A DNA stretch of 64,000 bases, from contig NC_009464.1 of the NCBI RefSeq assembly GCF_000063445.1, forward strand, positions 2,852,001-2,916,000, written 5' to 3'. The DNA is from Methanocella arvoryzae MRE50. GTDB lineage: Archaea > Halobacteriota > Methanocellia > Methanocellales > Methanocellaceae. The notes under the pieces are model-generated. The model saw only the letters and a program-made list of their open reading frames with translations. It ran no database searches and was not told the origin of the DNA. Below, in pieces: positions 1 to 64,000 of this stretch. The position numbers and the translations under genes were made by a program. The stretch's first letter is position 1, and every line of letters begins with the position of its first letter.

Positions 1-112
1 TCCGAGCATTTTGCGTTTTAGCGCAGCATTTAGCGCACCTACAAGAGCTTGAAAGCACTTATAGTTTTCCGTATGTGGGCATGTGTTTGGGGACACATAA
101 ATGAGGAAAAGG

Positions 113-207
113 TCCCGTCCCCCGAATTTGAATCGGGGACCTGTCGGTTTCCGCAGTCGTATTAAGGTCTACAGCCGACCGCTCTGACCAGGCTGAGCTA
201 GGACGGG
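113..207 (-). tRNA. tRNA-Tyr (GTA) with 20-nt intron
   Basis: Read on the minus strand, the acceptor stem CCCGTCC (207-201) pairs with GGACGGG, followed by discriminator A at 113. The D-arm GCTC/GAGC and a T-arm with TTCAAAT are present. The anticodon stem GTCGG (179-175) pairs with CCGAC (147-143). The anticodon GTA occupies 172-170. A 20-nt insert at 168-149 lies between positions 37 and 38, the canonical archaeal intron site cut by the tRNA splicing endonuclease. The first pair C1-G72 is the archaeal tyrosine identity pair. Two C residues follow the discriminator but no full CCA is encoded. Confidence 0.9.
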
Positions 208-240
208 ATTGTCCTGTTCCACATATTGCACCACACGGGT

Positions 241-720
241 GCGAAAATCCACATAGCTTTCAACGTACTTAAAAGTTTCGGGCTGTTTAAAATGGTATCT
301 GGATAGTAATGCCACTCTAAGCTAAATTATCCAGTACTTCGCCCGTTTTTATGATAACTTCACCGGGGCGTTCGTTTATATGCTCTTGCAGGAACACGCA
401 TTGCCTTACAAGAGGCATGCCGACACAGTCGTTTTGGAGATTCGTCATTAAAATCCTCCATGGCCTCCGGTCCCTCACTGTTCTCCTCTCTGATCTCCTA
501 ACCTCTCTGACCTCTCCCTGAGATCGTTCTCTCTGATCTCCGGGGCCTCGGAAACCTCCCTGTTGTCCGGCTTGCGCACACGTACCATGGAAAATGTGAG
601 GATGGGGAGTGCCCGGAGGTCCGGGAGACTTTTCAAACTGGGAGGTCGGGAGGTCTGAGAGGAGGAAGGTGATAGGCTGGAGGAATGGGGAGGGAAAAAT
701 CAGTTATTGGGAATCGCCTT
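241..720. other. intergenic region with pyrimidine/purine-biased inverted repeat
   Basis: No gene is supported here. About 470-525 is a CT-rich stretch of short units resembling CTCTCTGACCTC. About 600-670 carries the complementary purine-rich units (GGGAGGTC, GTCTGAGAGGAGG), so the two parts can pair loosely into a long hairpin. It has the same general build as the other hairpin repeats of the window but the arms are less well matched. Confidence 0.5.
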
Positions 721-722
721 GA

Positions 723-746
723 GAATGCCTGCATTCGCAGGCGTTC
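723..746. repeat. short near-palindromic element GCCTGC/GCAGGC
   Basis: A 10-bp stem, GAATGCCTGC (723-732) with GCAGGCGTTC (737-746), includes one G-T pair and a 4-nt loop. Its core resembles the perfect palindrome at 14221-14244, suggesting a small dispersed element. Confidence 0.55.
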
Positions 747-869
747 AAGAGGCGAATATCCCGGCATAGGGAATGTCTAAAAAGTTTTTGGAAAGACTCA
801 TGGATGAAAAGGGTATTTTCAAGTGGGTGTATGAAAAATTGAAAGTTAGCCCTGTCTGAGTCGAAAATA

Positions 870-999
870 CCGCCAAGCACGCCAAGGAGCCAAGCACGCC
901 AAGATTTTTTGGCGGTATCTTCTTTTCCAGATCACAAAGTTCTTGGCATTCCATAAAAATTAGCTCTTGGCGAGCTTGGCCTCTTGGCGAGCTTGGCGG
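870..999. repeat. long inverted repeat, family A (CGCCAAG units)
   Basis: Two 34-nt arms, 870-903 and 966-999, are inverted copies with only a few mismatches. Each arm is built from repeated CGCCAAG/GCCAAG units. The 62-nt centre is not repeated. The transcript would form a long hairpin. It lies downstream of the comDE stop codon (1060, minus strand). The ORF that runs through it looks like an artefact of the repeat. Confidence 0.8.
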
Positions 1000-1059
1000 C
1001 CATATAACCATAGCCAATATAACACATTTTCATAAGACTATCTTCTGCACTATATGGCT

Positions 1060-2193
1060 CTATATGGCCTCCATGAACCTCTTCTTGATGTCGACGTTAG
1101 AGAGCGGAATATTCGGCACGTCGGCGTTCTTCGCCAGTACTGGCACGTGGATGAACCTGGGGCCTTTGCCAGCCTTCTCCAGGGCACTGAGTAGCTCTTT
1201 AGCCGTCGCCGCTTTGGTCGTGTTGCCGATGCCGTAGACGCGTGCCAGCAGTTCTAAGTCCATGCGAGAGGAGTACGTGGGCTGATTACCCGTGGATCCG
1301 TGGGCACTGTTGTCGAAAGCTATCACTGTCAGGTTCTCCGGGCTTTCCTGAGCGATCATGCCCAGGGTGTTGGGATTGAACAGGATGCTGCCGTCGCCGT
1401 CGAGCACGACTACCTCTTTTTGCTGCCCGATGGCGAGCCCGTTGCCGATCGCCGAAACTTCTCCCCAGCTGCCGGTCATGTAGAAGTTGGTCGGCTGGTC
1501 CAGGGCTGCATATAGCTCTTTGCTGGGCACGCCAATGTTGGAGACTACGATCTTTCCCCGTAAGTAAGGTACAATTGCCTTGATCATGTCAAATCTGGTC
1601 TCAGTTGCCCGGGGCATTCTGGTGCTGCAGTTGAGATCGAAACTCCTCTCCTGTGGCTGCGGGGCAGACTCCGCCTCTTTCGCGGTCGAGCCTTCCCAGA
1701 TCTTCGGGGAGAATAGGATGACGTATGGCGTATTCTCTTTGTATGACTGGTCGATCGCCTTGCGGACGGCGGGCAGATCTGCAGGCTTTTCAGCCACGAG
1801 GTATGGTATTCCCATGTTGTCGAGGACGCCGGGCAAGAACTTGCCGAAGTGCACCTGCGCCTGGATGCTTTCCTTGTAGACGCCCCGCCAGCTGGCCAGT
1901 ATCGGCAGCGGGAGGTCGTACGTCTTGTGGAGCGATGATAATGCTGTCAGCGAGTTGCCGATGCCTGTGCTCTGGATGACCATTGCCGGTTTCTTACCGG
2001 ACATATACAAGCCTGCGGCAATGCCTACTCCTCCTTCCTCCCTGGACAGAGGTATCTCCCGGAAATTTTTAGGGATCAGCGGCAAAAAGTTTTTCATGCG
2101 GTCGCAGGGCAGGGTTAGAACCGTGTCAATCCCGCACTGTTTCATCACGTCGATGACGGCCTGCTCTACGTTCATTCCCTTCGCTTCCATCAT
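1060..2193 (-). CDS. comDE: sulfopyruvate decarboxylase, fused alpha and beta subunits
   Basis: Converts 3-sulfopyruvate to sulfoacetaldehyde in coenzyme M biosynthesis, using thiamine diphosphate. Residues 1 to about 170 match ComD; the conserved Glu of the TPP fold falls near residue 52 (SREEGGVGIAAGL). Residues about 190-377 match ComE, with the TPP/metal motif GDGS near 267 and the paired Asn-containing segment AFDNSAHGSTGN about 25 residues later. ComD and ComE are separate proteins in some methanogens and fused here. The gene overlaps the cysteate synthase gene by 4 nt, so the two are translationally coupled and supply consecutive parts of one pathway. A later ATG at 2175 is a possible start. 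Confidence 0.93.
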   Translation of the reverse strand: MMEAKGMNVEQAVIDVMKQCGIDTVLTLPCDRMKNFLPLIPKNFREIPLSREEGGVGIAAGLYMSGKKPAMVIQSTGIGNSLTALSSLHKTYDLPLPILASWRGVYKESIQAQVHFGKFLPGVLDNMGIPYLVAEKPADLPAVRKAIDQSYKENTPYVILFSPKIWEGSTAKEAESAPQPQERSFDLNCSTRMPRATETRFDMIKAIVPYLRGKIVVSNIGVPSKELYAALDQPTNFYMTGSWGEVSAIGNGLAIGQQKEVVVLDGDGSILFNPNTLGMIAQESPENLTVIAFDNSAHGSTGNQPTYSSRMDLELLARVYGIGNTTKAATAKELLSALEKAGKGPRFIHVPVLAKNADVPNIPLSNVDIKKRFMEAI

Positions 2194-3443
2194 GCTATCA
2201 CCTTCAGTATCTCCTCCATGGGCACGTCCGGGCCCGGGACTTCGAGTACCGGCTCAACCTGGTATATGGGCACTTCCTTCATCAGCCGCTCCTGGCCGCC
2301 GCCTGTGACGTTCAGTACGACTTTTCTGCCCTCAAGCAAGCCCTTTTCGGATGCCTGCACCAGCGCAGCGACTGCCACGGCAGCCGGGGGCAGGATGTCG
2401 ATGCCTTCCCGGGCCTCGAAGAGCTTCTTCGCAGCGACCGCTTCCTCTCTGGTGATCCCGTACATCAGCCCGTCCGTCGCTTTCATCGCGTCGAAGACGC
2501 CCCCTCCTACTCCGTAAGGCGGAGTCCGGTTGGAGAGCACGTCGCTGTACATCTCTGCGATGGACTTCTTCGCATCTGGCATGTCTCTTTCCGGGATGAT
2601 CTCCCTTCGGCCTTCTTTCCACGCGTTCAGCATGGGCACGAAGGGCAGGTTCTGGGCGAGGTGGAGCCGGGGCAGCTTCGATCCGAACCTGCCGTCTGCG
2701 CGTAGTCTCATGGATGCTTCCCATGCAGCAATGCCTCCCGTGCCGCTGCCTATGGCCTGGAAGTAGTCGTCCGGCATTCCTTTCATCGTGACCGCGGCGT
2801 CCAGCATCACCGTGCCCATGCCGTCCCGGCGGGCCACGTTCTTCGCTCCGCCTTCGGGCATCATGCCTGGCAAGGCAGCGATCCTGTTGGAGAGATTGAT
2901 GGCATCTGTGTAGTCGCATCCTCCGCCTACCGAGATCAGCTTAACGCTCGCCCCCGGTTCCCTGCCAGGAATCCACAGCCGGTCTATGTTCTGTTTCGGG
3001 ACCACTACGATTAGCGGGAAACCTGTGATGGTCGAGAGATACGAGAATGCTCTGGCGGTATTGCCTGCGGAGGCCAAAACCATGGCCTTACCGCCGTGCT
3101 CTTTTGCCCTGACGATGGTGGGAGGCGCCTCGAGCTCCTTGAAGCTGCAGGTCTTCATGTCTGCGCCAAGCTCAGGCCAGTAGCCGTTGAAGGCCACGTG
3201 CAGGTCGATCCCGAGCTCTTTTGCCAGGCCCTCGCTCCGGTACGTCACAGTTGTTCCCGGGGTATCGGTATGGCCGCTGGCAGGCAGCCAGTCGTAGAAC
3301 TTCCACATGCCTGGCAAGTTTCTCAAGGTCAGCTGCCTGGCCGCGTACTCAGTTCTGATCAGCGAGCCGCAATCGCAGTTTAATGTATAGTGGTCTGGAA
3401 CAGTTTTGCCTGAGCAAGGACAGACTAGTGTATATTCGCCCAT
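2190..3443 (-). CDS. cysteate synthase (threonine synthase paralogue)
   Basis: PLP enzyme that replaces the phosphate of O-phosphoserine with sulfite to give cysteate, the first committed step of the alternative coenzyme M route. An N-terminal Cys pair set (CPC...CDC) resembles the zinc-ribbon-like start of threonine synthases. The PLP lysine is probably in SFKELEAPP near residue 102, and the phosphate-binding region SAGNTARAF follows. It sits directly before comDE, as in Methanosarcina, which separates it from the true threonine synthase at 57491. An aminotransferase would still be needed to make sulfopyruvate and is not in the window. ATG at 3443 with GTGGT upstream is preferred over the GTG at 3455. 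Confidence 0.88.
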   Translation of the reverse strand: MGEYTLVCPCSGKTVPDHYTLNCDCGSLIRTEYAARQLTLRNLPGMWKFYDWLPASGHTDTPGTTVTYRSEGLAKELGIDLHVAFNGYWPELGADMKTCSFKELEAPPTIVRAKEHGGKAMVLASAGNTARAFSYLSTITGFPLIVVVPKQNIDRLWIPGREPGASVKLISVGGGCDYTDAINLSNRIAALPGMMPEGGAKNVARRDGMGTVMLDAAVTMKGMPDDYFQAIGSGTGGIAAWEASMRLRADGRFGSKLPRLHLAQNLPFVPMLNAWKEGRREIIPERDMPDAKKSIAEMYSDVLSNRTPPYGVGGGVFDAMKATDGLMYGITREEAVAAKKLFEAREGIDILPPAAVAVAALVQASEKGLLEGRKVVLNVTGGGQERLMKEVPIYQVEPVLEVPGPDVPMEEILKVIA

Positions 3444-3586
3444 AGAGTTTACCACACTTGTACAATTACAAATTCGGTGGAGATGAGATATAAGTTTTCG
3501 TTTTTTTGTATCGGTTGTTATACACTAAGGAAATAAGTATATATGTATTATCCTAAAGAGGTCATATTACACCCTTTCTGGGAAAG

Positions 3587-3596
3587 TTTTTAATAT
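3587..3596 (+). promoter_or_regulatory. TATA box of the hdrCBA operon
   Basis: The sequence GGAAAGTTTTTAATAT (3581-3596) is a good archaeal BRE plus TATA box. Transcription would start about 26 nt downstream of its centre, near 3618, which coincides with an in-frame ATG and suggests a leaderless mRNA. A second AT-rich element, AAGTATATATG near 3535, could serve a longer transcript. Confidence 0.5.
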
Positions 3597-3617
3597 CCCA
3601 TGATGATATTTCAAATT

Positions 3618-4205
3618 ATGGCCACGCGTATCCCCCTGGGTATCAGCCGCTCCTCAAATGGATGCTCTACTGATCCCAGGCTCTCCGGCTCCGGCTATGA
3701 GAAATGCATGCAGTGCGGCAGATGTACTGCCAGCTGTCCGGCCGCTTATACTTTTGATGATTATATCCCTCGTTCTGTGATGAGTCGGCTGGCGCTGGGC
3801 ATGGGAGATTCGCTGGCTGAGGCGGTCTGGAGGTGCGGCCAGTGCTATTCCTGCAGGGCCCGGTGCCCGAGAAACAATAGCGTCGGAGAGGCTGTGCTGG
3901 CGCTGCGGGAGCGCTTTGGCGCAGAGGGCAGGGTGCCCGATACGATCAAGAGTGTCAGAAGCCTGCTGCTTAATAACCTGCACAGCCGTGGCGAGACTTT
4001 TCTTCCTCAGATGCTTACGGATAAACTTTTGAGGGAGTTCGGGCCGGCCACGTACAGTCGCTGTGCAGGCAATATCGAGAAACGTGCAAGGCTGGGCTAC
4101 GAGAAAGAAGATGCCAGGGCTTGCAGGATTCCCGATGATGCGATGGAAGAGATCAGGCACATACTGACCGCCACAGGATGCAGTGATACCGATGACCAGA
4201 AATAA
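3618..4205 (+). CDS. hdrC: heterodisulfide reductase subunit C
   Basis: Small iron-sulfur subunit that passes electrons from HdrA to the HdrB active site, where CoM-S-S-CoB is reduced. Two four-Cys motifs are visible: CMQCGRCTASCP at about residue 30 and CGQCYSCRARCP at about residue 73, each CX2CX2CX3C followed by Pro. The remaining C-terminal half is helical and typical of HdrC. ATG 3600 gives a version six residues longer, but it lies only 8 nt from the TATA centre, so 3618 is preferred. The stop overlaps the start of hdrB. Confidence 0.92.
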   Translation: MATRIPLGISRSSNGCSTDPRLSGSGYEKCMQCGRCTASCPAAYTFDDYIPRSVMSRLALGMGDSLAEAVWRCGQCYSCRARCPRNNSVGEAVLALRERFGAEGRVPDTIKSVRSLLLNNLHSRGETFLPQMLTDKLLREFGPATYSRCAGNIEKRARLGYEKEDARACRIPDDAMEEIRHILTATGCSDTDDQK

Positions 4206-5097
4206 GCGTATCCCTCAGGACGACCTGTACCTGTTTAAAAGCTGTGTGACAGGATCACTTTATCCCGGCATCGAGATATCTATCCGCTATGTGCTGGACC
4301 GGCTCGGCATCACCTATGTGGACGATCCCCGGCATTCCTCATGTTCCGGGTTCGGGTACCACACCGGCATCGTACCTCTGCGGACCAACCTGGCCCTGAA
4401 TGCCAGAAACTTTTCGCTGGCTGCCGAATCGCCCTGTAATAATATCGTCTGCACCTGCCCGACCTCTTACGGCAACCTCCGGGAATGCCAGGCCCTGATT
4501 GAGCACGATGGAGCTTTAAAAGAGCAGACTGATGCAGTTCTTGCGAGCACCGGGAGGAAATACGTTCCCCCTGTCTCCATCAGCCACATTTCGGAAATTA
4601 TCCTGAGCCGGATCGGGGAAATCGCGGCGAAGGCTATCCTGCCCACGGCAGGCATTAGGGCAGTAACTCACCACGGCTGCCACTATTCCAAAATCTTTTA
4701 CGAGGACGTGTCTGCCGGCGACTTCGAGCGGCCGGAGGTGCTCGACAACATCGCGTCCGGCCTCGGGTGCGAGATCGTCGAATACTCCGAAAGATCGCTG
4801 TGCTGTGGCATGGGCTTCCATCACACTGTCCTGGATCGGGAGTACCCGAGGGCGGTGCTGAAGAGGAAAATCGGCAGCATCCTCGAGGCATCTCCTGACG
4901 TTATCATCACTCAGTGTCCGGGCTGCACGTTTAACCTGGACTACTATCAGGAATCAGTTGCAGGCAGCCGCATCCCCGTGCTCTACTTCTCGGAGCTCAT
5001 TGCCCTGGCCCTCGGTGCGAGGCCTGCCGATATCGGCCTGGACATGCACGCGGTGCCGGTAGAGCCGCTTCTGGCGAAGATGGGGGTAGAGCCGTGA
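4192..5097 (+). CDS. hdrB: heterodisulfide reductase subunit B
   Basis: Catalytic subunit carrying the cysteine-rich CCG domains that bind the non-cubane 4Fe-4S clusters where the CoM-S-S-CoB disulfide is cleaved. The C-terminal CCG motif is intact (HHGCHYSK, then SLCCGMGFHHT, then QCPGCTFNL). The N-terminal motif reads KSCVTG, SSCSGFGYHT and CTCPTSYG, with Ser-Cys in place of the Cys pair. The gene overlaps hdrC by 14 nt and hdrA by 4 nt, so the three are co-translated. An upstream in-frame GTG at 4183 is less likely as start. Confidence 0.92.
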   Translation: MTRNKRIPQDDLYLFKSCVTGSLYPGIEISIRYVLDRLGITYVDDPRHSSCSGFGYHTGIVPLRTNLALNARNFSLAAESPCNNIVCTCPTSYGNLRECQALIEHDGALKEQTDAVLASTGRKYVPPVSISHISEIILSRIGEIAAKAILPTAGIRAVTHHGCHYSKIFYEDVSAGDFERPEVLDNIASGLGCEIVEYSERSLCCGMGFHHTVLDREYPRAVLKRKIGSILEASPDVIITQCPGCTFNLDYYQESVAGSRIPVLYFSELIALALGARPADIGLDMHAVPVEPLLAKMGVEP

Positions 5098-7454
5098 AAC
5101 GGGGCAAAGCAGGCGTCTTCATCTGTCACTGCGGCGACAATATTTCGGGCACCGTGGATATCGGTGCCGTGAAGCGGGCGATGGAGCTGGAAGGGGCGGA
5201 CTGTGTAGAAGACTTCCCCTATATGTGCTCGATAGCGGGACAGGCGCTGATCCACGAAAAAGCCAGAGCGATAGGCCTTGACCGGATCGTGGTGGCGGCG
5301 TGCTCTCCCGGAGTGCACGAGCGCACCTTCCAGGCCTGTGCTTCCGAGGCAGGCATCAACCCCTATCTGGTCGATATCGCAAACATCAGAGAACAGTGCT
5401 CCTGGGTGCCCGGCGAAAACCAGACCGGGCGGGCCATCGATATCATAAGATCCTCTCTGTACGCGGTCCGGCAGAAGCAGCCGCTCGACAAAGCCTCAAT
5501 AAAAGTCCGTAAAAGCGTGCTGGTCATCGGCGGCGGCATATCGGGTATCACGGCCTCGCTGGCCCTGGCCCGGCACGGCATAAAGGTGTACCTTGCGGAG
5601 AAGGCGACCACAATCGGCGGCAATATGGTAAAAATCGGTAAAGTATTCTCACCTGATCGGCTGACCGAGGAGTGTGCGTTATGCTCGCTGGCCCCTCTCA
5701 TGGGAGAAGTAGCCAGGAACGACCGCATCAATATCATGACACAGTCAAGGGTGACCGATCTTAGAGGGCACCCGGGTGATTTCAGGGTTACCATAGAAAC
5801 CGGGCCGGTCTTCATCGATCCCGACAAGTGCGTATCCTGCGGCAAATGCTCGGCTGCCTGTAGCGTGCGGGTGCCTGATGAGTGGAACGCCGGCCTGTCG
5901 AGCAGAAAGGCTGTCTACAAGCCTTTTGCTCAGGCAGTGCCTGGCACCTACTCGATCGATCCGGACGCGTGTAAGAGGTGTGGCAAATGTGCGCGTGAAT
6001 GCGACGCCAGAGCCATCAACCTGAACCGGAAGGCCAGGAAGAAAACCCTTCGGGCCGGGGCAATCATCGTGGCCACCGGCCACCGGGAGATGGACCCGTC
6101 CGGCAAGCATGAGCTGGGCTACGGTCAATTCCCGGACGTGCTGACCCAGACCGAGCTGGCCCGGCTGCTGGCCATTAACGGCCCGACAAAAGGCCGGCTG
6201 GAAGTGCCTTCCACTGGTAAGCGCCCCAGGCGGATTGTCATGGTCCAGTGCGTGGGGTCGAGAGATGAAAAGCCTGGCTCGATTCCTTACTGCTCTAAAG
6301 TCTGCTGCATGACCGCCTTAAAACACGCCCATTACGTCTCGGAGCACTTCCCGGGGACGGAGATCTACATCTGCTATACTGACATCAGAGCGCCGGGCAC
6401 TTATGAAAACTACTACCGGGAAGTTCAGAAGAAAGGCGTGAAGTTCATCCGGGGCAGGGTGGGCGAGATCATCCGCGCCGGAGCCGATGACAGCGACGGC
6501 CTGCTGGTCCGGGTAGAGGACACGCTCGGCAGCGGCACGCTTGAGCTTGAGAGTGACATGGTCGTGCTATCATGCGCTTTAGAGCCTTCTCCAGGCACCC
6601 TCCAGGCGGCCAGCGCTCTCGGAATCGGCCTTTCGCCCGAGCTCTTCATCCGGGAGAAGCACCCGAAGCTCGAGCCTGCCACCACTACTTCCCGGGGGAT
6701 CTTCGTATGCGGGACCGCCCAGGGTGCCAAGGATATTACTGAGTCGATACTCCAGGCTCGGGCAGCAGCATCAAAGGCATCAGAGCTGGTGAGCGCCAGA
6801 TCTCTGGCAGTCGAGCCGAAGTTTGCGGTAGTGGATCCAGAGCGGTGTACACGGTGTGGCATATGCCTCAAACTGTGCCCCTACGGGGCTCCCTACCTGA
6901 ACGGAAAAGTGGCTATCGACCCCCTCTCCTGCATCGGCCTCGGCGGCTGCATCTCCCGCTGCCCGGAACACGCCATCACGATGCCGTCGTGCAGCGATGA
7001 GGAACTGTTCGCCCGCATCGACGGATGCCTCGGCCCGGGCGCCGACATCATTGCCTTCCTGGACGAAAACATCGGCTACGTGGCAGCAGACAACGCCGGT
7101 GTCAACCGGATTCCTTACCCCGAAGGGGTGCGTATCATCAAGGTCCCGTCCATCATGCGGCTTGAAGCCAAACATCTTGTATACGCACTCGAGAAAGGCG
7201 CCAGAGGCGTGTTCCTGGGCGACGGCACGGTGAATTCGGCCAACGGCGCCATAAGGGCTAACGTCTCGAAGCGGGTGGGTGAGCTAAGGGCTGCCGTGGC
7301 AGCCTGCGGCTTCCGCCCGGAGCAGATCACTTACTACGAGGCCTACCTGCCCCACTTCCGGGGCCTCGCTTCCCGGCTCAGCCAGTTTTCGGCCAGCCTG
7401 GGGTCACATGCCCCGGAAGGCCGGGTCGATCAGGCAACCGGTGTCAGCTTTTAG
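5094..7454 (+). CDS. hdrA: heterodisulfide reductase subunit A with degenerate MvhD-like C-terminus
   Basis: Flavin subunit that bifurcates electrons between ferredoxin and the heterodisulfide. Visible in order: N-terminal HdrA domain (1-130), FAD dinucleotide motif GGGISG (146-151), two 4Fe-4S motifs (Cys 246/249/252/256 and 293/296/299/303), the second half of the flavin fold, then a ferredoxin pair. The first C-terminal motif is complete (Cys 585/588/591/595). The second reads CIGLGGCISRC (613-623), with Leu where the second Cys is expected. Residues from about 640 resemble MvhD, as in HdrA2 fusions of Methanosarcina, but lack its 2Fe-2S cysteines. Start is GTG, overlapping hdrB. No hydrogenase or formate dehydrogenase gene is adjacent. 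Confidence 0.92.
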   Translation: MKRGKAGVFICHCGDNISGTVDIGAVKRAMELEGADCVEDFPYMCSIAGQALIHEKARAIGLDRIVVAACSPGVHERTFQACASEAGINPYLVDIANIREQCSWVPGENQTGRAIDIIRSSLYAVRQKQPLDKASIKVRKSVLVIGGGISGITASLALARHGIKVYLAEKATTIGGNMVKIGKVFSPDRLTEECALCSLAPLMGEVARNDRINIMTQSRVTDLRGHPGDFRVTIETGPVFIDPDKCVSCGKCSAACSVRVPDEWNAGLSSRKAVYKPFAQAVPGTYSIDPDACKRCGKCARECDARAINLNRKARKKTLRAGAIIVATGHREMDPSGKHELGYGQFPDVLTQTELARLLAINGPTKGRLEVPSTGKRPRRIVMVQCVGSRDEKPGSIPYCSKVCCMTALKHAHYVSEHFPGTEIYICYTDIRAPGTYENYYREVQKKGVKFIRGRVGEIIRAGADDSDGLLVRVEDTLGSGTLELESDMVVLSCALEPSPGTLQAASALGIGLSPELFIREKHPKLEPATTTSRGIFVCGTAQGAKDITESILQARAAASKASELVSARSLAVEPKFAVVDPERCTRCGICLKLCPYGAPYLNGKVAIDPLSCIGLGGCISRCPEHAITMPSCSDEELFARIDGCLGPGADIIAFLDENIGYVAADNAGVNRIPYPEGVRIIKVPSIMRLEAKHLVYALEKGARGVFLGDGTVNSANGAIRANVSKRVGELRAAVAACGFRPEQITYYEAYLPHFRGLASRLSQFSASLGSHAPEGRVDQATGVSF

Positions 7455-7630
7455 CCCGCTACTTCCTCCGCCCATAGCACTATAATAGCTCCCCAGGCGG
7501 ATTGTCGCAAGCATAAATATCTCACCGTATGCCATTTTACCGCAGGAGAGAAGATTTTTATCATAATACTGAATATAGACTAAACGTCCTGCTGATCATT
7601 TTACTATGCTCATCATGGCGGAGAATGGAA

Positions 7631-8077
7631 ATGGCTGAACCTGACTTCGTTATCACTCTTATCGGATCAAAGCTTGCAGTTCCCGGCACAGAGTTTATCT
7701 ATCGTGGCCCTGCCGGCGAATGTGAGAAGTGCAAGCTTAAAAATATCTGCCTCAACCTGGATAAGAATAAGAAGTACCGCATCGTGGGCTTAAGGAATGG
7801 CATGGAGCTGGACTGCCTGGTCCACGATACCGGCGTCAAGGCAGTAGAAGTAGTGGCCTGTCCGATCATCGCAGTCATGGAGTCCCGCAAAGCCTTCAAC
7901 GGCTCCCGGATGACCTACGAGGCGCCCGAATGCGACGAGTCGTGCCTGAACTTCGCCCTCTGCCACCCGGAAGGCATTGCCACGGGGGAAAAGTACACCA
8001 TCTGCGAAGTCTTCAGCGAAGAAGTAGGGCCCTGCAAAAAAGGCCTGACCTTGAAAAAGGTCGAGCTCCGGCCTTAA
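7631..8077 (+). CDS. UPF0179 family protein
   Basis: About 148 residues, with a conserved archaeal pattern: TLIGSKLAVPG at the N-terminus, then paired cysteines CEKCKLKNIC and later Cys residues (CPII, CDESC, CHPEG). The Cys spacing suggests a metal site, but the family has no assigned function. ATG 7631 is chosen because GGAG at 7620-7623 lies 7 nt before it. ATG 7625 is too close to that site, and the longer open frame from 7529 lacks one. It follows hdrA by 176 nt and probably has its own promoter. Confidence 0.75.
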   Translation: MAEPDFVITLIGSKLAVPGTEFIYRGPAGECEKCKLKNICLNLDKNKKYRIVGLRNGMELDCLVHDTGVKAVEVVACPIIAVMESRKAFNGSRMTYEAPECDESCLNFALCHPEGIATGEKYTICEVFSEEVGPCKKGLTLKKVELRP

Positions 8078-8091
8078 ACTTATAAAAATAA

Positions 8092-8120
8092 GGGGGCAGA
8101 AGCAGTCCGAGCGGCTGCCC
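8092..8120. terminator. stem-loop between convergent genes
   Basis: GGGCAG (8094-8099) pairs with CTGCCC (8115-8120), followed by TGCTTTTG on the + strand and preceded by an A-rich run. It can serve the UPF0179 gene and, read in reverse, the FKBP gene ending at 8139. Confidence 0.6.
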
Positions 8121-8138
8121 TGCTTTTGTCTAATATTC

Positions 8139-8825
8139 TTACTCTTCCTGATCGTCGTCTTTGAAGTCGTCTTCTGTGAAAGTTTCCCGGAAGATGACCT
8201 TTTTCATACCGGCAGAACCGACCAGGAACCTGGCGATGAGGGCTTTGCCCACGATCCAGGACTCGTCCATCGTCAGCTCTTTGGGTACCTCGATCTTGAT
8301 CGTGTCTTCCTTGAGCTTGAACTCGGCGTCCTCGCTTACGTAGCCTTTGAGCAGCGCCTTGATCTTCTCTTCCCGGTCCTCGATGACCTCTTCGATCTTG
8401 TACTCGTAGGTGAGCTTCTTGCCCGCGAGCGGAGCGTTGTAGTCAACCTTGACCCGGCCCCCCGAAACGCTTTCAACGAACCCTAACTTACCATTATACT
8501 CTATCATCTGGCCCGGCTCGACCTTCCCCTCGAACTTCTTCGTGGAAACGATCTCGATGGCGTCGAGGCTTCTCTCCCCGTAGCCCTTCTCCGGCGGCAC
8601 GGTCACGACGGCCCTATCCCCCGCTTCTTTCCCGATCAGGTCCTCCTCTAAGCCTTCGACCAGGAACCCTGAGCCTACGATGATGGTCATCGGTTCGTAC
8701 TTCTTTTCCTCGTCATAAATTCCCTGCTGCTTTGCCAGCGCCTCGTCAGTCGTGTCGAAGACGCTGCCGTCCTCGAGCTTTCCAGTGAACGAGAGCCTGA
8801 TGAAATCGCCTTTTTTGATTGCCAT
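8139..8825 (-). CDS. FKBP-type peptidyl-prolyl cis-trans isomerase (SlyD-like, long archaeal form)
   Basis: Protein-folding catalyst and chaperone of the cytoplasm. The FKBP core starts GDFIRLSFTGKLEDGSVFDTT and continues after an inserted IF chaperone domain (about residues 85-135). The C-terminal extension of about 80 residues (GYVSEDAEFKLKEDT...) is typical of the larger archaeal FKBPs. There is no signal peptide. The start MAIKKGDF matches its paralogue upstream at 9295-9996. The acidic C-terminus ends DDDQEE. A hairpin repeat of family B lies just upstream. Confidence 0.9.
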   Translation of the reverse strand: MAIKKGDFIRLSFTGKLEDGSVFDTTDEALAKQQGIYDEEKKYEPMTIIVGSGFLVEGLEEDLIGKEAGDRAVVTVPPEKGYGERSLDAIEIVSTKKFEGKVEPGQMIEYNGKLGFVESVSGGRVKVDYNAPLAGKKLTYEYKIEEVIEDREEKIKALLKGYVSEDAEFKLKEDTIKIEVPKELTMDESWIVGKALIARFLVGSAGMKKVIFRETFTEDDFKDDDQEE

Positions 8826-8901
8826 GCGTATTCCCTGGTAGCGATACTATTCTCGCTCTCTGGATATATAGCTTGCAGCGGCCAGAGTTGTACTGCGTCG
8901 G

Positions 8902-9231
8902 TGAACGTTGTCGAATGCTGCGCTGTGCCTCACCTGGTTGTACAGGCTCTCCCGAGAAAGCAAGACGAACGCTGCGCTGTGCTAAACCACACAGATTCCA
9001 CGGATAACGATTGATTCCACAGATTTCTCTGCTGAATCCACAGATTACTACTCGATAGCACAGAAGGAATACGTAATATAATTCGATCATCTATAGCAAT
9101 AATAAGAGCACTTGATCAGAATATTTTTTAGTTATCTCTGCAATCCGTCGTCTTCAGTGCTATCCATTAGAAATCTGTGGAATCAGTTTCAATCTGTGGC
9201 ATCTGTGAGGAATAGCACAGCGCAGCGTTCG
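8902..9231. repeat. long inverted repeat, family B, copy 1
   Basis: Bounded by CGAACGCTGCGCTGTGC at 8966-8982 and its exact inverse at 9215-9231. Between them are repeated CACAGATTCCACGG/AATCCACAGATT-like units on the left and their inverse (ATCTGTGGAAT, ATCTGTGGCAT) on the right, around an AT-rich centre. A second, slightly altered copy of the end motif lies at 8902-8929. No coding sequence is supported in this spacer, 8826-9294. Confidence 0.85.
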
Positions 9232-9294
9232 ACTAGCTGTCTCCCACCAAGTAAGCAATAATGTGACTTAAAAAAGGATAACAGGGAGAGAAGA

Positions 9295-9996
9295 TCACTC
9301 TGTCTTCTCTTCCGCTGCCGGTGCTGCCGCGGGGGCGGGCTCCGGCTTCTTGAATGTCTCCTGGAATACGACCTCGGTGACGTCGAGATCGAACATCTGG
9401 GAGGCGATCATGCCCTTGGCCATGGTCCAGCGCTGGTTGTAGGCGTACTCCATGGGCACGTCGATGATGACCTTGCTGTCCTCTACCTTGTGCTCCAGTT
9501 CCTTGCCCGCAAACATCTTGATAATCGCCGCGATCTTTTCTTCCTTGTTCTCAATCAGGGACTCAATCGTATACTCGTAGACCAGAGTCTCGCCTGCGAG
9601 GGGTGCGTTGAAGTTGACCTTCGCCCTGCCGCCCGCGATGCTCTCGACGACACCCTGCCTGCCGCCTGCCGTGATCCTCATGCCGGGCCTGATGGGCTCC
9701 TTGAACTTCTTGACGGGGATCATCTCGTACTGGTCGATGCGCTTGATGCCGAAGCCCTTCTCAGGGGGTACAGTGACGCTGCCCTTATAGCCGACGTCCT
9801 TGCCGACGAGGTCCTCGTCCAGCCCGGCCACGACGTAGCCTTTGCCGACGATGATAGTTTCCGGGCCGTAGCTCGCCTGATCGTTGTACAGGCCGAACTC
9901 CTTGGCGACATTGGCATCGGTCGTGTCGAAAACGGTGCCGTTCTCGAGCTTACCGGTGAATGACAGCTTGATGAAATCTCCTTTCTGGATAGCCAT
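9295..9996 (-). CDS. FKBP-type peptidyl-prolyl cis-trans isomerase, second paralogue
   Basis: Same architecture as the FKBP at 8139-8825: FKBP core (GDFIKLSFTGKLENGTVFDTT), inserted IF domain, and a C-terminal extension, here ending in an Ala/Pro/Glu-rich tail (PAPAAAPAAEEKTE). ATG 9996 is chosen because GGTG lies just upstream and MAIQKGDF aligns with MAIKKGDF of the paralogue. Both genes point the same way and each is followed upstream by a family B hairpin repeat, so a duplicated unit is possible. The divergence between the two proteins shows that any duplication is old. Confidence 0.9.
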   Translation of the reverse strand: MAIQKGDFIKLSFTGKLENGTVFDTTDANVAKEFGLYNDQASYGPETIIVGKGYVVAGLDEDLVGKDVGYKGSVTVPPEKGFGIKRIDQYEMIPVKKFKEPIRPGMRITAGGRQGVVESIAGGRAKVNFNAPLAGETLVYEYTIESLIENKEEKIAAIIKMFAGKELEHKVEDSKVIIDVPMEYAYNQRWTMAKGMIASQMFDLDVTEVVFQETFKKPEPAPAAAPAAEEKTE

Positions 9997-10188
9997 AATT
10001 ATACACCTGTGAAATCTTGCTGTCATAATGACGCTTTACTTTGATAACTGTTACGGTAACCTTAGCGTGGGGATTGCGAGTCAAGAAAAGATTTGGACGC
10101 GATTGCGTGTCGCAAATGACATGCGAACAGATACAGGAACGCTGTGTTGTGACTGACTGGATCATGTATAGGCGTGCGTGAACGTACA

Positions 10189-10415
10189 CGAACGCTGCGC
10201 TGTGCAAAACCTCACAGATTTCACGGATTCTGACTCGATTTCACAGATAACGTGGATGCCACAGATATCTTTCGTCATATATCGGGCAAATGAGAATAGT
10301 AGTCCATAACTTGATTGATATCTGTGGAATAGATCGTCATCTGTGCAATCCATAGAACTCTGTGGATTCTGTTTCAATCCGTGGAATCTGTGAGGAATAG
10401 CGCAGCGCAGCGTTC
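10189..10415. repeat. long inverted repeat, family B, copy 2
   Basis: The left end CGAACGCTGCGCTGTGC (10189-10205) pairs with the right end at 10400-10415, which has one substitution. Inside are CACAGATTTCACGGATT and CCACAGATATC units facing their inverse (TCTGTGGATTCTG, CCGTGGAATCTGTG). It fills most of the 10027-10435 spacer, in which no gene is seen. Confidence 0.85.
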
Positions 10416-10435
10416 ATCTTGCTTTCTCGCCGAGC

Positions 10436-11062
10436 CTAAACAATTAGTTCACCGCGCTGAATTCTGGCCAGCACCTCGTCCCACCCATCGACGATCAGGT
10501 CTGCGAAGTCGAACCTGGCGGGCGGGTAGCTGGTGGTGATCGCGATGCTGTAGATGCCTTCCTGCTTGAAGATCCTGAGACTCCGGGGCGTGTCGTCGAT
10601 CGCCCATAATATCTCGTATTCCTTTTTCAGCGACTCGATCTCGGCGGCCTTGAAGTCGAAATCGAAGACATCCATAGATGGCTTGAAGATAGCAATGTCG
10701 CCTTCCTTGAATATTCCGTACTGCCGCATGAACTGTAGCGTGGCCTTGCTCTTATCCACAGGGCGGAGGAACCTGCCCGAGAGAAAAATGATCCTGGCGC
10801 CACTGCTCCGAACTGCTTCCAGGGTTTCGGCAGCGCATGGATATGGCTGGTCCATGAACATGAGCCTGGTCGAGAGAAAAGCGTCAAAATAGGAAGCCTG
10901 CTGGGCGCTGGTTAACAGTCGGGCGCAGTACAGGTCCTGCCGGACGTCGTCTTCGAGGACCGGCCTGCCAGCGACCTCTGCGCAGAGGGCTGCCCTTCTC
11001 TGATCGCAGGAGAGGGTTGTGTTATCGATGTCGACGATGACCGCCCGCGTCCGCTGTGCCAT
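10436..11062 (-). CDS. HAD superfamily hydrolase
   Basis: About 208 residues. The N-terminal motif DIDNTTL is the HAD nucleophile motif (DxDxT form) and is followed by a cap region. Motif II is probably FLSGRF, a lysine-containing segment (IAIFKPSMD) follows, and motif IV is probably the acidic WAIDDTPRSL. The substrate cannot be told; phosphatase activity on a small molecule is the family default. ATG 11062 is chosen over the longer frame from 11101 because the HAD motif then falls near the N-terminus as usual. Confidence 0.75.
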   Translation of the reverse strand: MAQRTRAVIVDIDNTTLSCDQRRAALCAEVAGRPVLEDDVRQDLYCARLLTSAQQASYFDAFLSTRLMFMDQPYPCAAETLEAVRSSGARIIFLSGRFLRPVDKSKATLQFMRQYGIFKEGDIAIFKPSMDVFDFDFKAAEIESLKKEYEILWAIDDTPRSLRIFKQEGIYSIAITTSYPPARFDFADLIVDGWDEVLARIQRGELIV

Positions 11063-11139
11063 AAATTTGTTGTACGCTCCCTGGCCATAAAAAACTAGCA
11101 CAGTAACGATTATATCGCTTGTCCGGCCACTATTCTCCG

Positions 11140-11670
11140 ATGATTGAGGTAGAGATCAAGGCCCCGGCAGGCCGGGCCGAATTAACCCGCAAGCTCAGCC
11201 AGCTCGGCGCTGTCTTCGAGAAAAAGGTCTGGCAGATCGACTCCTACTATAACGCTCCCCACCGGGATTTCAAAGACACCGACGAAGCCCTGAGGCTCCG
11301 GGAGCAGGGCAGCAGGATATACATGACATATAAGGGCAAAAAGCTCGACCCCCTGAGCAAGACCCGCAAAGAGGTTGAAGTCGAAGTCGGGGACCGGGAT
11401 AAAATGGAAGACATCCTCATCTCCCTCGGCTTTAAAAAAACCCTGGACGTCATCAAGGAGCGCCAGATCTACCACTACAAAGGCGCCGAGATCTGCCTCG
11501 ACCGGGTCGAAGAGCTCGGAGAATTCGTGGAAGTCGAGGCTATAGCCGAAAACCAGAAAGAGATCGGGGCAAAAAGAGACGAGGTCATCACGATCCTCCG
11601 GGAACTCGGAGTTAGAGGAGATCTCATCAGAGAGTCCTACCTTGAAATGCTGCTACAGAAACAACAGTAG
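11140..11670 (+). CDS. cyaB: CYTH domain protein (class IV adenylate cyclase / triphosphatase-like)
   Basis: About 176 residues beginning MIEVEIKA, the ExExK signature of CYTH enzymes that bind triphosphates and metal in a beta tunnel. Further basic/acidic strands are seen (LRLREQGSRIYMTYKGKK, KEVEVEVGD, FVEVEAIAE). Homologues are annotated CyaB and may make cAMP or hydrolyse thiamine or inorganic triphosphate. The archaeal role is not established. ATG 11140 places the motif at residue 2, as usual. A TTG at 11119 is open in the same frame. Confidence 0.8.
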   Translation: MIEVEIKAPAGRAELTRKLSQLGAVFEKKVWQIDSYYNAPHRDFKDTDEALRLREQGSRIYMTYKGKKLDPLSKTRKEVEVEVGDRDKMEDILISLGFKKTLDVIKERQIYHYKGAEICLDRVEELGEFVEVEAIAENQKEIGAKRDEVITILRELGVRGDLIRESYLEMLLQKQQ

Positions 11671-11694
11671 GTAATTTCCGCTTTTACCACAGAG

Positions 11695-11889
11695 GCTCAC
11701 AGAGATTGGTTACCACAGAGGCACAGAGACGCACAGAGGCTCACAGAGAAATTGGTTACCACAGAGGCACAGAGGTCCACAGAGATTTTTTAACATGCGG
11801 CCAATATACAATTATCTTTAAAATATTCTGTGTTTCTCTGTGCCTCTGTGGTGAACCGTTCTCTGTGTTTCTCTGTGCCTCTGTGGTGA
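11695..11889. repeat. long inverted repeat, family C (CACAGAGGCACAGAG units), copy 1
   Basis: The left half has repeated ACCACAGAGGCACAGAG/GCTCACAGAGA units. The right half has the inverse (CTCTGTGCCTCTGTGGTG) twice. They flank an AT-rich centre near 11790-11825. It lies between the CYTH gene and the convergent nitroreductase gene and would form a long imperfect hairpin. The open frame crossing it is low-complexity and not coding. Confidence 0.85.
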
Positions 11890-11924
11890 CTACTCTTCGC
11901 CTCTTGGCGGCTTAACGCCCGACC

Positions 11925-12440
11925 TTACCAGCGTTCATAGTGTACTATCTGGGCTCCGAGGCGCTCGGGCATGTCCGGCACTTCGTCGGGCACGCCTACT
12001 GGTATTATTGCGACAGGCCTGATACCACCTGGTAACTGTAATATTTCCGAAACTCTGCTTTCCTCGAAGGCGCCGACCCAGCAGGTGCCTAATCCGAGGT
12101 CTACCGCCTGGAGCATCATGTTCATGACCGAGGCGGCGGTATCCTGAACTACGTAGAGGTCGGCTCTGGGGCCGTATTTGCTCTTTGTCCGGGGGAGGTT
12201 GGTGCAGACGACGATGCAGACGGGAACATCTCTGACGAACCGCTGTTTCAGAGCCGCCTCGCTGAGCTTTTCTTTGGTGGCAGTGTCTCTCACTATGACA
12301 AACTCCCTGCCCTGCAGATTTCCGGCCGACGGCGCCAGCTGGCCTGCCTGGATTATCTTATCCACGTACTCCGTGGGTATGTCCTCTTTTTTATACCGTC
12401 TTATCGACCGACGGATGCCGATTGCTTCTGAGACTTCCAT
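11925..12440 (-). CDS. nitroreductase family protein
   Basis: FMN-dependent oxidoreductase of the nitroreductase fold, 171 residues. The start MEVSEAIGIRRSIRRYK carries the family RRSIRxY motif that binds FMN phosphate. LAPSAGNLQGREFVIV and the late GLGTCWVGAF segment are also characteristic. ATG 12440 is preceded by GGTG at a good distance. Physiological substrates in methanogens are unknown. It is divergent from the ACT/homoserine dehydrogenase pair. Confidence 0.88.
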   Translation of the reverse strand: MEVSEAIGIRRSIRRYKKEDIPTEYVDKIIQAGQLAPSAGNLQGREFVIVRDTATKEKLSEAALKQRFVRDVPVCIVVCTNLPRTKSKYGPRADLYVVQDTAASVMNMMLQAVDLGLGTCWVGAFEESRVSEILQLPGGIRPVAIIPVGVPDEVPDMPERLGAQIVHYERW

Positions 12441-12505
12441 TATTTCACCAATAACCTTATATTCGGCCGGGGAACTAATACTATCACACTTGCGATGGTG
12501 GACAG

Positions 12506-13006
12506 ATGAGAATTACGATGGATTTGGAGCTGAAGGACATCCCCGGTCAGCTCGTAAACGCGCTGGCGCCCATATCCGATTCGGGGGGCAACATCGTCAG
12601 CGTTGTGCATCACCACGAAAAGCGGACGCCCAGGGGCACGATTCCCATTCAGGTGACTTTTGACATCTCCGAGGGCCTGGAGGACCTGAAGTTCAAGCTG
12701 GAATCCCGGGACATCGCGATCATCCGGGTCGACGAGGCCAAACTGCTGGAGCATCGCACCGTCATTCTCGTGGGCCACATCATCCACTCGGACATCCGGG
12801 ACACCATCGACCAGATCGACCGGACTGGCTACGCTGAAGTTGTCGACCTGGCCATGAGCATGCCGGGCATCAACCTGAAATCTTCTGCCCGGATCGGCAT
12901 CAGTGCCGCGGGCAAGGCGGAAGTAAAGAGGGCTATGAATCTGCTCCGGACCATCGCCAGAGAAAAGGACTTGCTCGTCGTCGAGCCCATCGATACGGAG
13001 GCCTGA
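12506..13006 (+). CDS. ACT-domain protein linked to homoserine dehydrogenase
   Basis: 166 residues. The N-terminal MRITMDLELKDIPGQL is an ACT domain that typically binds an amino acid. The rest is a conserved region of unknown fold. It ends 5 nt before the homoserine dehydrogenase gene, an arrangement common in methanogens. This suggests it senses threonine or another end product and regulates that enzyme. That role is inference from position. GGTGG upstream supports ATG 12506. Confidence 0.82.
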   Translation: MRITMDLELKDIPGQLVNALAPISDSGGNIVSVVHHHEKRTPRGTIPIQVTFDISEGLEDLKFKLESRDIAIIRVDEAKLLEHRTVILVGHIIHSDIRDTIDQIDRTGYAEVVDLAMSMPGINLKSSARIGISAAGKAEVKRAMNLLRTIAREKDLLVVEPIDTEA

Positions 13007-13011
13007 GCATC

Positions 13012-14022
13012 ATGAAGACCTACAAAATCGCCCTCATCGGACTGGGCAGCGTAGGCCAGGGCGTCCTCCGGGTGCTGGCCGACAGCAAATGCCAGTACCC
13101 TGAAAAGAGCGCGGAATTCAAGCTCGTCGCCGTCACCGACTCCAAAGGCGCAGCCGTCGACATGAACGGGCTTGATCCAGCCGTAGTCCTGAAGCAAAAG
13201 CGGGACGGCACCCTCAAGCGAACGCCGATGACTGGCCTTGAGGTAGTCAAGACTGTCGACTACGACATCCTGATTGAGGTCACCCCGACTGACGCGAAGA
13301 CCGGCGAGCCGGGCCTGTCCTATATCACGGAAGCCCTGAGCCGGGGTAAACATGTAGTGACCTCCAATAAGGGTCCTGTAGCCAACAAGTACCGGATGCT
13401 CACAGAGCTGGCCAGGTCCAAATCCGTCCACTTCCTGTTCGAGGCAACCGTCGGCGGAGCCATGCCCGTCTTCAACTTAATGCGGGCCCCGCTGGCAGGA
13501 AACAAGATCAAGGGCGTCAAAGGCATCTTCAACGGCACCTGCAACTACATCCTCACCAGGATGATCGCAGAGGCGCTGCCTTATGACATGGTACTTTCCG
13601 AGGCCAAAGAGCTGGGATACGCAGAAGCCGACCCGACCTACGACGTCGAGGGCATCGACACCGCCTTGAAAATGGTCATCCTTGCCAACGCCATCTTCGG
13701 CATGGACGTCACCCTGGACGATGTCAGTATCCAGGGCATCTCCAGCGTCTCCCTGGAGGCTCTCAAGCTCGCCAGCGACGAGGGCTATGTAGTGAAGCTC
13801 ATCGGCGAAGTAAAGCCCAACGGCGACGAGCGCATCCTCAAAGTCAGCCCCAGGCTCGTGCCGAAAACGCATCCGCTCGCAGTGCAGGGCACCCTCAACG
13901 CGGCGCTCATCGAAACCGAGCTTGCAGGGGATATCTGCGTCATCGGTAAAGGCGCGGGATCAGTCGAGACGGCCAGCGCTATCTTAAGCGATCTGCTGTA
14001 CATCGCTTCAGTTGGAAAATAA
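13012..14022 (+). CDS. hom: homoserine dehydrogenase
   Basis: Reduces aspartate semialdehyde to homoserine with NAD(P)H on the way to threonine and methionine. The Rossmann motif is GLGSVGQG (residues 10-17). The family segments VTSNKGPVA, FEATVGGAMP and the substrate region FNGTCNYILTRM are present, followed by EAQ-like KELGYAEADPTYDVEG. Length, 336 residues, is that of the short form without its own C-terminal ACT domain. The ACT function seems to be supplied by the preceding gene. Threonine synthase for the same pathway is at 57491. Confidence 0.93.
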   Translation: MKTYKIALIGLGSVGQGVLRVLADSKCQYPEKSAEFKLVAVTDSKGAAVDMNGLDPAVVLKQKRDGTLKRTPMTGLEVVKTVDYDILIEVTPTDAKTGEPGLSYITEALSRGKHVVTSNKGPVANKYRMLTELARSKSVHFLFEATVGGAMPVFNLMRAPLAGNKIKGVKGIFNGTCNYILTRMIAEALPYDMVLSEAKELGYAEADPTYDVEGIDTALKMVILANAIFGMDVTLDDVSIQGISSVSLEALKLASDEGYVVKLIGEVKPNGDERILKVSPRLVPKTHPLAVQGTLNAALIETELAGDICVIGKGAGSVETASAILSDLLYIASVGK

Positions 14023-14059
14023 CATATAGATAGGCGGCGACAGGCCGCCTTGATTTTAA

Positions 14060-14125
14060 ATCGCAAAGGCACAAGGACGCAAAGACGCAAAGGTTTTCTC
14101 ATTATCTACTTGCGCCCTTGCGTTA
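14060..14125. repeat. short inverted repeat, family D (CGCAAAG units), copy 1
   Basis: The left side has TCGCAAAGGCACAAGGACGCAAAG units and the right side CTTGCGCCCTTGCG, the inverse. It is a smaller and less complete member of the family seen at 61845-61908. Confidence 0.6.
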
Positions 14126-14220
14126 TTCAGGCTGTCCCATATCTTATTCGTTATACAATAAGGAAATATGTATCCTTATTAGAGGGTCCATAGGATCTTA
14201 TCACCTATGTTCGCCCGCCA

Positions 14221-14244
14221 GGACGCCTGCAATTGCAGGCGTCC
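14221..14244. repeat. 24-bp perfect palindrome
   Basis: Twelve bases GGACGCCTGCAA are followed directly by their exact inverse. Outer CGCCCGC and GCGGGCG pair on either side. A family B end motif (CGATCGCTGCGCTGTGC) follows at 14264-14280 without its inverse partner. The 14023-14520 spacer otherwise holds family D repeats and the pdxT promoter. No gene is seen in it. Confidence 0.8.
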
Positions 14245-14520
14245 GATGCGGGCGATGTGATGACGATCGCTGCGCTGTGCCTGGACACAGATTGTATAGA
14301 TTAGACAGATTAGACAGATGCTCATCGAATCAGGCTGGTAATGTTCATTTGGGCATCGTATTATTTTAACAGGCAATCGCAATGAATTATGAGACCGCTT
14401 GCTATTCGTCTTTACGAACTAATACCGAGGCGTCTCGGCCCCGAGCATTTTTACGTTATTTTTATTTGCCGGCGTGGAAAAGTTTTAAAGCTCTCACGTA
14501 TCATATGCGGGCAGAAGATT

Positions 14521-15117
14521 ATGCGCATCGGTGTCATCGCTATTCAGGGCAATGTAGAGGAGCACGTGGAGGCTATGAAGCGTGCGCTCGGCGGTAAGGG
14601 TGAGGTAGTGACTATCAAGCACTCCGGTATCGTGCCGACGTGCGACGCTATTGTCATCCCCGGCGGGGAGAGCACCACGTTATGCAGGCTTGCCTGGCGG
14701 GAGGGAATAGCGCAGGAGATCATCGAAAAGGCCAGGCAGGGTATGCCGATCTGGGGTACCTGCGCCGGGCTTATCTTACTGGCCAGCCGCGGCGACGAGG
14801 AAGTGACAAAGACGAAGCAGCAGCTTTTCGGGCTGATGGACATTACTGTCAACCGCAACGCCTTCGGCAGGCAGATCGACTCCTTCGAGGCGCCTCTGGC
14901 GATAGCCGGCTTCGACGAGCCCTTCAACGCGGTCTTCATCCGGGCCCCGGCCATCGTCAGCGCTGGCCAGAATGTCAAAGTGCTGGCTAAATACGACGAT
15001 TTCATCGTGGCCGCGAGGCAGCAGAACCTGCTGGTGTCGGCCTTCCACCCGGAGCTGACAGATGACCTGAGGTTCCACTGGTACTTCCTCGAGATGGTGC
15101 CAGGCTGGAAAAATTAG
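14521..15117 (+). CDS. pdxT: pyridoxal 5'-phosphate synthase glutaminase subunit
   Basis: Releases ammonia from glutamine for PdxS, which builds PLP. About 198 residues. GGEST near residue 46 contacts glutamine. GTCAGLILLA holds the catalytic Cys, and FHPEL near the C-terminus holds the catalytic His and Glu. The start MRIGVIAIQGNVEEH is typical. The long frame upstream of 14521 is not coding: it includes a BRE/TATA-like GGAAAAGTTTTAAA near 14478-14492 that would start transcription just before this ATG. PdxS is not in the window. Confidence 0.93.
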   Translation: MRIGVIAIQGNVEEHVEAMKRALGGKGEVVTIKHSGIVPTCDAIVIPGGESTTLCRLAWREGIAQEIIEKARQGMPIWGTCAGLILLASRGDEEVTKTKQQLFGLMDITVNRNAFGRQIDSFEAPLAIAGFDEPFNAVFIRAPAIVSAGQNVKVLAKYDDFIVAARQQNLLVSAFHPELTDDLRFHWYFLEMVPGWKN

Positions 15118-15120
15118 TTT

Positions 15121-16071
15121 TTACTGGACTCCTATTCCAAGGATGTCCTTTTTACCGCGGTGAACGTCCCGGGCAATCTGGGCCAGCCCAACCGCTGCTG
15201 ACATTTTCCCGAGCACCTTAATATCCTTCTTTACCAGCCCGGAGATCCTCTCAAGTACTATGTCCATAGAGCCGACCGAGCCTGCAGTGAAGACCTTTGC
15301 GTCCGGCACCAGCAGCAAAAAGGAGGCGATCTCCATAGCAGCGAAAATTGCTATAGTGTCGAATGCCCAGAGGGCGTCAGGCTCGTTATGCTCAAGGGCC
15401 CCGATCAATACATCCAGCGACTTGAAGGGAATCGTCTTAGTCACTCCGGCCGTCGAAAAGGCATCGTTGGCAGTCATCAGCCCGGAATCGACGTCTCGTA
15501 TCGCCTGCAAGTCCAGCGGCCCGTGGTGCACGCCCGGGGCGAAGATACAGGCATCGATGGCGCCCAGCATTTTCAGGTCCCGGACGCCCATCGTCACCGT
15601 ATTGGAGCTGATGTCGGAGACGATAAAGTTCCTGTCACCCGAAATCAGGTGAGCGTTATAGGCGATGCCCAGCTTATCTGCGCTGGCGCCGTGGGAATAT
15701 GCCCTGAAACACGGGTGGCCGTAGTTTCCCCGGTGAATGCCCGGCACGATTACCGCAGGGATGCCTGACGCTTCAATCGCATCGTATACGTTGGTCCCGC
15801 CGCCGATGTGGACTCCGGCGCCCTCCCGGCTGATGATGCCCCTGTTCTGCACTTTTTTAATCGGGGTGATCTCCGAGATGCCGTCGCCCATGGAGTAGTT
15901 GACGGCAATGAGTTCTACGTCAGACTTTCTCACTCCCAGGCCCTGCAGCACTGTAGTTATGATCTGCTCGTGGGACATGTCCTTCGCATCTTTTCTGGAT
16001 ATCTCTACCCAGCGCCCCTCTGTATCTGCAAAACGGATGCCTGTAGTGCCGTGATCTACGCCGATGAACAC
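15121..16071 (-). CDS. methanogenesis marker protein 12 (UPF0285)
   Basis: 316 residues. The start MFIGVDHGTTGIRF is an ASKHA-type phosphate-binding loop. A Gly-rich GAGVHIGGGTNVYD and C-terminal FTAGSVGSMD segment complete an actin-like ATPase fold. The family is nearly confined to methanogens and is listed as methanogenesis marker 12; its biochemical role is unknown. It is convergent with pdxT, with only 3 nt between the stop codons. Confidence 0.87.
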   Translation of the reverse strand: MFIGVDHGTTGIRFADTEGRWVEISRKDAKDMSHEQIITTVLQGLGVRKSDVELIAVNYSMGDGISEITPIKKVQNRGIISREGAGVHIGGGTNVYDAIEASGIPAVIVPGIHRGNYGHPCFRAYSHGASADKLGIAYNAHLISGDRNFIVSDISSNTVTMGVRDLKMLGAIDACIFAPGVHHGPLDLQAIRDVDSGLMTANDAFSTAGVTKTIPFKSLDVLIGALEHNEPDALWAFDTIAIFAAMEIASFLLLVPDAKVFTAGSVGSMDIVLERISGLVKKDIKVLGKMSAAVGLAQIARDVHRGKKDILGIGVQ

Positions 16072-16200
16072 GATGGTGACCTTCTACTTGGTATAGCGCT
16101 TAAAAGTTAATAACGTTTGCCGGGAGACATAAAAATATTTTCCGGTAGTCCTTGATGATAATTCTCGAGAGTACCCATAACCATGGACACATAGACTATT

Positions 16201-16382
16201 TACCACAGAGGCACAGAGACGCACAGAGGTTCACAGAGTACTGGTTACCACGGAGGCACAGAGATTCACAGAGACATATTCAATTAGTGATTGAGTACGA
16301 TTTATCTATCCAAAAACTCTGTGCGTCTCTGTGCACTCTGTGTCTCTGTGGTGAACCGTTTCTCTGTGCGTCTCTGTGGTTA
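16201..16382. repeat. long inverted repeat, family C, copy 2
   Basis: Same CACAGAGGCACAGAG units as at 11695-11889, facing their inverse (CTCTGTGCGTCTCTGTG, CTCTGTGGTGAACCG). An AT-rich centre lies near 16275-16315. It lies upstream of the phosphoesterase gene. Confidence 0.85.
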
Positions 16383-16474
16383 GGACGAAGTGTCGAGTCG
16401 TCGTGGTTTGTCTTCCTTTTCCAAATAGCGAATTGGAGATTCTATACCTCCGCTCTCCTGCCGAGGAAAAGGAT

Positions 16475-17365
16475 ATGAACTTAGACGGGACAGTCTCTTC
16501 CAGCAGTTTTATGCCCGATCTTTTACCTTTACTGGACGCGCCCGCGCTGGTCGTGAAGAACGAGGAAACGTCGCTGGTCATCGCCGACGTGCACCTCGGC
16601 ATCGAGCACGACCTGTACTACAGCGGCATCAACATCCCCTCGCAGATAGCCAGGCGCATCGACCGGCTCAACGGCTACATCGGGGAAGCGCAGCCTGACC
16701 GGGTCGTGTTACTGGGCGATATCAAGCACAACGTGCCGCGCACTTCCTTCCAGGAGGAAGACGAGGTGCCGGCTTTCCTCGACGAGATCGCCCGCAAAGC
16801 GCTGGTCGAGATCATCCCGGGCAACCACGACGGCGGCATCGAGAAGCTCATCCCCCGCAACCCTGACATCACTCTTCACGACTCTAAAGGTGCCATCATC
16901 GACGGTGTCGCCTACTTCCACGGGCACACGTGGCCGGATAAAGATTTGCTCAAGTGCAGCCACTGGGTCATATCCCATAACCACCCTACGATCAAGCTCA
17001 CTGACGTTGTCGGTCACACTCTCACGAAGCAGGCCTGGATTCGGGCGAAGCTCGACAGAGATGTTGTCGCAGCCAATTACCGGGCAGACGAGTTCGAGTG
17101 GCATGATCCCGAGCTATTCATCGTACCGTCGTTCAATGAATTGTGCGGCGGCGTCGCGTTCAACGAGTCTTTCCACAGCGATCTTCTCGGGCCGCTGTTC
17201 ACATCGAAAGCGGTCCACCTCGAGGAATCCGAAGTATACCTGCTCGACGGCACCTTCATGGGCACCATCGAGGGGCTGCGGCAGTTCTCCAGGGATAAAT
17301 TCAGGACGCCCGGCCGCGAGCATAAGGGGAAGAAGAAGTACAGGCGGCGCAGGACCCGGCCATAG
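16475..17365 (+). CDS. archaeal SbcD-related metallophosphoesterase
   Basis: About 296 residues with the calcineurin-like metal motifs in order: ADVHLG, GDIKHN, GNHDGG and HGHTW. The family is a small archaeal phosphoesterase group related to the SbcD/Mre11 nucleases; the substrate is unknown. ATG 16475 has AGGAAAAGG close upstream. ATG 16511 (MPDLLPLL) is the next possibility. The C-terminus is very basic (KGKKKYRRRRTRP), which may indicate nucleic acid contact. Confidence 0.85.
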   Translation: MNLDGTVSSSSFMPDLLPLLDAPALVVKNEETSLVIADVHLGIEHDLYYSGINIPSQIARRIDRLNGYIGEAQPDRVVLLGDIKHNVPRTSFQEEDEVPAFLDEIARKALVEIIPGNHDGGIEKLIPRNPDITLHDSKGAIIDGVAYFHGHTWPDKDLLKCSHWVISHNHPTIKLTDVVGHTLTKQAWIRAKLDRDVVAANYRADEFEWHDPELFIVPSFNELCGGVAFNESFHSDLLGPLFTSKAVHLEESEVYLLDGTFMGTIEGLRQFSRDKFRTPGREHKGKKKYRRRRTRP

Positions 17366-17422
17366 CTTTCATCGAAAAGATATTATACCCTTCAAGCTAC
17401 CCACTGATACGTTGGTTCTCTT

Positions 17423-17728
17423 ATGGTAGGGTACTCTGAAATCGGCATTTTCGGCAGCCTGCTGCTGGCGTCGGCGTTCTTCCCGCAGGCTTACCGCCTG
17501 TTCAAAACGAAGAGCGCGAAGGATATATCGCTGTACTACCCGCTTATCCTGTTCACCGGCTCGCTCTGTCTCACGATCTATGGCTATGGAATTAACGATC
17601 TGATCGTCTTTATGTTGAACCTGTATGCCACGATATGTAATCTGTCTCTGGTACTTTTAAAGATCTATTATGATCGTTTCGGCGGAGTCGCGTCAGGGCA
17701 AGGCAAGGAAATGGGACTATCCGAATGA
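17423..17728 (+). CDS. SemiSWEET / PQ-loop membrane protein
   Basis: 101 residues with three predicted transmembrane helices. The PQ motif is in FFPQAYRLFKTKSAKDIS and a second helix pair follows (SLYYPLILFTGSLCLTIYG). SemiSWEETs dimerise to carry sugars, but PQ-loop relatives also move other solutes, so the substrate is open. The stop overlaps the end of the convergent dehydrogenase gene by 12 nt. Confidence 0.75.
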   Translation: MVGYSEIGIFGSLLLASAFFPQAYRLFKTKSAKDISLYYPLILFTGSLCLTIYGYGINDLIVFMLNLYATICNLSLVLLKIYYDRFGGVASGQGKEMGLSE

Positions 17729-18955
17729 CCGGGCTTCCATTGCCTCGACGATGTTTCTAACGCCAAGGGCATAGGCCGCCGTGTACATGTCGCAACGTAG
17801 CTCCAGGGACATCCTGTATACGTCGTATAAGGCGTTTTTCATGAGATCCTTCAGCCGCCGGGCGACTTCTTCCTCGCTCCAGTAGTAGCCTTGCCGGCCC
17901 TGCACCCATTCGAAGTAGCTGACAGCTACCCCGCCGCCATTGGCAAGGACGTCGGGTAATACCAGAATATTACGGGCGCTGAGTATCTCGCTGGCCTTCT
18001 GGTTGATCGGCCCGTTAGCCAGGCACAGGATGATCTTCGCCTTAATTTGGTCAGCGTTCTTCTCGCTGATCTGGTCTTCTCTGGCTGCGGGCACCAGGAC
18101 GTCTACGCCCAGTTGCAGGAGCATCTCGTTGGTGATGTTGTCGGCGCCAGGGAAATCTACGACGGAGCCAGTTTCTGCTTTGTGTTTTGCGACCGCCGGG
18201 ATATCCAGGCCATTGGCGCTGAAGATGCCGCCTTTCGAGTCGCTGACCGCCACGACTGTCCTGTCCATGCCGTGCAGGATTTTGGCCAGGCTGCCTCCTA
18301 CGTTGCCGAAGCCCTGGATGGCGTAGGTCGAATAATATATGTTGCGCCTCTGCTCTACCTCCTCTATGATATATACGCCGCCCCGGGCGACTGCTGTCGC
18401 CCGCCCATGGCTGCCGCCAATCACCCGCGGCTTGCCGGTGATAGCCGCCGGCTCATAGCGTCCGGCCAGCATCTCGTACTCGTCCAGCATCCAGCCTATG
18501 GCATCCTGCGAGAGATTCATGTCCGGGGCCGGTATGTCATTGGCAGGGCCGATGACCGGGAAGACGGCACGGATGTAGCCCCGGCAGAGGCGTTCCATCT
18601 CGCATGGCGACAGTTTTCTGGCGTCGACGACGATCCCGCCTTTCGATCCGCCGTAGGGCAGGCCCAGCACCGCCGATTTCAATGACATCAGCATCGCCAG
18701 CGCAGCGACCTCTGCCTCCGACACTGTCGGAGCTATCCGCACACCGCCCTTATACGGCCCGCGGGCGTTGCAGTGCTGGAACCGGTAAGCGTTGATTATG
18801 GTCGTGCTCCCATCGTCCAGCACGACCGGGTACTCGACCGACAGGCGACGCGAAACGTTTTTCAGGAGCACGCGATGCCTGTCATCGATTCCGGTGAGAT
18901 CGCAGGCCAGGTCGATCAGGGCCAGGGTGTCTGAGAGGAAGTCGCCGTCGTTCAT
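17717..18955 (-). CDS. gdhA: glutamate/amino acid dehydrogenase, paralogue 1
   Basis: Glu/Leu/Phe/Val dehydrogenase family, about 412 residues. Glutamate-binding and catalytic segments KGGVRIAP, LPYGGSKGGIVVD and PANDIPAPDMN are present. The Rossmann region IQGFGNVGGSLAKIL binds NAD(P), and LANGGGVAVSYFEWVQ is near the C-terminus. Reaction: interconversion of glutamate with 2-oxoglutarate and ammonia, or a related amino acid. ATG 18955 (MNDGDFLSDTL) aligns with the start of paralogue 2; a GTG at 18970 would add five residues. Confidence 0.88.
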   Translation of the reverse strand: MNDGDFLSDTLALIDLACDLTGIDDRHRVLLKNVSRRLSVEYPVVLDDGSTTIINAYRFQHCNARGPYKGGVRIAPTVSEAEVAALAMLMSLKSAVLGLPYGGSKGGIVVDARKLSPCEMERLCRGYIRAVFPVIGPANDIPAPDMNLSQDAIGWMLDEYEMLAGRYEPAAITGKPRVIGGSHGRATAVARGGVYIIEEVEQRRNIYYSTYAIQGFGNVGGSLAKILHGMDRTVVAVSDSKGGIFSANGLDIPAVAKHKAETGSVVDFPGADNITNEMLLQLGVDVLVPAAREDQISEKNADQIKAKIILCLANGPINQKASEILSARNILVLPDVLANGGGVAVSYFEWVQGRQGYYWSEEEVARRLKDLMKNALYDVYRMSLELRCDMYTAAYALGVRNIVEAMEARSFG

Positions 18956-19210
18956 AGCTAAAATTTTCACATTCCATGGTAATAAACCGTACTCGCAGAG
19001 GGCGCAGAGTTCGGCAAGAGTATCCTGATGCTCAGCTTCCGGCTATCGGGAGAAATGTTTTTGACAGGGGCTATGCCGGAAAGCTGGCACCAGAAAAACA
19101 TTACCGGCAGTTCGTCAGGAGAAGGCTGGAAAAAATAAAAGTGCTAATGGCCTGGCACAGGACTCTGCCTTGCCAGGCCACTCATAGCCGTTTTAGATCC
19201 CTGTTATAGT

Positions 19211-20530
19211 TTAATGCTTTGTGACCGGCGACCTTACCAGGGGTGTCGGGGTCGGGGCGCTGCTCACCCTGGTCGACGGAACTACCTGTTCTCCTTCTCT
19301 CGACCTGGCCTTCATTGCGGCTACAATGTTGCGGATGCCGACGACGTAGGCTGCCGTGTACATGTCGCAGTGTAGCTCCTGGGCTGTCTTGTAGACATCG
19401 TTGAAGGCGTTCTTCATGAGGCCCTTCAGCCGCTGGGCGACTTCTTCCTCGCTCCAGTAGTAGCCTTCCCTGCCCTGTACCCATTCGAAGTAGCTGACAG
19501 CTACTCCGCCGCCGTTGGCAAGGACGTCGGGTAATACCAGAATGTTACGGGCGCCGACCATTTCGCTGCCCTTGCGATCGATGGGGCCGTTGGCCAGGCA
19601 CAGGATGACCTTTGCCTTGATCTGGTCCGCGTTCCTCTCGCTGATCTGGTCTTCTTTAGCGGAGGGCACAAGGACGTCTACATTCAGCTCCAGCAGTTCC
19701 TCGTTGGTGATGTTGTCTCCGCCGGGGAAGTTGGCTACCGATCCGGTCTTCTCCTTGTGGCGGATCACGGCGTCGATGTCCAGGCCGTTGGCGTTGAAGA
19801 TTGCGCCCCGAGAGTCGCTGACCGCCACTACCTTCTTGTGCTGGTGGTGCAGGATTTCAGCCAGGTTGCCGCCTACGTTGCCGAAGCCCTGGATGGCGTA
19901 GGTCGTGTAGTGCGCGTTCAGCATGCGCTCGACTTCTTCCATGATGAAGATGCCTCCCCATGCTACTGCGGTATTCCTTCCCTTGCTGCCGCCAAGTATC
20001 AGCGGCTTGCCCGTGAACACCGCTGGATCGTGGTGGCCGACGATCTTCTCGTACTCGTCGAGCATCCAGCCCATGGTTTCCGGGGTAGTGTTCATGTCCG
20101 GGGCCGGTATGTCTTTGGACGAGCCGATGATCGGGGAGATAGCGCGGACATAGCCACGGCACAGGCGTTCCATCTCGGCCTTCGAAAGCTTTTTCGGGTC
20201 GGCGATGATGCCGCCCTTAGCGCCGCCGTAGGGCAGGCCAAGCACGGCGCACTTCAGTGACATCAGCATGGATAGAGCCGTAACCTCGTTCTCTGTGACG
20301 TCGGGGGCGACGCGGATGCCGCCTTTGACCGGGCCACGGGCATTGTTGTGCTGGGAGCGATACCCGCGGAAGACCACAGTGCTGCCGTCGTCGAGCACAA
20401 TGGGGATATCGACCGTAAGCTTGCGATAGATGCTCTTCAAAATCATGCGATGCCTGTCTTCGATCTTTGCGAGATCGCAGGACCTGTCGATGAGGACAAG
20501 GGTACTAGCTAGCATATCGTTGTCTTTCAT
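19211..20530 (-). CDS. gdhA: glutamate/amino acid dehydrogenase, paralogue 2
   Basis: 439 residues, closely similar along its whole length to the product of 17717-18955, with the same KGGIRVAP, LPYGGAKGGI, IPAPDMN and IQGFGNVGGNLAEIL motifs. It differs by a longer Ser/Thr/Pro-rich C-terminal tail (VVPSTRVSSAPTPTPLV). The two genes are tandem and both on the minus strand, separated by about 255 nt. Two copies may differ in cofactor, hexamer partner or regulation. Which of the two makes glutamate cannot be told from sequence. Confidence 0.88.
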   Translation of the reverse strand: MKDNDMLASTLVLIDRSCDLAKIEDRHRMILKSIYRKLTVDIPIVLDDGSTVVFRGYRSQHNNARGPVKGGIRVAPDVTENEVTALSMLMSLKCAVLGLPYGGAKGGIIADPKKLSKAEMERLCRGYVRAISPIIGSSKDIPAPDMNTTPETMGWMLDEYEKIVGHHDPAVFTGKPLILGGSKGRNTAVAWGGIFIMEEVERMLNAHYTTYAIQGFGNVGGNLAEILHHQHKKVVAVSDSRGAIFNANGLDIDAVIRHKEKTGSVANFPGGDNITNEELLELNVDVLVPSAKEDQISERNADQIKAKVILCLANGPIDRKGSEMVGARNILVLPDVLANGGGVAVSYFEWVQGREGYYWSEEEVAQRLKGLMKNAFNDVYKTAQELHCDMYTAAYVVGIRNIVAAMKARSREGEQVVPSTRVSSAPTPTPLVRSPVTKH

Positions 20531-20732
20531 ATAGCTTCACTTGTAACCGGCTTCTTTTTTCTTATATATAAGCTTTACTACCAGCCGGTAATTTTTGCAC
20601 AGGTAGCCTAAATATAATATATAATTACTATTGCTTGCGGGATAGTTATCTTGTACCACCCATATACTTGTTGATATAAGTCGTTGCGGGCGCTTTACCG
20701 CAATATTTATATACGCCGGACGCCTGAATTTC

Positions 20733-20798
20733 ATGCCGACTCTCGTCCGCAGGATATCCGGATTCCAGGAATTCGGGCGAACTCTGATAGGTTCATAG
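20733..20798 (+). CDS. possible leaderless 21-residue small ORF
   Basis: ATG 20733 to TAG 20798 encodes a 21-residue peptide (MPTLVRRISGFQ...). It is listed because ATATTTATATA at 20703-20713 is a strong TATA-like box centred about 26 nt before the ATG, the spacing expected for leaderless archaeal mRNA. There is no homology evidence. The same promoter might instead drive a short noncoding RNA or an extended S6e transcript. Confidence 0.25.
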   Translation: MPTLVRRISGFQEFGRTLIGS

Positions 20799-20828
20799 GC
20801 GGATTACGATTGTGTGGTCACAAGTAAA

Positions 20829-20842
20829 ACTTATAAATACTT
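20829..20842 (+). promoter_or_regulatory. promoter of S6e
   Basis: AACTTATAAATACT is a TATA box about 40 nt before the S6e start codon. AGAAGGAGAT just before the ATG is a strong ribosome-binding site. Confidence 0.6.
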
Positions 20843-20876
20843 TATTTGTATCTAAGAAAGAAGAAGGAGATATAAG

Positions 20877-21305
20877 ATGGCAGATTTCAAGCTAGTAGTT
20901 TCCGACCCCAAGACCGGCAAGGCCTACAACGTGGATGTCACCGGCCCCAGGGTCAACAAGTTCATCGGCAAGCCTATCGGTTCCGAGATCGACGGCGAGA
21001 CCGCCGGCCTTCCCGGATACAAGCTGATCATCACCGGCGGCTCTGACAAGGATGGCATTCCTATGAGGGGCGATATCCCCGGCCAGGTCCGCAGAAGGGT
21101 GCTCGTTTCGGGCGGCATCGGCTACCACCCGACAGAAAACGGCATGAGGAGGAGAAAACTGCTCCGCGGCGACGAGATCAGCGCTGAGATTGTGCAGGTC
21201 AACGCCACTGTGGCGGCTTACGGCGAGAAGCCTCTCGACGAGCTGGCCCCGAAGAAGGAAAAGAAGGAAGGCGCTGCCGGCGGCAGGGCTCCTGCTAAGA
21301 AATAA
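20877..21305 (+). CDS. rps6e: 30S ribosomal protein S6e
   Basis: 142 residues. MADFKLVVSDPKTGKAY begins the S6e fold and GMRRRKLLRGDEIS is the conserved basic stretch. The C-terminus is Lys/Ala/Gly-rich, as in other archaeal S6e proteins. It is a single-gene transcript with its own promoter and a stem-loop immediately after the stop codon. Confidence 0.95.
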   Translation: MADFKLVVSDPKTGKAYNVDVTGPRVNKFIGKPIGSEIDGETAGLPGYKLIITGGSDKDGIPMRGDIPGQVRRRVLVSGGIGYHPTENGMRRRKLLRGDEISAEIVQVNATVAAYGEKPLDELAPKKEKKEGAAGGRAPAKK

Positions 21306-21313
21306 GCTGGATC

Positions 21314-21329
21314 TGGAGCGATGGCTCCA
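21314..21329 (+). terminator. stem-loop after S6e
   Basis: TGGAGC (21314-21319) pairs with GCTCCA (21324-21329), with a 4-nt loop. CTTTCTACTTTTATTG follows. It sits between the convergent S6e and 21357-21662 genes. Confidence 0.6.
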
Positions 21330-21356
21330 TCTTTCTACTTTTATTGTCTCTGTTAC

Positions 21357-21662
21357 TCAGCCTGAATTATTCTGGTACTTCTGTTCCCGCGCCATTTTGA
21401 AGTATTCCAGGTCGTCCAGATGGTCTGGTATCACCAGTATGCCGTCGACGTCCAGCAGAATCTTAAGCGTGATCCATTCGAGGTGCCTGTTGACCATGCA
21501 CTGGCGCACGCTGACCTCTGAACTATCGTTTATGTGCATATCGATCAGCCGTTTTCTGAGAACCCTGCGGACAACTCCTTTGACTTCGTTGATACTGGCG
21601 GCGTTTTTAAAATCTTCGTCATCCAGTACAAGCCTGACAAGCTCCTCGTCGCTTAGCTTCAT
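21357..21662 (-). CDS. hypothetical protein, 101 residues
   Basis: Not recognised. The protein is acidic at the N-terminus (MKLSDEELVRLVLDDEDF) and mixed charged afterwards. It has no signal peptide, membrane segment or metal motif. It is likely real because GAGGTGG lies about 8 nt before ATG 21662, there is no overlap with neighbours, and codon use looks like that of nearby genes. The short helical N-terminus with a later alpha/beta pattern (ILLDVDGILVIPDHLDDLEYF) gives no functional clue. Confidence 0.6.
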   Translation of the reverse strand: MKLSDEELVRLVLDDEDFKNAASINEVKGVVRRVLRKRLIDMHINDSSEVSVRQCMVNRHLEWITLKILLDVDGILVIPDHLDDLEYFKMAREQKYQNNSG

Positions 21663-21739
21663 CCGAACCCACCTCTGATAACACTGATGGTTTTCACTTT
21701 GCCTGTTATCTAACCTCTGTCTCTAATTTGAATAAATGG

Positions 21740-21761
21740 ACTGCCCGGTATCCCGGGCAGT
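21740..21761 (+). other. GC-rich stem-loop in spacer 21663-22010
   Basis: ACTGCCCGG pairs perfectly with CCGGGCAGT around a TATC loop. The spacer also holds the promoter of the first secreted-protein gene; nothing else is recognisable. Confidence 0.55.
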
Positions 21762-21955
21762 TTCAAATATCCGCTGAATATGTACTGATGTCGGACGAGG
21801 GGAGTGTGGTTTTTTTCACAATTGTGCCGGTGTATCCGTATCGTGTAATCTTTCCGGAACTCTGTGATTTATGTTTCGAACGAGATCAATTTGAGCGGTA
21901 TCTGTTGCTGCTTATTAGCGATCATTTGCAGGAATTATTCACCGCAAACACTGAT

Positions 21956-21969
21956 AATATATTTAATTA
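21956..21969 (+). promoter_or_regulatory. array promoter 1 (AATATATTTAATTA)
   Basis: TATA box starting 55 nt before ATG 22011. It is followed by GGAGG at 21999-22003, 7 nt from the ATG. It is a member of the promoter set shared by the secreted-protein array. Confidence 0.7.
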
Positions 21970-22010
21970 TATATCAATAACATTGATTTGCTTATTGAGG
22001 AGGGTAGTAA

Positions 22011-22406
22011 ATGAGTAACATACTGAAATACGGAATACTCTTTGTACTGGCAGTTGTCGTCGCATCTCTGATTGTGCCTGCCGGTGCGAACCTGGTCGGA
22101 ACTGCTTTTGGTTTCCCGACGATTGTGCAGAGCGGTACTACAACGGCATTTAACAGGGATACGGCAGCTGCTACGGACACTGAGGCTTTCGCCCTTTCGT
22201 TCGCTAACACTGGCACGCCCCTGCTCGACGGATGCCCTGTAACTCCTGGCTTCACGCTTGGTTTCCCGACGATCGCTCAGACTGTAGCTCAGACCCAGGT
22301 GCTGACTCACTGCGACTTTGCGCAGACCACTGAGAACGCTGCATTCTCCTATCCGTTCGTCGGTGTCGGCGGCGTTGCAATCCCGGGCTTCGGCTTCGGC
22401 TTCTAA
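22011..22406 (+). CDS. secreted GFPT-repeat protein, copy 1
   Basis: 131 residues, not a recognised family. Residues 1-26 form a signal peptide (hydrophobic ILFVLAVVVASLIV, cleavage probably after PAGA). The mature part has two related halves. The first begins GFPTIVQSGTTTAF and the second GFPTIAQTVAQTQ; each is followed by a Thr/Glu/Ala segment and a hydrophobic strand (AFALSFAN; AAFSYPFVG). The C-terminus is Gly/Phe-rich (IPGFGFGF). Two Cys residues could form a disulfide outside the cell. No anchor is seen, so it is secreted or assembled on the surface. The copy at 22731 is almost identical. Confidence 0.8.
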   Translation: MSNILKYGILFVLAVVVASLIVPAGANLVGTAFGFPTIVQSGTTTAFNRDTAAATDTEAFALSFANTGTPLLDGCPVTPGFTLGFPTIAQTVAQTQVLTHCDFAQTTENAAFSYPFVGVGGVAIPGFGFGF

Positions 22407-22417
22407 ACCAGATGACT

Positions 22418-22434
22418 GGGGGCTACACGCCTCC
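22418..22434 (+). terminator. stem-loop after secreted copy 1
   Basis: GGGGGC pairs with GCCTCC (one G-T) around a TACAC loop, followed by TACTTTTC. The same hairpin follows copy 2. Confidence 0.65.
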
Positions 22435-22676
22435 TACTTTTCAATTTTTTAACATTACTTCTCCTGCCTTGCTTCTCTTAAGAAACGAAACCGGGTAATA
22501 CTCACCCTGGGTCCTTCCCGGTGATATGCCCTGCCCTTGACAACGCTATTGTATATCAGGCATCTTTTCCTCTCTCTCATCCATCGCACCTGTACTCCGA
22601 CCATATATATTCCTATGCCGGGCTCTACCTGCCTTTTATCGCCTTGAAACCTGTAAGATTCGTTTTTATATTTGAC

Positions 22677-22688
22677 AATATATTAATT
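22677..22688 (+). promoter_or_regulatory. array promoter 2 (AATATATTAATT)
   Basis: TATA box starting 54 nt before ATG 22731, with TTGAGGAGGGTAGT directly before the start codon, as at copies 1 and 3. The upstream spacer 22435-22676 holds nothing else recognisable. Confidence 0.7.
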
Positions 22689-22730
22689 GACGATTGCCAA
22701 TCTACTTTTAATAATTGAGGAGGGTAGTAT

Positions 22731-23126
22731 ATGAGTAAGGTGATTAAGTACGGAATACTCTTTGTACTGGCAGTGGTCGTCGCATCTCTGATTGTGCCTG
22801 CCGGTGCGAACCTGGTCGGAACTGCTTTTGGTTTCCCGACGATTGTGCAGAGCGGTACTACAACGGCATTTAACAGGGATACGGCAGCTGCTACGGACAC
22901 TGAGGCTTTCGCCCTTTCGTTCGCTAACACTGGCACGCCCCTGCTCGACGGATGCCCTGTAACTCCTGGCTTCACGCTTGGTTTCCCGACGATCGCTCAG
23001 ACTGTAGCTCAGACCCAGGTGCTGACTCACTGCGACTTTGCGCAGACCACTGAGAACGCTGCATTCTCCTATCCGTTCGTCGGTGTCGGCGGCGTTGCAA
23101 TCCCGGGCTTCGGCTTCGGCTTCTAA
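22731..23126 (+). CDS. secreted GFPT-repeat protein, copy 2
   Basis: 131 residues, differing from copy 1 only within the first few residues (MSKVIKYG instead of MSNILKYG). From 22749 to 23127 the DNA matches 22029-22407 with a single substitution, at 22775. The spacers and the first codons differ, so the match is confined to the coding region. This points to gene conversion or strong recent constraint rather than a simple fresh tandem copy. Signal peptide, two-fold repeat and Gly/Phe-rich end are as in copy 1. Confidence 0.8.
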   Translation: MSKVIKYGILFVLAVVVASLIVPAGANLVGTAFGFPTIVQSGTTTAFNRDTAAATDTEAFALSFANTGTPLLDGCPVTPGFTLGFPTIAQTVAQTQVLTHCDFAQTTENAAFSYPFVGVGGVAIPGFGFGF

Positions 23127-23137
23127 ATAGTTTGAAG

Positions 23138-23154
23138 GGGGGCTACACGCCTCC
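23138..23154 (+). terminator. stem-loop after secreted copy 2
   Basis: GGGGGC-TACAC-GCCTCC, the same hairpin as after copy 1, followed by TTCCTTTAAATTTTTATTT. Confidence 0.65.
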
Positions 23155-23306
23155 TTCCTTTAAATTTTTATTTCTGCTTATAGACAGGCCCTGACTTCGG
23201 CTGTTCTTGACTTTGACATATCATGGTTTCGACAGGTCCTGACTGGCCGATTCTATAGGCGTATTTAACCTGCCTCACTATGAGAATATTCGTTTTATTA
23301 TGGACC

Positions 23307-23318
23307 AATATATTAATT
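23307..23318 (+). promoter_or_regulatory. array promoter 3 (AATATATTAATT)
   Basis: TATA box starting 56 nt before ATG 23363, with the shared TTGAGGAGGGTAGT leader end. Confidence 0.7.
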
Positions 23319-23362
23319 CAAGCCCATATAACATAGAAACAATCATTGAGGAGGGTAGTATA

Positions 23363-23740
23363 ATGGTTAGAAAACTCTTTACCGTAGTTTTGCTGGCGCT
23401 GGCCGCCATTCTCATATCCATTCCGGCAAGTGCGTCTCTTGTCCCGATGTCCTGGGGCTTCCCAACGCTGGTGCAGGATCACACGCTGACCGCCTTTGAA
23501 AACAACCTTGCCGAGTCCTCGGAAAGTCAGTCTGCAGCAGTTTCCTTCCCGACGTCCGGAGGCTCTTTCTGCGACACCGGCAGCCTCTTCGGGTCTGCTT
23601 TCCCGACTATCACCCAGTCCGGGGCCAGGGATGATTTCCTGATGAGCAACAAGTTCATGCAGGAAAAGCAATTCATGGCCTTCGCATACCCGTACCTGAG
23701 CATCGGCGGCTCTCCGGTACCGTCTATGGGATTCCTGTAA
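23363..23740 (+). CDS. secreted GFPT-repeat protein, diverged paralogue
   Basis: 125 residues. The signal peptide (KLFTVVLLALAAILISI) probably ends after SASA. The mature protein repeats the plan of copies 1 and 2: GFPTLVQDHTLTAF, then AFPTITQSGARDDF, each followed by an acidic/polar stretch and a hydrophobic strand (AAVSFPTSG; FMAFAYPYLSIGG). It ends PSMGFL. One Cys remains in the mature part. ATG 23363 is set by GGAGGG 9 nt upstream and by the promoter. The 63 nt of open frame before it is leader RNA. Confidence 0.75.
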   Translation: MVRKLFTVVLLALAAILISIPASASLVPMSWGFPTLVQDHTLTAFENNLAESSESQSAAVSFPTSGGSFCDTGSLFGSAFPTITQSGARDDFLMSNKFMQEKQFMAFAYPYLSIGGSPVPSMGFL

Positions 23741-23976
23741 GTGGGGTGCGCTGTAGTCTGGCCACGGCAGGCCGGCATGCGCTGCGATCCGGCAGCGTAC
23801 ACCTCTCCTTTTACTTATTTTTCATATGTGCCTCTGTTACACCTCAGTGCTACACCTCTGCTCCGGGCAATGTGTCGTTCCTGTCACGTGTTACCCGGCA
23901 TGACATATCTGGCTATTTCGTCCTGAGGCTGTTATAATAGATTTGAAAGCGGTTCGATTTCGTTATAACACATAAT

Positions 23977-23988
23977 AATATATTTATT
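23977..23988 (+). promoter_or_regulatory. array promoter 4 (AATATATTTATT)
   Basis: TATA box starting 54 nt before ATG 24031. The ribosome-binding site here is GGGGGGATTGT, unlike the TTGAGGAGGGTAGT of neighbours. Confidence 0.7.
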
Positions 23989-24030
23989 ATCGTTTCCTTT
24001 ACTTAATCAATGTCAAGTAGGGGGGATTGT

Positions 24031-24810
24031 ATGAGTTCGATAAAGAAATTTGCCGTATTATCGATGCTGGCTGTTGTCCTCATCGCGTTCAACATGCCGG
24101 CATCTGCTCAGATCGGTATTGGATCCGCTACCGCTGCGACAACCGCAGCGTCGTCGCTGACCTCCTCCGTTGCCAGTACCGCCACAGCGGCTGGATTCGG
24201 TGCGTTCGGCGGCTTCGGATTCCCGTTCAACTGGGGCTTCTCCCGGTTTGGAATAGGTGCGTTCCCGTTCAACTGGGTACTTGGTGCCGGCTTTGGTCCG
24301 TTCGGCCTGAACTGGGGCCAGTTTAGCCCGTGCTTCGGAGCCGGGTCGTTCTTCAGCCCGTGCTTCCTTGGTGGCGCTTGCTTCCAGGGTCTGCCCTTTA
24401 TCCTGGGCTCTCCGGGTGGCTGTGTCGGGCCTGGCTTTGGTGTGACTCCGTGGATGTTCGGTCTCGGTGGCTGCGTCAAGAGTGCTCCGCTGTTCTTCGG
24501 GGCTCATGGCTTCGGGTTCCCGTTCACGCTCGGTGGCATCGCCGCTTCGCTGATTCCGCCGGTATGTGCACCACCTGTACCCGCGATTCCCGCGTGCCTG
24601 CCTGCAGCGGCAGTCTGTCAGGGTCTGCCCTTTATCCTGGGCTCTCCGGGTGGCTGTGTCGGGCCTGGCTTTGGTGTGACTCCGTGGATGTTCGGTCTCG
24701 GTGGCTGCGTCAAGAGTGCTCCGCTGTTCTTCGGGGCTCATGGCTTCGGGTTCCCGTTCACGCTCGGTGGCATCGCCGCTTCGCTGATCCCGGCCCCGAC
24801 CCTGTGCTGA
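24031..24810 (+). CDS. secreted Gly/Phe/Cys-rich protein with internal duplication
   Basis: 259 residues, no known family. The signal peptide ends near PASAQ. An Ala/Ser/Thr-rich stretch follows, then Gly-Phe-rich sequence with repeated FPFNWG motifs. Two nearly identical blocks of about 57 residues (starting QGLPFILGSPGG) are joined by a Pro/Cys-rich linker. Each block includes PWMFGLGGC and GFGFPFTLGG. The mature protein has many Cys residues and very few charges, suggesting an extracellular, cross-linked, hydrophobic structure. The minus-strand open frame opposite is a shadow. ATG 24031 is set by the shared promoter and GGGGGG site. Confidence 0.75.
   Translation: MSSIKKFAVLSMLAVVLIAFNMPASAQIGIGSATAATTAASSLTSSVASTATAAGFGAFGGFGFPFNWGFSRFGIGAFPFNWVLGAGFGPFGLNWGQFSPCFGAGSFFSPCFLGGACFQGLPFILGSPGGCVGPGFGVTPWMFGLGGCVKSAPLFFGAHGFGFPFTLGGIAASLIPPVCAPPVPAIPACLPAAAVCQGLPFILGSPGGCVGPGFGVTPWMFGLGGCVKSAPLFFGAHGFGFPFTLGGIAASLIPAPTLC
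24385..24788 (+). repeat. 170-bp direct repeat within the Gly/Phe/Cys-rich gene
   Basis: 24385-24554 and 24619-24788 appear identical base for base, with a 64-bp unique linker between them. The reading frame is kept. Perfect identity at synonymous sites indicates recent duplication or ongoing homogenisation. Confidence 0.85.
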
Positions 24811-24837
24811 GCAGGAGTATTCAGGGGTCACTCAAGT

Positions 24838-24856
24838 CCCGGCCCTCCGGGTCGGG
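24838..24856 (+). terminator. stem-loop after the Gly/Phe/Cys-rich gene
   Basis: CCCGGCCC pairs with GGGTCGGG (one G-T) around TCC. A second small GATCA/TGATC pairing and a T-run (CTTTTTTAG) follow. The rest of 24857-25056 holds no gene. Confidence 0.65.
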
Positions 24857-25056
24857 GATCAAGTGATCCCTCGAAGACTTTTTTAGCCAGATTGCTGTAC
24901 TGACGGAAAAATCTTTTACCGGACAATATCCGGAAATTATCGTTTAAAATTGTCATCAATTGGATATAATGCCTCTTTTCCTTTCAAAATGGCCTCATAT
25001 CTCGCATTTTATGGAATCATTCTGGAATAAGCACGATTTTCGATAATTTCCTATCC

Positions 25057-25069
25057 TAAATTATTTATT
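25057..25069 (+). promoter_or_regulatory. array promoter 5 (TAAATTATTTATT)
   Basis: The most divergent of the shared TATA boxes, starting 50 nt before the start codon at 25107. Confidence 0.55.
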
Positions 25070-25106
25070 ACCACTTACGAAGATTCATTTTGCAGGAGGG
25101 AATGAT

Positions 25107-25298
25107 GTGGAGATGAAAAAGTTAGCCATATTCGTTCTTCTCGTGCTGGCCGCTCTGGTATTCGCTCTGCCCGCTGCCGCCTGGTGGGGCGGCTGGGGCT
25201 GGGGTGGCTGGGGCTGGGGCGGCTGGGGTCTCGGCACATGGTGGCCCACTTGGGGCCTGAGCTGGGGCTGGCCGGCCTGGGGCGGCTGGTGGTGGTAA
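25107..25298 (+). CDS. secreted tryptophan/glycine-rich peptide
   Basis: 63 residues. Residues 1-25 are a signal peptide (KLAIFVLLVLAALVFAL, probably cleaved after PAAA). The mature part is about 38 residues, of which 16 are Trp and most of the others Gly, with WGWGG units and a WWW end. It has no charged residue. The GTG start at 25107 is 7 nt after AGGAGG (25094-25099); ATG 25113 would give the same peptide less two residues. No family is recognised. A structural or surface-coating role is only a guess. It belongs to the array by position, strand, promoter type and signal peptide. Confidence 0.7.
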   Translation: MEMKKLAIFVLLVLAALVFALPAAAWWGGWGWGGWGWGGWGLGTWWPTWGLSWGWPAWGGWWW

Positions 25299-25356
25299 GC
25301 CGACCACCTAGCAACTCAGACCTATGTCACACGAGAAGATGAGGGAAGATTGGATG

Positions 25357-25418
25357 GTAAGCGCTTAACGGCGCTTACTTCCCATTTCCTTAAACGAAGT
25401 GCTCTGGAAATGGGAAGT
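25357..25418 (+). terminator. two stem-loops after the Trp-rich gene
   Basis: GTAAGCGC (25357-25364) pairs perfectly with GCGCTTAC (25371-25378). ACTTCCCATTTCC (25377-25389) pairs perfectly with its inverse at 25406-25418. The two stems share two bases, so they may be alternatives. The rest of 25299-25623 holds no gene. Confidence 0.6.
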
Positions 25419-25623
25419 CGAGTTCTATTGTATTATCGCTCGTTTCTCATGGGGTCGCTACTCGCAGATCATTATCCGCAGATCACTGTCCGTCACGTCG
25501 TCTTTTAATACGCTGCGTATCCTGAGCAGCAATCGCTGGTCCGGTGCAGAAGTATGGCCTGTCTCTCTTTATCATATACTAATATTGCCGCCGCAGGCGG
25601 CTTTATTCGCTCGATAAGCTACA

Positions 25624-25635
25624 AATATATTTATT
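25624..25635 (+). promoter_or_regulatory. array promoter 6 (AATATATTTATT)
   Basis: TATA box starting 53 nt before ATG 25677, with the shared TTGAGGAGGGTAGT leader end. Confidence 0.7.
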
Positions 25636-25676
25636 ATGATTTAATAAATTCGTACATACTATTGAGGAGGGTAGTT

Positions 25677-26138
25677 ATGGATAAGACGGGCGTAATGATC
25701 TTGCTGCTGGCTGTAGCTCTTGCTGCATGCGCCGTGCCTGCAGGGGCGTTCATCGGCACCGGGATCACCTTGAACAAGCAAATCGGCGATACTATTAATT
25801 TTAACATTGGCAAGCGCGTGGGCGCTGCCGGCACAGCCCTTGGCATTGCCGACATGGACCTCGGAGTCACCTGGGGAGTAAACTACGATCTCGCCTCTAT
25901 GGCGGGCTACCCCTATGGCTATGGTGGCGTCGGGGCTGTTACTGCAGGCGATGTCGGGTATGTCCTCGGCCTGAGTATGGATGAAACGCATGGCGCGGCT
26001 TTCGATGGCTCGGCATTCGGTGTGCCACTGGCAGAGCAGAGCCTTACCAGCACGAAGTTCAACAACGTCATAGCCAACAATAACCACTTCGAGAATACGC
26101 AGGTGGCCCTGCCTTTTACTGGCTTCCCGGTATTTTAG
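25677..26138 (+). CDS. secreted array protein, diverged GFPT-type
   Basis: 153 residues. The signal peptide (VMILLLAVALAACAV) probably ends after PAGA, the same end as in copies 1 and 2. The mature sequence has an N-terminal half (ITLNKQIGDTINFNIG) and a C-terminal half (FGVPLAEQSLTSTKF, then FENTQVALPFTGFPVF). Both follow the Pro/Gln/Thr/Phe spacing of the GFPT repeats more loosely. A Gly/Tyr-rich linker (AGYPYGYGGVG) separates them. ATG 25677 lies directly after GAGGAGGGTAGTT. No function is known. Confidence 0.72.
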   Translation: MDKTGVMILLLAVALAACAVPAGAFIGTGITLNKQIGDTINFNIGKRVGAAGTALGIADMDLGVTWGVNYDLASMAGYPYGYGGVGAVTAGDVGYVLGLSMDETHGAAFDGSAFGVPLAEQSLTSTKFNNVIANNNHFENTQVALPFTGFPVF

Positions 26139-26183
26139 GCCTGCCATACGTATTTTTTTATTTTTCTGCTCAGAGCACTCGAT

Positions 26184-26295
26184 AATATATTATATGAGCT
26201 TGCCGTTGACACTGCTCTATTTCTATAGTATTGTAGATATGCCTGCGTTTCGCCCCTATTGCAGCGCCACGTCTTTTTCATCCATTTTTCTATAG
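26184..26295 (+). other. orphan array-type promoter with an 18-codon ORF
   Basis: AATATATTATAT at 26184-26195 resembles the array promoters. An ATG at 26239, 55 nt from the start of this box, opens an 18-residue frame ending at 26295, but there is no ribosome-binding site or signal peptide. It may be a decayed array member or coincidence. The rest of the 26139-26499 spacer holds nothing recognisable. Confidence 0.3.
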
Positions 26296-26499
26296 TTTTC
26301 GTATCGCCTGTGGGATAGAATAGCCATTCACTCCGATACCCGCCGTGTATTTGACCTCTGTATTGCAAATCAAGCCTATTTTCGGTCTTATTGTAACTCG
26401 TTGCTTATTATTGTCTTTTATTTTAACAATTAGCTCTAAATATTACCCAGAATGCGTTAAAATACTTCAGAACGGTTACATTTCGTATTTTTAAATAAT

Positions 26500-26511
26500 A
26501 ATATATTTATT
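26500..26511 (+). promoter_or_regulatory. array promoter 7 (AATATATTTATT)
   Basis: TATA box starting 54 nt before ATG 26554. The ribosome-binding site is CGGAGGTGTAGTT. Confidence 0.7.
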
Positions 26512-26553
26512 TTGTATAGTTAGACATAACATTGCAGTTTCGGAGGTGTAGTT

Positions 26554-27306
26554 ATGAAAATGGCAAGTAAAATTACAGTAGCAGCAATTGTAGCTCTCGC
26601 TGCATTGCTGGTTACGACACCCGCTTTTGCTCAGTTCGGGCTCGGCGGCGCTTGTGGTATTGGAGCAGGATTAGGAGCACCTATCGGTCTGGGAGGAGCA
26701 TGCGGACCCTGCGGTGCACCAGTGGCATACGGGCCCCCGCAGGATTGCATTGCACAGATCTACTGCAACATTCCTGTCACGTCCCAGATCCCGGTAACAG
26801 TCCCGGCTACCGTTCCTCAGCAGGTACCCATTACGGTCCCTGTCACGAGCTTCGCGCCTGTGACTGTTCCCAAGGCAGTTATAGTCCCTGAGACTATCCC
26901 TGTCCCGGTAGTTACTCCGGCAGTTACCTCGACCACTGTCCCGTGCACTGTACCCGTTCCGACCACAGTGCCCGTGACCTCGATGATCCCGCAGGTGACC
27001 ACCGTTCCGCTCGGCAGTGCCTGTGGAGCAGCTATCCCTGCTGCAGCACCCTGTGCACCGGCTGCCGCAGCTAACCCCTGCGCTCCCGGTATCGGTGCAG
27101 GCATCGGTACTGCCGGCCTGGGCACTGGACTCGGCTACGGCCTCGGTGCAGGCGGTCTCAGCGGATTCGGCCTCGGAACCAGCCTGGGCACCGGCCTGGG
27201 CACCAGCCAGTTCGGCCTGGGTATGAACCGCCCGCTGGCCACTGCCCCGTCCATGGCTACCAGCATGCCTGCAACCACGACGGCAGCTCCGGCATCAACC
27301 ACTTAA
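26554..27306 (+). CDS. secreted protein with Val-Pro repeats and Gly-rich flanks
   Basis: 250 residues, no known family. The signal peptide ends near PAFAQ. A Gly/Ala/Cys-rich segment follows (GIGAGLGAPIGLGG). Residues about 72-150 form an irregular repeat of Pro-Val/Ile-Thr-Val units such as IPVTVPATVP and VPITVPVT. Then comes an Ala/Pro/Cys-rich segment, a Gly/Leu-rich segment (GLGTGLGYGLGAGG) and a Thr/Ala/Ser-rich tail that could be glycosylated. The protein is almost uncharged. Alternating Pro-Val-Thr suggests an extended or beta-type fibrous structure, which is inference. GGAGGTG precedes ATG 26554. Confidence 0.75.
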   Translation: MKMASKITVAAIVALAALLVTTPAFAQFGLGGACGIGAGLGAPIGLGGACGPCGAPVAYGPPQDCIAQIYCNIPVTSQIPVTVPATVPQQVPITVPVTSFAPVTVPKAVIVPETIPVPVVTPAVTSTTVPCTVPVPTTVPVTSMIPQVTTVPLGSACGAAIPAAAPCAPAAAANPCAPGIGAGIGTAGLGTGLGYGLGAGGLSGFGLGTSLGTGLGTSQFGLGMNRPLATAPSMATSMPATTTAAPASTT

Positions 27307-27340
27307 GCCAGCAGAAAATATACGCATAGGTTGGGAATCA

Positions 27341-27377
27341 GTCAACGGATGATTGACGGGCTGGAGACTCTCTCCAG
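27341..27377 (+). terminator. paired small stem-loops after the Val-Pro repeat gene
   Basis: GTCAA/TTGAC (27341-27357) and CTGGAG/CTCCAG (27361-27377) stems are followed by pyrimidine-rich sequence. Nothing else is seen in the spacer up to the promoter at 27584. Confidence 0.5.
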
Positions 27378-27583
27378 TTCGTTTCAGTCTTCCTTTTGGG
27401 GAATCTTTTACCCTCCTTTTTACAACGGTTTCTAATGATTGGCATGGGCTACTAAATGTGCTGTCTTGACGCCTGTGTATTATTCCATCAGTAAAAAACC
27501 GTAAAACGGGCTATTTATAGTTAGTTTGGTTATTTATGCCTTTTTTTCTAATTCTGACGCTTGTTATCGTTACTTCGGCTGAT

Positions 27584-27595
27584 AATATATTTATT
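27584..27595 (+). promoter_or_regulatory. array promoter 8 (AATATATTTATT)
   Basis: TATA box, preceded by GAT, starting 52 nt before ATG 27636. The open frame upstream of 27636 runs through it and is therefore not coding. Confidence 0.7.
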
Positions 27596-27635
27596 CGACG
27601 GTGCATACCTTCTCTTGATGTTGGACGGGTGTTGC

Positions 27636-28277
27636 ATGCTCAGGTATACGTCATTCGTTGTCTGTGCTCTGCTCTTGCTGACGGCCACGTTTCCTCAGGC
27701 CTCCGCGAGCAGTTTCGCTAACGTGAATATGTACGGGTTTCCGATGACCATGGGCGTCGGGGGTACCGGCGCAGCAGGCATCCCTGGCGAGAGTTATACT
27801 TATACTAACGACGGTCTCGATGTTTCTGACGTCATGTCCCGATATGGTATCATATCCAGCTCGATATCGTCTGGAGCTGATCCCACTTCAGTAAACGGCT
27901 TCGTAAGCCCTTATTATAACGGGATCTCGCTGGGCGTGAATTTCGGCTACCCGACGGCGAGCCACGACGCGGCTACTGCTGCATTCGCCAAAGACATGGC
28001 ATACGAAGCCGATCTTGATAATGCGTTCATCGCCTTTCCCGGCATAGGCGTGGGCTCTATGGGTCTCAGCTCCCCGACGGTGTCCAGCAACAGGGCGAGC
28101 ATCAAGTACGCCGAAAGCATCAAGTTCCAGCTCACCACTGAGAGCGATACCCTGGATCTGGGAGGATTCTATTCCCCGCTAGGGCTGGGGCTCGGCTATG
28201 GCAGCGTGGGTGTGTTTGGCAGCACCAGCATGGCCAACGGCGGGCTTGGAATGCCGTTTTATTTTGGCACCGCATAG
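27636..28277 (+). CDS. secreted GFPT-type protein, long member
   Basis: 213 residues. The signal peptide (SFVVCALLLLTATF) probably ends after ASAS. After an N-terminal MYGFPMTMG segment, residues from about 110 carry GYPTASHDAATAAF followed by acidic sequence and the strand AFIAFPGIGVGSMG. These match the GFPT...TAF unit and its trailing strand in the proteins at 22011 and 23363. The C-terminus is Gly-rich (LGLGLGYGS). The gene ends 23 nt before the MscS gene and may be transcribed with it. ATG 27636 is fixed by the promoter. The GACGGGTGTTGC before it is a weak ribosome-binding site. Confidence 0.7.
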   Translation: MLRYTSFVVCALLLLTATFPQASASSFANVNMYGFPMTMGVGGTGAAGIPGESYTYTNDGLDVSDVMSRYGIISSSISSGADPTSVNGFVSPYYNGISLGVNFGYPTASHDAATAAFAKDMAYEADLDNAFIAFPGIGVGSMGLSSPTVSSNRASIKYAESIKFQLTTESDTLDLGGFYSPLGLGLGYGSVGVFGSTSMANGGLGMPFYFGTA

Positions 28278-28300
28278 TATGGGGGGCGGGGAGACCACTG

Positions 28301-29107
28301 ATGTTCCAGTCCACAAGCCCGGCGGACGCAACTACTCAGGCAGCTCTCAATCTCGTCGAGTTCTTCTACAGTAACTGGAACAAGATCCTGCTGGCCATTG
28401 CCATCCTCATCATAGCGTTAGTAGTCATCAACTTCCTGAAGATCGCCCTGGCCCAGATTGCCCGGGACTATAAGCTGCCGCCTAAGCTGCTACGGTTTCT
28501 TAATACTGTAGTTACCTATGGGACTCTCATACTCGCCATCGTCAATATCCTGGCAGTCTTCGACATCCATCTGTACTCGCTTATCGTGAGCCTGGGGCTG
28601 ATCAGCGCCGTGATCGTCCTGGGGTCGCAACTCGTCATATCAAATCTGCTGGGCGGCACAATCGTATACATCGAGAAGCCGTTCGAGATAGACGACGTGA
28701 TTAAGGTCGGGGAAAATACCGGTGTCGTGGAGGGCATCAGCTTCAGGTCGACGACAATGAGGGGCCTGAATGGGCTGGTGATCACGATACCAAACTCCAC
28801 GTACCTGACCACGCCCATCACGAATTATACCCGGACCCGGCAGTACCTGGTAAAACTACCTTTTACCATGCCCCGGAACGTCGATATGTCCGGGTTAATC
28901 GACAGGCTCCGGTCAGAGGCGTCGTCCATACCCGGCTTTTCCTCAGGAAAGGGCGAAACCCTCTACAAGATGGGCATCAGTAAGGACAACGTGGACTACG
29001 AGCTCCATTTCTGGATATCGGACCCCAGGGTCTCCGACGGTGCCCGGTCCCGGATCGTCGACATCATCGGGCAGTTCCTGCCCACAAGTGATAAAGCTGG
29101 TATATGA
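28301..29107 (+). CDS. MscS family mechanosensitive channel
   Basis: 268 residues. Three hydrophobic segments lie in the first 110 residues (KILLAIAILIIALVVINFL; GTLILAIVNILAVF; IVSLGLISAVIVLGSQLV), the last including the Gly/Ala-rich pore helix. The beta domain follows, with YIEKPFEIDDVIKV and VITIPNSTYLTTPITNYTR. It gates to release solutes on osmotic downshock. GGGGAG lies 9 nt before the ATG. The 23-nt gap to the last secreted-array gene suggests co-transcription, so the channel may be tied to the same surface programme. Confidence 0.9.
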   Translation: MFQSTSPADATTQAALNLVEFFYSNWNKILLAIAILIIALVVINFLKIALAQIARDYKLPPKLLRFLNTVVTYGTLILAIVNILAVFDIHLYSLIVSLGLISAVIVLGSQLVISNLLGGTIVYIEKPFEIDDVIKVGENTGVVEGISFRSTTMRGLNGLVITIPNSTYLTTPITNYTRTRQYLVKLPFTMPRNVDMSGLIDRLRSEASSIPGFSSGKGETLYKMGISKDNVDYELHFWISDPRVSDGARSRIVDIIGQFLPTSDKAGI

Positions 29108-29243
29108 GCGGAAGATACGCTTGCGCGGCAGAATAAATGTGCGTTAAAGAGAAGTAGTATTACGAGAAACATCTGTTCGTATATATTTTATACGTAGTGA
29201 ACGGCATAGAAATCTTTTAAGCACCGAAAACTTCATATGCTCG

Positions 29244-29395
29244 AATGGCATTAAGAGATTCGCATCGTCACAACGATGACTAATACCGTAGGATAAGCTC
29301 TGTCTTATCTGGCGAATGGACTTACGTCCGAACACGGCAATCGTGTGAGTCGGGCCGACGGTTCTTAACCGGCAGGCCTTACGGAGGAACTACCA
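29244..29395 (+). promoter_or_regulatory. structured leader RNA of the L18e-L13-S9 operon
   Basis: The 288-nt gap before L18e holds a chain of hairpins. H1 is CATCGT/ACGATG (29263-29278). H2 is GGATAAG/CTTATCT (29291-29310). A closing stem ATTCGC (29258-29263) with GCGAAT (29312-29317) encloses H1 and H2. H3 is TGGAC/GTCCG (29317-29330). H4 is ACACG/CGTGT (29332-29346). H5 has GGTT/AACC inside GGCC/GGCC (29353-29378). GGAGG (29383-29387) and the ATG follow. GAAATCTTTTAAGC near 29209-29222 fits a promoter about 25 nt before the first stem. It is probably a cis-regulatory leader, perhaps binding a ribosomal protein. A separate small RNA is the alternative. Confidence 0.6.
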
Positions 29396-29758
29396 ATGAA
29401 GCGCATCAAGAAATCCAACCCGAGAGTGTTACAGCTTATCGCCGACCTCAAGGCGAAGTCCCGGGAACAGAACGTAGGTATCTGGAGGGACATTGCAGAG
29501 AGGATGGAGAAGCCGGCAAGACACTATGCGGAGATCAACCTTAGCAAGATCAACAGGTACACTAAGGAGAACGAGACTATCATTGTCCCCGGCAAGGTCC
29601 TGGGCACTGGTAACCTGAATCACCCCGTGACTGTGGCTGCACTGAACTTCAGCCTGACCGCAGAGGTCCTCATCGACGAAGCGAAAGGCAAGTGCATGAC
29701 CATCGAGCAGCTCATGAAGACGAATCCCACGGGCAAGGGAGTCCGCATACTCAAGTAA
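29396..29758 (+). CDS. rpl18e: 50S ribosomal protein L18e
   Basis: 120 residues. Features are KSNPRVLQLIADLKAKS near the start, then NLSKINRYTKENETIIVPGKVLGTGN, as expected for archaeal L18e (L15-like). It is the first gene of the L18e-L13-S9-rpoN operon. GGAGG lies 8 nt before the ATG. The preceding structured leader may control the operon. The rps4-rps11-rpoD genes that often precede it in archaea are absent here. Confidence 0.95.
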   Translation: MKRIKKSNPRVLQLIADLKAKSREQNVGIWRDIAERMEKPARHYAEINLSKINRYTKENETIIVPGKVLGTGNLNHPVTVAALNFSLTAEVLIDEAKGKCMTIEQLMKTNPTGKGVRILK

Positions 29759-29770
29759 GGAGGCAAAGAC

Positions 29771-30190
29771 ATGGTTTTAATCAATGCAGATGGACTTATC
29801 GTCGGCAGGCTAGCCAGTCTGGTTGCCAGGAAACTACTCGAGGGCGATGAGATCATTATCATCAACGCCGAAAAGGCGATCTTATCCGGTTCCAGGCTCA
29901 ACAACATCACAGAGTACCGGCAGACCTACGTGCGTGGCACGACCGAAAAGGGCCCGTACTTCCCCAAGCGCCCTGATCAGATCCTCAGAAGGACCGTCAG
30001 GGGCATGCTGCCGTACAAGACGCAGCGTGGCAAGGATGCAATGGCAAGGCTGCAGGTCTACATCGGAACTCCGTCGGAGTTCGCAGGCCAGCCCGCCGTA
30101 ACCCTGGAACAGGCAAGCTACAACCGCCTGAGCTCATTCAAGTACATGCCGCTCGGCGAGGTATCCAAGCTGCTGGGAGCAAAGTTCTAA
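29771..30190 (+). CDS. rpl13: 50S ribosomal protein L13
   Basis: 139 residues. It starts [22 protein letters not shown] and contains the family block [22 protein letters not shown]. Length matches archaeal L13. It begins 12 nt after L18e, with AAGGAGG across the gap. Confidence 0.95.
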
Positions 30191-30200
30191 AGGTGATCAC

Positions 30201-30611
30201 ATGGCCGAGAAGAAAGTTTTAACCACGAGCGGCAAGCGCAAGACCGCAATCGCCCGCGCCACGGTCCGGAAGGGCACCGGTGTCATCAGGATCAACAAGG
30301 TCCCCTTAGATGCACTGGAGAACGAGCTCGTCCGGCTCAAGATCTCCGAGCCTCTGATCATCGCAGGCTCCGAGATTGCCAAGTCCCTCGATATCAACGT
30401 CGAGATACGCGGCGGAGGCTACATGGGCCAGGCAGAGGCTGCTCGTTGCGCCATCGCAAGGGGCCTCGTCAACTGGACCAACGATGTCGCACTTCGCGAC
30501 GCATTCCTCGCGCACGACAGGAACCTGCTTGTCAACGACGTCAGGCAGAAGCTGCCGAAGAACTACGGCGGATCTGGCGCAAGAGCCAAGTTCCAGAAGT
30601 CGTACCGTTAA
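30201..30611 (+). CDS. rps9: 30S ribosomal protein S9
   Basis: 136 residues. [19 protein letters not shown] is the S9 start and the C-terminus is the conserved FQKSYR, whose last Arg reaches the P-site tRNA. It follows L13 by 10 nt in the same operon. Confidence 0.95.
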
Positions 30612-30615
30612 GCTC

Positions 30616-30683
30616 CTGGGGGAAACCCCGGGGGAAATACTGGGAGAACTCTCAGTATAATTATTGGGGGATAACCCCCAATA
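30616..30683 (+). other. three consecutive stem-loops between S9 and rpoN
   Basis: Stem 1 is CTGGGG-GAAA-CCCCGG (30616-30631), with a GNRA tetraloop. Stem 2 is ATACTGGG with CTCAGTAT, one G-T pair (30637-30658). Stem 3 is TATTGGGGG-ATAA-CCCCCAATA (30662-30683). They fill the gap between the stop codon of S9 and the ATG of rpoN. Possible roles are RNA processing, mRNA stabilisation or partial termination between ribosomal and polymerase genes. Confidence 0.75.
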
Positions 30684-30704
30684 TACTATGGAGACAATCA
30701 TCAA

Positions 30705-30920
30705 ATGATACCCGTCAGATGTTTCACCTGTGGCAAGGTCATCTCCGAAGTGTGGGAAGAATACAAGGCCCGCGTTGAGGAGAGAAAAATGAACCTGCAG
30801 CACGGCGAAGTACTGAAGGTCGGCGACATCCTCGACGATCTGGGCGTAGAGCGGTATTGCTGCAGACGCATGCTGCTTTCGCACGTTGAGCTCGTCGATG
30901 TGCTGGCACCGTACCAGTAA
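30705..30920 (+). CDS. rpoN: DNA-directed RNA polymerase subunit N
   Basis: 71 residues, the archaeal Rpb10 homologue. The zinc motif CFTCGK at the N-terminus and RYCCRRM later give the CX2C...CC pattern of this small assembly subunit. Its place after S9 is conserved in archaea. Confidence 0.95.
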
Positions 30921-30933
30921 ATAAAGATGCGTT

Positions 30934-31011
30934 GGGATCGTGGGGTAGCCTGGTCCATCCTTTCGCGTTCGGGACGCGGAAACCTGAGTTCAAATCTCAG
31001 CGATCCCACCA
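30934..31011 (+). tRNA. tRNA-Pro (CGG)
   Basis: The acceptor GGGATCG (30934-30940) pairs with CGATCCC, followed by discriminator A (31008) and an encoded CCA (31009-31011). The anticodon stem TCGCG/CGCGG encloses the loop TTCGGGA, giving anticodon CGG. The T-arm contains GTTCAAATC. It lies inside the rpoN-rpoK spacer, so it is probably processed from the operon transcript. Confidence 0.92.
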
Positions 31012-31210
31012 ACCATCTTTATACGCAATGCCTGTAAAGCATTGTGTCTGAACCACTCGGGGGGATTCCCGGGGCAAATCCAGGGCAGATTTAATCATCG
31101 TATGTCTAATGTTTATTGTACACATACATCAGATCACATTTTTAGTGTACACTGTTTTTTAGTGCAAACTAAGTTTCACTGTGCACCATTATTCACCAGG
31201 GGGTGTCTTA

Positions 31211-31447
31211 TTGGAACTCAAATCAACCAGTAAAGAAATTAAAGATCGTTATACACGCTATGAGCGTGCCAGGATCATCGGCGCCAGAGCGCTGCAAATA
31301 TCCATGGGTGCTCCAGTCCTCGCGAAGAACCCGAAGACTGTCGAGCCGATAGAAGTTGCTCTTTTAGAGCTGGAACAGGGTCTTGTGCCAATCACAGTCC
31401 GGAAAATCAATAAGTCGGCAAGGCGTGAGGTCGCTACGTCGTCCTGA
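31211..31447 (+). CDS. rpoK: DNA-directed RNA polymerase subunit K
   Basis: 78 residues, the archaeal Rpb6/omega homologue that helps polymerase assembly. The core [22 protein letters not shown] and the late [15 protein letters not shown] are diagnostic. TTG at 31211 is preferred because AGGGGGTG lies 6 nt upstream and the protein then begins just before the conserved core. A GTG at 31181 would add ten unlikely residues. The 199-nt spacer after tRNA-Pro holds a small AATGC/GCATT stem and AT-rich promoter-like sequence. Confidence 0.88.
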
Positions 31448-31514
31448 TACCTTTTTCTATTCCGTGCATGTGTATAATATTCTAGGAATATTATTTTAAT
31501 GGGAGGTATGAAAT

Positions 31515-32729
31515 TTGATCATCGACGAAATTCTGGCAAGGAAAATCTTCGACAGCAGGGGCAACCCTACTATCGAAGTCGAAGTCTACACGGATGACGG
31601 CAACTATGGTGTGGCTGCAGCGCCTGCCGGGGCTTCTACTGGTTCTTATGAGGCTGTCGCTATCCCGGTAGACGATGCGATCGCCAAGCTCGAGTCAGAA
31701 GTCATCGACCAGCTGATCGGAGAATACGCGGCCGACCAGGAGGAAATCGACAGACTGCTCCACGAAATTGACGGCACGGATAACTTCAGCAACATTGGCG
31801 GCAACCTGTCTGTAGCGCTCTCCATGGCTACTGCCAAAGCAGCCGCAGCCTCGTTCAAAATGCCGCTGTACCGCTACCTCGGCGGAGCATTCCCGACGAT
31901 GCCTTACCCTCTGGGTAATGTGCTCGGCGGAGGCGCACATGCAAAAGGGGCGACGGACATCCAGGAATTCCTTGTCACGCCGATCGGAGCGCCAAACATC
32001 GACCAGGCGGTCTATGCCAATACACTTGTCCACAAGCGGGTGAAGAAGCTGCTGACCGAAGCGGGCATCATCTGCCACAAAGGCGATGAAGGCGGCTGGG
32101 CACCCCAGATCAAGGACTCGAAGGCTTTCGAGATCGTTAGTAAGGCAGTAGACGAAGTCTCGGGCGAGCTTGGGTTTGAGATCCGGTTCGGACTTGACGT
32201 AGCCGCTACAGAACTCTGGGACGGCAACAACTACGTCTACAAGGACACGAAGCGCACGACCGAGCAACAGATAGACTATATTGCAGGCCTTATTGACGAG
32301 TACAACCTGTACTACGTAGAAGATGCTTTACAGGAGAACGACTACGAAGGCTTTGCGAGGCTCACCGAAATGGTCGGCGACAGGTGCCTTATCTGTGGCG
32401 ACGACCTGTTCGTGACAAACGTGTCCCGCATCGAGAAGGGCATCGAGAACCTGTCCGGTAATGCAATCCTCATCAAGCCGAATCAGATCGGCACGGTGAC
32501 CGATACCTATAATGCCATCCGGCTGGGCAGGCAGTACGGTTATTCCACAGTCATGTCCCACAGAAGCGGAGAGACCACCGACAATACGATCGCTCACCTT
32601 GCAGTCGCTTTCGGCTGCGAGCTGATCAAGACCGGCGTAGTAGGCGGAGAAAGGATCGCAAAATTAAACGAGCTGATCCGCATCGGAGAGGAAATAGGAA
32701 ACGACAGAATGACTGAAAGCCCCTTATAA
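31515..32729 (+). CDS. eno: enolase (phosphopyruvate hydratase)
   Basis: Interconverts 2-phosphoglycerate and phosphoenolpyruvate in glycolysis/gluconeogenesis. 404 residues. The start [23 protein letters not shown], the KGDEGGWAP segment and the late SHRSGETTD signature are present, with metal-binding Asp/Glu near [12 protein letters not shown]. The start codon is TTG, 7 nt after GGAGGT; the ATG at 31508 is out of frame. Enolase between rpoK and S2 is standard archaeal order. Confidence 0.95.
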
Positions 32730-32772
32730 GGCTTTAGTAGTAAAGTGGTAAAAAAGTCGACAGGCTTACCGT

Positions 32773-32794
32773 GAAAGTCCCGCCCGGGACTTTC
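32773..32794 (+). terminator. stem-loop between enolase and S2
   Basis: GAAAGTCCC pairs perfectly with GGGACTTTC around GCCC, followed by CGTTTTAC. It separates enolase from the S2 transcript by termination or processing. Confidence 0.65.
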
Positions 32795-32844
32795 CGTTTT
32801 ACTATCATAAACAATGATAATACTAATAAAGGAGTTGTCAAAAA

Positions 32845-33468
32845 ATGGCAGAAACAGAAAATGTCAGAGAGATTAGAGATGAGAATTACCAGTCATTGAT
32901 ACCGATGGATGAGTACCTTGCTGCAGGTGTACACATCGGTACGCAGCAAAAGACTGAGGACATGAAGAAGTTCATATACAGGGTCAGGAGCGACGGCCTG
33001 TACGTCCTCGACGTCCAGAGCACCGACGAGCGCATCCGCGCCGCTGCCAAGTTCCTGTCCAGGTATGACCCGGCCAACGTTTTAGTCGTATGCGCCAGGC
33101 AGTATGGTCAGCATCCCGCTGAGATGTTCGCCAGGGCCATCGGCGCCAGGCACATCGTCGGCAGGTTCATCCCCGGCACCCTGACCAACCCGGTATACAT
33201 GTTCTTCGCAGAGCCCGACGTAGTAGTCGTTACCGACCCGATCGGCGACGCACAGGCAGTTACCGAGGCTATCAGCATCGGCGTGCCAGTCGTAGCCATG
33301 TGCGACACCAACAACATGACCTCGAACATCGACTTAGTCATCCCGACCAACAACAAGGGCCGCAAGGCACTGGCGCTGGTCTACTGGCTGCTCGCCCGGG
33401 AAGTCTCCAGGGAAAGGAACGAACAGGGCTTCAGCTACACCGTCAACGATTTCGAGTCGGAGATTTAA
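32845..33468 (+). CDS. rps2: 30S ribosomal protein S2
   Basis: 207 residues with the archaeal S2 segments [27 protein letters not shown] and [12 protein letters not shown] Met-rich signature ([11 protein letters not shown]) follows, then [19 protein letters not shown] lies about 10 nt before the ATG. The MEMO gene begins 23 nt after its stop. Confidence 0.95.
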
Positions 33469-33491
33469 ACCCGGAGATCGCATAGATCATT

Positions 33492-34286
33492 ATGAGAAGG
33501 CCGGCTGTTGCAGGACAGTTCTACCCCGGCTCCGAAACGGAGGTGCGCAGCCTCATCGCGAGGCTCGCCCCCGGTACTTCGGAACCCCGGGACAAGATCA
33601 AAGCCTGCGGCATCGTCGTGCCTCATGCCGGCTACGTCTACTCGGGTGGTGTGGCAGCTGACGTCTACTCGTCCATCGAGGGCGCTCCTACTTTTGTGTT
33701 GCTGGGTCCCAGCCACTACGGCGTAGGATCCCCTGTTGCCGTTTCAACCCAGCCGTGGGAAACTCCCCTCGGCAAAGTAGAGGTTGATCAGGATTTCGTC
33801 AGGCTGCTGGATGGTATTATCGATCGTGATGAAATCGCACACCAGAGCGAGCATTCCATCGAAGTGCAGATACCTTTCCTGCAGTACTTCTTCAAGGATT
33901 TCAGAATCGTACCGATATGTCTCGGCATGCAGGACTACGATTCAGTCAGGGAAGTAGCCACAGAACTAATCACCGCGCTGGAAAAATATGACGGGCAGGT
34001 AGTCCTTGTGGCATCCAGCGACTTTACCCACTACGAGCACATATCGGTGGCTAAAAAGAAGGACATGACCTTGATCAAGGACATTGAAAAGCTCGACGTC
34101 CCTACCTTCTATGATGATCTGTACCGCTTAAATGCAACTGCCTGCGGCTACGGGCCTATAGCGACCACGATGATGGTCTGCGGCGCTCGTGGTGCCAGTA
34201 AGGCCCAACTGGTCCGATACGCAACCAGTGGCGACGTTACAGGCGATAGCCAGGTAGTCGGCTACGCGGGAATGATAATAGTTTAA
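33492..34286 (+). CDS. MEMO1 family protein
   Basis: 264 residues. RRPAVAGQFYPGSE at the start, then GIVVPHAGYVYSG, LLGPSHYG and EHSIEVQIPFLQYF give the pattern of a family related to extradiol dioxygenases, with metal-type His and Asp (ASSDFTHYE). The archaeal function is unknown; it is nearly always encoded between S2 and mevalonate kinase. It is co-transcribed with mvk (7-nt gap). Confidence 0.92.
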   Translation: MRRPAVAGQFYPGSETEVRSLIARLAPGTSEPRDKIKACGIVVPHAGYVYSGGVAADVYSSIEGAPTFVLLGPSHYGVGSPVAVSTQPWETPLGKVEVDQDFVRLLDGIIDRDEIAHQSEHSIEVQIPFLQYFFKDFRIVPICLGMQDYDSVREVATELITALEKYDGQVVLVASSDFTHYEHISVAKKKDMTLIKDIEKLDVPTFYDDLYRLNATACGYGPIATTMMVCGARGASKAQLVRYATSGDVTGDSQVVGYAGMIIV

Positions 34287-34293
34287 GGGTGTT

Positions 34294-35193
34294 ATGGTCA
34301 AGTATTCTGCCCCCGGTAAGGTCTTTTTGTTCGGCGAGCATGCAGTCGTCTACGGAAAGCGGGCGATAGCATGCGCTATCGACCTTCGGACGACGGTCGA
34401 GATTACCTCCTCCCGACAGGGGATCCGTATCCAGTCCGCCTTCAAGGATGAGCCTGATAAAAACCCGTATATCAGAGTGGCTTTGAAAAAGTTCCAGCAG
34501 TGCGCTGCCGTCGATGGGATCAACATCAGTGTTTCATCTAAGATACCTGTCGCATCGGGCCTTGGTTCCTCTGCAGCAGTCACGATCGCCACAATTGCGG
34601 CTTTGAATGACGAGTACCAGACAAACCTGAGCCTTGACGAGATCGCTGCGATGGGTCATCAGACTGAGCTGGAAGTCCAGGGGGCCGCCAGCCCGACAGA
34701 TACCTTTGTATCGACAATGGGTGGAACGGTCATCGTGCCGGACAAGAAAAAATTGCCGCCCATCACGTGTGGCGTAGTCGTAGGCTATACGGGCATATCC
34801 AAGTCCACATCTCGCATGGTCTCCCGTGTCAGGACGCTCAAAGAGCGCTATCCCGAGATTATCGACGGTATCATGGATTGCATCGGCAATATGTCAACCC
34901 GGGGCGAGGAACTGGTCGCCAAAAACGACTACGTTTCCATCGGCGAGCTGATGAACGTTAATCAGGGTTTGCTCGATGCTATCGGTGTAAGCATTCCCGA
35001 GCTCTCGCTCCAGGTGAATGCTGCCCGGTCGTGTGGCGCGTATGGTGCGAAGATCACCGGTGCCGGTGGCGGAGGCTGCATGGTAGCTCTCTGCGAGCCC
35101 GATCGGTGTAAAGAGATCGCTACGGCGATCGGCAAGTCGTGCGGAGACAGCTTTATCACGAAGCCCACGGCTGAAGGAGTGCGAAAGGAATGA
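34294..35193 (+). CDS. mvk: mevalonate kinase
   Basis: Phosphorylates mevalonate at C5 in archaeal isoprenoid lipid synthesis. 299 residues. GHMP motifs: SAPGKVFLFGEHAVVYG at the start, the ATP loop PVASGLGSSAAVTIA, and the C-terminal KITGAGGGGCMVAL. It overlaps the isopentenyl phosphate kinase gene by 4 nt. Confidence 0.95.
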   Translation: MVKYSAPGKVFLFGEHAVVYGKRAIACAIDLRTTVEITSSRQGIRIQSAFKDEPDKNPYIRVALKKFQQCAAVDGINISVSSKIPVASGLGSSAAVTIATIAALNDEYQTNLSLDEIAAMGHQTELEVQGAASPTDTFVSTMGGTVIVPDKKKLPPITCGVVVGYTGISKSTSRMVSRVRTLKERYPEIIDGIMDCIGNMSTRGEELVAKNDYVSIGELMNVNQGLLDAIGVSIPELSLQVNAARSCGAYGAKITGAGGGGCMVALCEPDRCKEIATAIGKSCGDSFITKPTAEGVRKE

Positions 35194-35957
35194 GCGTTAT
35201 AGTGCTCAAAATCGGCGGCAGCGTCCTCACGGACAAGAACAGGAGCTCTACCGCCCGGGTGGAGCACATCTCTCGGATTGCTGAGGAGATCAGCCAGGGC
35301 CTGAACTCCCGGCTTGTACTCATCCACGGTGCAGGCTCGTTCGGCCACCATCAGGCTAAAGAGTTCGGGCTCAAGGCCGGCCTCAACGAGACCAGTATCC
35401 GGGGCATGTGGCCGACACACCACGCGGTCAAGACCTTGAACGGGATGATCATCGATCAGCTCTATAACCACGGCGTATACGCGCTACCTGTCCACCCGCT
35501 CTCCGTCTGCGTGCTCCGGGACGGCCGTATAGATCACATATGCACTGAACCGATCATCGAGATGCTTGCCCGGGGCATAGTCCCGGTCCTCCACGGAGAC
35601 GTTGCTTTAGACCGCACGAGGGGCGTCGATATCCTCTCCGGCGACCAGATTATTGCCGCTCTGGCAAAATCTCTCAATGCCAAAAAAGTGGGCATTGGCA
35701 CCAACGTCGACGGGGTCTATGCAAAGGACTTTAAGATTATAGACGATATATCTCCCTCGAACATCGATATTGTGAAAGAAGCTCTGTCGGGTTCCGGAGG
35801 CGTCGACGTCACCGGAGGTATGTACGGTAAAATAACAGAGCTGATGGATCTGGCCACCTCAGGCATACCGTCGCTGGTCTTTAACGCGGAGAAGCCGGGC
35901 AATGTGTCAGAGTTTTTACGAGGGACGTGCAAAGGCACGCTGATTCACGGAGACTAA
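35190..35957 (+). CDS. isopentenyl phosphate kinase
   Basis: 255 residues of the amino acid kinase fold. LKIGGSVLTDKN binds ATP, LIHGAGSFGHHQAKEF carries the catalytic His, and HGDVALD and SGDQI follow. It converts isopentenyl phosphate to IPP, the last step of the archaeal variant of the mevalonate pathway. It lies between mevalonate kinase and IDI2, as expected. Confidence 0.94.
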   Translation: MSVIVLKIGGSVLTDKNRSSTARVEHISRIAEEISQGLNSRLVLIHGAGSFGHHQAKEFGLKAGLNETSIRGMWPTHHAVKTLNGMIIDQLYNHGVYALPVHPLSVCVLRDGRIDHICTEPIIEMLARGIVPVLHGDVALDRTRGVDILSGDQIIAALAKSLNAKKVGIGTNVDGVYAKDFKIIDDISPSNIDIVKEALSGSGGVDVTGGMYGKITELMDLATSGIPSLVFNAEKPGNVSEFLRGTCKGTLIHGD

Positions 35958-35960
35958 ATC

Positions 35961-37034
35961 ATGGGAACCTCAAAAAGAAAGATAGAGCACCTTGACATCT
36001 GCGTCAATGAAAAAGTGGAATCTCACGGCAGCGGGTTCGACGACGTGGAGCTGATCCACCGGTGTCTGCCGGAGCTTGACAAGTCTGCTGTCTCCACTGA
36101 GACCAGGTTCCTCGGACACAAGTTTAGCGCTCCAATCATGATCGCTTCAATGACCGGAGGACACCCGGAAACTACTGTGGTGAACGCCAATCTCGCAAAA
36201 GCTGCAGAAGCGCTTGGAATCGGCATCGGCGTAGGCAGCCAGCGCGCTGCCCTTGAAGACCCCGCCCAGGAAGAATCCTACCGCGTCGTCAGGGATGCGG
36301 CACCGAATGCCTTCATCTATGGCAACATCGGCGCCCCGCAGATCCTCCACTACGACCTGGAAAAAATCGAGCGCGCAGTGAAGATGATTGACGCCGACGC
36401 TCTGGCTATCCACTTGAATTTCCTGCAGGAAGCTATCCAGCCCGAAGGCGACCTGAATGCAAAAGGGTGCCTGGAAAAGATCGCTGAAGTCGCCTCAAGC
36501 CTGTCGGTACCTGTCATCGTGAAGGAGACTGGTGCAGGCATCAGCCACATAGACGCATATACACTCCGCAAAGCGGGAGTGTCTGCGCTGGACGTAGGTG
36601 GCAGAGGAGGCACGAGCTGGGCGGGCGTCGAAGTGTACCGGGCCCGGATGGAGAAAGACCGGATCGGCGAACACCTTGGCAACAAGTTCTGGGACTGGGG
36701 CATTCCCACGGCAGTAAGCATTATCGAGGCTGACGTTGGGCTGCCTATCATCGCCACCGGCGGGATCCGGGATGGTATCACGGTAGCAAAATCCATCGCT
36801 CTCGGCGCATCTCTGGCAGGTATCGCCTTGCCGCTTGTGTCCGCAGCGAGAGACAGTCCTGACAAGGTCCAGGAAGTGCTCGAAGTATACATTGAAGAGC
36901 TTCGGGCGACGATGTTCCTCACAGGAGCACAATCGATAGAAGCGCTAAAGAGAGCCCCGGCAGTCATCACAGGCCACACCCGTGAGTACCTGGAGGCAAG
37001 GGGCTTCAAATGGGCAAGCTATGCCCAGAGATAA
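35961..37034 (+). CDS. fni: isopentenyl-diphosphate delta-isomerase, type 2
   Basis: FMN-dependent isomerase interconverting IPP and DMAPP. 357 residues in a TIM barrel. RKIEHLDICVNEKVE at the start, MIASMTGGHPETT, GVGSQRAALED, GRGGTSWAGVE and ATGGIRDGITVAKSIALGA are the flavin-binding and phosphate-binding segments. It starts 3 nt after the kinase gene, and a ready pool of allylic starter follows from this operon. Confidence 0.95.
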   Translation: MGTSKRKIEHLDICVNEKVESHGSGFDDVELIHRCLPELDKSAVSTETRFLGHKFSAPIMIASMTGGHPETTVVNANLAKAAEALGIGIGVGSQRAALEDPAQEESYRVVRDAAPNAFIYGNIGAPQILHYDLEKIERAVKMIDADALAIHLNFLQEAIQPEGDLNAKGCLEKIAEVASSLSVPVIVKETGAGISHIDAYTLRKAGVSALDVGGRGGTSWAGVEVYRARMEKDRIGEHLGNKFWDWGIPTAVSIIEADVGLPIIATGGIRDGITVAKSIALGASLAGIALPLVSAARDSPDKVQEVLEVYIEELRATMFLTGAQSIEALKRAPAVITGHTREYLEARGFKWASYAQR

Positions 37035-37100
37035 CGGGCCTATAATGCACTGAGAGAAGGGGCCTGTTATTCCCAGAGTTAACTACAGGATGTAATAATA

Positions 37101-38438
37101 ATGAAAGATGTAGGAATCATAGCGGTCGGCGGCTACGAGGAAGTAGGCCGCAACATGACTGCCATAAGAGTCGGAAAAGATATCGTCGTCATGGACATGG
37201 GTGTCCGGCTGGACCGGATCCAGATCCACGAGGAAACCGAGATCGAGAAGATGCACTCCCTGGACCTCATCCAGATGGGAGCCATTCCCGACGACAAGAT
37301 CATGAACAATGTCGATGGCAATGTGATCGGCATCGTCTGCTCTCACGGCCACCTCGATCACATCGGGGCAGTGCCCAAGCTGGCCCACCGGTACAAGTGC
37401 CCGATTATCGGCACCCCGTTTACGGCTGAATTAATCAGACAGGAAATCGAGTCCGAGCGCAAGTTCGACGTAGCTAACAAGGTCAACGATCTCCCATGCG
37501 GACAAATTATGGAGCTCTCAAAGAATATCTCAATCGAGCTCATCAGGGTGCAGCATAGCATCATCGACTGCGCCTTCGTCGCAGTCCATACTCCCAGCGG
37601 CGTGATTCTGTACGCATGCGACTTCAAGATCGACAGGACACCCGTCATCGGTGAAGCGCCCGACTTCAAGAGGCTTAAGCAGATCGGCAAAGAAGGCGTC
37701 CTTGCGATGATCACGGAGAGTACCAACGTGAACAGATCTGGCAAGACTCCCTCGGAGAAAGTCGCCCGAGACCTGGTCTGGGACGCCCTCCTGGGCACCG
37801 AGGAAACGGAGAGCGGCGTGCTGGTAACGACGTTCTCATCCCACATTGCCCGGCTTAAGTCCATCATCGAAGCAGCCGAAAAAATGAACCGCATACCAGT
37901 ACTCCTCGGCAACAGCATGGAGCGGTACTACGGCACGGCTCTTAAGATGGGATACGTGAAGAAGCCGGACAATCTCCGCATCTTCGGCTACCGGAAATCC
38001 ATCGTAAAAGAAGTCAAGCGCATGATGGACGACGGGAAGGAAAAATATCTTCCCATCATCACTGGCCACCAGGGAGAGCCCGGAGCAATCCTCGGCCGGA
38101 TCGCCAGCGGAGAGCTGGACTACAAGCTCGAATCCGGAGATAAGATCATCTTCTCAGCTAACGTAATACCTAACCAGCTCAACATGGCAAACCGCTACTC
38201 GCTGGAAACCAAGCTCAAGATGAAGGGCGCCAGGATCTACGATAACGTCCACGTCTCAGGGCACGCATACAAGGAAGACCACTGGGAACTCTTGAGGATG
38301 GTCAAGCCTGAACACGTGATTCCTGCTCACGGTACTCTGGAGATGCACAGCGCCTACGCCGAGATGGCGGAGGACACGGGGTACGAGTTTGGGCAGACCG
38401 TGCATATACTGAGAAATGGGCAGGAACTGAGCCTCTGA
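37101..38438 (+). CDS. rnj: archaeal RNase J (metallo-beta-lactamase / beta-CASP ribonuclease)
   Basis: 445 residues. The metal motif CSHGHLDHIGAVP marks the beta-lactamase fold. Beta-CASP motifs follow (TTFSSHIARLKS; ITGHQGEPGAIL; HVSGHAYKEDHWELL). HVIPAHGTLEMH is the final metal-binding His region. Archaeal RNase J is a 5'-3' exoribonuclease. Position after IDI2 is conserved; the prenyl diphosphate synthase gene that usually follows is missing and the AT-rich block begins instead. Confidence 0.94.
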   Translation: MKDVGIIAVGGYEEVGRNMTAIRVGKDIVVMDMGVRLDRIQIHEETEIEKMHSLDLIQMGAIPDDKIMNNVDGNVIGIVCSHGHLDHIGAVPKLAHRYKCPIIGTPFTAELIRQEIESERKFDVANKVNDLPCGQIMELSKNISIELIRVQHSIIDCAFVAVHTPSGVILYACDFKIDRTPVIGEAPDFKRLKQIGKEGVLAMITESTNVNRSGKTPSEKVARDLVWDALLGTEETESGVLVTTFSSHIARLKSIIEAAEKMNRIPVLLGNSMERYYGTALKMGYVKKPDNLRIFGYRKSIVKEVKRMMDDGKEKYLPIITGHQGEPGAILGRIASGELDYKLESGDKIIFSANVIPNQLNMANRYSLETKLKMKGARIYDNVHVSGHAYKEDHWELLRMVKPEHVIPAHGTLEMHSAYAEMAEDTGYEFGQTVHILRNGQELSL

Positions 38439-38511
38439 TGAGGCTCAAAGTTTTTTATTTAATCGTTGTGTCTTAACTGTAGAGACATATATATAAAATT
38501 CCAAAATTAGT

Positions 38512-39366
38512 TTACGTAAACTCTCTATTATTGGAAATAATTATCAACGAGATTATCGTTACGAACAGCGTCGTAAATACTGCAATCAACCCCATTGATA
38601 AAAAGATATCTTGGGTACCCGGTGGAGTTCTGAGGTTAATTATCCCATAGGTAGCCTGAATTAGGTAAAGAATTGCTACAGCGGCCCAGTATGGTTTTCG
38701 AGTAAATATTGTCGTGTTTAATGTTTCAATTATATCATACTTTGAAAGGTAGATAGAATATATCTGGAAGAATATGAATACAACTAGGAACCACCCAAAG
38801 AAGTTCATTATTGGTACACCGAAATATGGCCCGGGGTTTGTCCATATCCACAATTGGTGGACTGTAGATGCTATTGGGTCCATAGTAAGGTCCCACATAA
38901 CCATTATAAATGTCGCAATAATCGGTACTATAAATATATTTTTCCCTTCAAGTTTCTTACTATATTGTCCCGTAATTACGTGTGCTAACATCCAGGACAG
39001 GTATCCTATGGAAAAGTATGCAAACATTATTGTGACTGGTACGTCAAAAAGTCTAGGTCCTTCCATGTTCACATAGTTATAATAGCTAAATGGAAAGCCC
39101 GTTATAATACTCAGTGCTTCGAAAAAGTGGCTCACAATCCATGCTATAAAGAAAAAGATTACCATACTTTTCAAGCCGTAGCGCTTAATTCCATGCAATG
39201 CTACAATGGCCAGTATCATAATCGTCATTATGACTGGTTGCATTTCATCTATGATCTTGATATAATTAAATATTATCAATAATACCGTAACGATTGTTAA
39301 TATGATTATCGACGCGTACAATAGCAGACTAAAATTTTCTTCATAATTCTTCTTTACCCCAAACAT
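38512..39366 (-). CDS. cruF: CruF-like carotenoid biosynthesis membrane protein (DUF422)
   Basis: 284 residues with about seven or eight hydrophobic segments. WIVSHFFEALSIITGFPFSYYNY, VPIIATFIMVMWDLTMDPIAS and WIWTNPGPYFGVPIMNFFGW match the DUF422/CruF family. Haloarchaeal CruF hydrates bisanhydrobacterioruberin, and bacterial CruF makes 1-hydroxylated carotenoids. Codons are AT-rich, unlike the flanking genes. It is last in a minus-strand operon with UbiA and the histidine kinase. Confidence 0.8.
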   Translation of the reverse strand: MFGVKKNYEENFSLLLYASIIILTIVTVLLIIFNYIKIIDEMQPVIMTIMILAIVALHGIKRYGLKSMVIFFFIAWIVSHFFEALSIITGFPFSYYNYVNMEGPRLFDVPVTIMFAYFSIGYLSWMLAHVITGQYSKKLEGKNIFIVPIIATFIMVMWDLTMDPIASTVHQLWIWTNPGPYFGVPIMNFFGWFLVVFIFFQIYSIYLSKYDIIETLNTTIFTRKPYWAAVAILYLIQATYGIINLRTPPGTQDIFLSMGLIAVFTTLFVTIISLIIISNNREFT

Positions 39367-39385
39367 TGCTCATCCCAACTTGATA

Positions 39386-40348
39386 TTAGAATATCATGAC
39401 ATTCATAATAATTTTACCCATAAACAGTGCTATTGGCCAGAATATAAACTCTGCATCAGACATGATGTAGGTATAATTTAAAAGGTCTTTACCTGCCGTG
39501 GTATTTCCTTTAATTAAATAGTACTGGGTGTAGGGGAAAAATATTCCCAGGGAAAGGGTATACAAGGGAACCACATTGGTATATACAGAATAGATCAATA
39601 GGATAAGAGCGGCCAGATTAAGGAATGTTAAGAAGTAATATGTATTTTTCTTCCCTAGCAGGATTGGTATGGTCATTAAACCTTCATTTTTATCTGTAGC
39701 TATGTCTTTAATGTCAAAGAATATGTTGTTAATTAATATTTTTATGTATATGAATATAAATAAGAACAAAAACATCGCGTCGAGCGTTAAGGAATAGAGA
39801 AATATGTTGAAAAATGTGCCTGAATATGCCCAGACTGCGGTCGAAAATATGTTTTTAAAAGCTGGTACTATTGAAGCCAATCGCTTGAATATCACTGTAT
39901 AAAGTATTCCTCCGGTAAAAATTATTGCCAGGAATAGTAGAAACGATAGGCTATTAATCATTATAGAAAGCACTACTGTAAGAATTAAATATGTGTAGAA
40001 CAGCAGAGGAAATACTCGATTTCGTTCGTATAAATAATGTGTTTTATCTGAGTTCGTCATCTCATCTATATCGAGCTCTTTTTGATAGTTGTAGGAATAT
40101 ACCAGTAGCGGTATCAGGTAGGCTACCATAAGGCTATAATAATTCAGAGGTAGCTCTAGAATTATTATTGAAATCAATACCAGTGATGGTCCGATAAGAG
40201 CAGTAATATGCCCTCCATAAATCACTTCATTTTTAAAGCGTGATATTATGCGTGATATTATACTTGATAATGCCAACATTTTTACCCAAAGTTTTATCGA
40301 TCTTATCAAACTTATGAGAGCAACCGGACTACAATGCTTATCTGTCAT
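39386..40348 (-). CDS. UbiA family prenyltransferase
   Basis: 320 residues, strongly hydrophobic, with about nine membrane segments. The second Asp-rich motif is clear (FFDIKDIATDKNEGLMTIP). The first is in the YNYQKELDIDEMTNSD segment, of the NxxxDxxxD type but altered. Next to cruF it may be a lycopene elongase or geranylgeranyltransferase using C5 or C20 donors for C50-type carotenoids or quinone-like lipids. The exact substrate is not shown by sequence. It overlaps the upstream kinase gene by 11 nt and precedes cruF by 19 nt. Confidence 0.8.
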   Translation of the reverse strand: MTDKHCSPVALISLIRSIKLWVKMLALSSIISRIISRFKNEVIYGGHITALIGPSLVLISIIILELPLNYYSLMVAYLIPLLVYSYNYQKELDIDEMTNSDKTHYLYERNRVFPLLFYTYLILTVVLSIMINSLSFLLFLAIIFTGGILYTVIFKRLASIVPAFKNIFSTAVWAYSGTFFNIFLYSLTLDAMFLFLFIFIYIKILINNIFFDIKDIATDKNEGLMTIPILLGKKNTYYFLTFLNLAALILLIYSVYTNVVPLYTLSLGIFFPYTQYYLIKGNTTAGKDLLNYTYIMSDAEFIFWPIALFMGKIIMNVMIF

Positions 40349-42266
40349 AGGGAAACAGGATTACAAACTGAGTTCCATTTTCATTTACTATCTCTAGTGA
40401 TCCGTTGATTTGATCAACCAGTATGTTTACAAGATTTAACCCCAATGTTTTCAAACTATTAATATCGAAATTTTCTGGCAGTCCTTTTCCGTTATCTTTA
40501 ACGGTAATCTTAAACTGGCCCGACCCTTGATCTTTTATGCTTATGAATATTTCGCCTTGAGTGTCTTCCTCAAAAGCATGTTTCAAGGAGTTTGTTATCA
40601 GCTCATTTAACAATAAGCCGATCGGAATGGCCATATCGATGTTAAAGGAGATATCCTCTATATCTGTAACAATTTTTATATGGTCTCGCTGATTTCTGTA
40701 CGAGCCCAATAAGTTACTAATCAAGCTGGATATATACACAGAAAAGTTAACATAGGCGAGATTATTCGACTGGTAAAGTTTTTCATGAATTAAAGCCATC
40801 GACTTGATCCTGTTCTGGCAATCCCGGATTATGTCTATGAGATGTCTATCATTTATGTATGCAGTTTGAAGTTCCAGCATACTAGAAATCACTTGCATAT
40901 TATTTTTAACCCTGTGATGGATCTCTTTTAAAAGTACTTCTTTTTCTTTAAGGGATGCCTTTATCTTCTCTTCATCGATCCTGTGTTCCGCTATCTCTTT
41001 TTGCAAGGCGTTGTTCAGGATCGAAAGCTCTGAGGTTCTTTCGTTGACTTTGGCTTCCAGCAGTTCATAAGCGTTTCTCCTCTCTGTTATATCTACACCC
41101 ATGAGTATGTAGCTGGTGATATTTCTATCCGACGAATACGTCGGGTAGAGCTTTAGTGATAAATATCTGTTTTTTTCGCCCTGTGGTATGTTCACGCTTT
41201 CTAGTACAACTGTTTTGCCTGTCCTGGCTTCTCGAAGCATCTCTTTAATGTCCGGTTCTGTATTGAAATTATAGTTGAAAATATTGATCGATTTTTCATC
41301 TCCACATGCGATGTTCATAATTTTCGTAAACTCGCTGTTGGTTTTGAGGACGTTGCCAGCCGGATCGCACATGCATATGGGGTCAGGGGACTGCGTGATC
41401 AGGTCTTCAACTACCAAAGTCGTGTCCTGAAGTTTTTTATTTACTTCTTCAATAGTGGTAAATTTAACATTACTCAGCAAGTACGCGATAAGGGCACCTA
41501 TCAAGAATAAGAACATGAAGCCATAAACTATTTCAGAGACGTCTGGCAGGCTGTATAAGTTCATAAATTTGATTAGCTCACATGTGTCCCCAATGAAACT
41601 TATCGAATAAAAAATGAATATTATTGAATAAATATACCTGTGCTGAGTTGGGATATTAATCAGGAACAGGACTGTCGACAGTGAGACGATGAGTACATCT
41701 CCGATAACTGCAGCCGTATATATTACAACACTATAATTATTGCCAGCATAGCTGGGCATGTGTGTGAGTATCAAATACAGGCTGGAAAGTATGAATATGC
41801 CATTGACATAGAAAATCAGTAGCTTAATTACTCCTGCCAGCTTAGATTTTTGGTTGATGAACGTATCTAGCATGATGTAGGCAATCGGAAGGTATCCTAG
41901 TACCATCATCAGCATTGCGAACGGAATCAAAAAGTCTGCATGGATAAGGGCTGGTAAGAGGAACCAAAAAATGCCAGCTATCGAGTTAAAGAGGATCATC
42001 AAATTAAGGCCTAAAAAGATTCTCTTAATTGTAATGTTCAGGGTTGTCAGGTAAAGATATGTGGCGACAGGTAAGCATATTAGTAGTAGTCCTACAAAAC
42101 CTATTACACTAAGTATTTTCAGGTTGGCCGATACTATCGAGTAAATAAACAGTACTGTTGTGAATATCAGTATAATTAGCTGGATCGCTATAAGTATTAT
42201 AAACGTTAGGTTAAAGCCCTTAACTTTTAAAATATTAAAGTTTAACTTATCCTTCCTCAGGCTCAT
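40338..42266 (-). CDS. membrane sensor histidine kinase with PAS domain
   Basis: 642 residues. Residues about 15-275 form eight or so membrane helices of an N-terminal sensor. A coiled segment leads into a PAS domain (about 290-395, ending MGVDITERR). A long helix and a HisKA_2-type domain follow with the phospho-acceptor in HHRVKNNMQVISSM near residue 449. The ATPase domain has the N box LLLNELITNSLKHAF and the G box VKDNGKGLPENF. No response regulator is adjacent. It is first in an operon with two carotenoid-type enzymes. The AT-rich codon use suggests transfer. Confidence 0.88.
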   Translation of the reverse strand: MSLRKDKLNFNILKVKGFNLTFIILIAIQLIILIFTTVLFIYSIVSANLKILSVIGFVGLLLICLPVATYLYLTTLNITIKRIFLGLNLMILFNSIAGIFWFLLPALIHADFLIPFAMLMMVLGYLPIAYIMLDTFINQKSKLAGVIKLLIFYVNGIFILSSLYLILTHMPSYAGNNYSVVIYTAAVIGDVLIVSLSTVLFLINIPTQHRYIYSIIFIFYSISFIGDTCELIKFMNLYSLPDVSEIVYGFMFLFLIGALIAYLLSNVKFTTIEEVNKKLQDTTLVVEDLITQSPDPICMCDPAGNVLKTNSEFTKIMNIACGDEKSINIFNYNFNTEPDIKEMLREARTGKTVVLESVNIPQGEKNRYLSLKLYPTYSSDRNITSYILMGVDITERRNAYELLEAKVNERTSELSILNNALQKEIAEHRIDEEKIKASLKEKEVLLKEIHHRVKNNMQVISSMLELQTAYINDRHLIDIIRDCQNRIKSMALIHEKLYQSNNLAYVNFSVYISSLISNLLGSYRNQRDHIKIVTDIEDISFNIDMAIPIGLLLNELITNSLKHAFEEDTQGEIFISIKDQGSGQFKITVKDNGKGLPENFDINSLKTLGLNLVNILVDQINGSLEIVNENGTQFVILFPYDR

Positions 42267-42511
42267 CCACTATCCCCAGATATCTGCTTACCCAACAATC
42301 CTCAATACAATAGATGACTACTTTTTATTACTACTAGTAAAAAAAGATTTTGCCATCTTCCGAATAATTTTCTCCATTACAGCTGATATAATTCGAAATT
42401 AGCAATTATTAGTGTTTGTTTCATAAGTTTTACAATATATTATAATGATCTATAGGGTTGTACCCAGAATTATAATGAAGTAATTTAAAAATTAAAATTA
42501 AGTTAGAAATT
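42267..42511. other. AT-rich intergenic region
   Basis: The segment is very AT-rich and contains the promoter region of the histidine kinase operon (minus strand). The abrupt return to GC-rich sequence at about 42530 marks the edge of the AT-rich block. No gene or repeat is recognised. Confidence 0.5.
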
Positions 42512-43240
42512 TTAAATTAATTTATTTTGCAACGTACCGATCTTCTCAATCTCAATCTCAATAACGTCACCCTTCTTCATCGGCCCGATCCCCGACGGAG
42601 TTCCCGTTGCAATTATATCTCCGTGTTCCAGGGTCATAACTCCAGAGATAAACTCCAGGAGCTGGTAAGGATGGAAGATCAGGTTACTGGTGTTAGAGCT
42701 CTGCTTTACCTCCCCGTTGAGCTTCGACTTGATCGAGAGCCCTATCGGATCCACATCCGTAACGATGAACGGCCCGACCGGGGAGAACGTATCGAAACCC
42801 TTGCCCCGGGTCCACTGGCCATCCTTTTTCTGCAGGTCTCTGGCTGTGACGTCGTTGAAGCACGTGTATCCGAGTATGTACTCTTTAGCATCTTCCGCCG
42901 GAACGTTTTTGGCACGCTTGCCGATCACGAAGGCCAGTTCTGCCTCATAGTCTATTCTGGCGCTCTGCTTCGGGTAGACGATGTTTCCTCCGTGGCCGAC
43001 GACGCTGGAAGGCGGTTTCAGGAACAGTTTGGGCTCATCTGGCAGTGCCTCTTTCATCTCCTCCGCATGGTCTTTGTAGTTGAGCCCGACGCAGACGATC
43101 TTCGTAGGGTTGCAGGGCGGTAGCACGGTGACTTTATCCATATCATACTCTCTACCAGCCACGTGGGAGTGGACTTTACCATTTATCACCTCTCCGGTGA
43201 ACTCATGGTGATTATGCCTGAACTTGCCGATTATTGTCAT
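42512..43240 (-). CDS. fumarylacetoacetate hydrolase family protein
   Basis: 242 residues. CVGLNYKDHAEEM, DYEAELAFVIGKRAKNV, YTCFNDVTARDLQ and GTPSGIGPMKKGDVIE are the metal-binding and catalytic segments of the FAH fold. Homologues act on oxaloacetate, acylpyruvates or 2-oxo-acid dienes, so the reaction is uncertain. It is third in the pyrD-pyrK operon, overlapping pyrK by 4 nt. An oxaloacetate-handling role linked to pyrimidine or aspartate metabolism is possible but not shown. Confidence 0.88.
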   Translation of the reverse strand: MTIIGKFRHNHHEFTGEVINGKVHSHVAGREYDMDKVTVLPPCNPTKIVCVGLNYKDHAEEMKEALPDEPKLFLKPPSSVVGHGGNIVYPKQSARIDYEAELAFVIGKRAKNVPAEDAKEYILGYTCFNDVTARDLQKKDGQWTRGKGFDTFSPVGPFIVTDVDPIGLSIKSKLNGEVKQSSNTSNLIFHPYQLLEFISGVMTLEHGDIIATGTPSGIGPMKKGDVIEIEIEKIGTLQNKLI

Positions 43241-44013
43241 ATCTGTTGCCTCCTGCCGCTTGCATCTCTTGCATATTTACCCATTTCCGAGCGCAGCAGG
43301 GTTTCGCCGTCGAACACAGGCCCGTCTCTGCATACTCTGAGGCCATCCGGATCCATGCAGCAGCTGCCGCATACTCCGATGCCGCACTTGATATACCTTT
43401 GCAGACTGAACTGAGACAAACCGGCTACGCCGGCTTCATCAAGAGCACACAATACCCTGTACATCATCTTCTCCGGGCCGCAGCAGTATATCTGGGTGAA
43501 CTTTTTTAAGTCTACAGATTTCAGGAGGTCGGTGACGTAGCCTTTTTTACCGTAGGTGCCGTCGTCCGTCGCCACCACGAGCTCTCCCGCTGCTCTGTAC
43601 CTGTCTTCGAAGTGGACTTCCTCTTTTGTCCTGTATCCTGCCAGCGTGGTCACGTTAACGCCAATCCTTCTAGCCTTTTCGCCCAGCGGGGCCAGCGGCG
43701 CAGAACCTACTCCTCCTGATATGAGCAGGATGTCGTCGCCGACGATCTCCCATCCGTTGCCATACGGGCCACGGATGCCGACGGAGTCGCCTGCCTTCAG
43801 CTTGAACAGAGCTTCCGTCGCCTCGCCGACCTTTTGCACTGTAATCGCATTATCGTAGGATAGCGTCATGGGCACTTCGTCGACGCCTCGTATCCAGACC
43901 ATCACGTACTGGCCGGGCTTTCCATGCAGCCAGTCGTCCACGTCAAGCCTGAACGTCTTAATCGTCGGCGTCTCGTCGATGATCTCCTTGATTGTCGCGC
44001 TGATCGGCCTCAT
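43237..44013 (-). CDS. pyrK: dihydroorotate dehydrogenase electron transfer subunit
   Basis: 258 residues. FAD-binding RxYS-like region (PMTLSYDNA), the Gly-rich GIRGPYGNGW and the nucleotide-binding LISGGVGSAPLAPL are visible. A C-terminal Cys cluster CGIGVCGSC...C binds the 2Fe-2S centre. It links the PyrD flavin to an NAD- or ferredoxin-type acceptor. It overlaps pyrD and the FAH gene by 4 nt each. Confidence 0.93.
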   Translation of the reverse strand: MRPISATIKEIIDETPTIKTFRLDVDDWLHGKPGQYVMVWIRGVDEVPMTLSYDNAITVQKVGEATEALFKLKAGDSVGIRGPYGNGWEIVGDDILLISGGVGSAPLAPLGEKARRIGVNVTTLAGYRTKEEVHFEDRYRAAGELVVATDDGTYGKKGYVTDLLKSVDLKKFTQIYCCGPEKMMYRVLCALDEAGVAGLSQFSLQRYIKCGIGVCGSCCMDPDGLRVCRDGPVFDGETLLRSEMGKYARDASGRRQQI

Positions 44014-44915
44014 TGCTTAACCACCCTGTGTGCCAGTCCTATAATCTCATCGAGTTTCATGTTCTTTCTGTCCAGGTAGTTCGAAATACCCATAGAGACA
44101 GATGCGAACGTGCCTATGTCTTCATAAACTGCAGAGCCGATTTCGACTGCGCATGCGCCGGCCATCATGAATTCGATCGCATCGGCCCAGTTGGATACTC
44201 CTCCGACTCCTATCACCGGTATGTCCAGCACCTCGTATAGATCGTATACGCACTTGATTGCGACCGGCTTGACTGCCGGGCCTGACAGGCCTCCTGAACG
44301 GTTGCCGAGAATTGGCCAGCCTGTGTTGATGTCTATCGCCATAGCCTTCAGTGTATTAATCGCCACTACTGCGTCGGCTCCGCCTTCCTGGGCGGCAAGG
44401 CCGATCGGCCTGATGTCCGTGACATTCGGGGTGAGCTTCACCCAAACGGGTACTTTGACTGCTGCTTTAACTGCTTTTGTAATCGACCTCACAAGTTCCG
44501 GGTCTGTCCCGCACTGCATCCCGTAGCCTTTGGCGTGAGGGCAGCTGACGTTGAGCTCGTACGCGTCAGCCCCGGGCAGGCCGTTCGCAACAGCGGTGAA
44601 CTCTTCCGGGGTAGCCCCAAAAATGCTGGCAATTACAGGCACTCCCGACTCTCTCGCGATCTCCAGTTCCTGCCTGAATTCCCCGAAGGACGGGTTCGGC
44701 AGCCCCATGGCATTAATATAGCCTTCTTCGAGGCGGATCATGGAGGGGTTGTGGTGGCCGGGCTTGGGCTCGGTTCCGATTGATTTTGTGACAACAGCAC
44801 CTGCTCCCATGGATGCGATCCTCTTCAGAGAAGCCCCGGTAGTTCCGAGCACTCCTGCTGCCAGAATCGTCGGATTCTTCAGCGTGAGGCCGCCGGCGTT
44901 ACAAGTGATCTTCAT
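44010..44915 (-). CDS. pyrD: dihydroorotate dehydrogenase, catalytic subunit (class 1B)
   Basis: Oxidises dihydroorotate to orotate in UMP synthesis. 301 residues in a TIM barrel. GLTLKNPTILAAGVLGTT at the start, a catalytic Cys region (ELNVSCPHAKGYGMQCG), AINTLKAMAID and the phosphate site GVGGVSNWADAIEFMMAGA are clear. It is the first gene of the pyrD-pyrK-FAH operon. Confidence 0.95.
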   Translation of the reverse strand: MKITCNAGGLTLKNPTILAAGVLGTTGASLKRIASMGAGAVVTKSIGTEPKPGHHNPSMIRLEEGYINAMGLPNPSFGEFRQELEIARESGVPVIASIFGATPEEFTAVANGLPGADAYELNVSCPHAKGYGMQCGTDPELVRSITKAVKAAVKVPVWVKLTPNVTDIRPIGLAAQEGGADAVVAINTLKAMAIDINTGWPILGNRSGGLSGPAVKPVAIKCVYDLYEVLDIPVIGVGGVSNWADAIEFMMAGACAVEIGSAVYEDIGTFASVSMGISNYLDRKNMKLDEIIGLAHRVVKQ

Positions 44916-44992
44916 AGTATCCAGTTTTAAAAAGGTGGAAGGAGCATATAGATTTTATTGAGCCTTCGGCTCAGAGCTTATACAACTCGGCA

Positions 44993-47197
44993 TCACTTGA
45001 GCCTGTACGTAGCCTGCCGGACAATTTTAAACCCTTCCCGCCCCTCAATCATTTCTACGATGCGCTGTATCCCTTCATGCATAAATGCCCCGGGGCCGGA
45101 GCGCTCGTCGATGGCCGCCAGCACCGCCGAGGATAGCATGCGTGTGTCCATGAAATACAGTTCATATATCAGGGCATCCATGAGCTTTTTGTCCAGGTAT
45201 TCCCTCGTCTCGCCCTCTGTCTCCATTATGCTTCGGGCAACACACGCGACTGCCTCCTGAGCAGGCCCGGGCGCTCTCGGAATCGGCATTGCTTCTATAC
45301 TATAATTCCGCACGTTATTCTGTGAGCAAAAGACCTCGAAATACCAGTTCAGCACCGACGAGTTGAGAATGCCAAGCAGGTAGAGCGGCCGGATTTGCGG
45401 GTCTGTGATAACGATCTGCTTGATCGAGTTGCCGCAGACGTATCCGGGGGGTAGCAGGGCGAACTTCAGGCGACGCTTACACGACTTGTTTATCGTGTTG
45501 CGGCCGATGATGCGGGCAGACTCGATGACTCTGGCTGCTGACGGCCGCTTTTCAAGGAACGCTTTTTTATCGACCCATCTTGGGCTGGACCCTGCCTCAG
45601 ACAAATCGACGCTATACTCATGCAGGTGGATGCCTTTGACAAAGATATCGCCGGTAGGCGTCTCTGATAAGAACTCTTTGTCCAGCGTTTCATCTAGCTG
45701 GCCGACGCATATGCTGCCTACTTCCGGAAAGTGGCTGTCACCTTTGAATGGCGGCACGTTCATCAGGTGCTTCAGCATCCCCCACTCGATCGCCGGGGCT
45801 GTCAGTAACGGGACTTCCATGCGACCGGCTGTTATCGCTTTCAGCTCTTTCAGATCGACGGAGATAGATCCCCCCTCCAGGGACTCCGCACTGGCTCCCA
45901 GCCTGAGGTTAAACTTTGTGCCCGGTTCTCCCTTGTGTAACACTAATATCGCAGTTGCCTGGTTTACCACTCCGAAGGCTCTGACCTTTTCCGGTATCTC
46001 CACGATCTCTTCTACTGTGCAGGTATCGAAGATATGGCGCCTTAAACCGGCCGAAGATGCCTCGTTCAGGAATGGCGACGGTATGATGAGGCCCATGCTG
46101 CCGTCGGCTTTGAGCAGGGACAGGTTACGCTCGATGAATAGTTTGTACAGGTTGAGATTACCGTCCTGCAGCCGGTACAGCCCGCTTTTCATTATCTCAG
46201 ACGCAAGCGTTTTTTTCCGCTGCAGGCCATCGGTCTCGCCGCGGTACATGCTCTTGATTCGCATGTACGGGGGATTACCTACAATAATATCGTACTGCTC
46301 TGTTCGTGGCGGCTCAGGACCTGGCAGCAAGGCGTTTCTCTTTTCTATCTGTAGCCGGATGCCTTTCCCTTTCAGATGCCCGGCTTTGCGCAGCGACAAC
46401 ATCAGCCTTGCTCTGGCTATCTTCAGGGCATTTTCGTCGATGTCCGTGCCGCTGATATTATTCTCCAGCGTATGCTGGAATATTTGCCCAATATCGCTTT
46501 CATGCCTGTCGGGATCAAAAGTAGCTTTAAGCCTCGTCATTTCTTCTGCCGCCGCCTGGAGAAAGACGCCCGTGCCGCAGGAACTGTCGAGGATTCGGGC
46601 TCTGTTAAGTATCTCCCTGGCTTTCCAGGCCTCGTCGGGAGAGCAGGCCTCGATCATTTCATCCTGTGTAACGTAAGACCTGCCGAACTGCCTGTTCACC
46701 TGCCGCAGCAGCCATTGCCCGATCGTTTTCCGGCAGATGAACCGGGCGACCCCGGCCGGCGTGTACACGACCCCGTTATCTCTGGAGCTTACGCTCCTGT
46801 ACCGTTTCCATGACGAATCGAGCAGGATATCCAGATCGTCCGCCGGATCTGCCATCGATCGAATGATGCCTGAGATGTCTCTGCCGTAAGTAGCAGGGAT
46901 GTCCACATGGTCGTCGGATCCGGCAACGCCGGCTTCTATCAGCAAGCCGGATACCAGCGCACTATCCGCAAGTGCTCTTGCAGCCGCCGTATCGCCGCCG
47001 AATGATTCAGCCGCCATCGTCTCGATTAGCTGTAAGTATCGATCCGTGAGGCTGCTGGTAAGCCTGTGCCGTGCCATGGGTTGATCTAACGGGATATGGC
47101 GATGTAAAATGTTAAAGGTTTGGATATCTGTCAGCGTTGCCTGATCAAGTATGTGCTGGATCAATGATATCCGTTTTACGCCTGTCGGGGCTGACAT
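44993..47197 (-). CDS. N6-adenine DNA methyltransferase (Eco57I/TaqI type)
   Basis: 734 residues. After a helical N-terminal region of about 190 residues comes the AdoMet site ILDSSCGTGVFLQAA (near 200). The catalytic NPPYMRIK lies near residue 307, the signature for N6-adenine methylation. The C-terminal third resembles a target-recognition domain (IIGRNTINKSCKRRLKFALLPPG; VLNWYFEVFCSQNNVRNYSIEAMP). No PD-D/ExK nuclease motif is obvious at the N-terminus, so it may be a solitary methyltransferase. A start at ATG 47077 (MARHRLTS) would remove the 53-nt overlap with the 88-residue gene upstream. Confidence 0.85.
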   Translation of the reverse strand: MSAPTGVKRISLIQHILDQATLTDIQTFNILHRHIPLDQPMARHRLTSSLTDRYLQLIETMAAESFGGDTAAARALADSALVSGLLIEAGVAGSDDHVDIPATYGRDISGIIRSMADPADDLDILLDSSWKRYRSVSSRDNGVVYTPAGVARFICRKTIGQWLLRQVNRQFGRSYVTQDEMIEACSPDEAWKAREILNRARILDSSCGTGVFLQAAAEEMTRLKATFDPDRHESDIGQIFQHTLENNISGTDIDENALKIARARLMLSLRKAGHLKGKGIRLQIEKRNALLPGPEPPRTEQYDIIVGNPPYMRIKSMYRGETDGLQRKKTLASEIMKSGLYRLQDGNLNLYKLFIERNLSLLKADGSMGLIIPSPFLNEASSAGLRRHIFDTCTVEEIVEIPEKVRAFGVVNQATAILVLHKGEPGTKFNLRLGASAESLEGGSISVDLKELKAITAGRMEVPLLTAPAIEWGMLKHLMNVPPFKGDSHFPEVGSICVGQLDETLDKEFLSETPTGDIFVKGIHLHEYSVDLSEAGSSPRWVDKKAFLEKRPSAARVIESARIIGRNTINKSCKRRLKFALLPPGYVCGNSIKQIVITDPQIRPLYLLGILNSSVLNWYFEVFCSQNNVRNYSIEAMPIPRAPGPAQEAVACVARSIMETEGETREYLDKKLMDALIYELYFMDTRMLSSAVLAAIDERSGPGAFMHEGIQRIVEMIEGREGFKIVRQATYRLK

Positions 47198-47411
47198 ACT
47201 CTCTGATCACGAGCGCGTCGCAGTAGGGGCAGTAGTACTCTATTTCACCTATGTCATGTGATTCCATCAGCTCGATAACGGCATATTTGTCAAACTCCTT
47301 ATTCCGGGCAGGACACCTCTTGGTCTGGCTTTTCCTGTGCGGATGCGCAAACTCTATGTCTCTGAAGCTGCGCGTCATGTTGAACGGCCTGGCAAAAGTT
47401 CCCCTTGGCAT
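47145..47411 (-). CDS. hypothetical protein with a CPYC motif
   Basis: Up to 88 residues, not recognised. KRCPARNKEF and EYYCPYCDALVIREYV supply Cys residues that could bind one zinc ion. The rest is charged. ATG 47378 (MTRSFRDIEF) is an alternative start. Its 3' end overlaps the longest version of the methyltransferase gene, suggesting translational coupling or that the methyltransferase starts later. No clear ribosome-binding site was found. Confidence 0.5.
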   Translation of the reverse strand: MPRGTFARPFNMTRSFRDIEFAHPHRKSQTKRCPARNKEFDKYAVIELMESHDIGEIEYYCPYCDALVIREYVSPDRRKTDIIDPAHT

Positions 47412-47590
47412 GGATATATCACGCTTAATATTTTCGGGTAGAACACGAAAAAATCATGCCGCTTCTTGCCCGGCTACGGTGAAAACAAGCATTGCATACA
47501 AGCTGGATTGGAGATCACCCGGCCTAAAAAGCGATACAGTTATGCTATATGGCAGGGTTAATTGATTCATTCGATACAATCTGGAGGAGC

Positions 47591-48532
47591 ATGCTGAGAA
47601 TCAGGACACCTTCCCGCATTCATATGACGCTCATCGATATGAACGGCTCTCTGGGCCGGGTGGACGGCGGGATTGGACTCACGCTGGAAGATCCGTGCAT
47701 CCTGCTGGAGGCAAAGCCGGCAGATACGGTGGAGGTCAGCGGTGATCCCGAGCTGAATGAACGAATGCGGAAGGCATGTGAGACAATTTTGCCTGGCAGG
47801 GGCATCGACATCAGGATAAAAAAATCCTACTGGAACCACATCGGGCTCGGATCAGGCACGCAGGCAGCGCTTGCGGCGGGTATGGCAATGTCTACAATTT
47901 ATGGGCTCGGTTTGACGCCTCGTGATGTGGCCGCAAAGATCGGCAGGGGCGGGACGTCCGGCATCGGCATCGCTTCATTTGAGCATGGCGGGTTTATCCT
48001 TGACGGGGGCCACCGTATGGACGCTAAAAATGCCTTCCTGCCAAGCTCTTTTTCAAAAGGCGTACCTCCTGCGCCTCTTATTCTGCAGCGCGACTTCCCC
48101 GAGGACTGGGATATCGTGCTGGTAATTCCGCCTGCCCGGGGTGCCTATGATGTCTATGAGAAGGACATGTTCGCGAAACTTTGTCCAGTACCCCTGCATG
48201 ATGTAGAACGACTGAGTCACGTCATCCTCATGCAGATGCTGCCCGCCCTGGTAGAACGTGACATGGAGACGTTTGGCAAGGCAGTAAACACTATTCAGGA
48301 GCTTGGCTTTAAGAAGTGCGAGGTTGACCTTCAGCCAGGATCGAGAGACCTGATTGAGGCTATCAAGTCCACCGGTGCCCCGGGTGTCGGCATGAGCTCC
48401 TTCGGGCCAACGATTTACGCGATCACGGATCAGCCTTCCAAAGTCGAGGCCGAGGCAAAACGCCTCGTTAAGAACTGCACGGTGATCAAGACCCGGGCCA
48501 GAAATCTCGGCGCGGAGATAACTGAGGTCTGA
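47591..48532 (+). CDS. mptG: beta-ribofuranosylaminobenzene 5'-phosphate synthase (RFAP synthase)
   Basis: Joins 4-hydroxybenzoate or 4-aminobenzoate to PRPP at the start of the methanopterin arm synthesis. About 313 residues, GHMP-kinase-like. RTPSRIHMTLIDMNG, the loop HIGLGSGTQAALAAG, RGGTSGIGIASFEHGGFILDGGH and GMSSFGPTIYAI are the family segments. ATG 47591 follows GGAGGAG directly. The upstream ATG at 47549 has no ribosome-binding site. Confidence 0.88.
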   Translation: MLRIRTPSRIHMTLIDMNGSLGRVDGGIGLTLEDPCILLEAKPADTVEVSGDPELNERMRKACETILPGRGIDIRIKKSYWNHIGLGSGTQAALAAGMAMSTIYGLGLTPRDVAAKIGRGGTSGIGIASFEHGGFILDGGHRMDAKNAFLPSSFSKGVPPAPLILQRDFPEDWDIVLVIPPARGAYDVYEKDMFAKLCPVPLHDVERLSHVILMQMLPALVERDMETFGKAVNTIQELGFKKCEVDLQPGSRDLIEAIKSTGAPGVGMSSFGPTIYAITDQPSKVEAEAKRLVKNCTVIKTRARNLGAEITEV

Positions 48533-48534
48533 GC

Positions 48535-49428
48535 ATGAATGTATGGTTCGGTGAGGAGGCCGGAGACGGGTGGAAGATCGCAGGTACGACGCCCGAAGAG
48601 CTGGCCGCTTACGCGAGCCGCGCCGAAAGCACCAGGCCCACTGGGAGCCCTGATTTTGAAAGAATCGCCATAGATGCCGGGTTATGCAGCTCTCCGGCCG
48701 AATACCTCCGGCTGATGCACGATACGGCCATGCTGGTCGCCCGAAGCCGAATTCAGGCCCTGCTCTCCGCCAGGGATGCTGACATTGTCCAGTCGATTAA
48801 AGCCCTCGATACGATCCACGACGCCTATAACGAAGTATCGGAGCGGCTGACCGAGTGGTATGGTATTCATTACCCTGACAGGAAAGCCAGGCCGCAGGAG
48901 ATTATCACCTCGATTCTTAGTCTCGCCCCGGGCGAGGTACCTCCGGGAGCTCCGCTGACGGCCGGGGATATAGCTGCGATGCAGGGATTTGCAAAAGTCG
49001 CGCAAGCCCTGTTCGACGAGCGAAAAAGCCTCGAGCAGTATATCATGGCGTGCATGGACGAGGTAGCGCCCAACCTGTCGGACGTGCTTGGCCCCCTGCT
49101 TGGCGCCCGGCTGATCGCCCGGGCCGGCGGCCTCGAGAGGCTGGCAAAGCTGCCTGCAGGCTCCATCCAGGTGATGGGCGCCGGTGAAGCGCTCTTCAAG
49201 CACATCCGGGAAGGGACTCCGTCTCCGAAGCATGGCTTCATCTACCGACACCCGATGATCAGCGGCGCCCCTAAGAGACTCAGGGGTAAGATGTCCCGCA
49301 TGATCGCCGGCCGTGCCACAATTGCAGCGAGAGTCGACGCATATTCTGGGGAGCGCTTAGATCTCGGCTCCGATGTCCGGGCACGGGCAACGCGGCTGAG
49401 GGGCGGACAGAGGAGGCCGAAAGCATGA
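48535..49428 (+). CDS. Nop5/Nop56 C/D box RNP protein
   Basis: 297 residues. After an N-terminal fibrillarin-binding part, the Nop domain is clear: VAPNLSDVLGPLLGARLIARAGGLERL then PAGSIQVMGAGEALFKH and PKHGFIYRHP. It scaffolds L7Ae, guide RNA and fibrillarin for 2'-O-methylation of rRNA and tRNA. It overlaps the fibrillarin gene by 4 nt, so the partners are made together. It is shorter than eukaryotic Nop56 because the charged tail is absent. Confidence 0.94.
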   Translation: MNVWFGEEAGDGWKIAGTTPEELAAYASRAESTRPTGSPDFERIAIDAGLCSSPAEYLRLMHDTAMLVARSRIQALLSARDADIVQSIKALDTIHDAYNEVSERLTEWYGIHYPDRKARPQEIITSILSLAPGEVPPGAPLTAGDIAAMQGFAKVAQALFDERKSLEQYIMACMDEVAPNLSDVLGPLLGARLIARAGGLERLAKLPAGSIQVMGAGEALFKHIREGTPSPKHGFIYRHPMISGAPKRLRGKMSRMIAGRATIAARVDAYSGERLDLGSDVRARATRLRGGQRRPKA

Positions 49429-50087
49429 ATGAGATCACTGGAATCCGGTCAGCTGGCATTGACAACACCTTTTACCTGATCGCCGGCGAAGAGGAACTCC
49501 TGGCAACCCGTACCTCTTTCAGGCAGGACGCTGAGGAATTCGAAGGCAACTTTTACCGGCTTTGGAGTCCGGTGACGAGCAAGCTCTCCTCAATGATCAT
49601 CAAGAACATGAAAATTCCTCTCCGGCGTACTTCCCGGGTGCTCTATTTAGGCGCCGCCAGCGGCACCACCGTGACCCACGTATCGGACATAGTCTCCGAC
49701 GGAGTCGTCTTCGCGGTCGAGTTCGCCGCCAGGCCTGCCAGAGACCTGCTCACCGCCATCGAGCCCCGCACGAATGTTATCCCCATCATAGCAGACGCCC
49801 GGTACCCAGAAAAATACCCGCCGTTCATCGATCGTGTAGATTTCCTCTACCAGGACGTCGCCCAGCCAGATCAGGCGGCCATTGCGGTAGCCAATGCCGA
49901 AAAATATCTGCAGAAAGGCGGCCATATCGTTATAGCCATCAAAGCCCGGAGCATCAGCATCACCGAAGACCCGAAGGCAATCTTCCAGCGGGAGATCGAC
50001 ACGCTATCCTCTAAGTTCAAAGTTTTAGAGACAGTCTCGCTCGAGCCTCTGCACAAGGACCATCTGGCAGTCCTGTGCCGATACTAA
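49425..50087 (+). CDS. flpA: fibrillarin (rRNA/tRNA 2'-O-methyltransferase)
   Basis: 220 residues. The AdoMet site is VLYLGAASGTTVTHVSDI. FAVEFAARPARDLL and DFLYQDVAQPDQA follow, with IKARSISIT near the end. Catalytic enzyme of the C/D box RNP, directed by guide RNAs. Coupled to the Nop5 gene. Family B repeats follow. Confidence 0.95.
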   Translation: MNEITGIRSAGIDNTFYLIAGEEELLATRTSFRQDAEEFEGNFYRLWSPVTSKLSSMIIKNMKIPLRRTSRVLYLGAASGTTVTHVSDIVSDGVVFAVEFAARPARDLLTAIEPRTNVIPIIADARYPEKYPPFIDRVDFLYQDVAQPDQAAIAVANAEKYLQKGGHIVIAIKARSISITEDPKAIFQREIDTLSSKFKVLETVSLEPLHKDHLAVLCRY

Positions 50088-50131
50088 AAACTACCAGAAT
50101 TGATTGCACAGGCTCTCCTGAGACTGCAAAA

Positions 50132-50555
50132 CGAACGCTGCGCTGTGCCGGCCATTATTACCAGGATACTCGTAAACAATTGTCTCTGTGTGCCCGTGAA
50201 CGTTGTCGAACGCTGCGCTGTGCTAATCCACACAGATGCCACAGATTACGATTGATTCCACAGATTTCTCTGCTGAATCCACAGATACTACACGATATCA
50301 CAGATAGAATACGTATTATTATTCGATTATCAATAGCAATCATAAGAGCAGTCGATCAGAATATTTTTTATATGAAATCGGTCAGAATCATCAGATTCTG
50401 CGTCATCTGAGCTATCCATTAGAAATCTGTGGAATCTGGCAGAATCATCAGATTCTGCATCATCCGTGGAATCTGTGTGGTTTGGCACAGCGCAGCGATC
50501 GGTATGCTGTCCTCACCACATGTACGCAATCAGGAATAGCACAGCGCAGCGTTCG
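50132..50555. repeat. long inverted repeat, family B, copy 3 (nested)
   Basis: CGAACGCTGCGCTGTGC occurs at 50132-50148 and 50207-50223. The inverse occurs at 50485-50501 (one or two changes) and 50539-50555, giving two nested end pairs. Inside are CACAGATTCCACAG-like units and their inverse, with a duplicated CAGAATCATCAGATTCTG palindromic segment near 50384-50401 and 50434-50458. The 50088-50575 spacer has no gene. Confidence 0.85.
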
Positions 50556-50575
50556 CAATTATTAAAAAAGTTATT

Positions 50576-50956
50576 TTAAGAAGTGTCGAGGGTGATAAGC
50601 TCATTCTTGATGAGCCTGTTGATGAACTTCAGCAGCCTCTTCTCAACGTCTTTTTCGCTGCTCTTGGTGCGCTTGACGACAATCTCCTTGATCTCTTCTA
50701 CGGTGTTCTTGCCGTCGCAGAGTTCCCAGACCATGGAGCCCATGGGGTTGAACCGGAAGCTGCGTTCGTCGGGTATGTCAATGAACCGGCCGAGGATTTT
50801 CATCACGGCAGTCTTTTTATAGGGCAGATACAGCTTGATGACATCCGAGTTGAGCCTTTCCCAGTCAACTTTATCGTTGCGGACCGGCCTGGACTGCATG
50901 TACTTTTTGTAAGGGATCTTTGCGCCGTTTCCCTTGATAGCCACGAATCCTGCCAT
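50576..50956 (-). CDS. PqqD-like protein
   Basis: 126 residues. The region RSFRFNPMGSMVWELCDGKNTVEEI followed by a helical tail matches the PqqD fold, a peptide chaperone domain for radical SAM peptide-modifying enzymes. In archaea such proteins are often found without a radical SAM neighbour, as here. The N-terminus is basic (KIPYKKYMQSRPVRNDK). The target peptide is unknown. Confidence 0.7.
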   Translation of the reverse strand: MAGFVAIKGNGAKIPYKKYMQSRPVRNDKVDWERLNSDVIKLYLPYKKTAVMKILGRFIDIPDERSFRFNPMGSMVWELCDGKNTVEEIKEIVVKRTKSSEKDVEKRLLKFINRLIKNELITLDTS

Positions 50957-50981
50957 ATAGTCAAACAGAAGCGCTTATCGG

Positions 50982-51413
50982 CTAAATATCTTTCTTATCG
51001 CCCTGCGGGCAGACAGAGTTCTCCGCCGGCAAAGCGTGCTGCGGGGTCGCAGTTGCAGCAGTTTCAAGTGAGTGGACTGCTTCAGCAGCCTCATGTGTTT
51101 GAACTGCTTCAGCAGTCTCACGTGAGTTAACTGCTGCTGCTATCTCTGAAAGTAGCTGATCCTCTGTCTTATTCTCTGTCTGTATGCCCATTTTCCGGGC
51201 GATGTCCAGCACCTTGTCGGAGGGTGGCCTTCTAACGGGTTTAGATACCAGGGCATTCTGCTGCTGATTCAGCTCCCTTTCGAACTCGCGCTGGGCTTTT
51301 TTAATCTCTGCGTAGATCTTGCCAAGCTCCCGCAGGTATTGCGGTAGCTTATCCGGGCCGAAAAGTAAGAGGGCTACGATGCCTATCAGGATCAGAGAGT
51401 CAAAGCCGACCAT
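50982..51413 (-). CDS. tatA: Tat translocase subunit TatA/B family
   Basis: 143 residues. A single N-terminal membrane helix (LILIGIVALLLFGPDKLP) with the characteristic FGPxKLP hinge, then an amphipathic helix (LGKIYAEIKKAQREFERELNQQQ). A long variable tail contains repeated Glu-Thr-Ala units (RETAEAVQTHEAAEAVHSLE). It forms or assists the pore for folded proteins with twin-arginine signals. TatC is not in the window. Confidence 0.88.
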   Translation of the reverse strand: MVGFDSLILIGIVALLLFGPDKLPQYLRELGKIYAEIKKAQREFERELNQQQNALVSKPVRRPPSDKVLDIARKMGIQTENKTEDQLLSEIAAAVNSRETAEAVQTHEAAEAVHSLETAATATPQHALPAENSVCPQGDKKDI

Positions 51414-51582
51414 GTGGGTGCCAGAGTATACTGGGTTTGCTGATTATAAATAGTTTGATCATAGGGCTGATCGTAGAGTACACGGAAGCCCTTAATGTCA
51501 ATCTGTTAATCCAGATCTGGAAGAAGCCTACGGTAACCTGAGACTGCTATAAAAGAAAAAAGAGTTTTTAAAAATTTTTAGT

Positions 51583-52560
51583 CTATTTTTTGTCTATAAG
51601 GTGACAGGCTACGAAGTGCTCGCCGCCGATGTCCTTGAACTCGGGCTCGACCTTGTCGCAGATGTCCATCCTGTGCCTGCACCTGGTGTGGAACCGGCAG
51701 CCTTTGGGCGGGTTGATCGGCGTCGGGACGTCTCCCTCGAGGATGATCCTCTTAGTCTTTATTGAAGGATCTGGCACCGGTATAGCCGATAATAGTGCCT
51801 GGGTATAGGGGTGCATCGGCTCTGCGAACAGGTCGTCCGTTTTTGCAGACTCGACAATTTTGCCCAGGTACATGACCGCAACCCTGTCGCTCAGGTACTT
51901 GACCACGATCAGGTTGTGGGATATGAACAGGTAAGTCAGGCCCAGATCTCTCTGGAGTTCCTCGAGCTTGTTAAGGATCTGCGACTGGACTGACACGTCC
52001 AGGGACGATGTCGGCTCGTCAAGTACTATGAATTTCGGGTTAAGTGCCAGTGCCCTGGCGATGCCTATCCTCTGCCGCTGGCCTCCGCTGAACTCGTGGG
52101 GATACCTGTTTGCATGAGTCGGATTCAGGCCTACTGTTTCGAGTAACTGGGCTACTTTTCTGTCCAGTTCTTCACCCTTTTTCATGCCGTTGATGATGAG
52201 GGGCTCCGCGACAATGTCCTTTACGAGCATCCGGGGGTTAAGAGATGAGTTGGGGTCCTGGAACACGATCTGCATGTTCTGCCTGAGCTTCCGGAGATCT
52301 GCCCTGTTGCAGCAGATCAGGTCGGTGCCCTCAAACAGCACTTCGCCACTCGTGGGCGGGGTGAGCATCAGAATACTGCGCCCCACTGTCGTCTTGCCGC
52401 ACCCGCTCTCGCCCACCAGGCCGAGCGTCTCTCCCTTCTTGATATAGAAGCTCACTCCGTCGACCGCTTTGACATTTTCGACGGTCCTCGAGAAGATTCC
52501 GCCTTGAATCGGGAAGTAGACCTTCAGGTCTTTGATCTCTATCAGTTTTTCAGACATCAT
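51583..52560 (-). CDS. dppF: peptide ABC transporter ATP-binding protein (F-type)
   Basis: 325 residues. Walker [10 protein letters not shown], signature motif [15 protein letters not shown], Walker [14 protein letters not shown]. The C-terminal oligopeptide-transporter extension has the Cys motif [14 protein letters not shown] that holds a 4Fe-4S cluster in relatives. It energises import with DppD. Last of five genes; starts inside the end of dppD (4-nt overlap). Confidence 0.92.
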
Positions 52561-53543
52561 CTCAGCTCCGGCGTGCTGTCATACAGGTGGCAGGCCACAT
52601 AGTGGTTTTCGCCGATGTTTTTCAGCAGAGGCTTTTCTTTCTTACAGATGTCCATGCACTTGCTGCACCTCGGGTGGAACCTGCAGCCGGTGGGCGGCTG
52701 TATCAGGTTGGGCACGGAACCGGGGATCGTATCCAGCTTCTGTCTTGAGGTCAGGTTGATCTTGGGGATAGAGCCGATTAAGCCCGTTGTGTATGGGTGT
52801 GCAGGCTTAAAGAAGATGCTATTGACATCTGCCAGCTCGACGATCGTTCCAGCGTACATGACGCCCACTCTGTCACAAACATCTGATACAACGCCCAGAT
52901 CGTGGGTGATCAGCAGAATGGATGTGCCTATCCTCTGCTTTAGATCCTTCATCAGCTCGAGGATCTGGGCCTGGATGGTCACGTCCAGCGCCGTCGTCGG
53001 CTCGTCGGCTATAAGCAGCGCCGGGTTGCAGGCAAGCGCCATCGAAATCATCGCTCTCTGGAGCATACCTCCGGAAAGCTCATGCGGGTGGCTGTTCGCT
53101 ACCCTTTCAGGGGCAGGTATGCCCGTGAAAGCCAGCATTTCGACAGCCTTCTTCCACGCTGCCTTCTGATCCAGCTTCTGGTGGAGGATAAGGACCTCTG
53201 CGATCTGGCTGCCTATGGTAAAGACCGGGTTGAACGAGGTCATCGGCTCCTGGAAGATCATCGATATCTTATTGCCTCTGATAGATCGCATTTCTTTTTC
53301 AGAAAGTTTTATGAGGTCTTTGCCGTTGAAGAGAATGCTACCTTCGTCGATCTTTCCCGGGTTCTGGATGAGCCGGATCAGGGAAAGTGCCGTTACTGAT
53401 TTTCCGCAGCCTGTCTCGCCCACAAGGCCCAGAGTCTCACCTTTGTAGATGTCGAGGTTGATGCCGTCCAGTGCCTTGACGACACCTGTATATGTGTAGA
53501 AGTTAGTCTTCAGGCCTTTAATACTGATTAAGACTTCTGACAT
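52557..53543 (-). CDS. dppD: peptide ABC transporter ATP-binding protein (D-type)
   Basis: 328 residues. Walker [10 protein letters not shown], signature [15 protein letters not shown], Walker [13 protein letters not shown]. The Cys-rich C-terminal extension is [14 protein letters not shown]. Partner of DppF. Confidence 0.92.
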
Positions 53544-53555
53544 AGTTCAAGCCTC

Positions 53556-54491
53556 CTACCTTCTCTGCCTCGGGTCGAGGATATCTCTCAAGCCATCGCC
53601 GAACAGGTTGAAGCCCAGACAAACGATCAGGATAGCGAGCCCAGGGAAGGTGGCCATCCAGGGCTGATTCAGCATATATGCTGCACCCTCCGAGATCATT
53701 CTTCCCCACTCTGCCTGGCCTGGCTTTGCGCCGAACCCGATGAAACTCAGGCCTGCGGCGACCAGGATGACATTACCGAGGTCCATGGTTGCCTGTACGA
53801 TGATGGGCGAAAAGCTGTTGGGCGCCAGGTGCTTTGTTATGATCCTGAAGTCGCTGGCTCCGATGGCCCGGGCTGCTTCTATGTATTTACGCTCTCTGAT
53901 CGATAGTGCCTGTCCTCTAACAAGGCGAGCATATGCCGGCCACCAGACTATCGTCATCGCAAGCATGACGTTCTCGATGCTTCTGCCCAGGGACGCGCAG
54001 ATGACCATTGCCAGCACGAGGCTGGGGAATGCGAGGAATATATCTGTGACCCTCATCATCAGCTCGTCGATTTTTCCACCGTAGTAGCCTGAAATAGCAC
54101 CTACCAGCGTACCTAATATGATGGCGACTGATACGACTGAGAATCCAATGTACAGCGAGGTTCTGCTGCCGTAAATGATACGGCTGAATATATCTCCTCC
54201 CGTATCGTCAGTCCCGAATATGTGTTTTTCACTTGGAGGCTGCTTCAGTTCTTTCCAGTTCCGCTCTTCCGCGCCATAGGGGGCGATATAGGGGGCGAAA
54301 ATTGCCACCAGCAGGAACATGACGATGATCACTAAGCCCAGCATTGCCAGAGGGCTTTTTGTGAACAGCCGGATGGAGTGTTTAATCTCCTTGATTCTGG
54401 ACTCGTTTTTCTCGGACCAGTTCTTGATGATCGAGCCTTTCTTCTTCTGGCCTGTGATTACATCCTGTGTTTCGACTGCCATAGTGATCAC
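53556..54491 (-). CDS. dppC: peptide ABC transporter permease (C-type)
   Basis: 311 residues with an N-terminal cytoplasmic segment and six membrane helices. PYGAEERNWKELKQPPSEKHIFGTDD is the OppC N-terminal domain, and the EAA loop reads EAARAIGASDFRIITKHLAPNS. It overlaps dppB by 4 nt. Confidence 0.92.
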   Translation of the reverse strand: MITMAVETQDVITGQKKKGSIIKNWSEKNESRIKEIKHSIRLFTKSPLAMLGLVIIVMFLLVAIFAPYIAPYGAEERNWKELKQPPSEKHIFGTDDTGGDIFSRIIYGSRTSLYIGFSVVSVAIILGTLVGAISGYYGGKIDELMMRVTDIFLAFPSLVLAMVICASLGRSIENVMLAMTIVWWPAYARLVRGQALSIRERKYIEAARAIGASDFRIITKHLAPNSFSPIIVQATMDLGNVILVAAGLSFIGFGAKPGQAEWGRMISEGAAYMLNQPWMATFPGLAILIVCLGFNLFGDGLRDILDPRQRR

Positions 54492-55501
54492 CCGAACTTG
54501 ACCCTCGGGTCAAGATATGCATACAATATGTCGACGATCAGGTTAGTGAACACGTAGATGACGACCACGAGTAACGTGAACCCCATGATCGAGGCAAAGT
54601 CCGTCGACGATATCGCCCTGACAGAGTATCTGCCTATACCGGGCCACATGAAAATTGTTTCAGTGAGCACTGCTCCTGACAGGAGGCCTCCGAAAGCCAG
54701 GCCTGCTACTGTAGTGGTGGGTGTCAGCGCATTTCTCAGAGCGTGCTTGAAGATGACGGCTTTTTCCGAGAGCCCCTTCGCTCTCGCTGTCCTGATAAAG
54801 TCCTGGGTCATAGTTTCGAGCATGCTGGACCTCATCATTCTGGATATGATTGCCAGGTACGTGAAGGAGAGACAAAACGCGGGCATCAGCAAGTGTACCA
54901 GCGCAACCCAGAAGGTGTTGATCTGCCCTGCAAGGAGGCTGTCGATAAGGTATAATCCTGTAACGTGGGGCGGTGCTGACATGGTTAACGGCAGCCTGCC
55001 GCCAAGCGGCAGCAGATCAAGCTGGAGATAGAATATGTATTGCAAGATCAGGCCGAACCAGAAAATAGGCACTGATACGCCCATGAGGCTGAAGAGCCTT
55101 ACCGCGTGATCCGGTAATTTATCTTTTTTAATAGCAGAGATAATTCCCAGCGGAATACCGATCGCCAGGCACAGGATCATGCTTGCTACAGTCAGTTCCA
55201 GCGTTGCCGGGAAGTATTGTGCCAGGCATTCTGCTACAGACCTCCCTCCCTCGGATGCTGAATTGCCCAGATCCAGGTGTACGAGATCATTGATGTAATA
55301 TAAGTACTGGATCGGCAGCGGTTCATCCAGGTGGTGCTGCTGAATGATGATCGCACGTCTCTGCTCGGTAGTTTTATCAGTCACCCACGCTGCAGCCGGA
55401 TCTCCTATCATGTGTGACAGAGTAAACGTAATAAATGTGATTCCTATAAGGACGGGTATCAATAGTAGAAGCCGTCTAATAACGTAGTCTCTCAACTTCA
55501 T
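54488..55501 (-). CDS. dppB: peptide ABC transporter permease (B-type)
   Basis: 337 residues. The start YVIRRLLLLIPVLIGITFITF and GDPAAAW are typical OppB. Six membrane helices are visible, and the EAA loop is RTARAKGLSEKAVIFKHALRNAL. Separated from the binding-protein gene by 83 nt that contain a strong hairpin. Confidence 0.92.
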   Translation of the reverse strand: MKLRDYVIRRLLLLIPVLIGITFITFTLSHMIGDPAAAWVTDKTTEQRRAIIIQQHHLDEPLPIQYLYYINDLVHLDLGNSASEGGRSVAECLAQYFPATLELTVASMILCLAIGIPLGIISAIKKDKLPDHAVRLFSLMGVSVPIFWFGLILQYIFYLQLDLLPLGGRLPLTMSAPPHVTGLYLIDSLLAGQINTFWVALVHLLMPAFCLSFTYLAIISRMMRSSMLETMTQDFIRTARAKGLSEKAVIFKHALRNALTPTTTVAGLAFGGLLSGAVLTETIFMWPGIGRYSVRAISSTDFASIMGFTLLVVVIYVFTNLIVDILYAYLDPRVKFG

Positions 55502-55542
55502 AACATCACGTTTTCTCGATTAATTCCACCTCTAAAAATGCT

Positions 55543-55575
55543 AAAGTGGCTGTTACATGCTCTAACAGCCACTTT
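55543..55575 (-). terminator. intercistronic stem-loop between dppA and dppB
   Basis: A 13-bp perfect stem (55543-55555 with 55563-55575) has a 7-nt loop. It sits just after the dppA stop codon in the direction of transcription. It probably stabilises the dppA mRNA or ends part of the transcripts, so that more binding protein than permease is made. Confidence 0.7.
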
Positions 55576-55584
55576 TCGTTCATC

Positions 55585-57240
55585 TTATTTATACATTGTG
55601 AAGTAGCGCAGGTGGCTGTCCATGGGGTTCCACTGGTAGCCCTTGAGCTGCTTCGTGTGCACTTCAAACTCTACTGCCTGAGTCGACCAGATGTAAGCAG
55701 CGTCGTTGTTGACACCGTTCGTGATCTCGGTGTACATTGCCGCCTGCTTGGCCGGGTCGGTCTCGTACAGCGCCTCCTGATAGATGGCGTCTATGGTCTC
55801 GTTCTTGTAAGAGACTTTGTCTGCATAGTAGCCTTCAGAGTAGCAGAACGGTCCGATGAAGTTGTCCGCGGACGGGTAGTCTGCCAGCCAGCCCAGGTAG
55901 AAGATGGGCAGCTCACCTGCTCTGTTCTTTGCAGTGTAGGTCGGCCAGTCGAGCTCCTGGACATCGATGGTGATGCCGAGGTCGTACTTCTCGATCTGGT
56001 CCTTGAGCATCAGGCATGCCTGCTTGCGGTTGTCGTTACCTTCGTTGTAGTTCAGAACGATGGTTGTCGGGTTGCTCTTGCTGAAGCCGGCTTCCTGTAA
56101 CAGAGCCTTTGCGTGCTCAGGATCGAACTTCTGGTAGGGTATGTCCGGGTTAAAGCCTGGCAGACCCTCGGGGATCGGTCCGTTTACTCTCTTGCCGTAG
56201 CCGAGGCAGACATCTTTCAGGTAGCTTTCTGCATCGAAGGACTCAATGAAAGCCTGCCTGACTCTCTGGTCCTGGAAGACCTTCTCCTTCTGGTTGAAGC
56301 CAATGTAGGTTACAGACAGGGTGCCGCGACCGGTCTCGAGTACGAGGTTGGGCTCTTTCTTGATGTCGTCGGCGTAGGTGGTCGGAGCGTAGATCAGGTC
56401 TGCTTCACCGTTCTTGATCGCGAGGAACCTGGTGTTCCAGTCGTCCACATAGCGGATGATAACCCTGTCGTTTGCAGCCGGGGTGCCGTGGTAGTTGTCG
56501 AACTTGTCAAGGACGATCTTGTCCTTGCGGTCCCAGGAAGTCAGGACGTACGGTCCGGTACCGCACATGTGGGAAGTCATCCATTCGCTTTCCTCATTGG
56601 CCTTGTATCCGCCGTGGGCCTGGTCGTAGGTCGGGCTGATGATCGAGGCTGCGTAGAAAGACAGCACAGGCACGAATGCACCGTAGGGCTTAGCGAGCTT
56701 GAACTGGACAGTGGTCTCGTTAACGACGTGGACGGAGTCCAGGTCCAGGTAAGCCTTCTGGTCTGCTTCAGTCTGGTTCGAGTTCATGTAGTCCAGGCCG
56801 CCGGCAAGGAGCGGGGAAATGCAGCTCTGCCACGGGTCGAGGTTCATGATGACGCCTCTGTCGAAGCTGTACTTGACAGCGGATGCGTTGAAGGCAGTGC
56901 CATCGTGGAATGTGACGTTCTCCTTCAGATAGAAGGTGTAGGTCAGGCCGTCCTCGGACATCTCCCAGGACTTGGCAAGAACACCGACGGGCTTGGTTAC
57001 GTCATCGCCCTCGTAGTAGACAAGTGTTTCATAAACGTTCTGTATAATTTCTCCGCCCGCAGACTCATAGTCATATGCGGGGTCCAGAGACTCCGGCTCG
57101 CCTGCTACCATCGAAACGATCGTCATCGGGCTAGTCTCTGGTGTGGGGGTTGGAGTAGTACACCCTGCAACTACAATAGCTACAATAGCTACAAGTAAGA
57201 CAAGGAGAATTGTAAACTTCCTCCCAAATTGCTTATCCAT
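55585..57240 (-). CDS. dppA: peptide ABC transporter substrate-binding lipoprotein
   Basis: About 551 residues. A signal segment (FTILLVLLVAIVAIVV) ends in the lipobox VAGC. A Thr/Pro linker (TTPTPTPET) follows, then the SBP family 5 fold: GEPESLDPAYDYESAGGEIIQNVYETL, KSWEMSEDGLTYTFYLKENVTFHDG and TGPYVLTSWDRKDKIVL. It captures oligopeptides, or possibly nickel or another ligand of this family, outside the membrane. ATG 57240 has AGAGGTG at a good distance and gives a normal signal peptide. The plus-strand open frame opposite is a shadow. Confidence 0.92.
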   Translation of the reverse strand: MDKQFGRKFTILLVLLVAIVAIVVAGCTTPTPTPETSPMTIVSMVAGEPESLDPAYDYESAGGEIIQNVYETLVYYEGDDVTKPVGVLAKSWEMSEDGLTYTFYLKENVTFHDGTAFNASAVKYSFDRGVIMNLDPWQSCISPLLAGGLDYMNSNQTEADQKAYLDLDSVHVVNETTVQFKLAKPYGAFVPVLSFYAASIISPTYDQAHGGYKANEESEWMTSHMCGTGPYVLTSWDRKDKIVLDKFDNYHGTPAANDRVIIRYVDDWNTRFLAIKNGEADLIYAPTTYADDIKKEPNLVLETGRGTLSVTYIGFNQKEKVFQDQRVRQAFIESFDAESYLKDVCLGYGKRVNGPIPEGLPGFNPDIPYQKFDPEHAKALLQEAGFSKSNPTTIVLNYNEGNDNRKQACLMLKDQIEKYDLGITIDVQELDWPTYTAKNRAGELPIFYLGWLADYPSADNFIGPFCYSEGYYADKVSYKNETIDAIYQEALYETDPAKQAAMYTEITNGVNNDAAYIWSTQAVEFEVHTKQLKGYQWNPMDSHLRYFTMYK

Positions 57241-57350
57241 AAATTTCACCTCTCTAGTAATAACAATGCCAGTATACCACGTTGTGGCTAACGGCAACTA
57301 AACTACCTTATCTAACTTCATGTTACTTATTACTATCGGTTTTATCGCAT

Positions 57351-57366
57351 AATTTTATATATATAA
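57351..57366 (-). promoter_or_regulatory. dpp operon promoter
   Basis: On the minus strand the sequence reads CTTATATATATAAAATT, a strong TATA box about 110-125 nt upstream of the dppA start, implying a leader of roughly 85-90 nt. A CTTATAAGCC segment lies just upstream. Confidence 0.5.
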
Positions 57367-57490
57367 GGCTTATAAGGCTTGATATTGGCTATTTTTTAAT
57401 ATACGACCGAAAAAATCTTAATGTCATACGCCTGCCTTTCAAGCAAAAACTTTAATGCGCTGGGCAATATTGTATTGTCCGGAGAACTCC

Positions 57491-58696
57491 ATGTATCATC
57501 TTGAATGTATTCGTTGCGGAGCCAGGTACCCGCGGGACGAAATCATTTACACCTGTCCGAAGTGCGACGGTCTGCTTGACGTCGTGTATGACTATTCTCA
57601 GATCAAGCTCACACGGGACGACCTGAAAGGTCCTCTATCTGTCTGGAAATACAAAGCGCTGCTGCCGGTCGCCGGAGAGCCGGTCACGTTGAAAGAGGGC
57701 GGCACTCCAGTATACAACATCAAGAACATCGGCAAAGACATCGGCATGAAGGATGCCCACGTCAAGCACGAGGGCATGAATCCGAGCGGCTCGTTCAAGG
57801 ACCGCGGCATGACCGTCGGCGTCTCCAAGGCGCTGGAGCTGGGCATGAAGAGCGTCGCATGCGCTTCTACCGGCAACACCTCTGCCTCGCTGGCCGTCTA
57901 CGGCGCCAGGGCAGGCATTCCCGTCATCGTCCTGCTTCCCCAGGGCAAAGTGGCGCTGGGCAAAGTAGCCCAGGCCTTGATGCACGGCTCTAAAGTCATC
58001 AGCATCAAGGGTAACTTCGACGATGCCCTCCGCCTCGTGCGGGAGATGTGTATCGAGTACGGCATCTATCTGCTCAACTCGATCAACCCGTACCGGCTGG
58101 AAGGCCAGAAGACCATCGGCTTCGAAATCGTTGACTACTTCAACTGGGAAGTCCCCGACCGGATCATCCTCCCGGTGGGCAATGCAGGCAACATCACAGC
58201 GATCTACAAAGGCCTGAACGAGATGAAGAAGCTCGGCATCATCGACCGCATACCCAAGATGACTGCCATCCAGGCCGAGGGCAGCGCTCCCATTGTAAAA
58301 GCTATCAAGACTGGCGCTAAGGACATCGTTCCCGAGGCACATCCCGAGACCGTCGCAACTGCCATCAGGATCGGCGACCCCGTGAACGCCGTCAAGGCCC
58401 TAAACGCCATCCGCACTTCCGGCGGCACAGCCGAAACTGTCACCGACGACGAAATCCTGGCCGCCCAGAAGCTGCTCGCCGTGAAAGAAGGCATCGGCGT
58501 AGAGCCGGCATCCGCTGCCTCGGTCGCCGGCCTCATCAAGCTGCGCAAAATGGGCGTCATCGCCAGCGACGAGCGGGTCGTATGCGTGACCACCGGGCAC
58601 CTCCTCAAGGACCCCGAGACGGTCATCAAGATGTGCGACAAGCCGCTCGAAGTGGACGCGACCAAAGAGGCTATCAAGAAGGTTATGGGCTGGTAA
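57491..58696 (+). CDS. thrC: threonine synthase
   Basis: PLP enzyme making threonine from phosphohomoserine. 401 residues. The N-terminal zinc-ribbon-like CIRCGARYPRDE...CPKCDGLLD is followed by the PLP lysine in NPSGSFKDRGMTVG. The phosphate cup is ASTGNTSASLAVYGARAG and IILPVGNAGNITAIY follows. ATG 57491 follows CCGGAGAACTCC. A promoter (CAAAAACTTTAATGC, near 57445) lies directly upstream and covers the earlier ATG 57455. It is clearly different from the cysteate synthase at 2190. Confidence 0.94.
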   Translation: MYHLECIRCGARYPRDEIIYTCPKCDGLLDVVYDYSQIKLTRDDLKGPLSVWKYKALLPVAGEPVTLKEGGTPVYNIKNIGKDIGMKDAHVKHEGMNPSGSFKDRGMTVGVSKALELGMKSVACASTGNTSASLAVYGARAGIPVIVLLPQGKVALGKVAQALMHGSKVISIKGNFDDALRLVREMCIEYGIYLLNSINPYRLEGQKTIGFEIVDYFNWEVPDRIILPVGNAGNITAIYKGLNEMKKLGIIDRIPKMTAIQAEGSAPIVKAIKTGAKDIVPEAHPETVATAIRIGDPVNAVKALNAIRTSGGTAETVTDDEILAAQKLLAVKEGIGVEPASAASVAGLIKLRKMGVIASDERVVCVTTGHLLKDPETVIKMCDKPLEVDATKEAIKKVMGW

Positions 58697-58748
58697 GCCC
58701 CCATACGCACGCAGTCGAAGCGCACTGTGACTTTTTAGAATATGTCGC

Positions 58749-58772
58749 GGGGAACTTTTCATTAAGTTCCCC
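58749..58772. terminator. stem-loop between convergent thrC and sensor gene
   Basis: GGGGAACTT pairs perfectly with AAGTTCCCC around TTCATT, followed by CGGCTATTTTCCCCC. It can serve both strands. Confidence 0.65.
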
Positions 58773-58822
58773 CGGCTATTTTCCCCCATTTGATAATCGT
58801 TATGAGTTATAATTTCCCGGGA

Positions 58823-60895
58823 TCAGCTATTTTCCCTGAACTCTGTCATTTCTGTCAGCAGCAGGTGTAGCTGTCTTTTGTCCAGCGTATGTGTATCAAT
58901 GCAGAACATGGCGCTGCAATCGCTGACCATGATCCTGTCGTTCAGGAACTGGGCAAATTTCAGCATTGCGTCGAAGCCATTTCTGGCCATAAGGTATTCC
59001 ATGCCGTCCAGCATTATTATTCCATTGCTGCCGCTGTCGGTAAACTCGGATATGTGCCTGGTAAGGTTGTTGATCTCTCTTGCCATGACTGCGTTTACGT
59101 CTTCGACAGCATTGCTATTGCACAGCCAGATGACCGGCGTGTTCTCCAGCCCGTACTGTTCCCGGATCATTTTCGGGGACTGGCGGGATATACACAGGCT
59201 ACGGACGCCTTGTCTCACCTGATCAGCAAATATATCCATGTGGTAGTCGATCTCTTGCCTCTTGATAAGGTATACTACTCCTCTTTTAAAATGGTATTCC
59301 TGATCATTGTCCGGGCTATATTTGTTACAGCACACGGGCACGATTTTCAGCCCGGAGACGGTGGTCAGGTCCTTGAGGGTGATGATCATACTTTCGTCGA
59401 GCCTGGGGCTCGGAAGCAGGGCTGCGGCAATGTTTAGCTTCACTATGGTATCGTCGCCGGCCCTGAACTCTCTGACATAGCTAAAGCCGGGCTTGATCAC
59501 GATACTGGCCCCCGGCGGCAGGATTGAAGATATATGCTTACCTTTGATCTCCCCCCGGGAGTACTTCAGGAGAATGCCCGCCTGCCTGTTGAAGGTTCCT
59601 ATGCAGCCGGCGGCATCAGTAGTCAGGATCGCATCGGGGGCTTCTTCGATGATCTCCGCCAGCCGTGCGTTCTCATTCACCAGCCTGCGATACTGTGCGG
59701 CGCAATCGATGGCTGTGCCGAGGTGCGAGCCGATGCTGACAAGCAGTGGGGCATGGCTCCGATCCCATTTGCCCCCGGCAGAGGACGCCTGTCCGTCCGG
59801 ATAAAAGAGAGCCATGATGCCGACTTTACGGGCCATCGACTCCAGCGGCACCAGAATAAGCTTCCCATCGCCAGAGCCCGGTTCCAGCCAGTCGCCTGGA
59901 TTTACATCCACTGTGACCAGTTCTCCACCCTCGTGCAGGGCGTGAGAAGGGGCTTCCTGCCTGAAGCGTGCCTGGGGTGCCGCTTCATTATCATATGCGG
60001 CGAGAACGGCAATCCCCGGCCTCTCTGTCTCATCAATAAATATTGCGCTCGCGCTCGCAGAGACCAGGCTATTCGTCTGCCTCAGTACTGTGGCAAACAT
60101 CTCCTGTATGTCTTTATACTGGCTGGTGATGGACAATATCGAGCACATCATCTGGAGCTCGCGGTTTTTAGCCTCCAGCTCCTCCGCAGCTATCCGGCGA
60201 TCTGTAATGTCATAGACGAAGCTGATGTACCCGGAAAAGTGGCCATCGGGGCCCGGGTATGGCCGGCAGACCTCCAGCGCCCACCGGTATTCGCCGTCTG
60301 CCCTGCGCAACCTGTAAGTACACTCAAACCCTCTACCTGTTTCTCGGGCTCCCAGAAACGTCTGCTGCCGGCGACCTATGTCAGCCCCATGTATGCTTTG
60401 CTGCCAGCCGTCTCCGATCTCCTGATCGTGGCTTCTGCCGGTAAAGGCCAGCCAGTTCTCATTGAAAGCCACGCCTCGACCTTCGCTGTCCGATCGCCAT
60501 ATCAGCCCCGGGAAGCTCTCCAGCTGTGAGGCGTAATGGTCTACAGAGGTCTTCAGTGATGCCACTGCCAGCCTGTTTCTCTTCTCCGAGAACAAGCCGA
60601 CGGCTGCCGCGACCATCACATACATAGCCCCCTGGTACAGGTCTGGTAGCGTTACAGACCCGCTGGTATGCCAGCTAACAGTGATCCCGGTCAGTCCGTA
60701 GAGCAAAGCTAGAAGTATTCCCTTTTTGTCGTTCCACAAACTGGCCAGCGTTACAGGGAGGATGAAGAGCTGTGTATATATGCTGTTAAACCCTGTATAG
60801 AGCGTTAACAGGATCAGTAATACGAATGTAAGTGACAGGAGTACATAAATTGCCGCCTCCTTCCATCCTTCAATCCTGTAACTCTTCCAATCCAT
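58823..60895 (-). CDS. membrane PAS-GAF-PAS-DUF835 sensor protein
   Basis: 690 residues. Membrane helices fill residues 15-105. A PAS domain spans about 125-235 (FPGLIWRSDSEGRGVAFNEN; ISFVYDITDRR). A GAF domain follows at about 245-395, a second PAS at about 405-500 (IIEEAPDAILTTDAAGCIG), and a C-terminal DUF835 at about 540-690 (GVVYLIKRQEID; CISRQSPKMIREQYGL; GIIMLDGMEYLMARNGFD). There is no histidine kinase core, so DUF835 is presumably the output, by an unknown mechanism. DUF835 is largely archaeal. No response regulator is adjacent. Confidence 0.85.
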   Translation of the reverse strand: MDWKSYRIEGWKEAAIYVLLSLTFVLLILLTLYTGFNSIYTQLFILPVTLASLWNDKKGILLALLYGLTGITVSWHTSGSVTLPDLYQGAMYVMVAAAVGLFSEKRNRLAVASLKTSVDHYASQLESFPGLIWRSDSEGRGVAFNENWLAFTGRSHDQEIGDGWQQSIHGADIGRRQQTFLGARETGRGFECTYRLRRADGEYRWALEVCRPYPGPDGHFSGYISFVYDITDRRIAAEELEAKNRELQMMCSILSITSQYKDIQEMFATVLRQTNSLVSASASAIFIDETERPGIAVLAAYDNEAAPQARFRQEAPSHALHEGGELVTVDVNPGDWLEPGSGDGKLILVPLESMARKVGIMALFYPDGQASSAGGKWDRSHAPLLVSIGSHLGTAIDCAAQYRRLVNENARLAEIIEEAPDAILTTDAAGCIGTFNRQAGILLKYSRGEIKGKHISSILPPGASIVIKPGFSYVREFRAGDDTIVKLNIAAALLPSPRLDESMIITLKDLTTVSGLKIVPVCCNKYSPDNDQEYHFKRGVVYLIKRQEIDYHMDIFADQVRQGVRSLCISRQSPKMIREQYGLENTPVIWLCNSNAVEDVNAVMAREINNLTRHISEFTDSGSNGIIMLDGMEYLMARNGFDAMLKFAQFLNDRIMVSDCSAMFCIDTHTLDKRQLHLLLTEMTEFRENS

Positions 60896-61149
60896 ATCGA
60901 CACCAGGCTTATAAGCGCACTTAAAAATACGCCATCTATCCCCCTGGCCAGTAATGCGATTAACTGGTTATCTTGTAGCGTGTTTTTGAGTAATCGCTTT
61001 TAATATGGGTTATATGGATTGCATATTAAATATAATCTACTTAATACTCAATTAGTAATTCTGTATCTCTTTATAAGATATGCAAAATCAGTAATATAGA
61101 ACGGTAACTTCTCCTGGTTTTCCATGAGGCTATGGTACGTGTAGCAAGA

Positions 61150-61740
61150 TTATTCGATCAGCAGCATCGATATCATCGATACTGTGTCGTCTCCGCTGAG
61201 CGCTTTCTGGCCCTTCAGGCGCCCTTCCCAGCCTGCGGCTTCGACCAGCCCCCGGACGTTGATGCCGCAGGCCTCAAGCGATGGCCTGGCGATCTGGGGG
61301 TGCTTGCAGGCAGTGCGGCCGCTCTCCACTGAGCAAACTTCGCAGGCGGGACAGTGGTTCAAACCAAAAACAAACGCCTTGTTCCGCCCGTTCAGAAACG
61401 CGTAGCGCTCCAGCCGCAGGAACGCATCCCATGCAGCCGTAATGCCGTCCTGGGTAATCTGCATGTCCGCTTCCCGGCTATGGCCCGGCACGTCGTAGCG
61501 AAGCAGAAATGCCGTCGTATATTCGCCCAGTATGGCCCTGGTGCGGGCAGGCTCCGGACTGTACGGCGGACATACCAGCCGCCTGCCGTAATTGGGACAG
61601 CCGTACTGGCACTTCAGCAACACCCATTCCTCCACTGGCACGTCAATCGTGGAGATCCGGGTGATGTCCGATAGTCCCAGTTCCTGCGCCAGGCTTTTCA
61701 GCCCCTGATCAAAGTCGTCGCTCAACGTCCCGTATAACAC
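61150..61740 (-). CDS. DUF2284 metal-binding protein
   Basis: 196 residues. Two Cys clusters are visible: CQYGCPNYGRRLVCPPYSP near residue 49 and CPACEVCSVESGRTACKHP near 130, with KAFVFGLNHC leading into the second. The family is annotated as metal-binding and probably holds an iron-sulfur cluster. Common in methanogens; function unknown. Confidence 0.85.
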   Translation of the reverse strand: MLYGTLSDDFDQGLKSLAQELGLSDITRISTIDVPVEEWVLLKCQYGCPNYGRRLVCPPYSPEPARTRAILGEYTTAFLLRYDVPGHSREADMQITQDGITAAWDAFLRLERYAFLNGRNKAFVFGLNHCPACEVCSVESGRTACKHPQIARPSLEACGINVRGLVEAAGWEGRLKGQKALSGDDTVSMISMLLIE

Positions 61741-61844
61741 AAAAAGAGTTCTATGGCTCTCTATTTTTAGATTGTCGAAAATATGGGTGGAGGGCGTTTT
61801 TCGTGTCGAATTTTGGGCGGACCGCCTAGTATTTAGTTCGCAGA

Positions 61845-61908
61845 GGCGCAGCGGCGCAACGATGCAAAGTCCAATCGGAAAACCTTTGCGCCCTTGCGCC
61901 GCTGCGCC
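61845..61908. repeat. inverted repeat, family D (GCGCAG/GCAAAG units), copy 2
   Basis: The arms 61845-61869 and 61884-61908 are 25 nt each, with three mismatches, around a short loop. The left arm reads GGCGCAGCGGCGCAACGATG onward. Confidence 0.8.
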
Positions 61909-62059
61909 GAAGCGACCGAAGGGTCGAACCGTGTTGATTGCGATTTAAAACCGAGGCCTCCCGGGGCCGAGCCAGTTCTATTTTACGTATCCCCAACTTG
62001 AAAACCCACTTTTCAAAAGCGAGTCCTTACTGAATCGTTTTGTACAAGTGCCCGTACCA

Positions 62060-62194
62060 TTTACACGAAGTACGCAAAGTACTCAAAGTACTCAAAGTAG
62101 GCAATATACTCAAGCTCGATAATAACGGCATGCTGTAATATGATCTTATCGTAAAACTTCGCGTACTTCGTGTACCTTGCGTACTTCATGTAAA
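62060..62194. repeat. long inverted repeat, family E (GTACGCAAAGTACTC units)
   Basis: The arms 62060-62097 and 62157-62194 are 38 nt each, inverted copies with a few mismatches. They are built from repeated AGTACGCAAAGTACTC-like units. The 59-nt centre is AT-rich. With the family D element it fills the 61741-62230 spacer before the DUF4013 gene promoter (CTTTATATGTATG near 62237). No gene is seen there. Confidence 0.85.
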
Positions 62195-62308
62195 CGGTGC
62201 CTGACTGTCTATTGCATCTGCACAGTATATGCAAAAGCTTTATATGTATGTAATTACACTATGTACCTATGTAGAATAGGTATATCAATAGCAAAAGGTG
62301 CAACTACA

Positions 62309-62992
62309 ATGGAAAATGAAGGTTTCATCGACACGATGATCAATTCGATAAAATACAGTATTTCTGACATAGGCGCGCTCTTAGTGGGCGGTATCATGGG
62401 CTTTCTATGCCTGTTCCTGGTCGGCATCCCGTTCATGCTCGGCTATACGATCCGGTGCTTCCGGAACCTGGTGATAGGGGACAATACGCTTCCGGGGTGG
62501 GACGACTGGGGCACGATGCTTAAGGACGGCATCATGGCAATCGCAATTTCGCTTGTCTACGGGCTGATCAGCGGCATTCTGTACGTTCTTATCATGCCCT
62601 TCTTCCTCGTTGGGGGCATGCTTGAGAGCAACCTCCTCCTTATCCTGGGGGTAGTCATGGCAGTGCCGGTCATCCTCATCGAAATAGTCATAGGCTTGCT
62701 GATTTACCTCTCCTGGATGGAGTACGCAGTCTCCGGGGACCTGGCCAGGGCTATCAATCCGGTAAACGGGCTGAAGATTATCGCCGCAAACCCGATCGGC
62801 TACGTCCTCGCACTGGTGGCGGTGTTCATCACTGGAGTTGTTATCTCCATTCCTTCGGCGCTGATCATCACCATCCCCTGGGTCATGTTTGCTACCTATG
62901 TGGCAAGCGCGTACATCTATGCCAGGTTCTACCAGGGCAGGATATATTCCCCGGCAGGCAGCCAGCCGGCAACTCCGGCGGCTACCGCCTGA
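62309..62992 (+). CDS. DUF4013 family membrane protein
   Basis: 227 residues with about six membrane segments (GALLVGGIMGFLCLFLVG; IMAIAISLVYGLISGILYV; MAVPVILIEIVIGLLIYL; VLALVAVFITGVVISIP). The DUF4013 core WDDWGTMLKDGI and the YARFYQGRIY end are clear. No function is known. ATG 62309 has AAGGTG 9 nt upstream. The upstream in-frame sequence is a leader containing the TATA box. Confidence 0.85.
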   Translation: MENEGFIDTMINSIKYSISDIGALLVGGIMGFLCLFLVGIPFMLGYTIRCFRNLVIGDNTLPGWDDWGTMLKDGIMAIAISLVYGLISGILYVLIMPFFLVGGMLESNLLLILGVVMAVPVILIEIVIGLLIYLSWMEYAVSGDLARAINPVNGLKIIAANPIGYVLALVAVFITGVVISIPSALIITIPWVMFATYVASAYIYARFYQGRIYSPAGSQPATPAATA

Positions 62993-63116
62993 GCTTTTCT
63001 AAGCGCCAGACTATCAACCATGTGCGGCAGGCGGATCGATGACCTCCCTATCCGTCTGTCCATCTCCCATTCAGCCATGCCATTTTTGTTGAGCGATCGT
63101 CAGAAAAGGTTTATCC

Positions 63117-63150
63117 GCATGTACAGATGAACATCTGCATGTACGGATGA
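63117..63150 (+). promoter_or_regulatory. direct repeat before the lipoprotein gene
   Basis: GCATGTAC(A/G)GATGA occurs at 63117-63130 and 63137-63150, exactly 20 bp apart, just downstream of a TATA-like AAAGGTTTATCC (63105-63116). The pair could be an operator placing two protein subunits on one helix face over the transcription start. Confidence 0.45.
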
Positions 63151-63156
63151 CCTTTC

Positions 63157-64000
63157 ATGAAAATACCAGTACGTCTCCTCACGCTTATACTGATTACGCT
63201 GCTGGCGGCAGGATCAGCTAACTGTGTCCAGAAGCTGCAGCCTGCAAGCCCGACTGCGACCGCTACGCCGTCAGCCGTACTTACGCCTCAGCCTACGACT
63301 ACATCCTCGCCTGCGCCTACGCCTGCCTACGTATCTCCTCACCAGTTCTCGATCGAGGAAGCATACGCCCTTGGAAACATCGCCATCGGCAATCCTTATG
63401 TCCAAAAGCGGTGCATCAGCGTAGGCTGGAGGGATATCTCAGACGTACCGGTCAAAGTGGCAGACGTTCTGATGATGCCAGTTCATGAAAAGGCTCCGGG
63501 ATACGACGTAGTCCGTTCTCTCCCCGCCGTAATCATCGCGGTAGGCAACGAAAGCCAGGCAGGCATTAACGTTGTCACCTACTTAGACGGCAACAGGGTT
63601 GCCTACGTCGGCTTCATACCTCGAGCCGGCGTTAACACTACAGGGGCCACTTACTATTCCACTGAGCGGGGCGTGGGCGAGCGTATCCCCGGCCACAGCG
63701 TCGACCGGTTCTACGAAAACGTCACCATTCTCGACACTGGCTATGTACATGGCCAGAACCTGAGCGAAACAGAGGAAATGGTCATAAGATCCATTGCCGC
63801 AGGTAACGATTCAGTGAAAAAGCTCATCAGGGATCGTCCCTATGTTATCCGGAGTGTGACCGTCACCTGCATTGAAAGAGGCTACCCTGACCGGTACATT
63901 GAAGCTTACCCCACAGTCACCTTCGACGTCAAAGAAGACGGCAGCCTGATCGACAGCTTCGACGTCCTTATAGATGGGCGCAACGGCAGAGTTCTCGGGA
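63157..64000 (+). CDS. predicted lipoprotein, 3' end beyond the window
   Basis: The frame is open from ATG 63157 to the last base, giving 281 residues so far. A signal segment (VRLLTLILITLLAAGSANC) ends in a lipobox-like Cys. A Pro/Thr/Ser linker (PTATATPSAVLTPQP) follows. The exported part has FSIEEAYALGNIAIGNPYVQ and later beta-rich sequence with many possible N-glycosylation sites (NESQ, NTTG, NVTI, NLSE, NDS). No family is recognised with certainty. Confidence 0.75.
   Translation, partial: MKIPVRLLTLILITLLAAGSANCVQKLQPASPTATATPSAVLTPQPTTTSSPAPTPAYVSPHQFSIEEAYALGNIAIGNPYVQKRCISVGWRDISDVPVKVADVLMMPVHEKAPGYDVVRSLPAVIIAVGNESQAGINVVTYLDGNRVAYVGFIPRAGVNTTGATYYSTERGVGERIPGHSVDRFYENVTILDTGYVHGQNLSETEEMVIRSIAAGNDSVKKLIRDRPYVIRSVTVTCIERGYPDRYIEAYPTVTFDVKEDGSLIDSFDVLIDGRNGRVLG

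Follow-up and report, generated by a model that had tools for sequence, protein, structure and literature searches.

The closest working analogues of the locus described here are the archaeal sheath (SH) proteins of Methanospirillum and Methanothrix (PMC10593813, PMC11576556). Neighbouring SH genes can be up to 100% identical and are clustered near housekeeping genes (PMC11576556). The SH core comprises two six-stranded antiparallel β-sheets (12 strands), SH proteins lacking extra domains span 150–350 aa, and the reported taxa are Methanotrichales, families of the Methanomicrobiales, Thermofilales and ANME-1, with Methanocellales not among them. A second analogy is provided by the chaplins and rodlins of Streptomyces (PMC5314377), a small, co-produced set of secreted proteins with tandem near-identical members that forms a hydrophobic surface material. 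In the related Methanosarcinales, a secreted surface protein is represented by the S-layer family PF07752.

The array analysed here lies in a 64-kb stretch of M. arvoryzae DNA (the window) and consists of eight consecutive + strand genes, P1 to P8, which are arranged head to tail at positions 22011–28277 (Table 1). Like the SH genes, it encodes secreted-type proteins in tandem, near-identical copies close to housekeeping genes, with several variants per genome. The array proteins carry the export signal peptide of SH proteins and form clusters of near-identical neighbours, although the latter are common to many structural proteins and hence not diagnostic. However, P1 (131 aa, 105 mature) and P3 (125 aa) are shorter than the SH range, and a regulon in which several unrelated families share a promoter is not described in the SH literature. 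The AlphaFold model of mature P1 (6-sequence alignment, pLDDT 48.6) displays two long strands and is too poor to be used, as is that of mature P8 (2-sequence alignment, pLDDT 27.8); the alignments drew exclusively on window sequences and one further locus. Membership of the array proteins in the SH family is not supported.

The likeness to chaplins and rodlins is an analogy only, given the different domain of life and the lack of any Pfam match for the array proteins; functional amyloid families of the curli and chaplin type gave no array match at E≤1 in Pfam-A. PF07752 does not match the array proteins either, and none of the four Methanocella genomes contains this family, with a positive control in M. 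acetivorans. With this family absent, the main surface-layer protein of the four genomes is not obvious. No paper describing surface proteins of Methanocellales was found among the open-access literature. Co-regulated secreted structural proteins have precedents in other organisms; what is new in the array is the protein families themselves.

Gene array and protein families

Table 1. Features of the array, its surroundings and the unlinked gene P9. Positions refer to the window unless a locus is named.
Feature	Position	Strand	Remarks
tRNA	113–207	−	95 bases; matched by Rfam, missed by ARAGORN; probably intron-containing
rpS6e	20877–21305		upstream flank; named from its sequence
P1 promoter	21938–21967	+	TTCACC-N12-AATATATTTAAT, 55 nt before start codon; TTCG part divergent
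Leader/ribosome-binding site	21995–22008 (P1 copy)	+	TTGAGGAGGGTAGT; common to P1, P2, P3, P6
P1 gene	22011–22406	+	secreted; two copies of ~35-residue GFPT-Q-F-E module
P2 promoter	22659–22688	+	TTCGTT-N12-AATATATTAATT, exact match
P2 gene	22731–23126	+	tandem duplicate of P1; all 105 mature codons identical to those of P1
P3 promoter	23289–23318	+	exact match
P3 gene	23363–23740	+	diverged P1-family member; 125 aa
P4 promoter	23959–23988	+	exact match
P4 gene	24031–24810	+	Gly/Phe/Pro-rich; 11 Cys in mature part; internal 78-residue duplication
P5 promoter box	55 nt upstream of P5	+	weaker version, 10/12
P5 gene	25113–25298	+	alternative GTG start possible at 25107
P6 promoter	25606–25635	+	exact match
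P6 gene	25677–26138	+	secreted; probably one module near C-terminus
P7 promoter	26482–26511	+	one mismatch
P7 gene	26554–27306	+	secreted; PVTVP repeats, Gly-rich tail; 9 Cys in mature part
P8 promoter	27566–27595	+	one mismatch
P8 gene	27636–28277	+	secreted; both modules of P1 family present
MscS-type channel	28301–29107		downstream flank; Pfam MS_channel, E 4.6e-20
P9 gene	L066:4178–4624 = G000:C1:628181–628624	−	array promoter in all four genomes

Eight consecutive genes with signal peptides had been proposed by a sequence-only reading of this stretch, and this proposal is confirmed. All eight proteins start with a Sec-type signal peptide, in which a short basic segment precedes the hydrophobic core and the end is of the A-x-A type, with cleavage contexts PAGA, PASA, PAAA, PAFA and QASA. 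A strict signal-peptide rule selects 8/8 array genes compared with 2/47 other plausible open reading frames in the window. The mature parts, in most members 100–230 residues long, display neither an N-glycosylation sequon nor a clear anchor segment; the most hydrophobic mature stretch, located in P4, reaches a Kyte-Doolittle value of 1.72 but is Pro- and Cys-rich. The earlier description of the proteins as uncharged applies to P4, P5 and P7, which are almost devoid of charged residues (0–1.8% DEKR), but not to P1/P2 (6.7%) nor to P3, P6 and P8 (10–11%, net acidic). Mature P5 has 38 residues including 16 Trp and not a single charged one, and its content of ~41% tryptophan is unusual in itself. 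Codon adaptation of the array genes is average (0.44–0.62, compared with 0.67–0.76 for ribosomal proteins), so that bulk production finds no support.

The leader TTGAGGAGGGTAGT has four matches compared with 0.31 expected by chance, and its 12-base core followed by ATG occurs four times genome-wide, every time within the array. Terminators of their own had been assigned to several genes; only the stem-loops after P1 and P2 look convincing, both as part of the duplicated block. The 13 terminator-like sites detected compare with 7.8 ± 3.1 by chance.

P1 consists of two tandem modules of ~35 residues each, with the approximate pattern FGFPTIVQ-x6-AF..DTA.A.D.E...I.FP. Both halves align by profile with E 2.3e-7 and a score of 32.7, compared with a maximum of 20.0 among 100 column-shuffled controls. 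P8 likewise has both modules (hhalign 96.9%, E 1.6e-10; genome scan with the P1 profile, E 1.8e-8). The module is common to P1, P2, P3 and P8. P6 matches it with a probability of only 41%, yet in the same register, and probably carries one module of this type. The array therefore does not consist of eight unrelated proteins, since P1 and P2 are identical in their mature parts and have homologues in P3 and P8. P4, P5, P7 and P9 seem, as far as can be told, to represent separate families. P4 and P9 were rejected as relatives of the module, since their matches are confined to the signal peptide or to 14 columns. P1 cysteines are not conserved in M. paludicola.

The view that none of the proteins belongs to a recognised family still stands. 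Searches of Pfam and NCBIfam with P1 and P3 to P8 (P2 being nearly identical to P1) gave chance-level matches only, as did PHROGs searches with six array proteins, and the PDB sequence search gave nothing meaningful. Homology to enzymes, which would have spoken against a non-enzymatic role, was found neither in the profile libraries nor among PDB sequences.

P7 and its paralogues carry VTVPKQVIVPEQ-like repeats and have no match in Pfam. Similar Val-Pro repeats are known from the alveolin/articulin-type proteins of protists, which are charge-rich constituents of the intracellular membrane skeleton; in contrast, P7 is of the secreted type.

Beyond the array, dispersed P1-like genes, exported proteins of ~290–400 aa and one β-propeller fusion carry the P1-type module. 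The latter, an exported M. paludicola protein (L037:3955–5295, − strand), combines two P1-type modules, a Pro-Thr linker and a β-propeller of the YNCE/lactonase type. The exported ~290–400 aa proteins with a P1-like module (L029:5700–6569 and 6910–7782, − strand; L032, L044, L047 and L049) are a second Methanocella family, to which no role is assigned; several of them have a C-terminal half with many Asn-X-Ser/Thr sites.

Promoter design and regulon

Alignment of 39 upstream regions revealed a promoter design in which TTCG(T/C)T begins 18 nt upstream of an AT-rich box, AATATATTWATT, called TATA-like from its sequence alone. In 33/39 regions the box is located 52–56 nt before the start codon. 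With up to three mismatches allowed, TTCGYT-N12-AATATATTWATT occurs seven times in the window, always within the array, compared with 0.09 expected matches. Together with the weaker version upstream of P5, each gene thus has its own promoter, as had been suggested. The "common promoter" named alongside is to be understood as a shared design, which is not one promoter but is repeated before each gene.

The motif derived from the array alone was used to scan the four genomes. At up to one mismatch, 24 sites were obtained, which correspond to 19 array genes, four P9 genes and one P7 paralogue. P9, which occurs once per genome and is not linked to the array, encodes a small secreted protein, and the four P9 genes are mutual orthologues. 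At two mismatches, unrelated sites appear alongside a P7 paralogue and a P1-family gene; since the reversed-pattern control at up to two mismatches gave 19 matches compared with 38 for the real motif, two-mismatch sites are unreliable on their own. The promoter is missing from several P1-like genes located outside the array. Because sites with up to one mismatch fall only at array genes, P9 and one P7 paralogue, the array and P9 appear to constitute a regulon. The idea of a single programme is strongly supported by the array in four genomes, by the shared promoter and by the ninth gene found through it.

Two P7 paralogues (L098:4342–4989 and L099:4209–5048) combine the array promoter with VTVPKQVIVPEQ-type repeats; further paralogues at G000:C1:530983 and 2198867 have no close promoter match. 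The start codon of P9 seems to be ATT in M. paludicola (L097, near 4808) and is ATG in the other species. Downstream of P9, a winged-helix gene is located in two of the four genomes; as a candidate regulator it is a weak lead, since it is seen in these two only.

Conservation and copy homogenisation

The comparison covered four Methanocellia genomes, including M. arvoryzae, M. paludicola (G003) and Methanocella sp. PtaU1.Bin125 (G001). A syntenic array is present in all of them, with order and orientation of the eight families kept and rpS6e adjacent every time. Between M. arvoryzae and G001, dN/dS is 0.10–0.27 for P1 to P7, similar to the flanking MscS (0.16) and S6e (0.14) genes; P8, in which dS is saturated, has a pN/pS of 0.33. 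Where computable, the array genes are under purifying selection. Since selection acts at the codon level, the frames represent translated genes, in line with the sequence-only reading.

The P1/P3-family profile matches 4/394 Halobacteriota genomes, which are the four Methanocellia, and the P7 profile finds the same four and none of the ~390 others. A scan of the genome collection with P7 matched a single genome, G001, and relatives of P1, P7 or P8 were absent from the viral contigs and phages searched.

A neighbouring P1 pair with identical mature proteins is present in 3/4 genomes. From codon 27 onwards, pS within these pairs is 0, 0.012 and 0.036, and the signal-peptide codons differ more. 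The P1 copies of M. paludicola are more diverged (84–91% identity). This pattern looks like gene conversion between neighbouring copies. Homogenised copies are often seen in multi-copy structural subunits but are not proof of such a role. The internal duplication of P4 is found in three genomes, and G001 has a single unit.

Proposed role

The array proteins are probably subunits of an extracellular or cell-surface protein material, and the array would then, with reasonable likelihood, represent the core of a Methanocellales-specific regulon for such a material. The suggestion of a material instead of enzymes fits the composition, the repeats, the homogenised copies and the lack of anchors, and is upheld here at this strength. 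The low charge of P4, P5 and P7, the richness in Gly, aromatic residues, Pro and Val, the repeats, the cysteines of P4 and P7, the missing anchors and the homogenised P1 copies all point to self-assembly outside the cell or at its surface. The fusion of the module to a β-propeller in an exported protein and the absence of any enzyme family also count in favour; average codon adaptation, the unusable AlphaFold models and the lack of conservation of the P1 cysteines in M. paludicola count against it.

For the regulator, the actual secretion, the assembly and the role of each member we infer the following scheme. A single activator, or one promoter-selective TFB/TBP as a candidate, would act through the TTCGTT element, and the shared promoter (TTCGTT, 12 nt, AATATATTWATT, ~53 nt before the start) would switch on at least nine units, P1 to P8 and P9. 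The products would be exported via Sec, lose the signal peptide at A-x-A and, having no membrane anchor and few charges, assemble outside the cell. The multi-copy two-module protein P1/P2 could serve as the bulk subunit with P3, P8 and P6 as its variants, the Cys-rich P4 and P7 as disulphide-linked or elastic components and the Trp-rich P5 as a small hydrophobic part. It is unlikely that these proteins form the main surface layer of Methanocellales or a large part of it, as a multi-component, repeat-built protein wall with its own promoter class that stands in for the S-layer family of related methanogens, which is absent here. Cells of M. conradii lyse in 0.5% SDS and no sheath was described for them (PMC3328440), which argues against a tough sheath in that species.

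Contact or adhesion factors would mediate aggregation or attachment to syntrophic partners, roots or minerals and would be produced under certain conditions only, not as a coat on every cell. Such a role would be in keeping with the dedicated promoter, the β-propeller fusion and the average codon use, which perhaps reflects conditional or modest expression. However, the array proteins lack a recognised binding domain, and the low-complexity P4, P5 and P7 resemble material more than receptors, and this explanation is considered rather unlikely. Quite unlikely are envelope stress factors, that is, secreted protectants against desiccation and oxygen instead of structural parts: the soils inhabited by Methanocella dry out and are aerated (PMC12904285, PMC3105065) and the genes belong to one regulon, but no known stress family is represented and homogenised multi-copy subunits fit a polymer better. 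A material produced as a stress response would fall under both this explanation and the preferred one.

Sets of antimicrobial or signalling peptides are likewise small, secreted and co-regulated, and P5 is Gly/Trp-rich. Such a function is nevertheless highly improbable, with mature parts of 100–230 residues in most members, no immunity, processing or dedicated transport gene in the interior of the array, and a set and order that are constant in four genomes under purifying selection, as opposed to toxins, which usually turn over. The low complexity of P4, P5 and P7 might even suggest chance or decayed open frames, an explanation of vanishing probability that is refuted by the interspecies dN/dS values and by the starts, leaders and promoters conserved in all four genomes.

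Methanocellales are major methane producers of rice fields. A conserved regulon of at least nine secreted proteins without known relatives provides a defined gene set for questions about their cell cover, their aggregation with syntrophic partners or their survival of drying and oxygen in soil. Moreover, the clear promoter element of these archaea, with its fixed spacing, offers a handle for finding its regulator.
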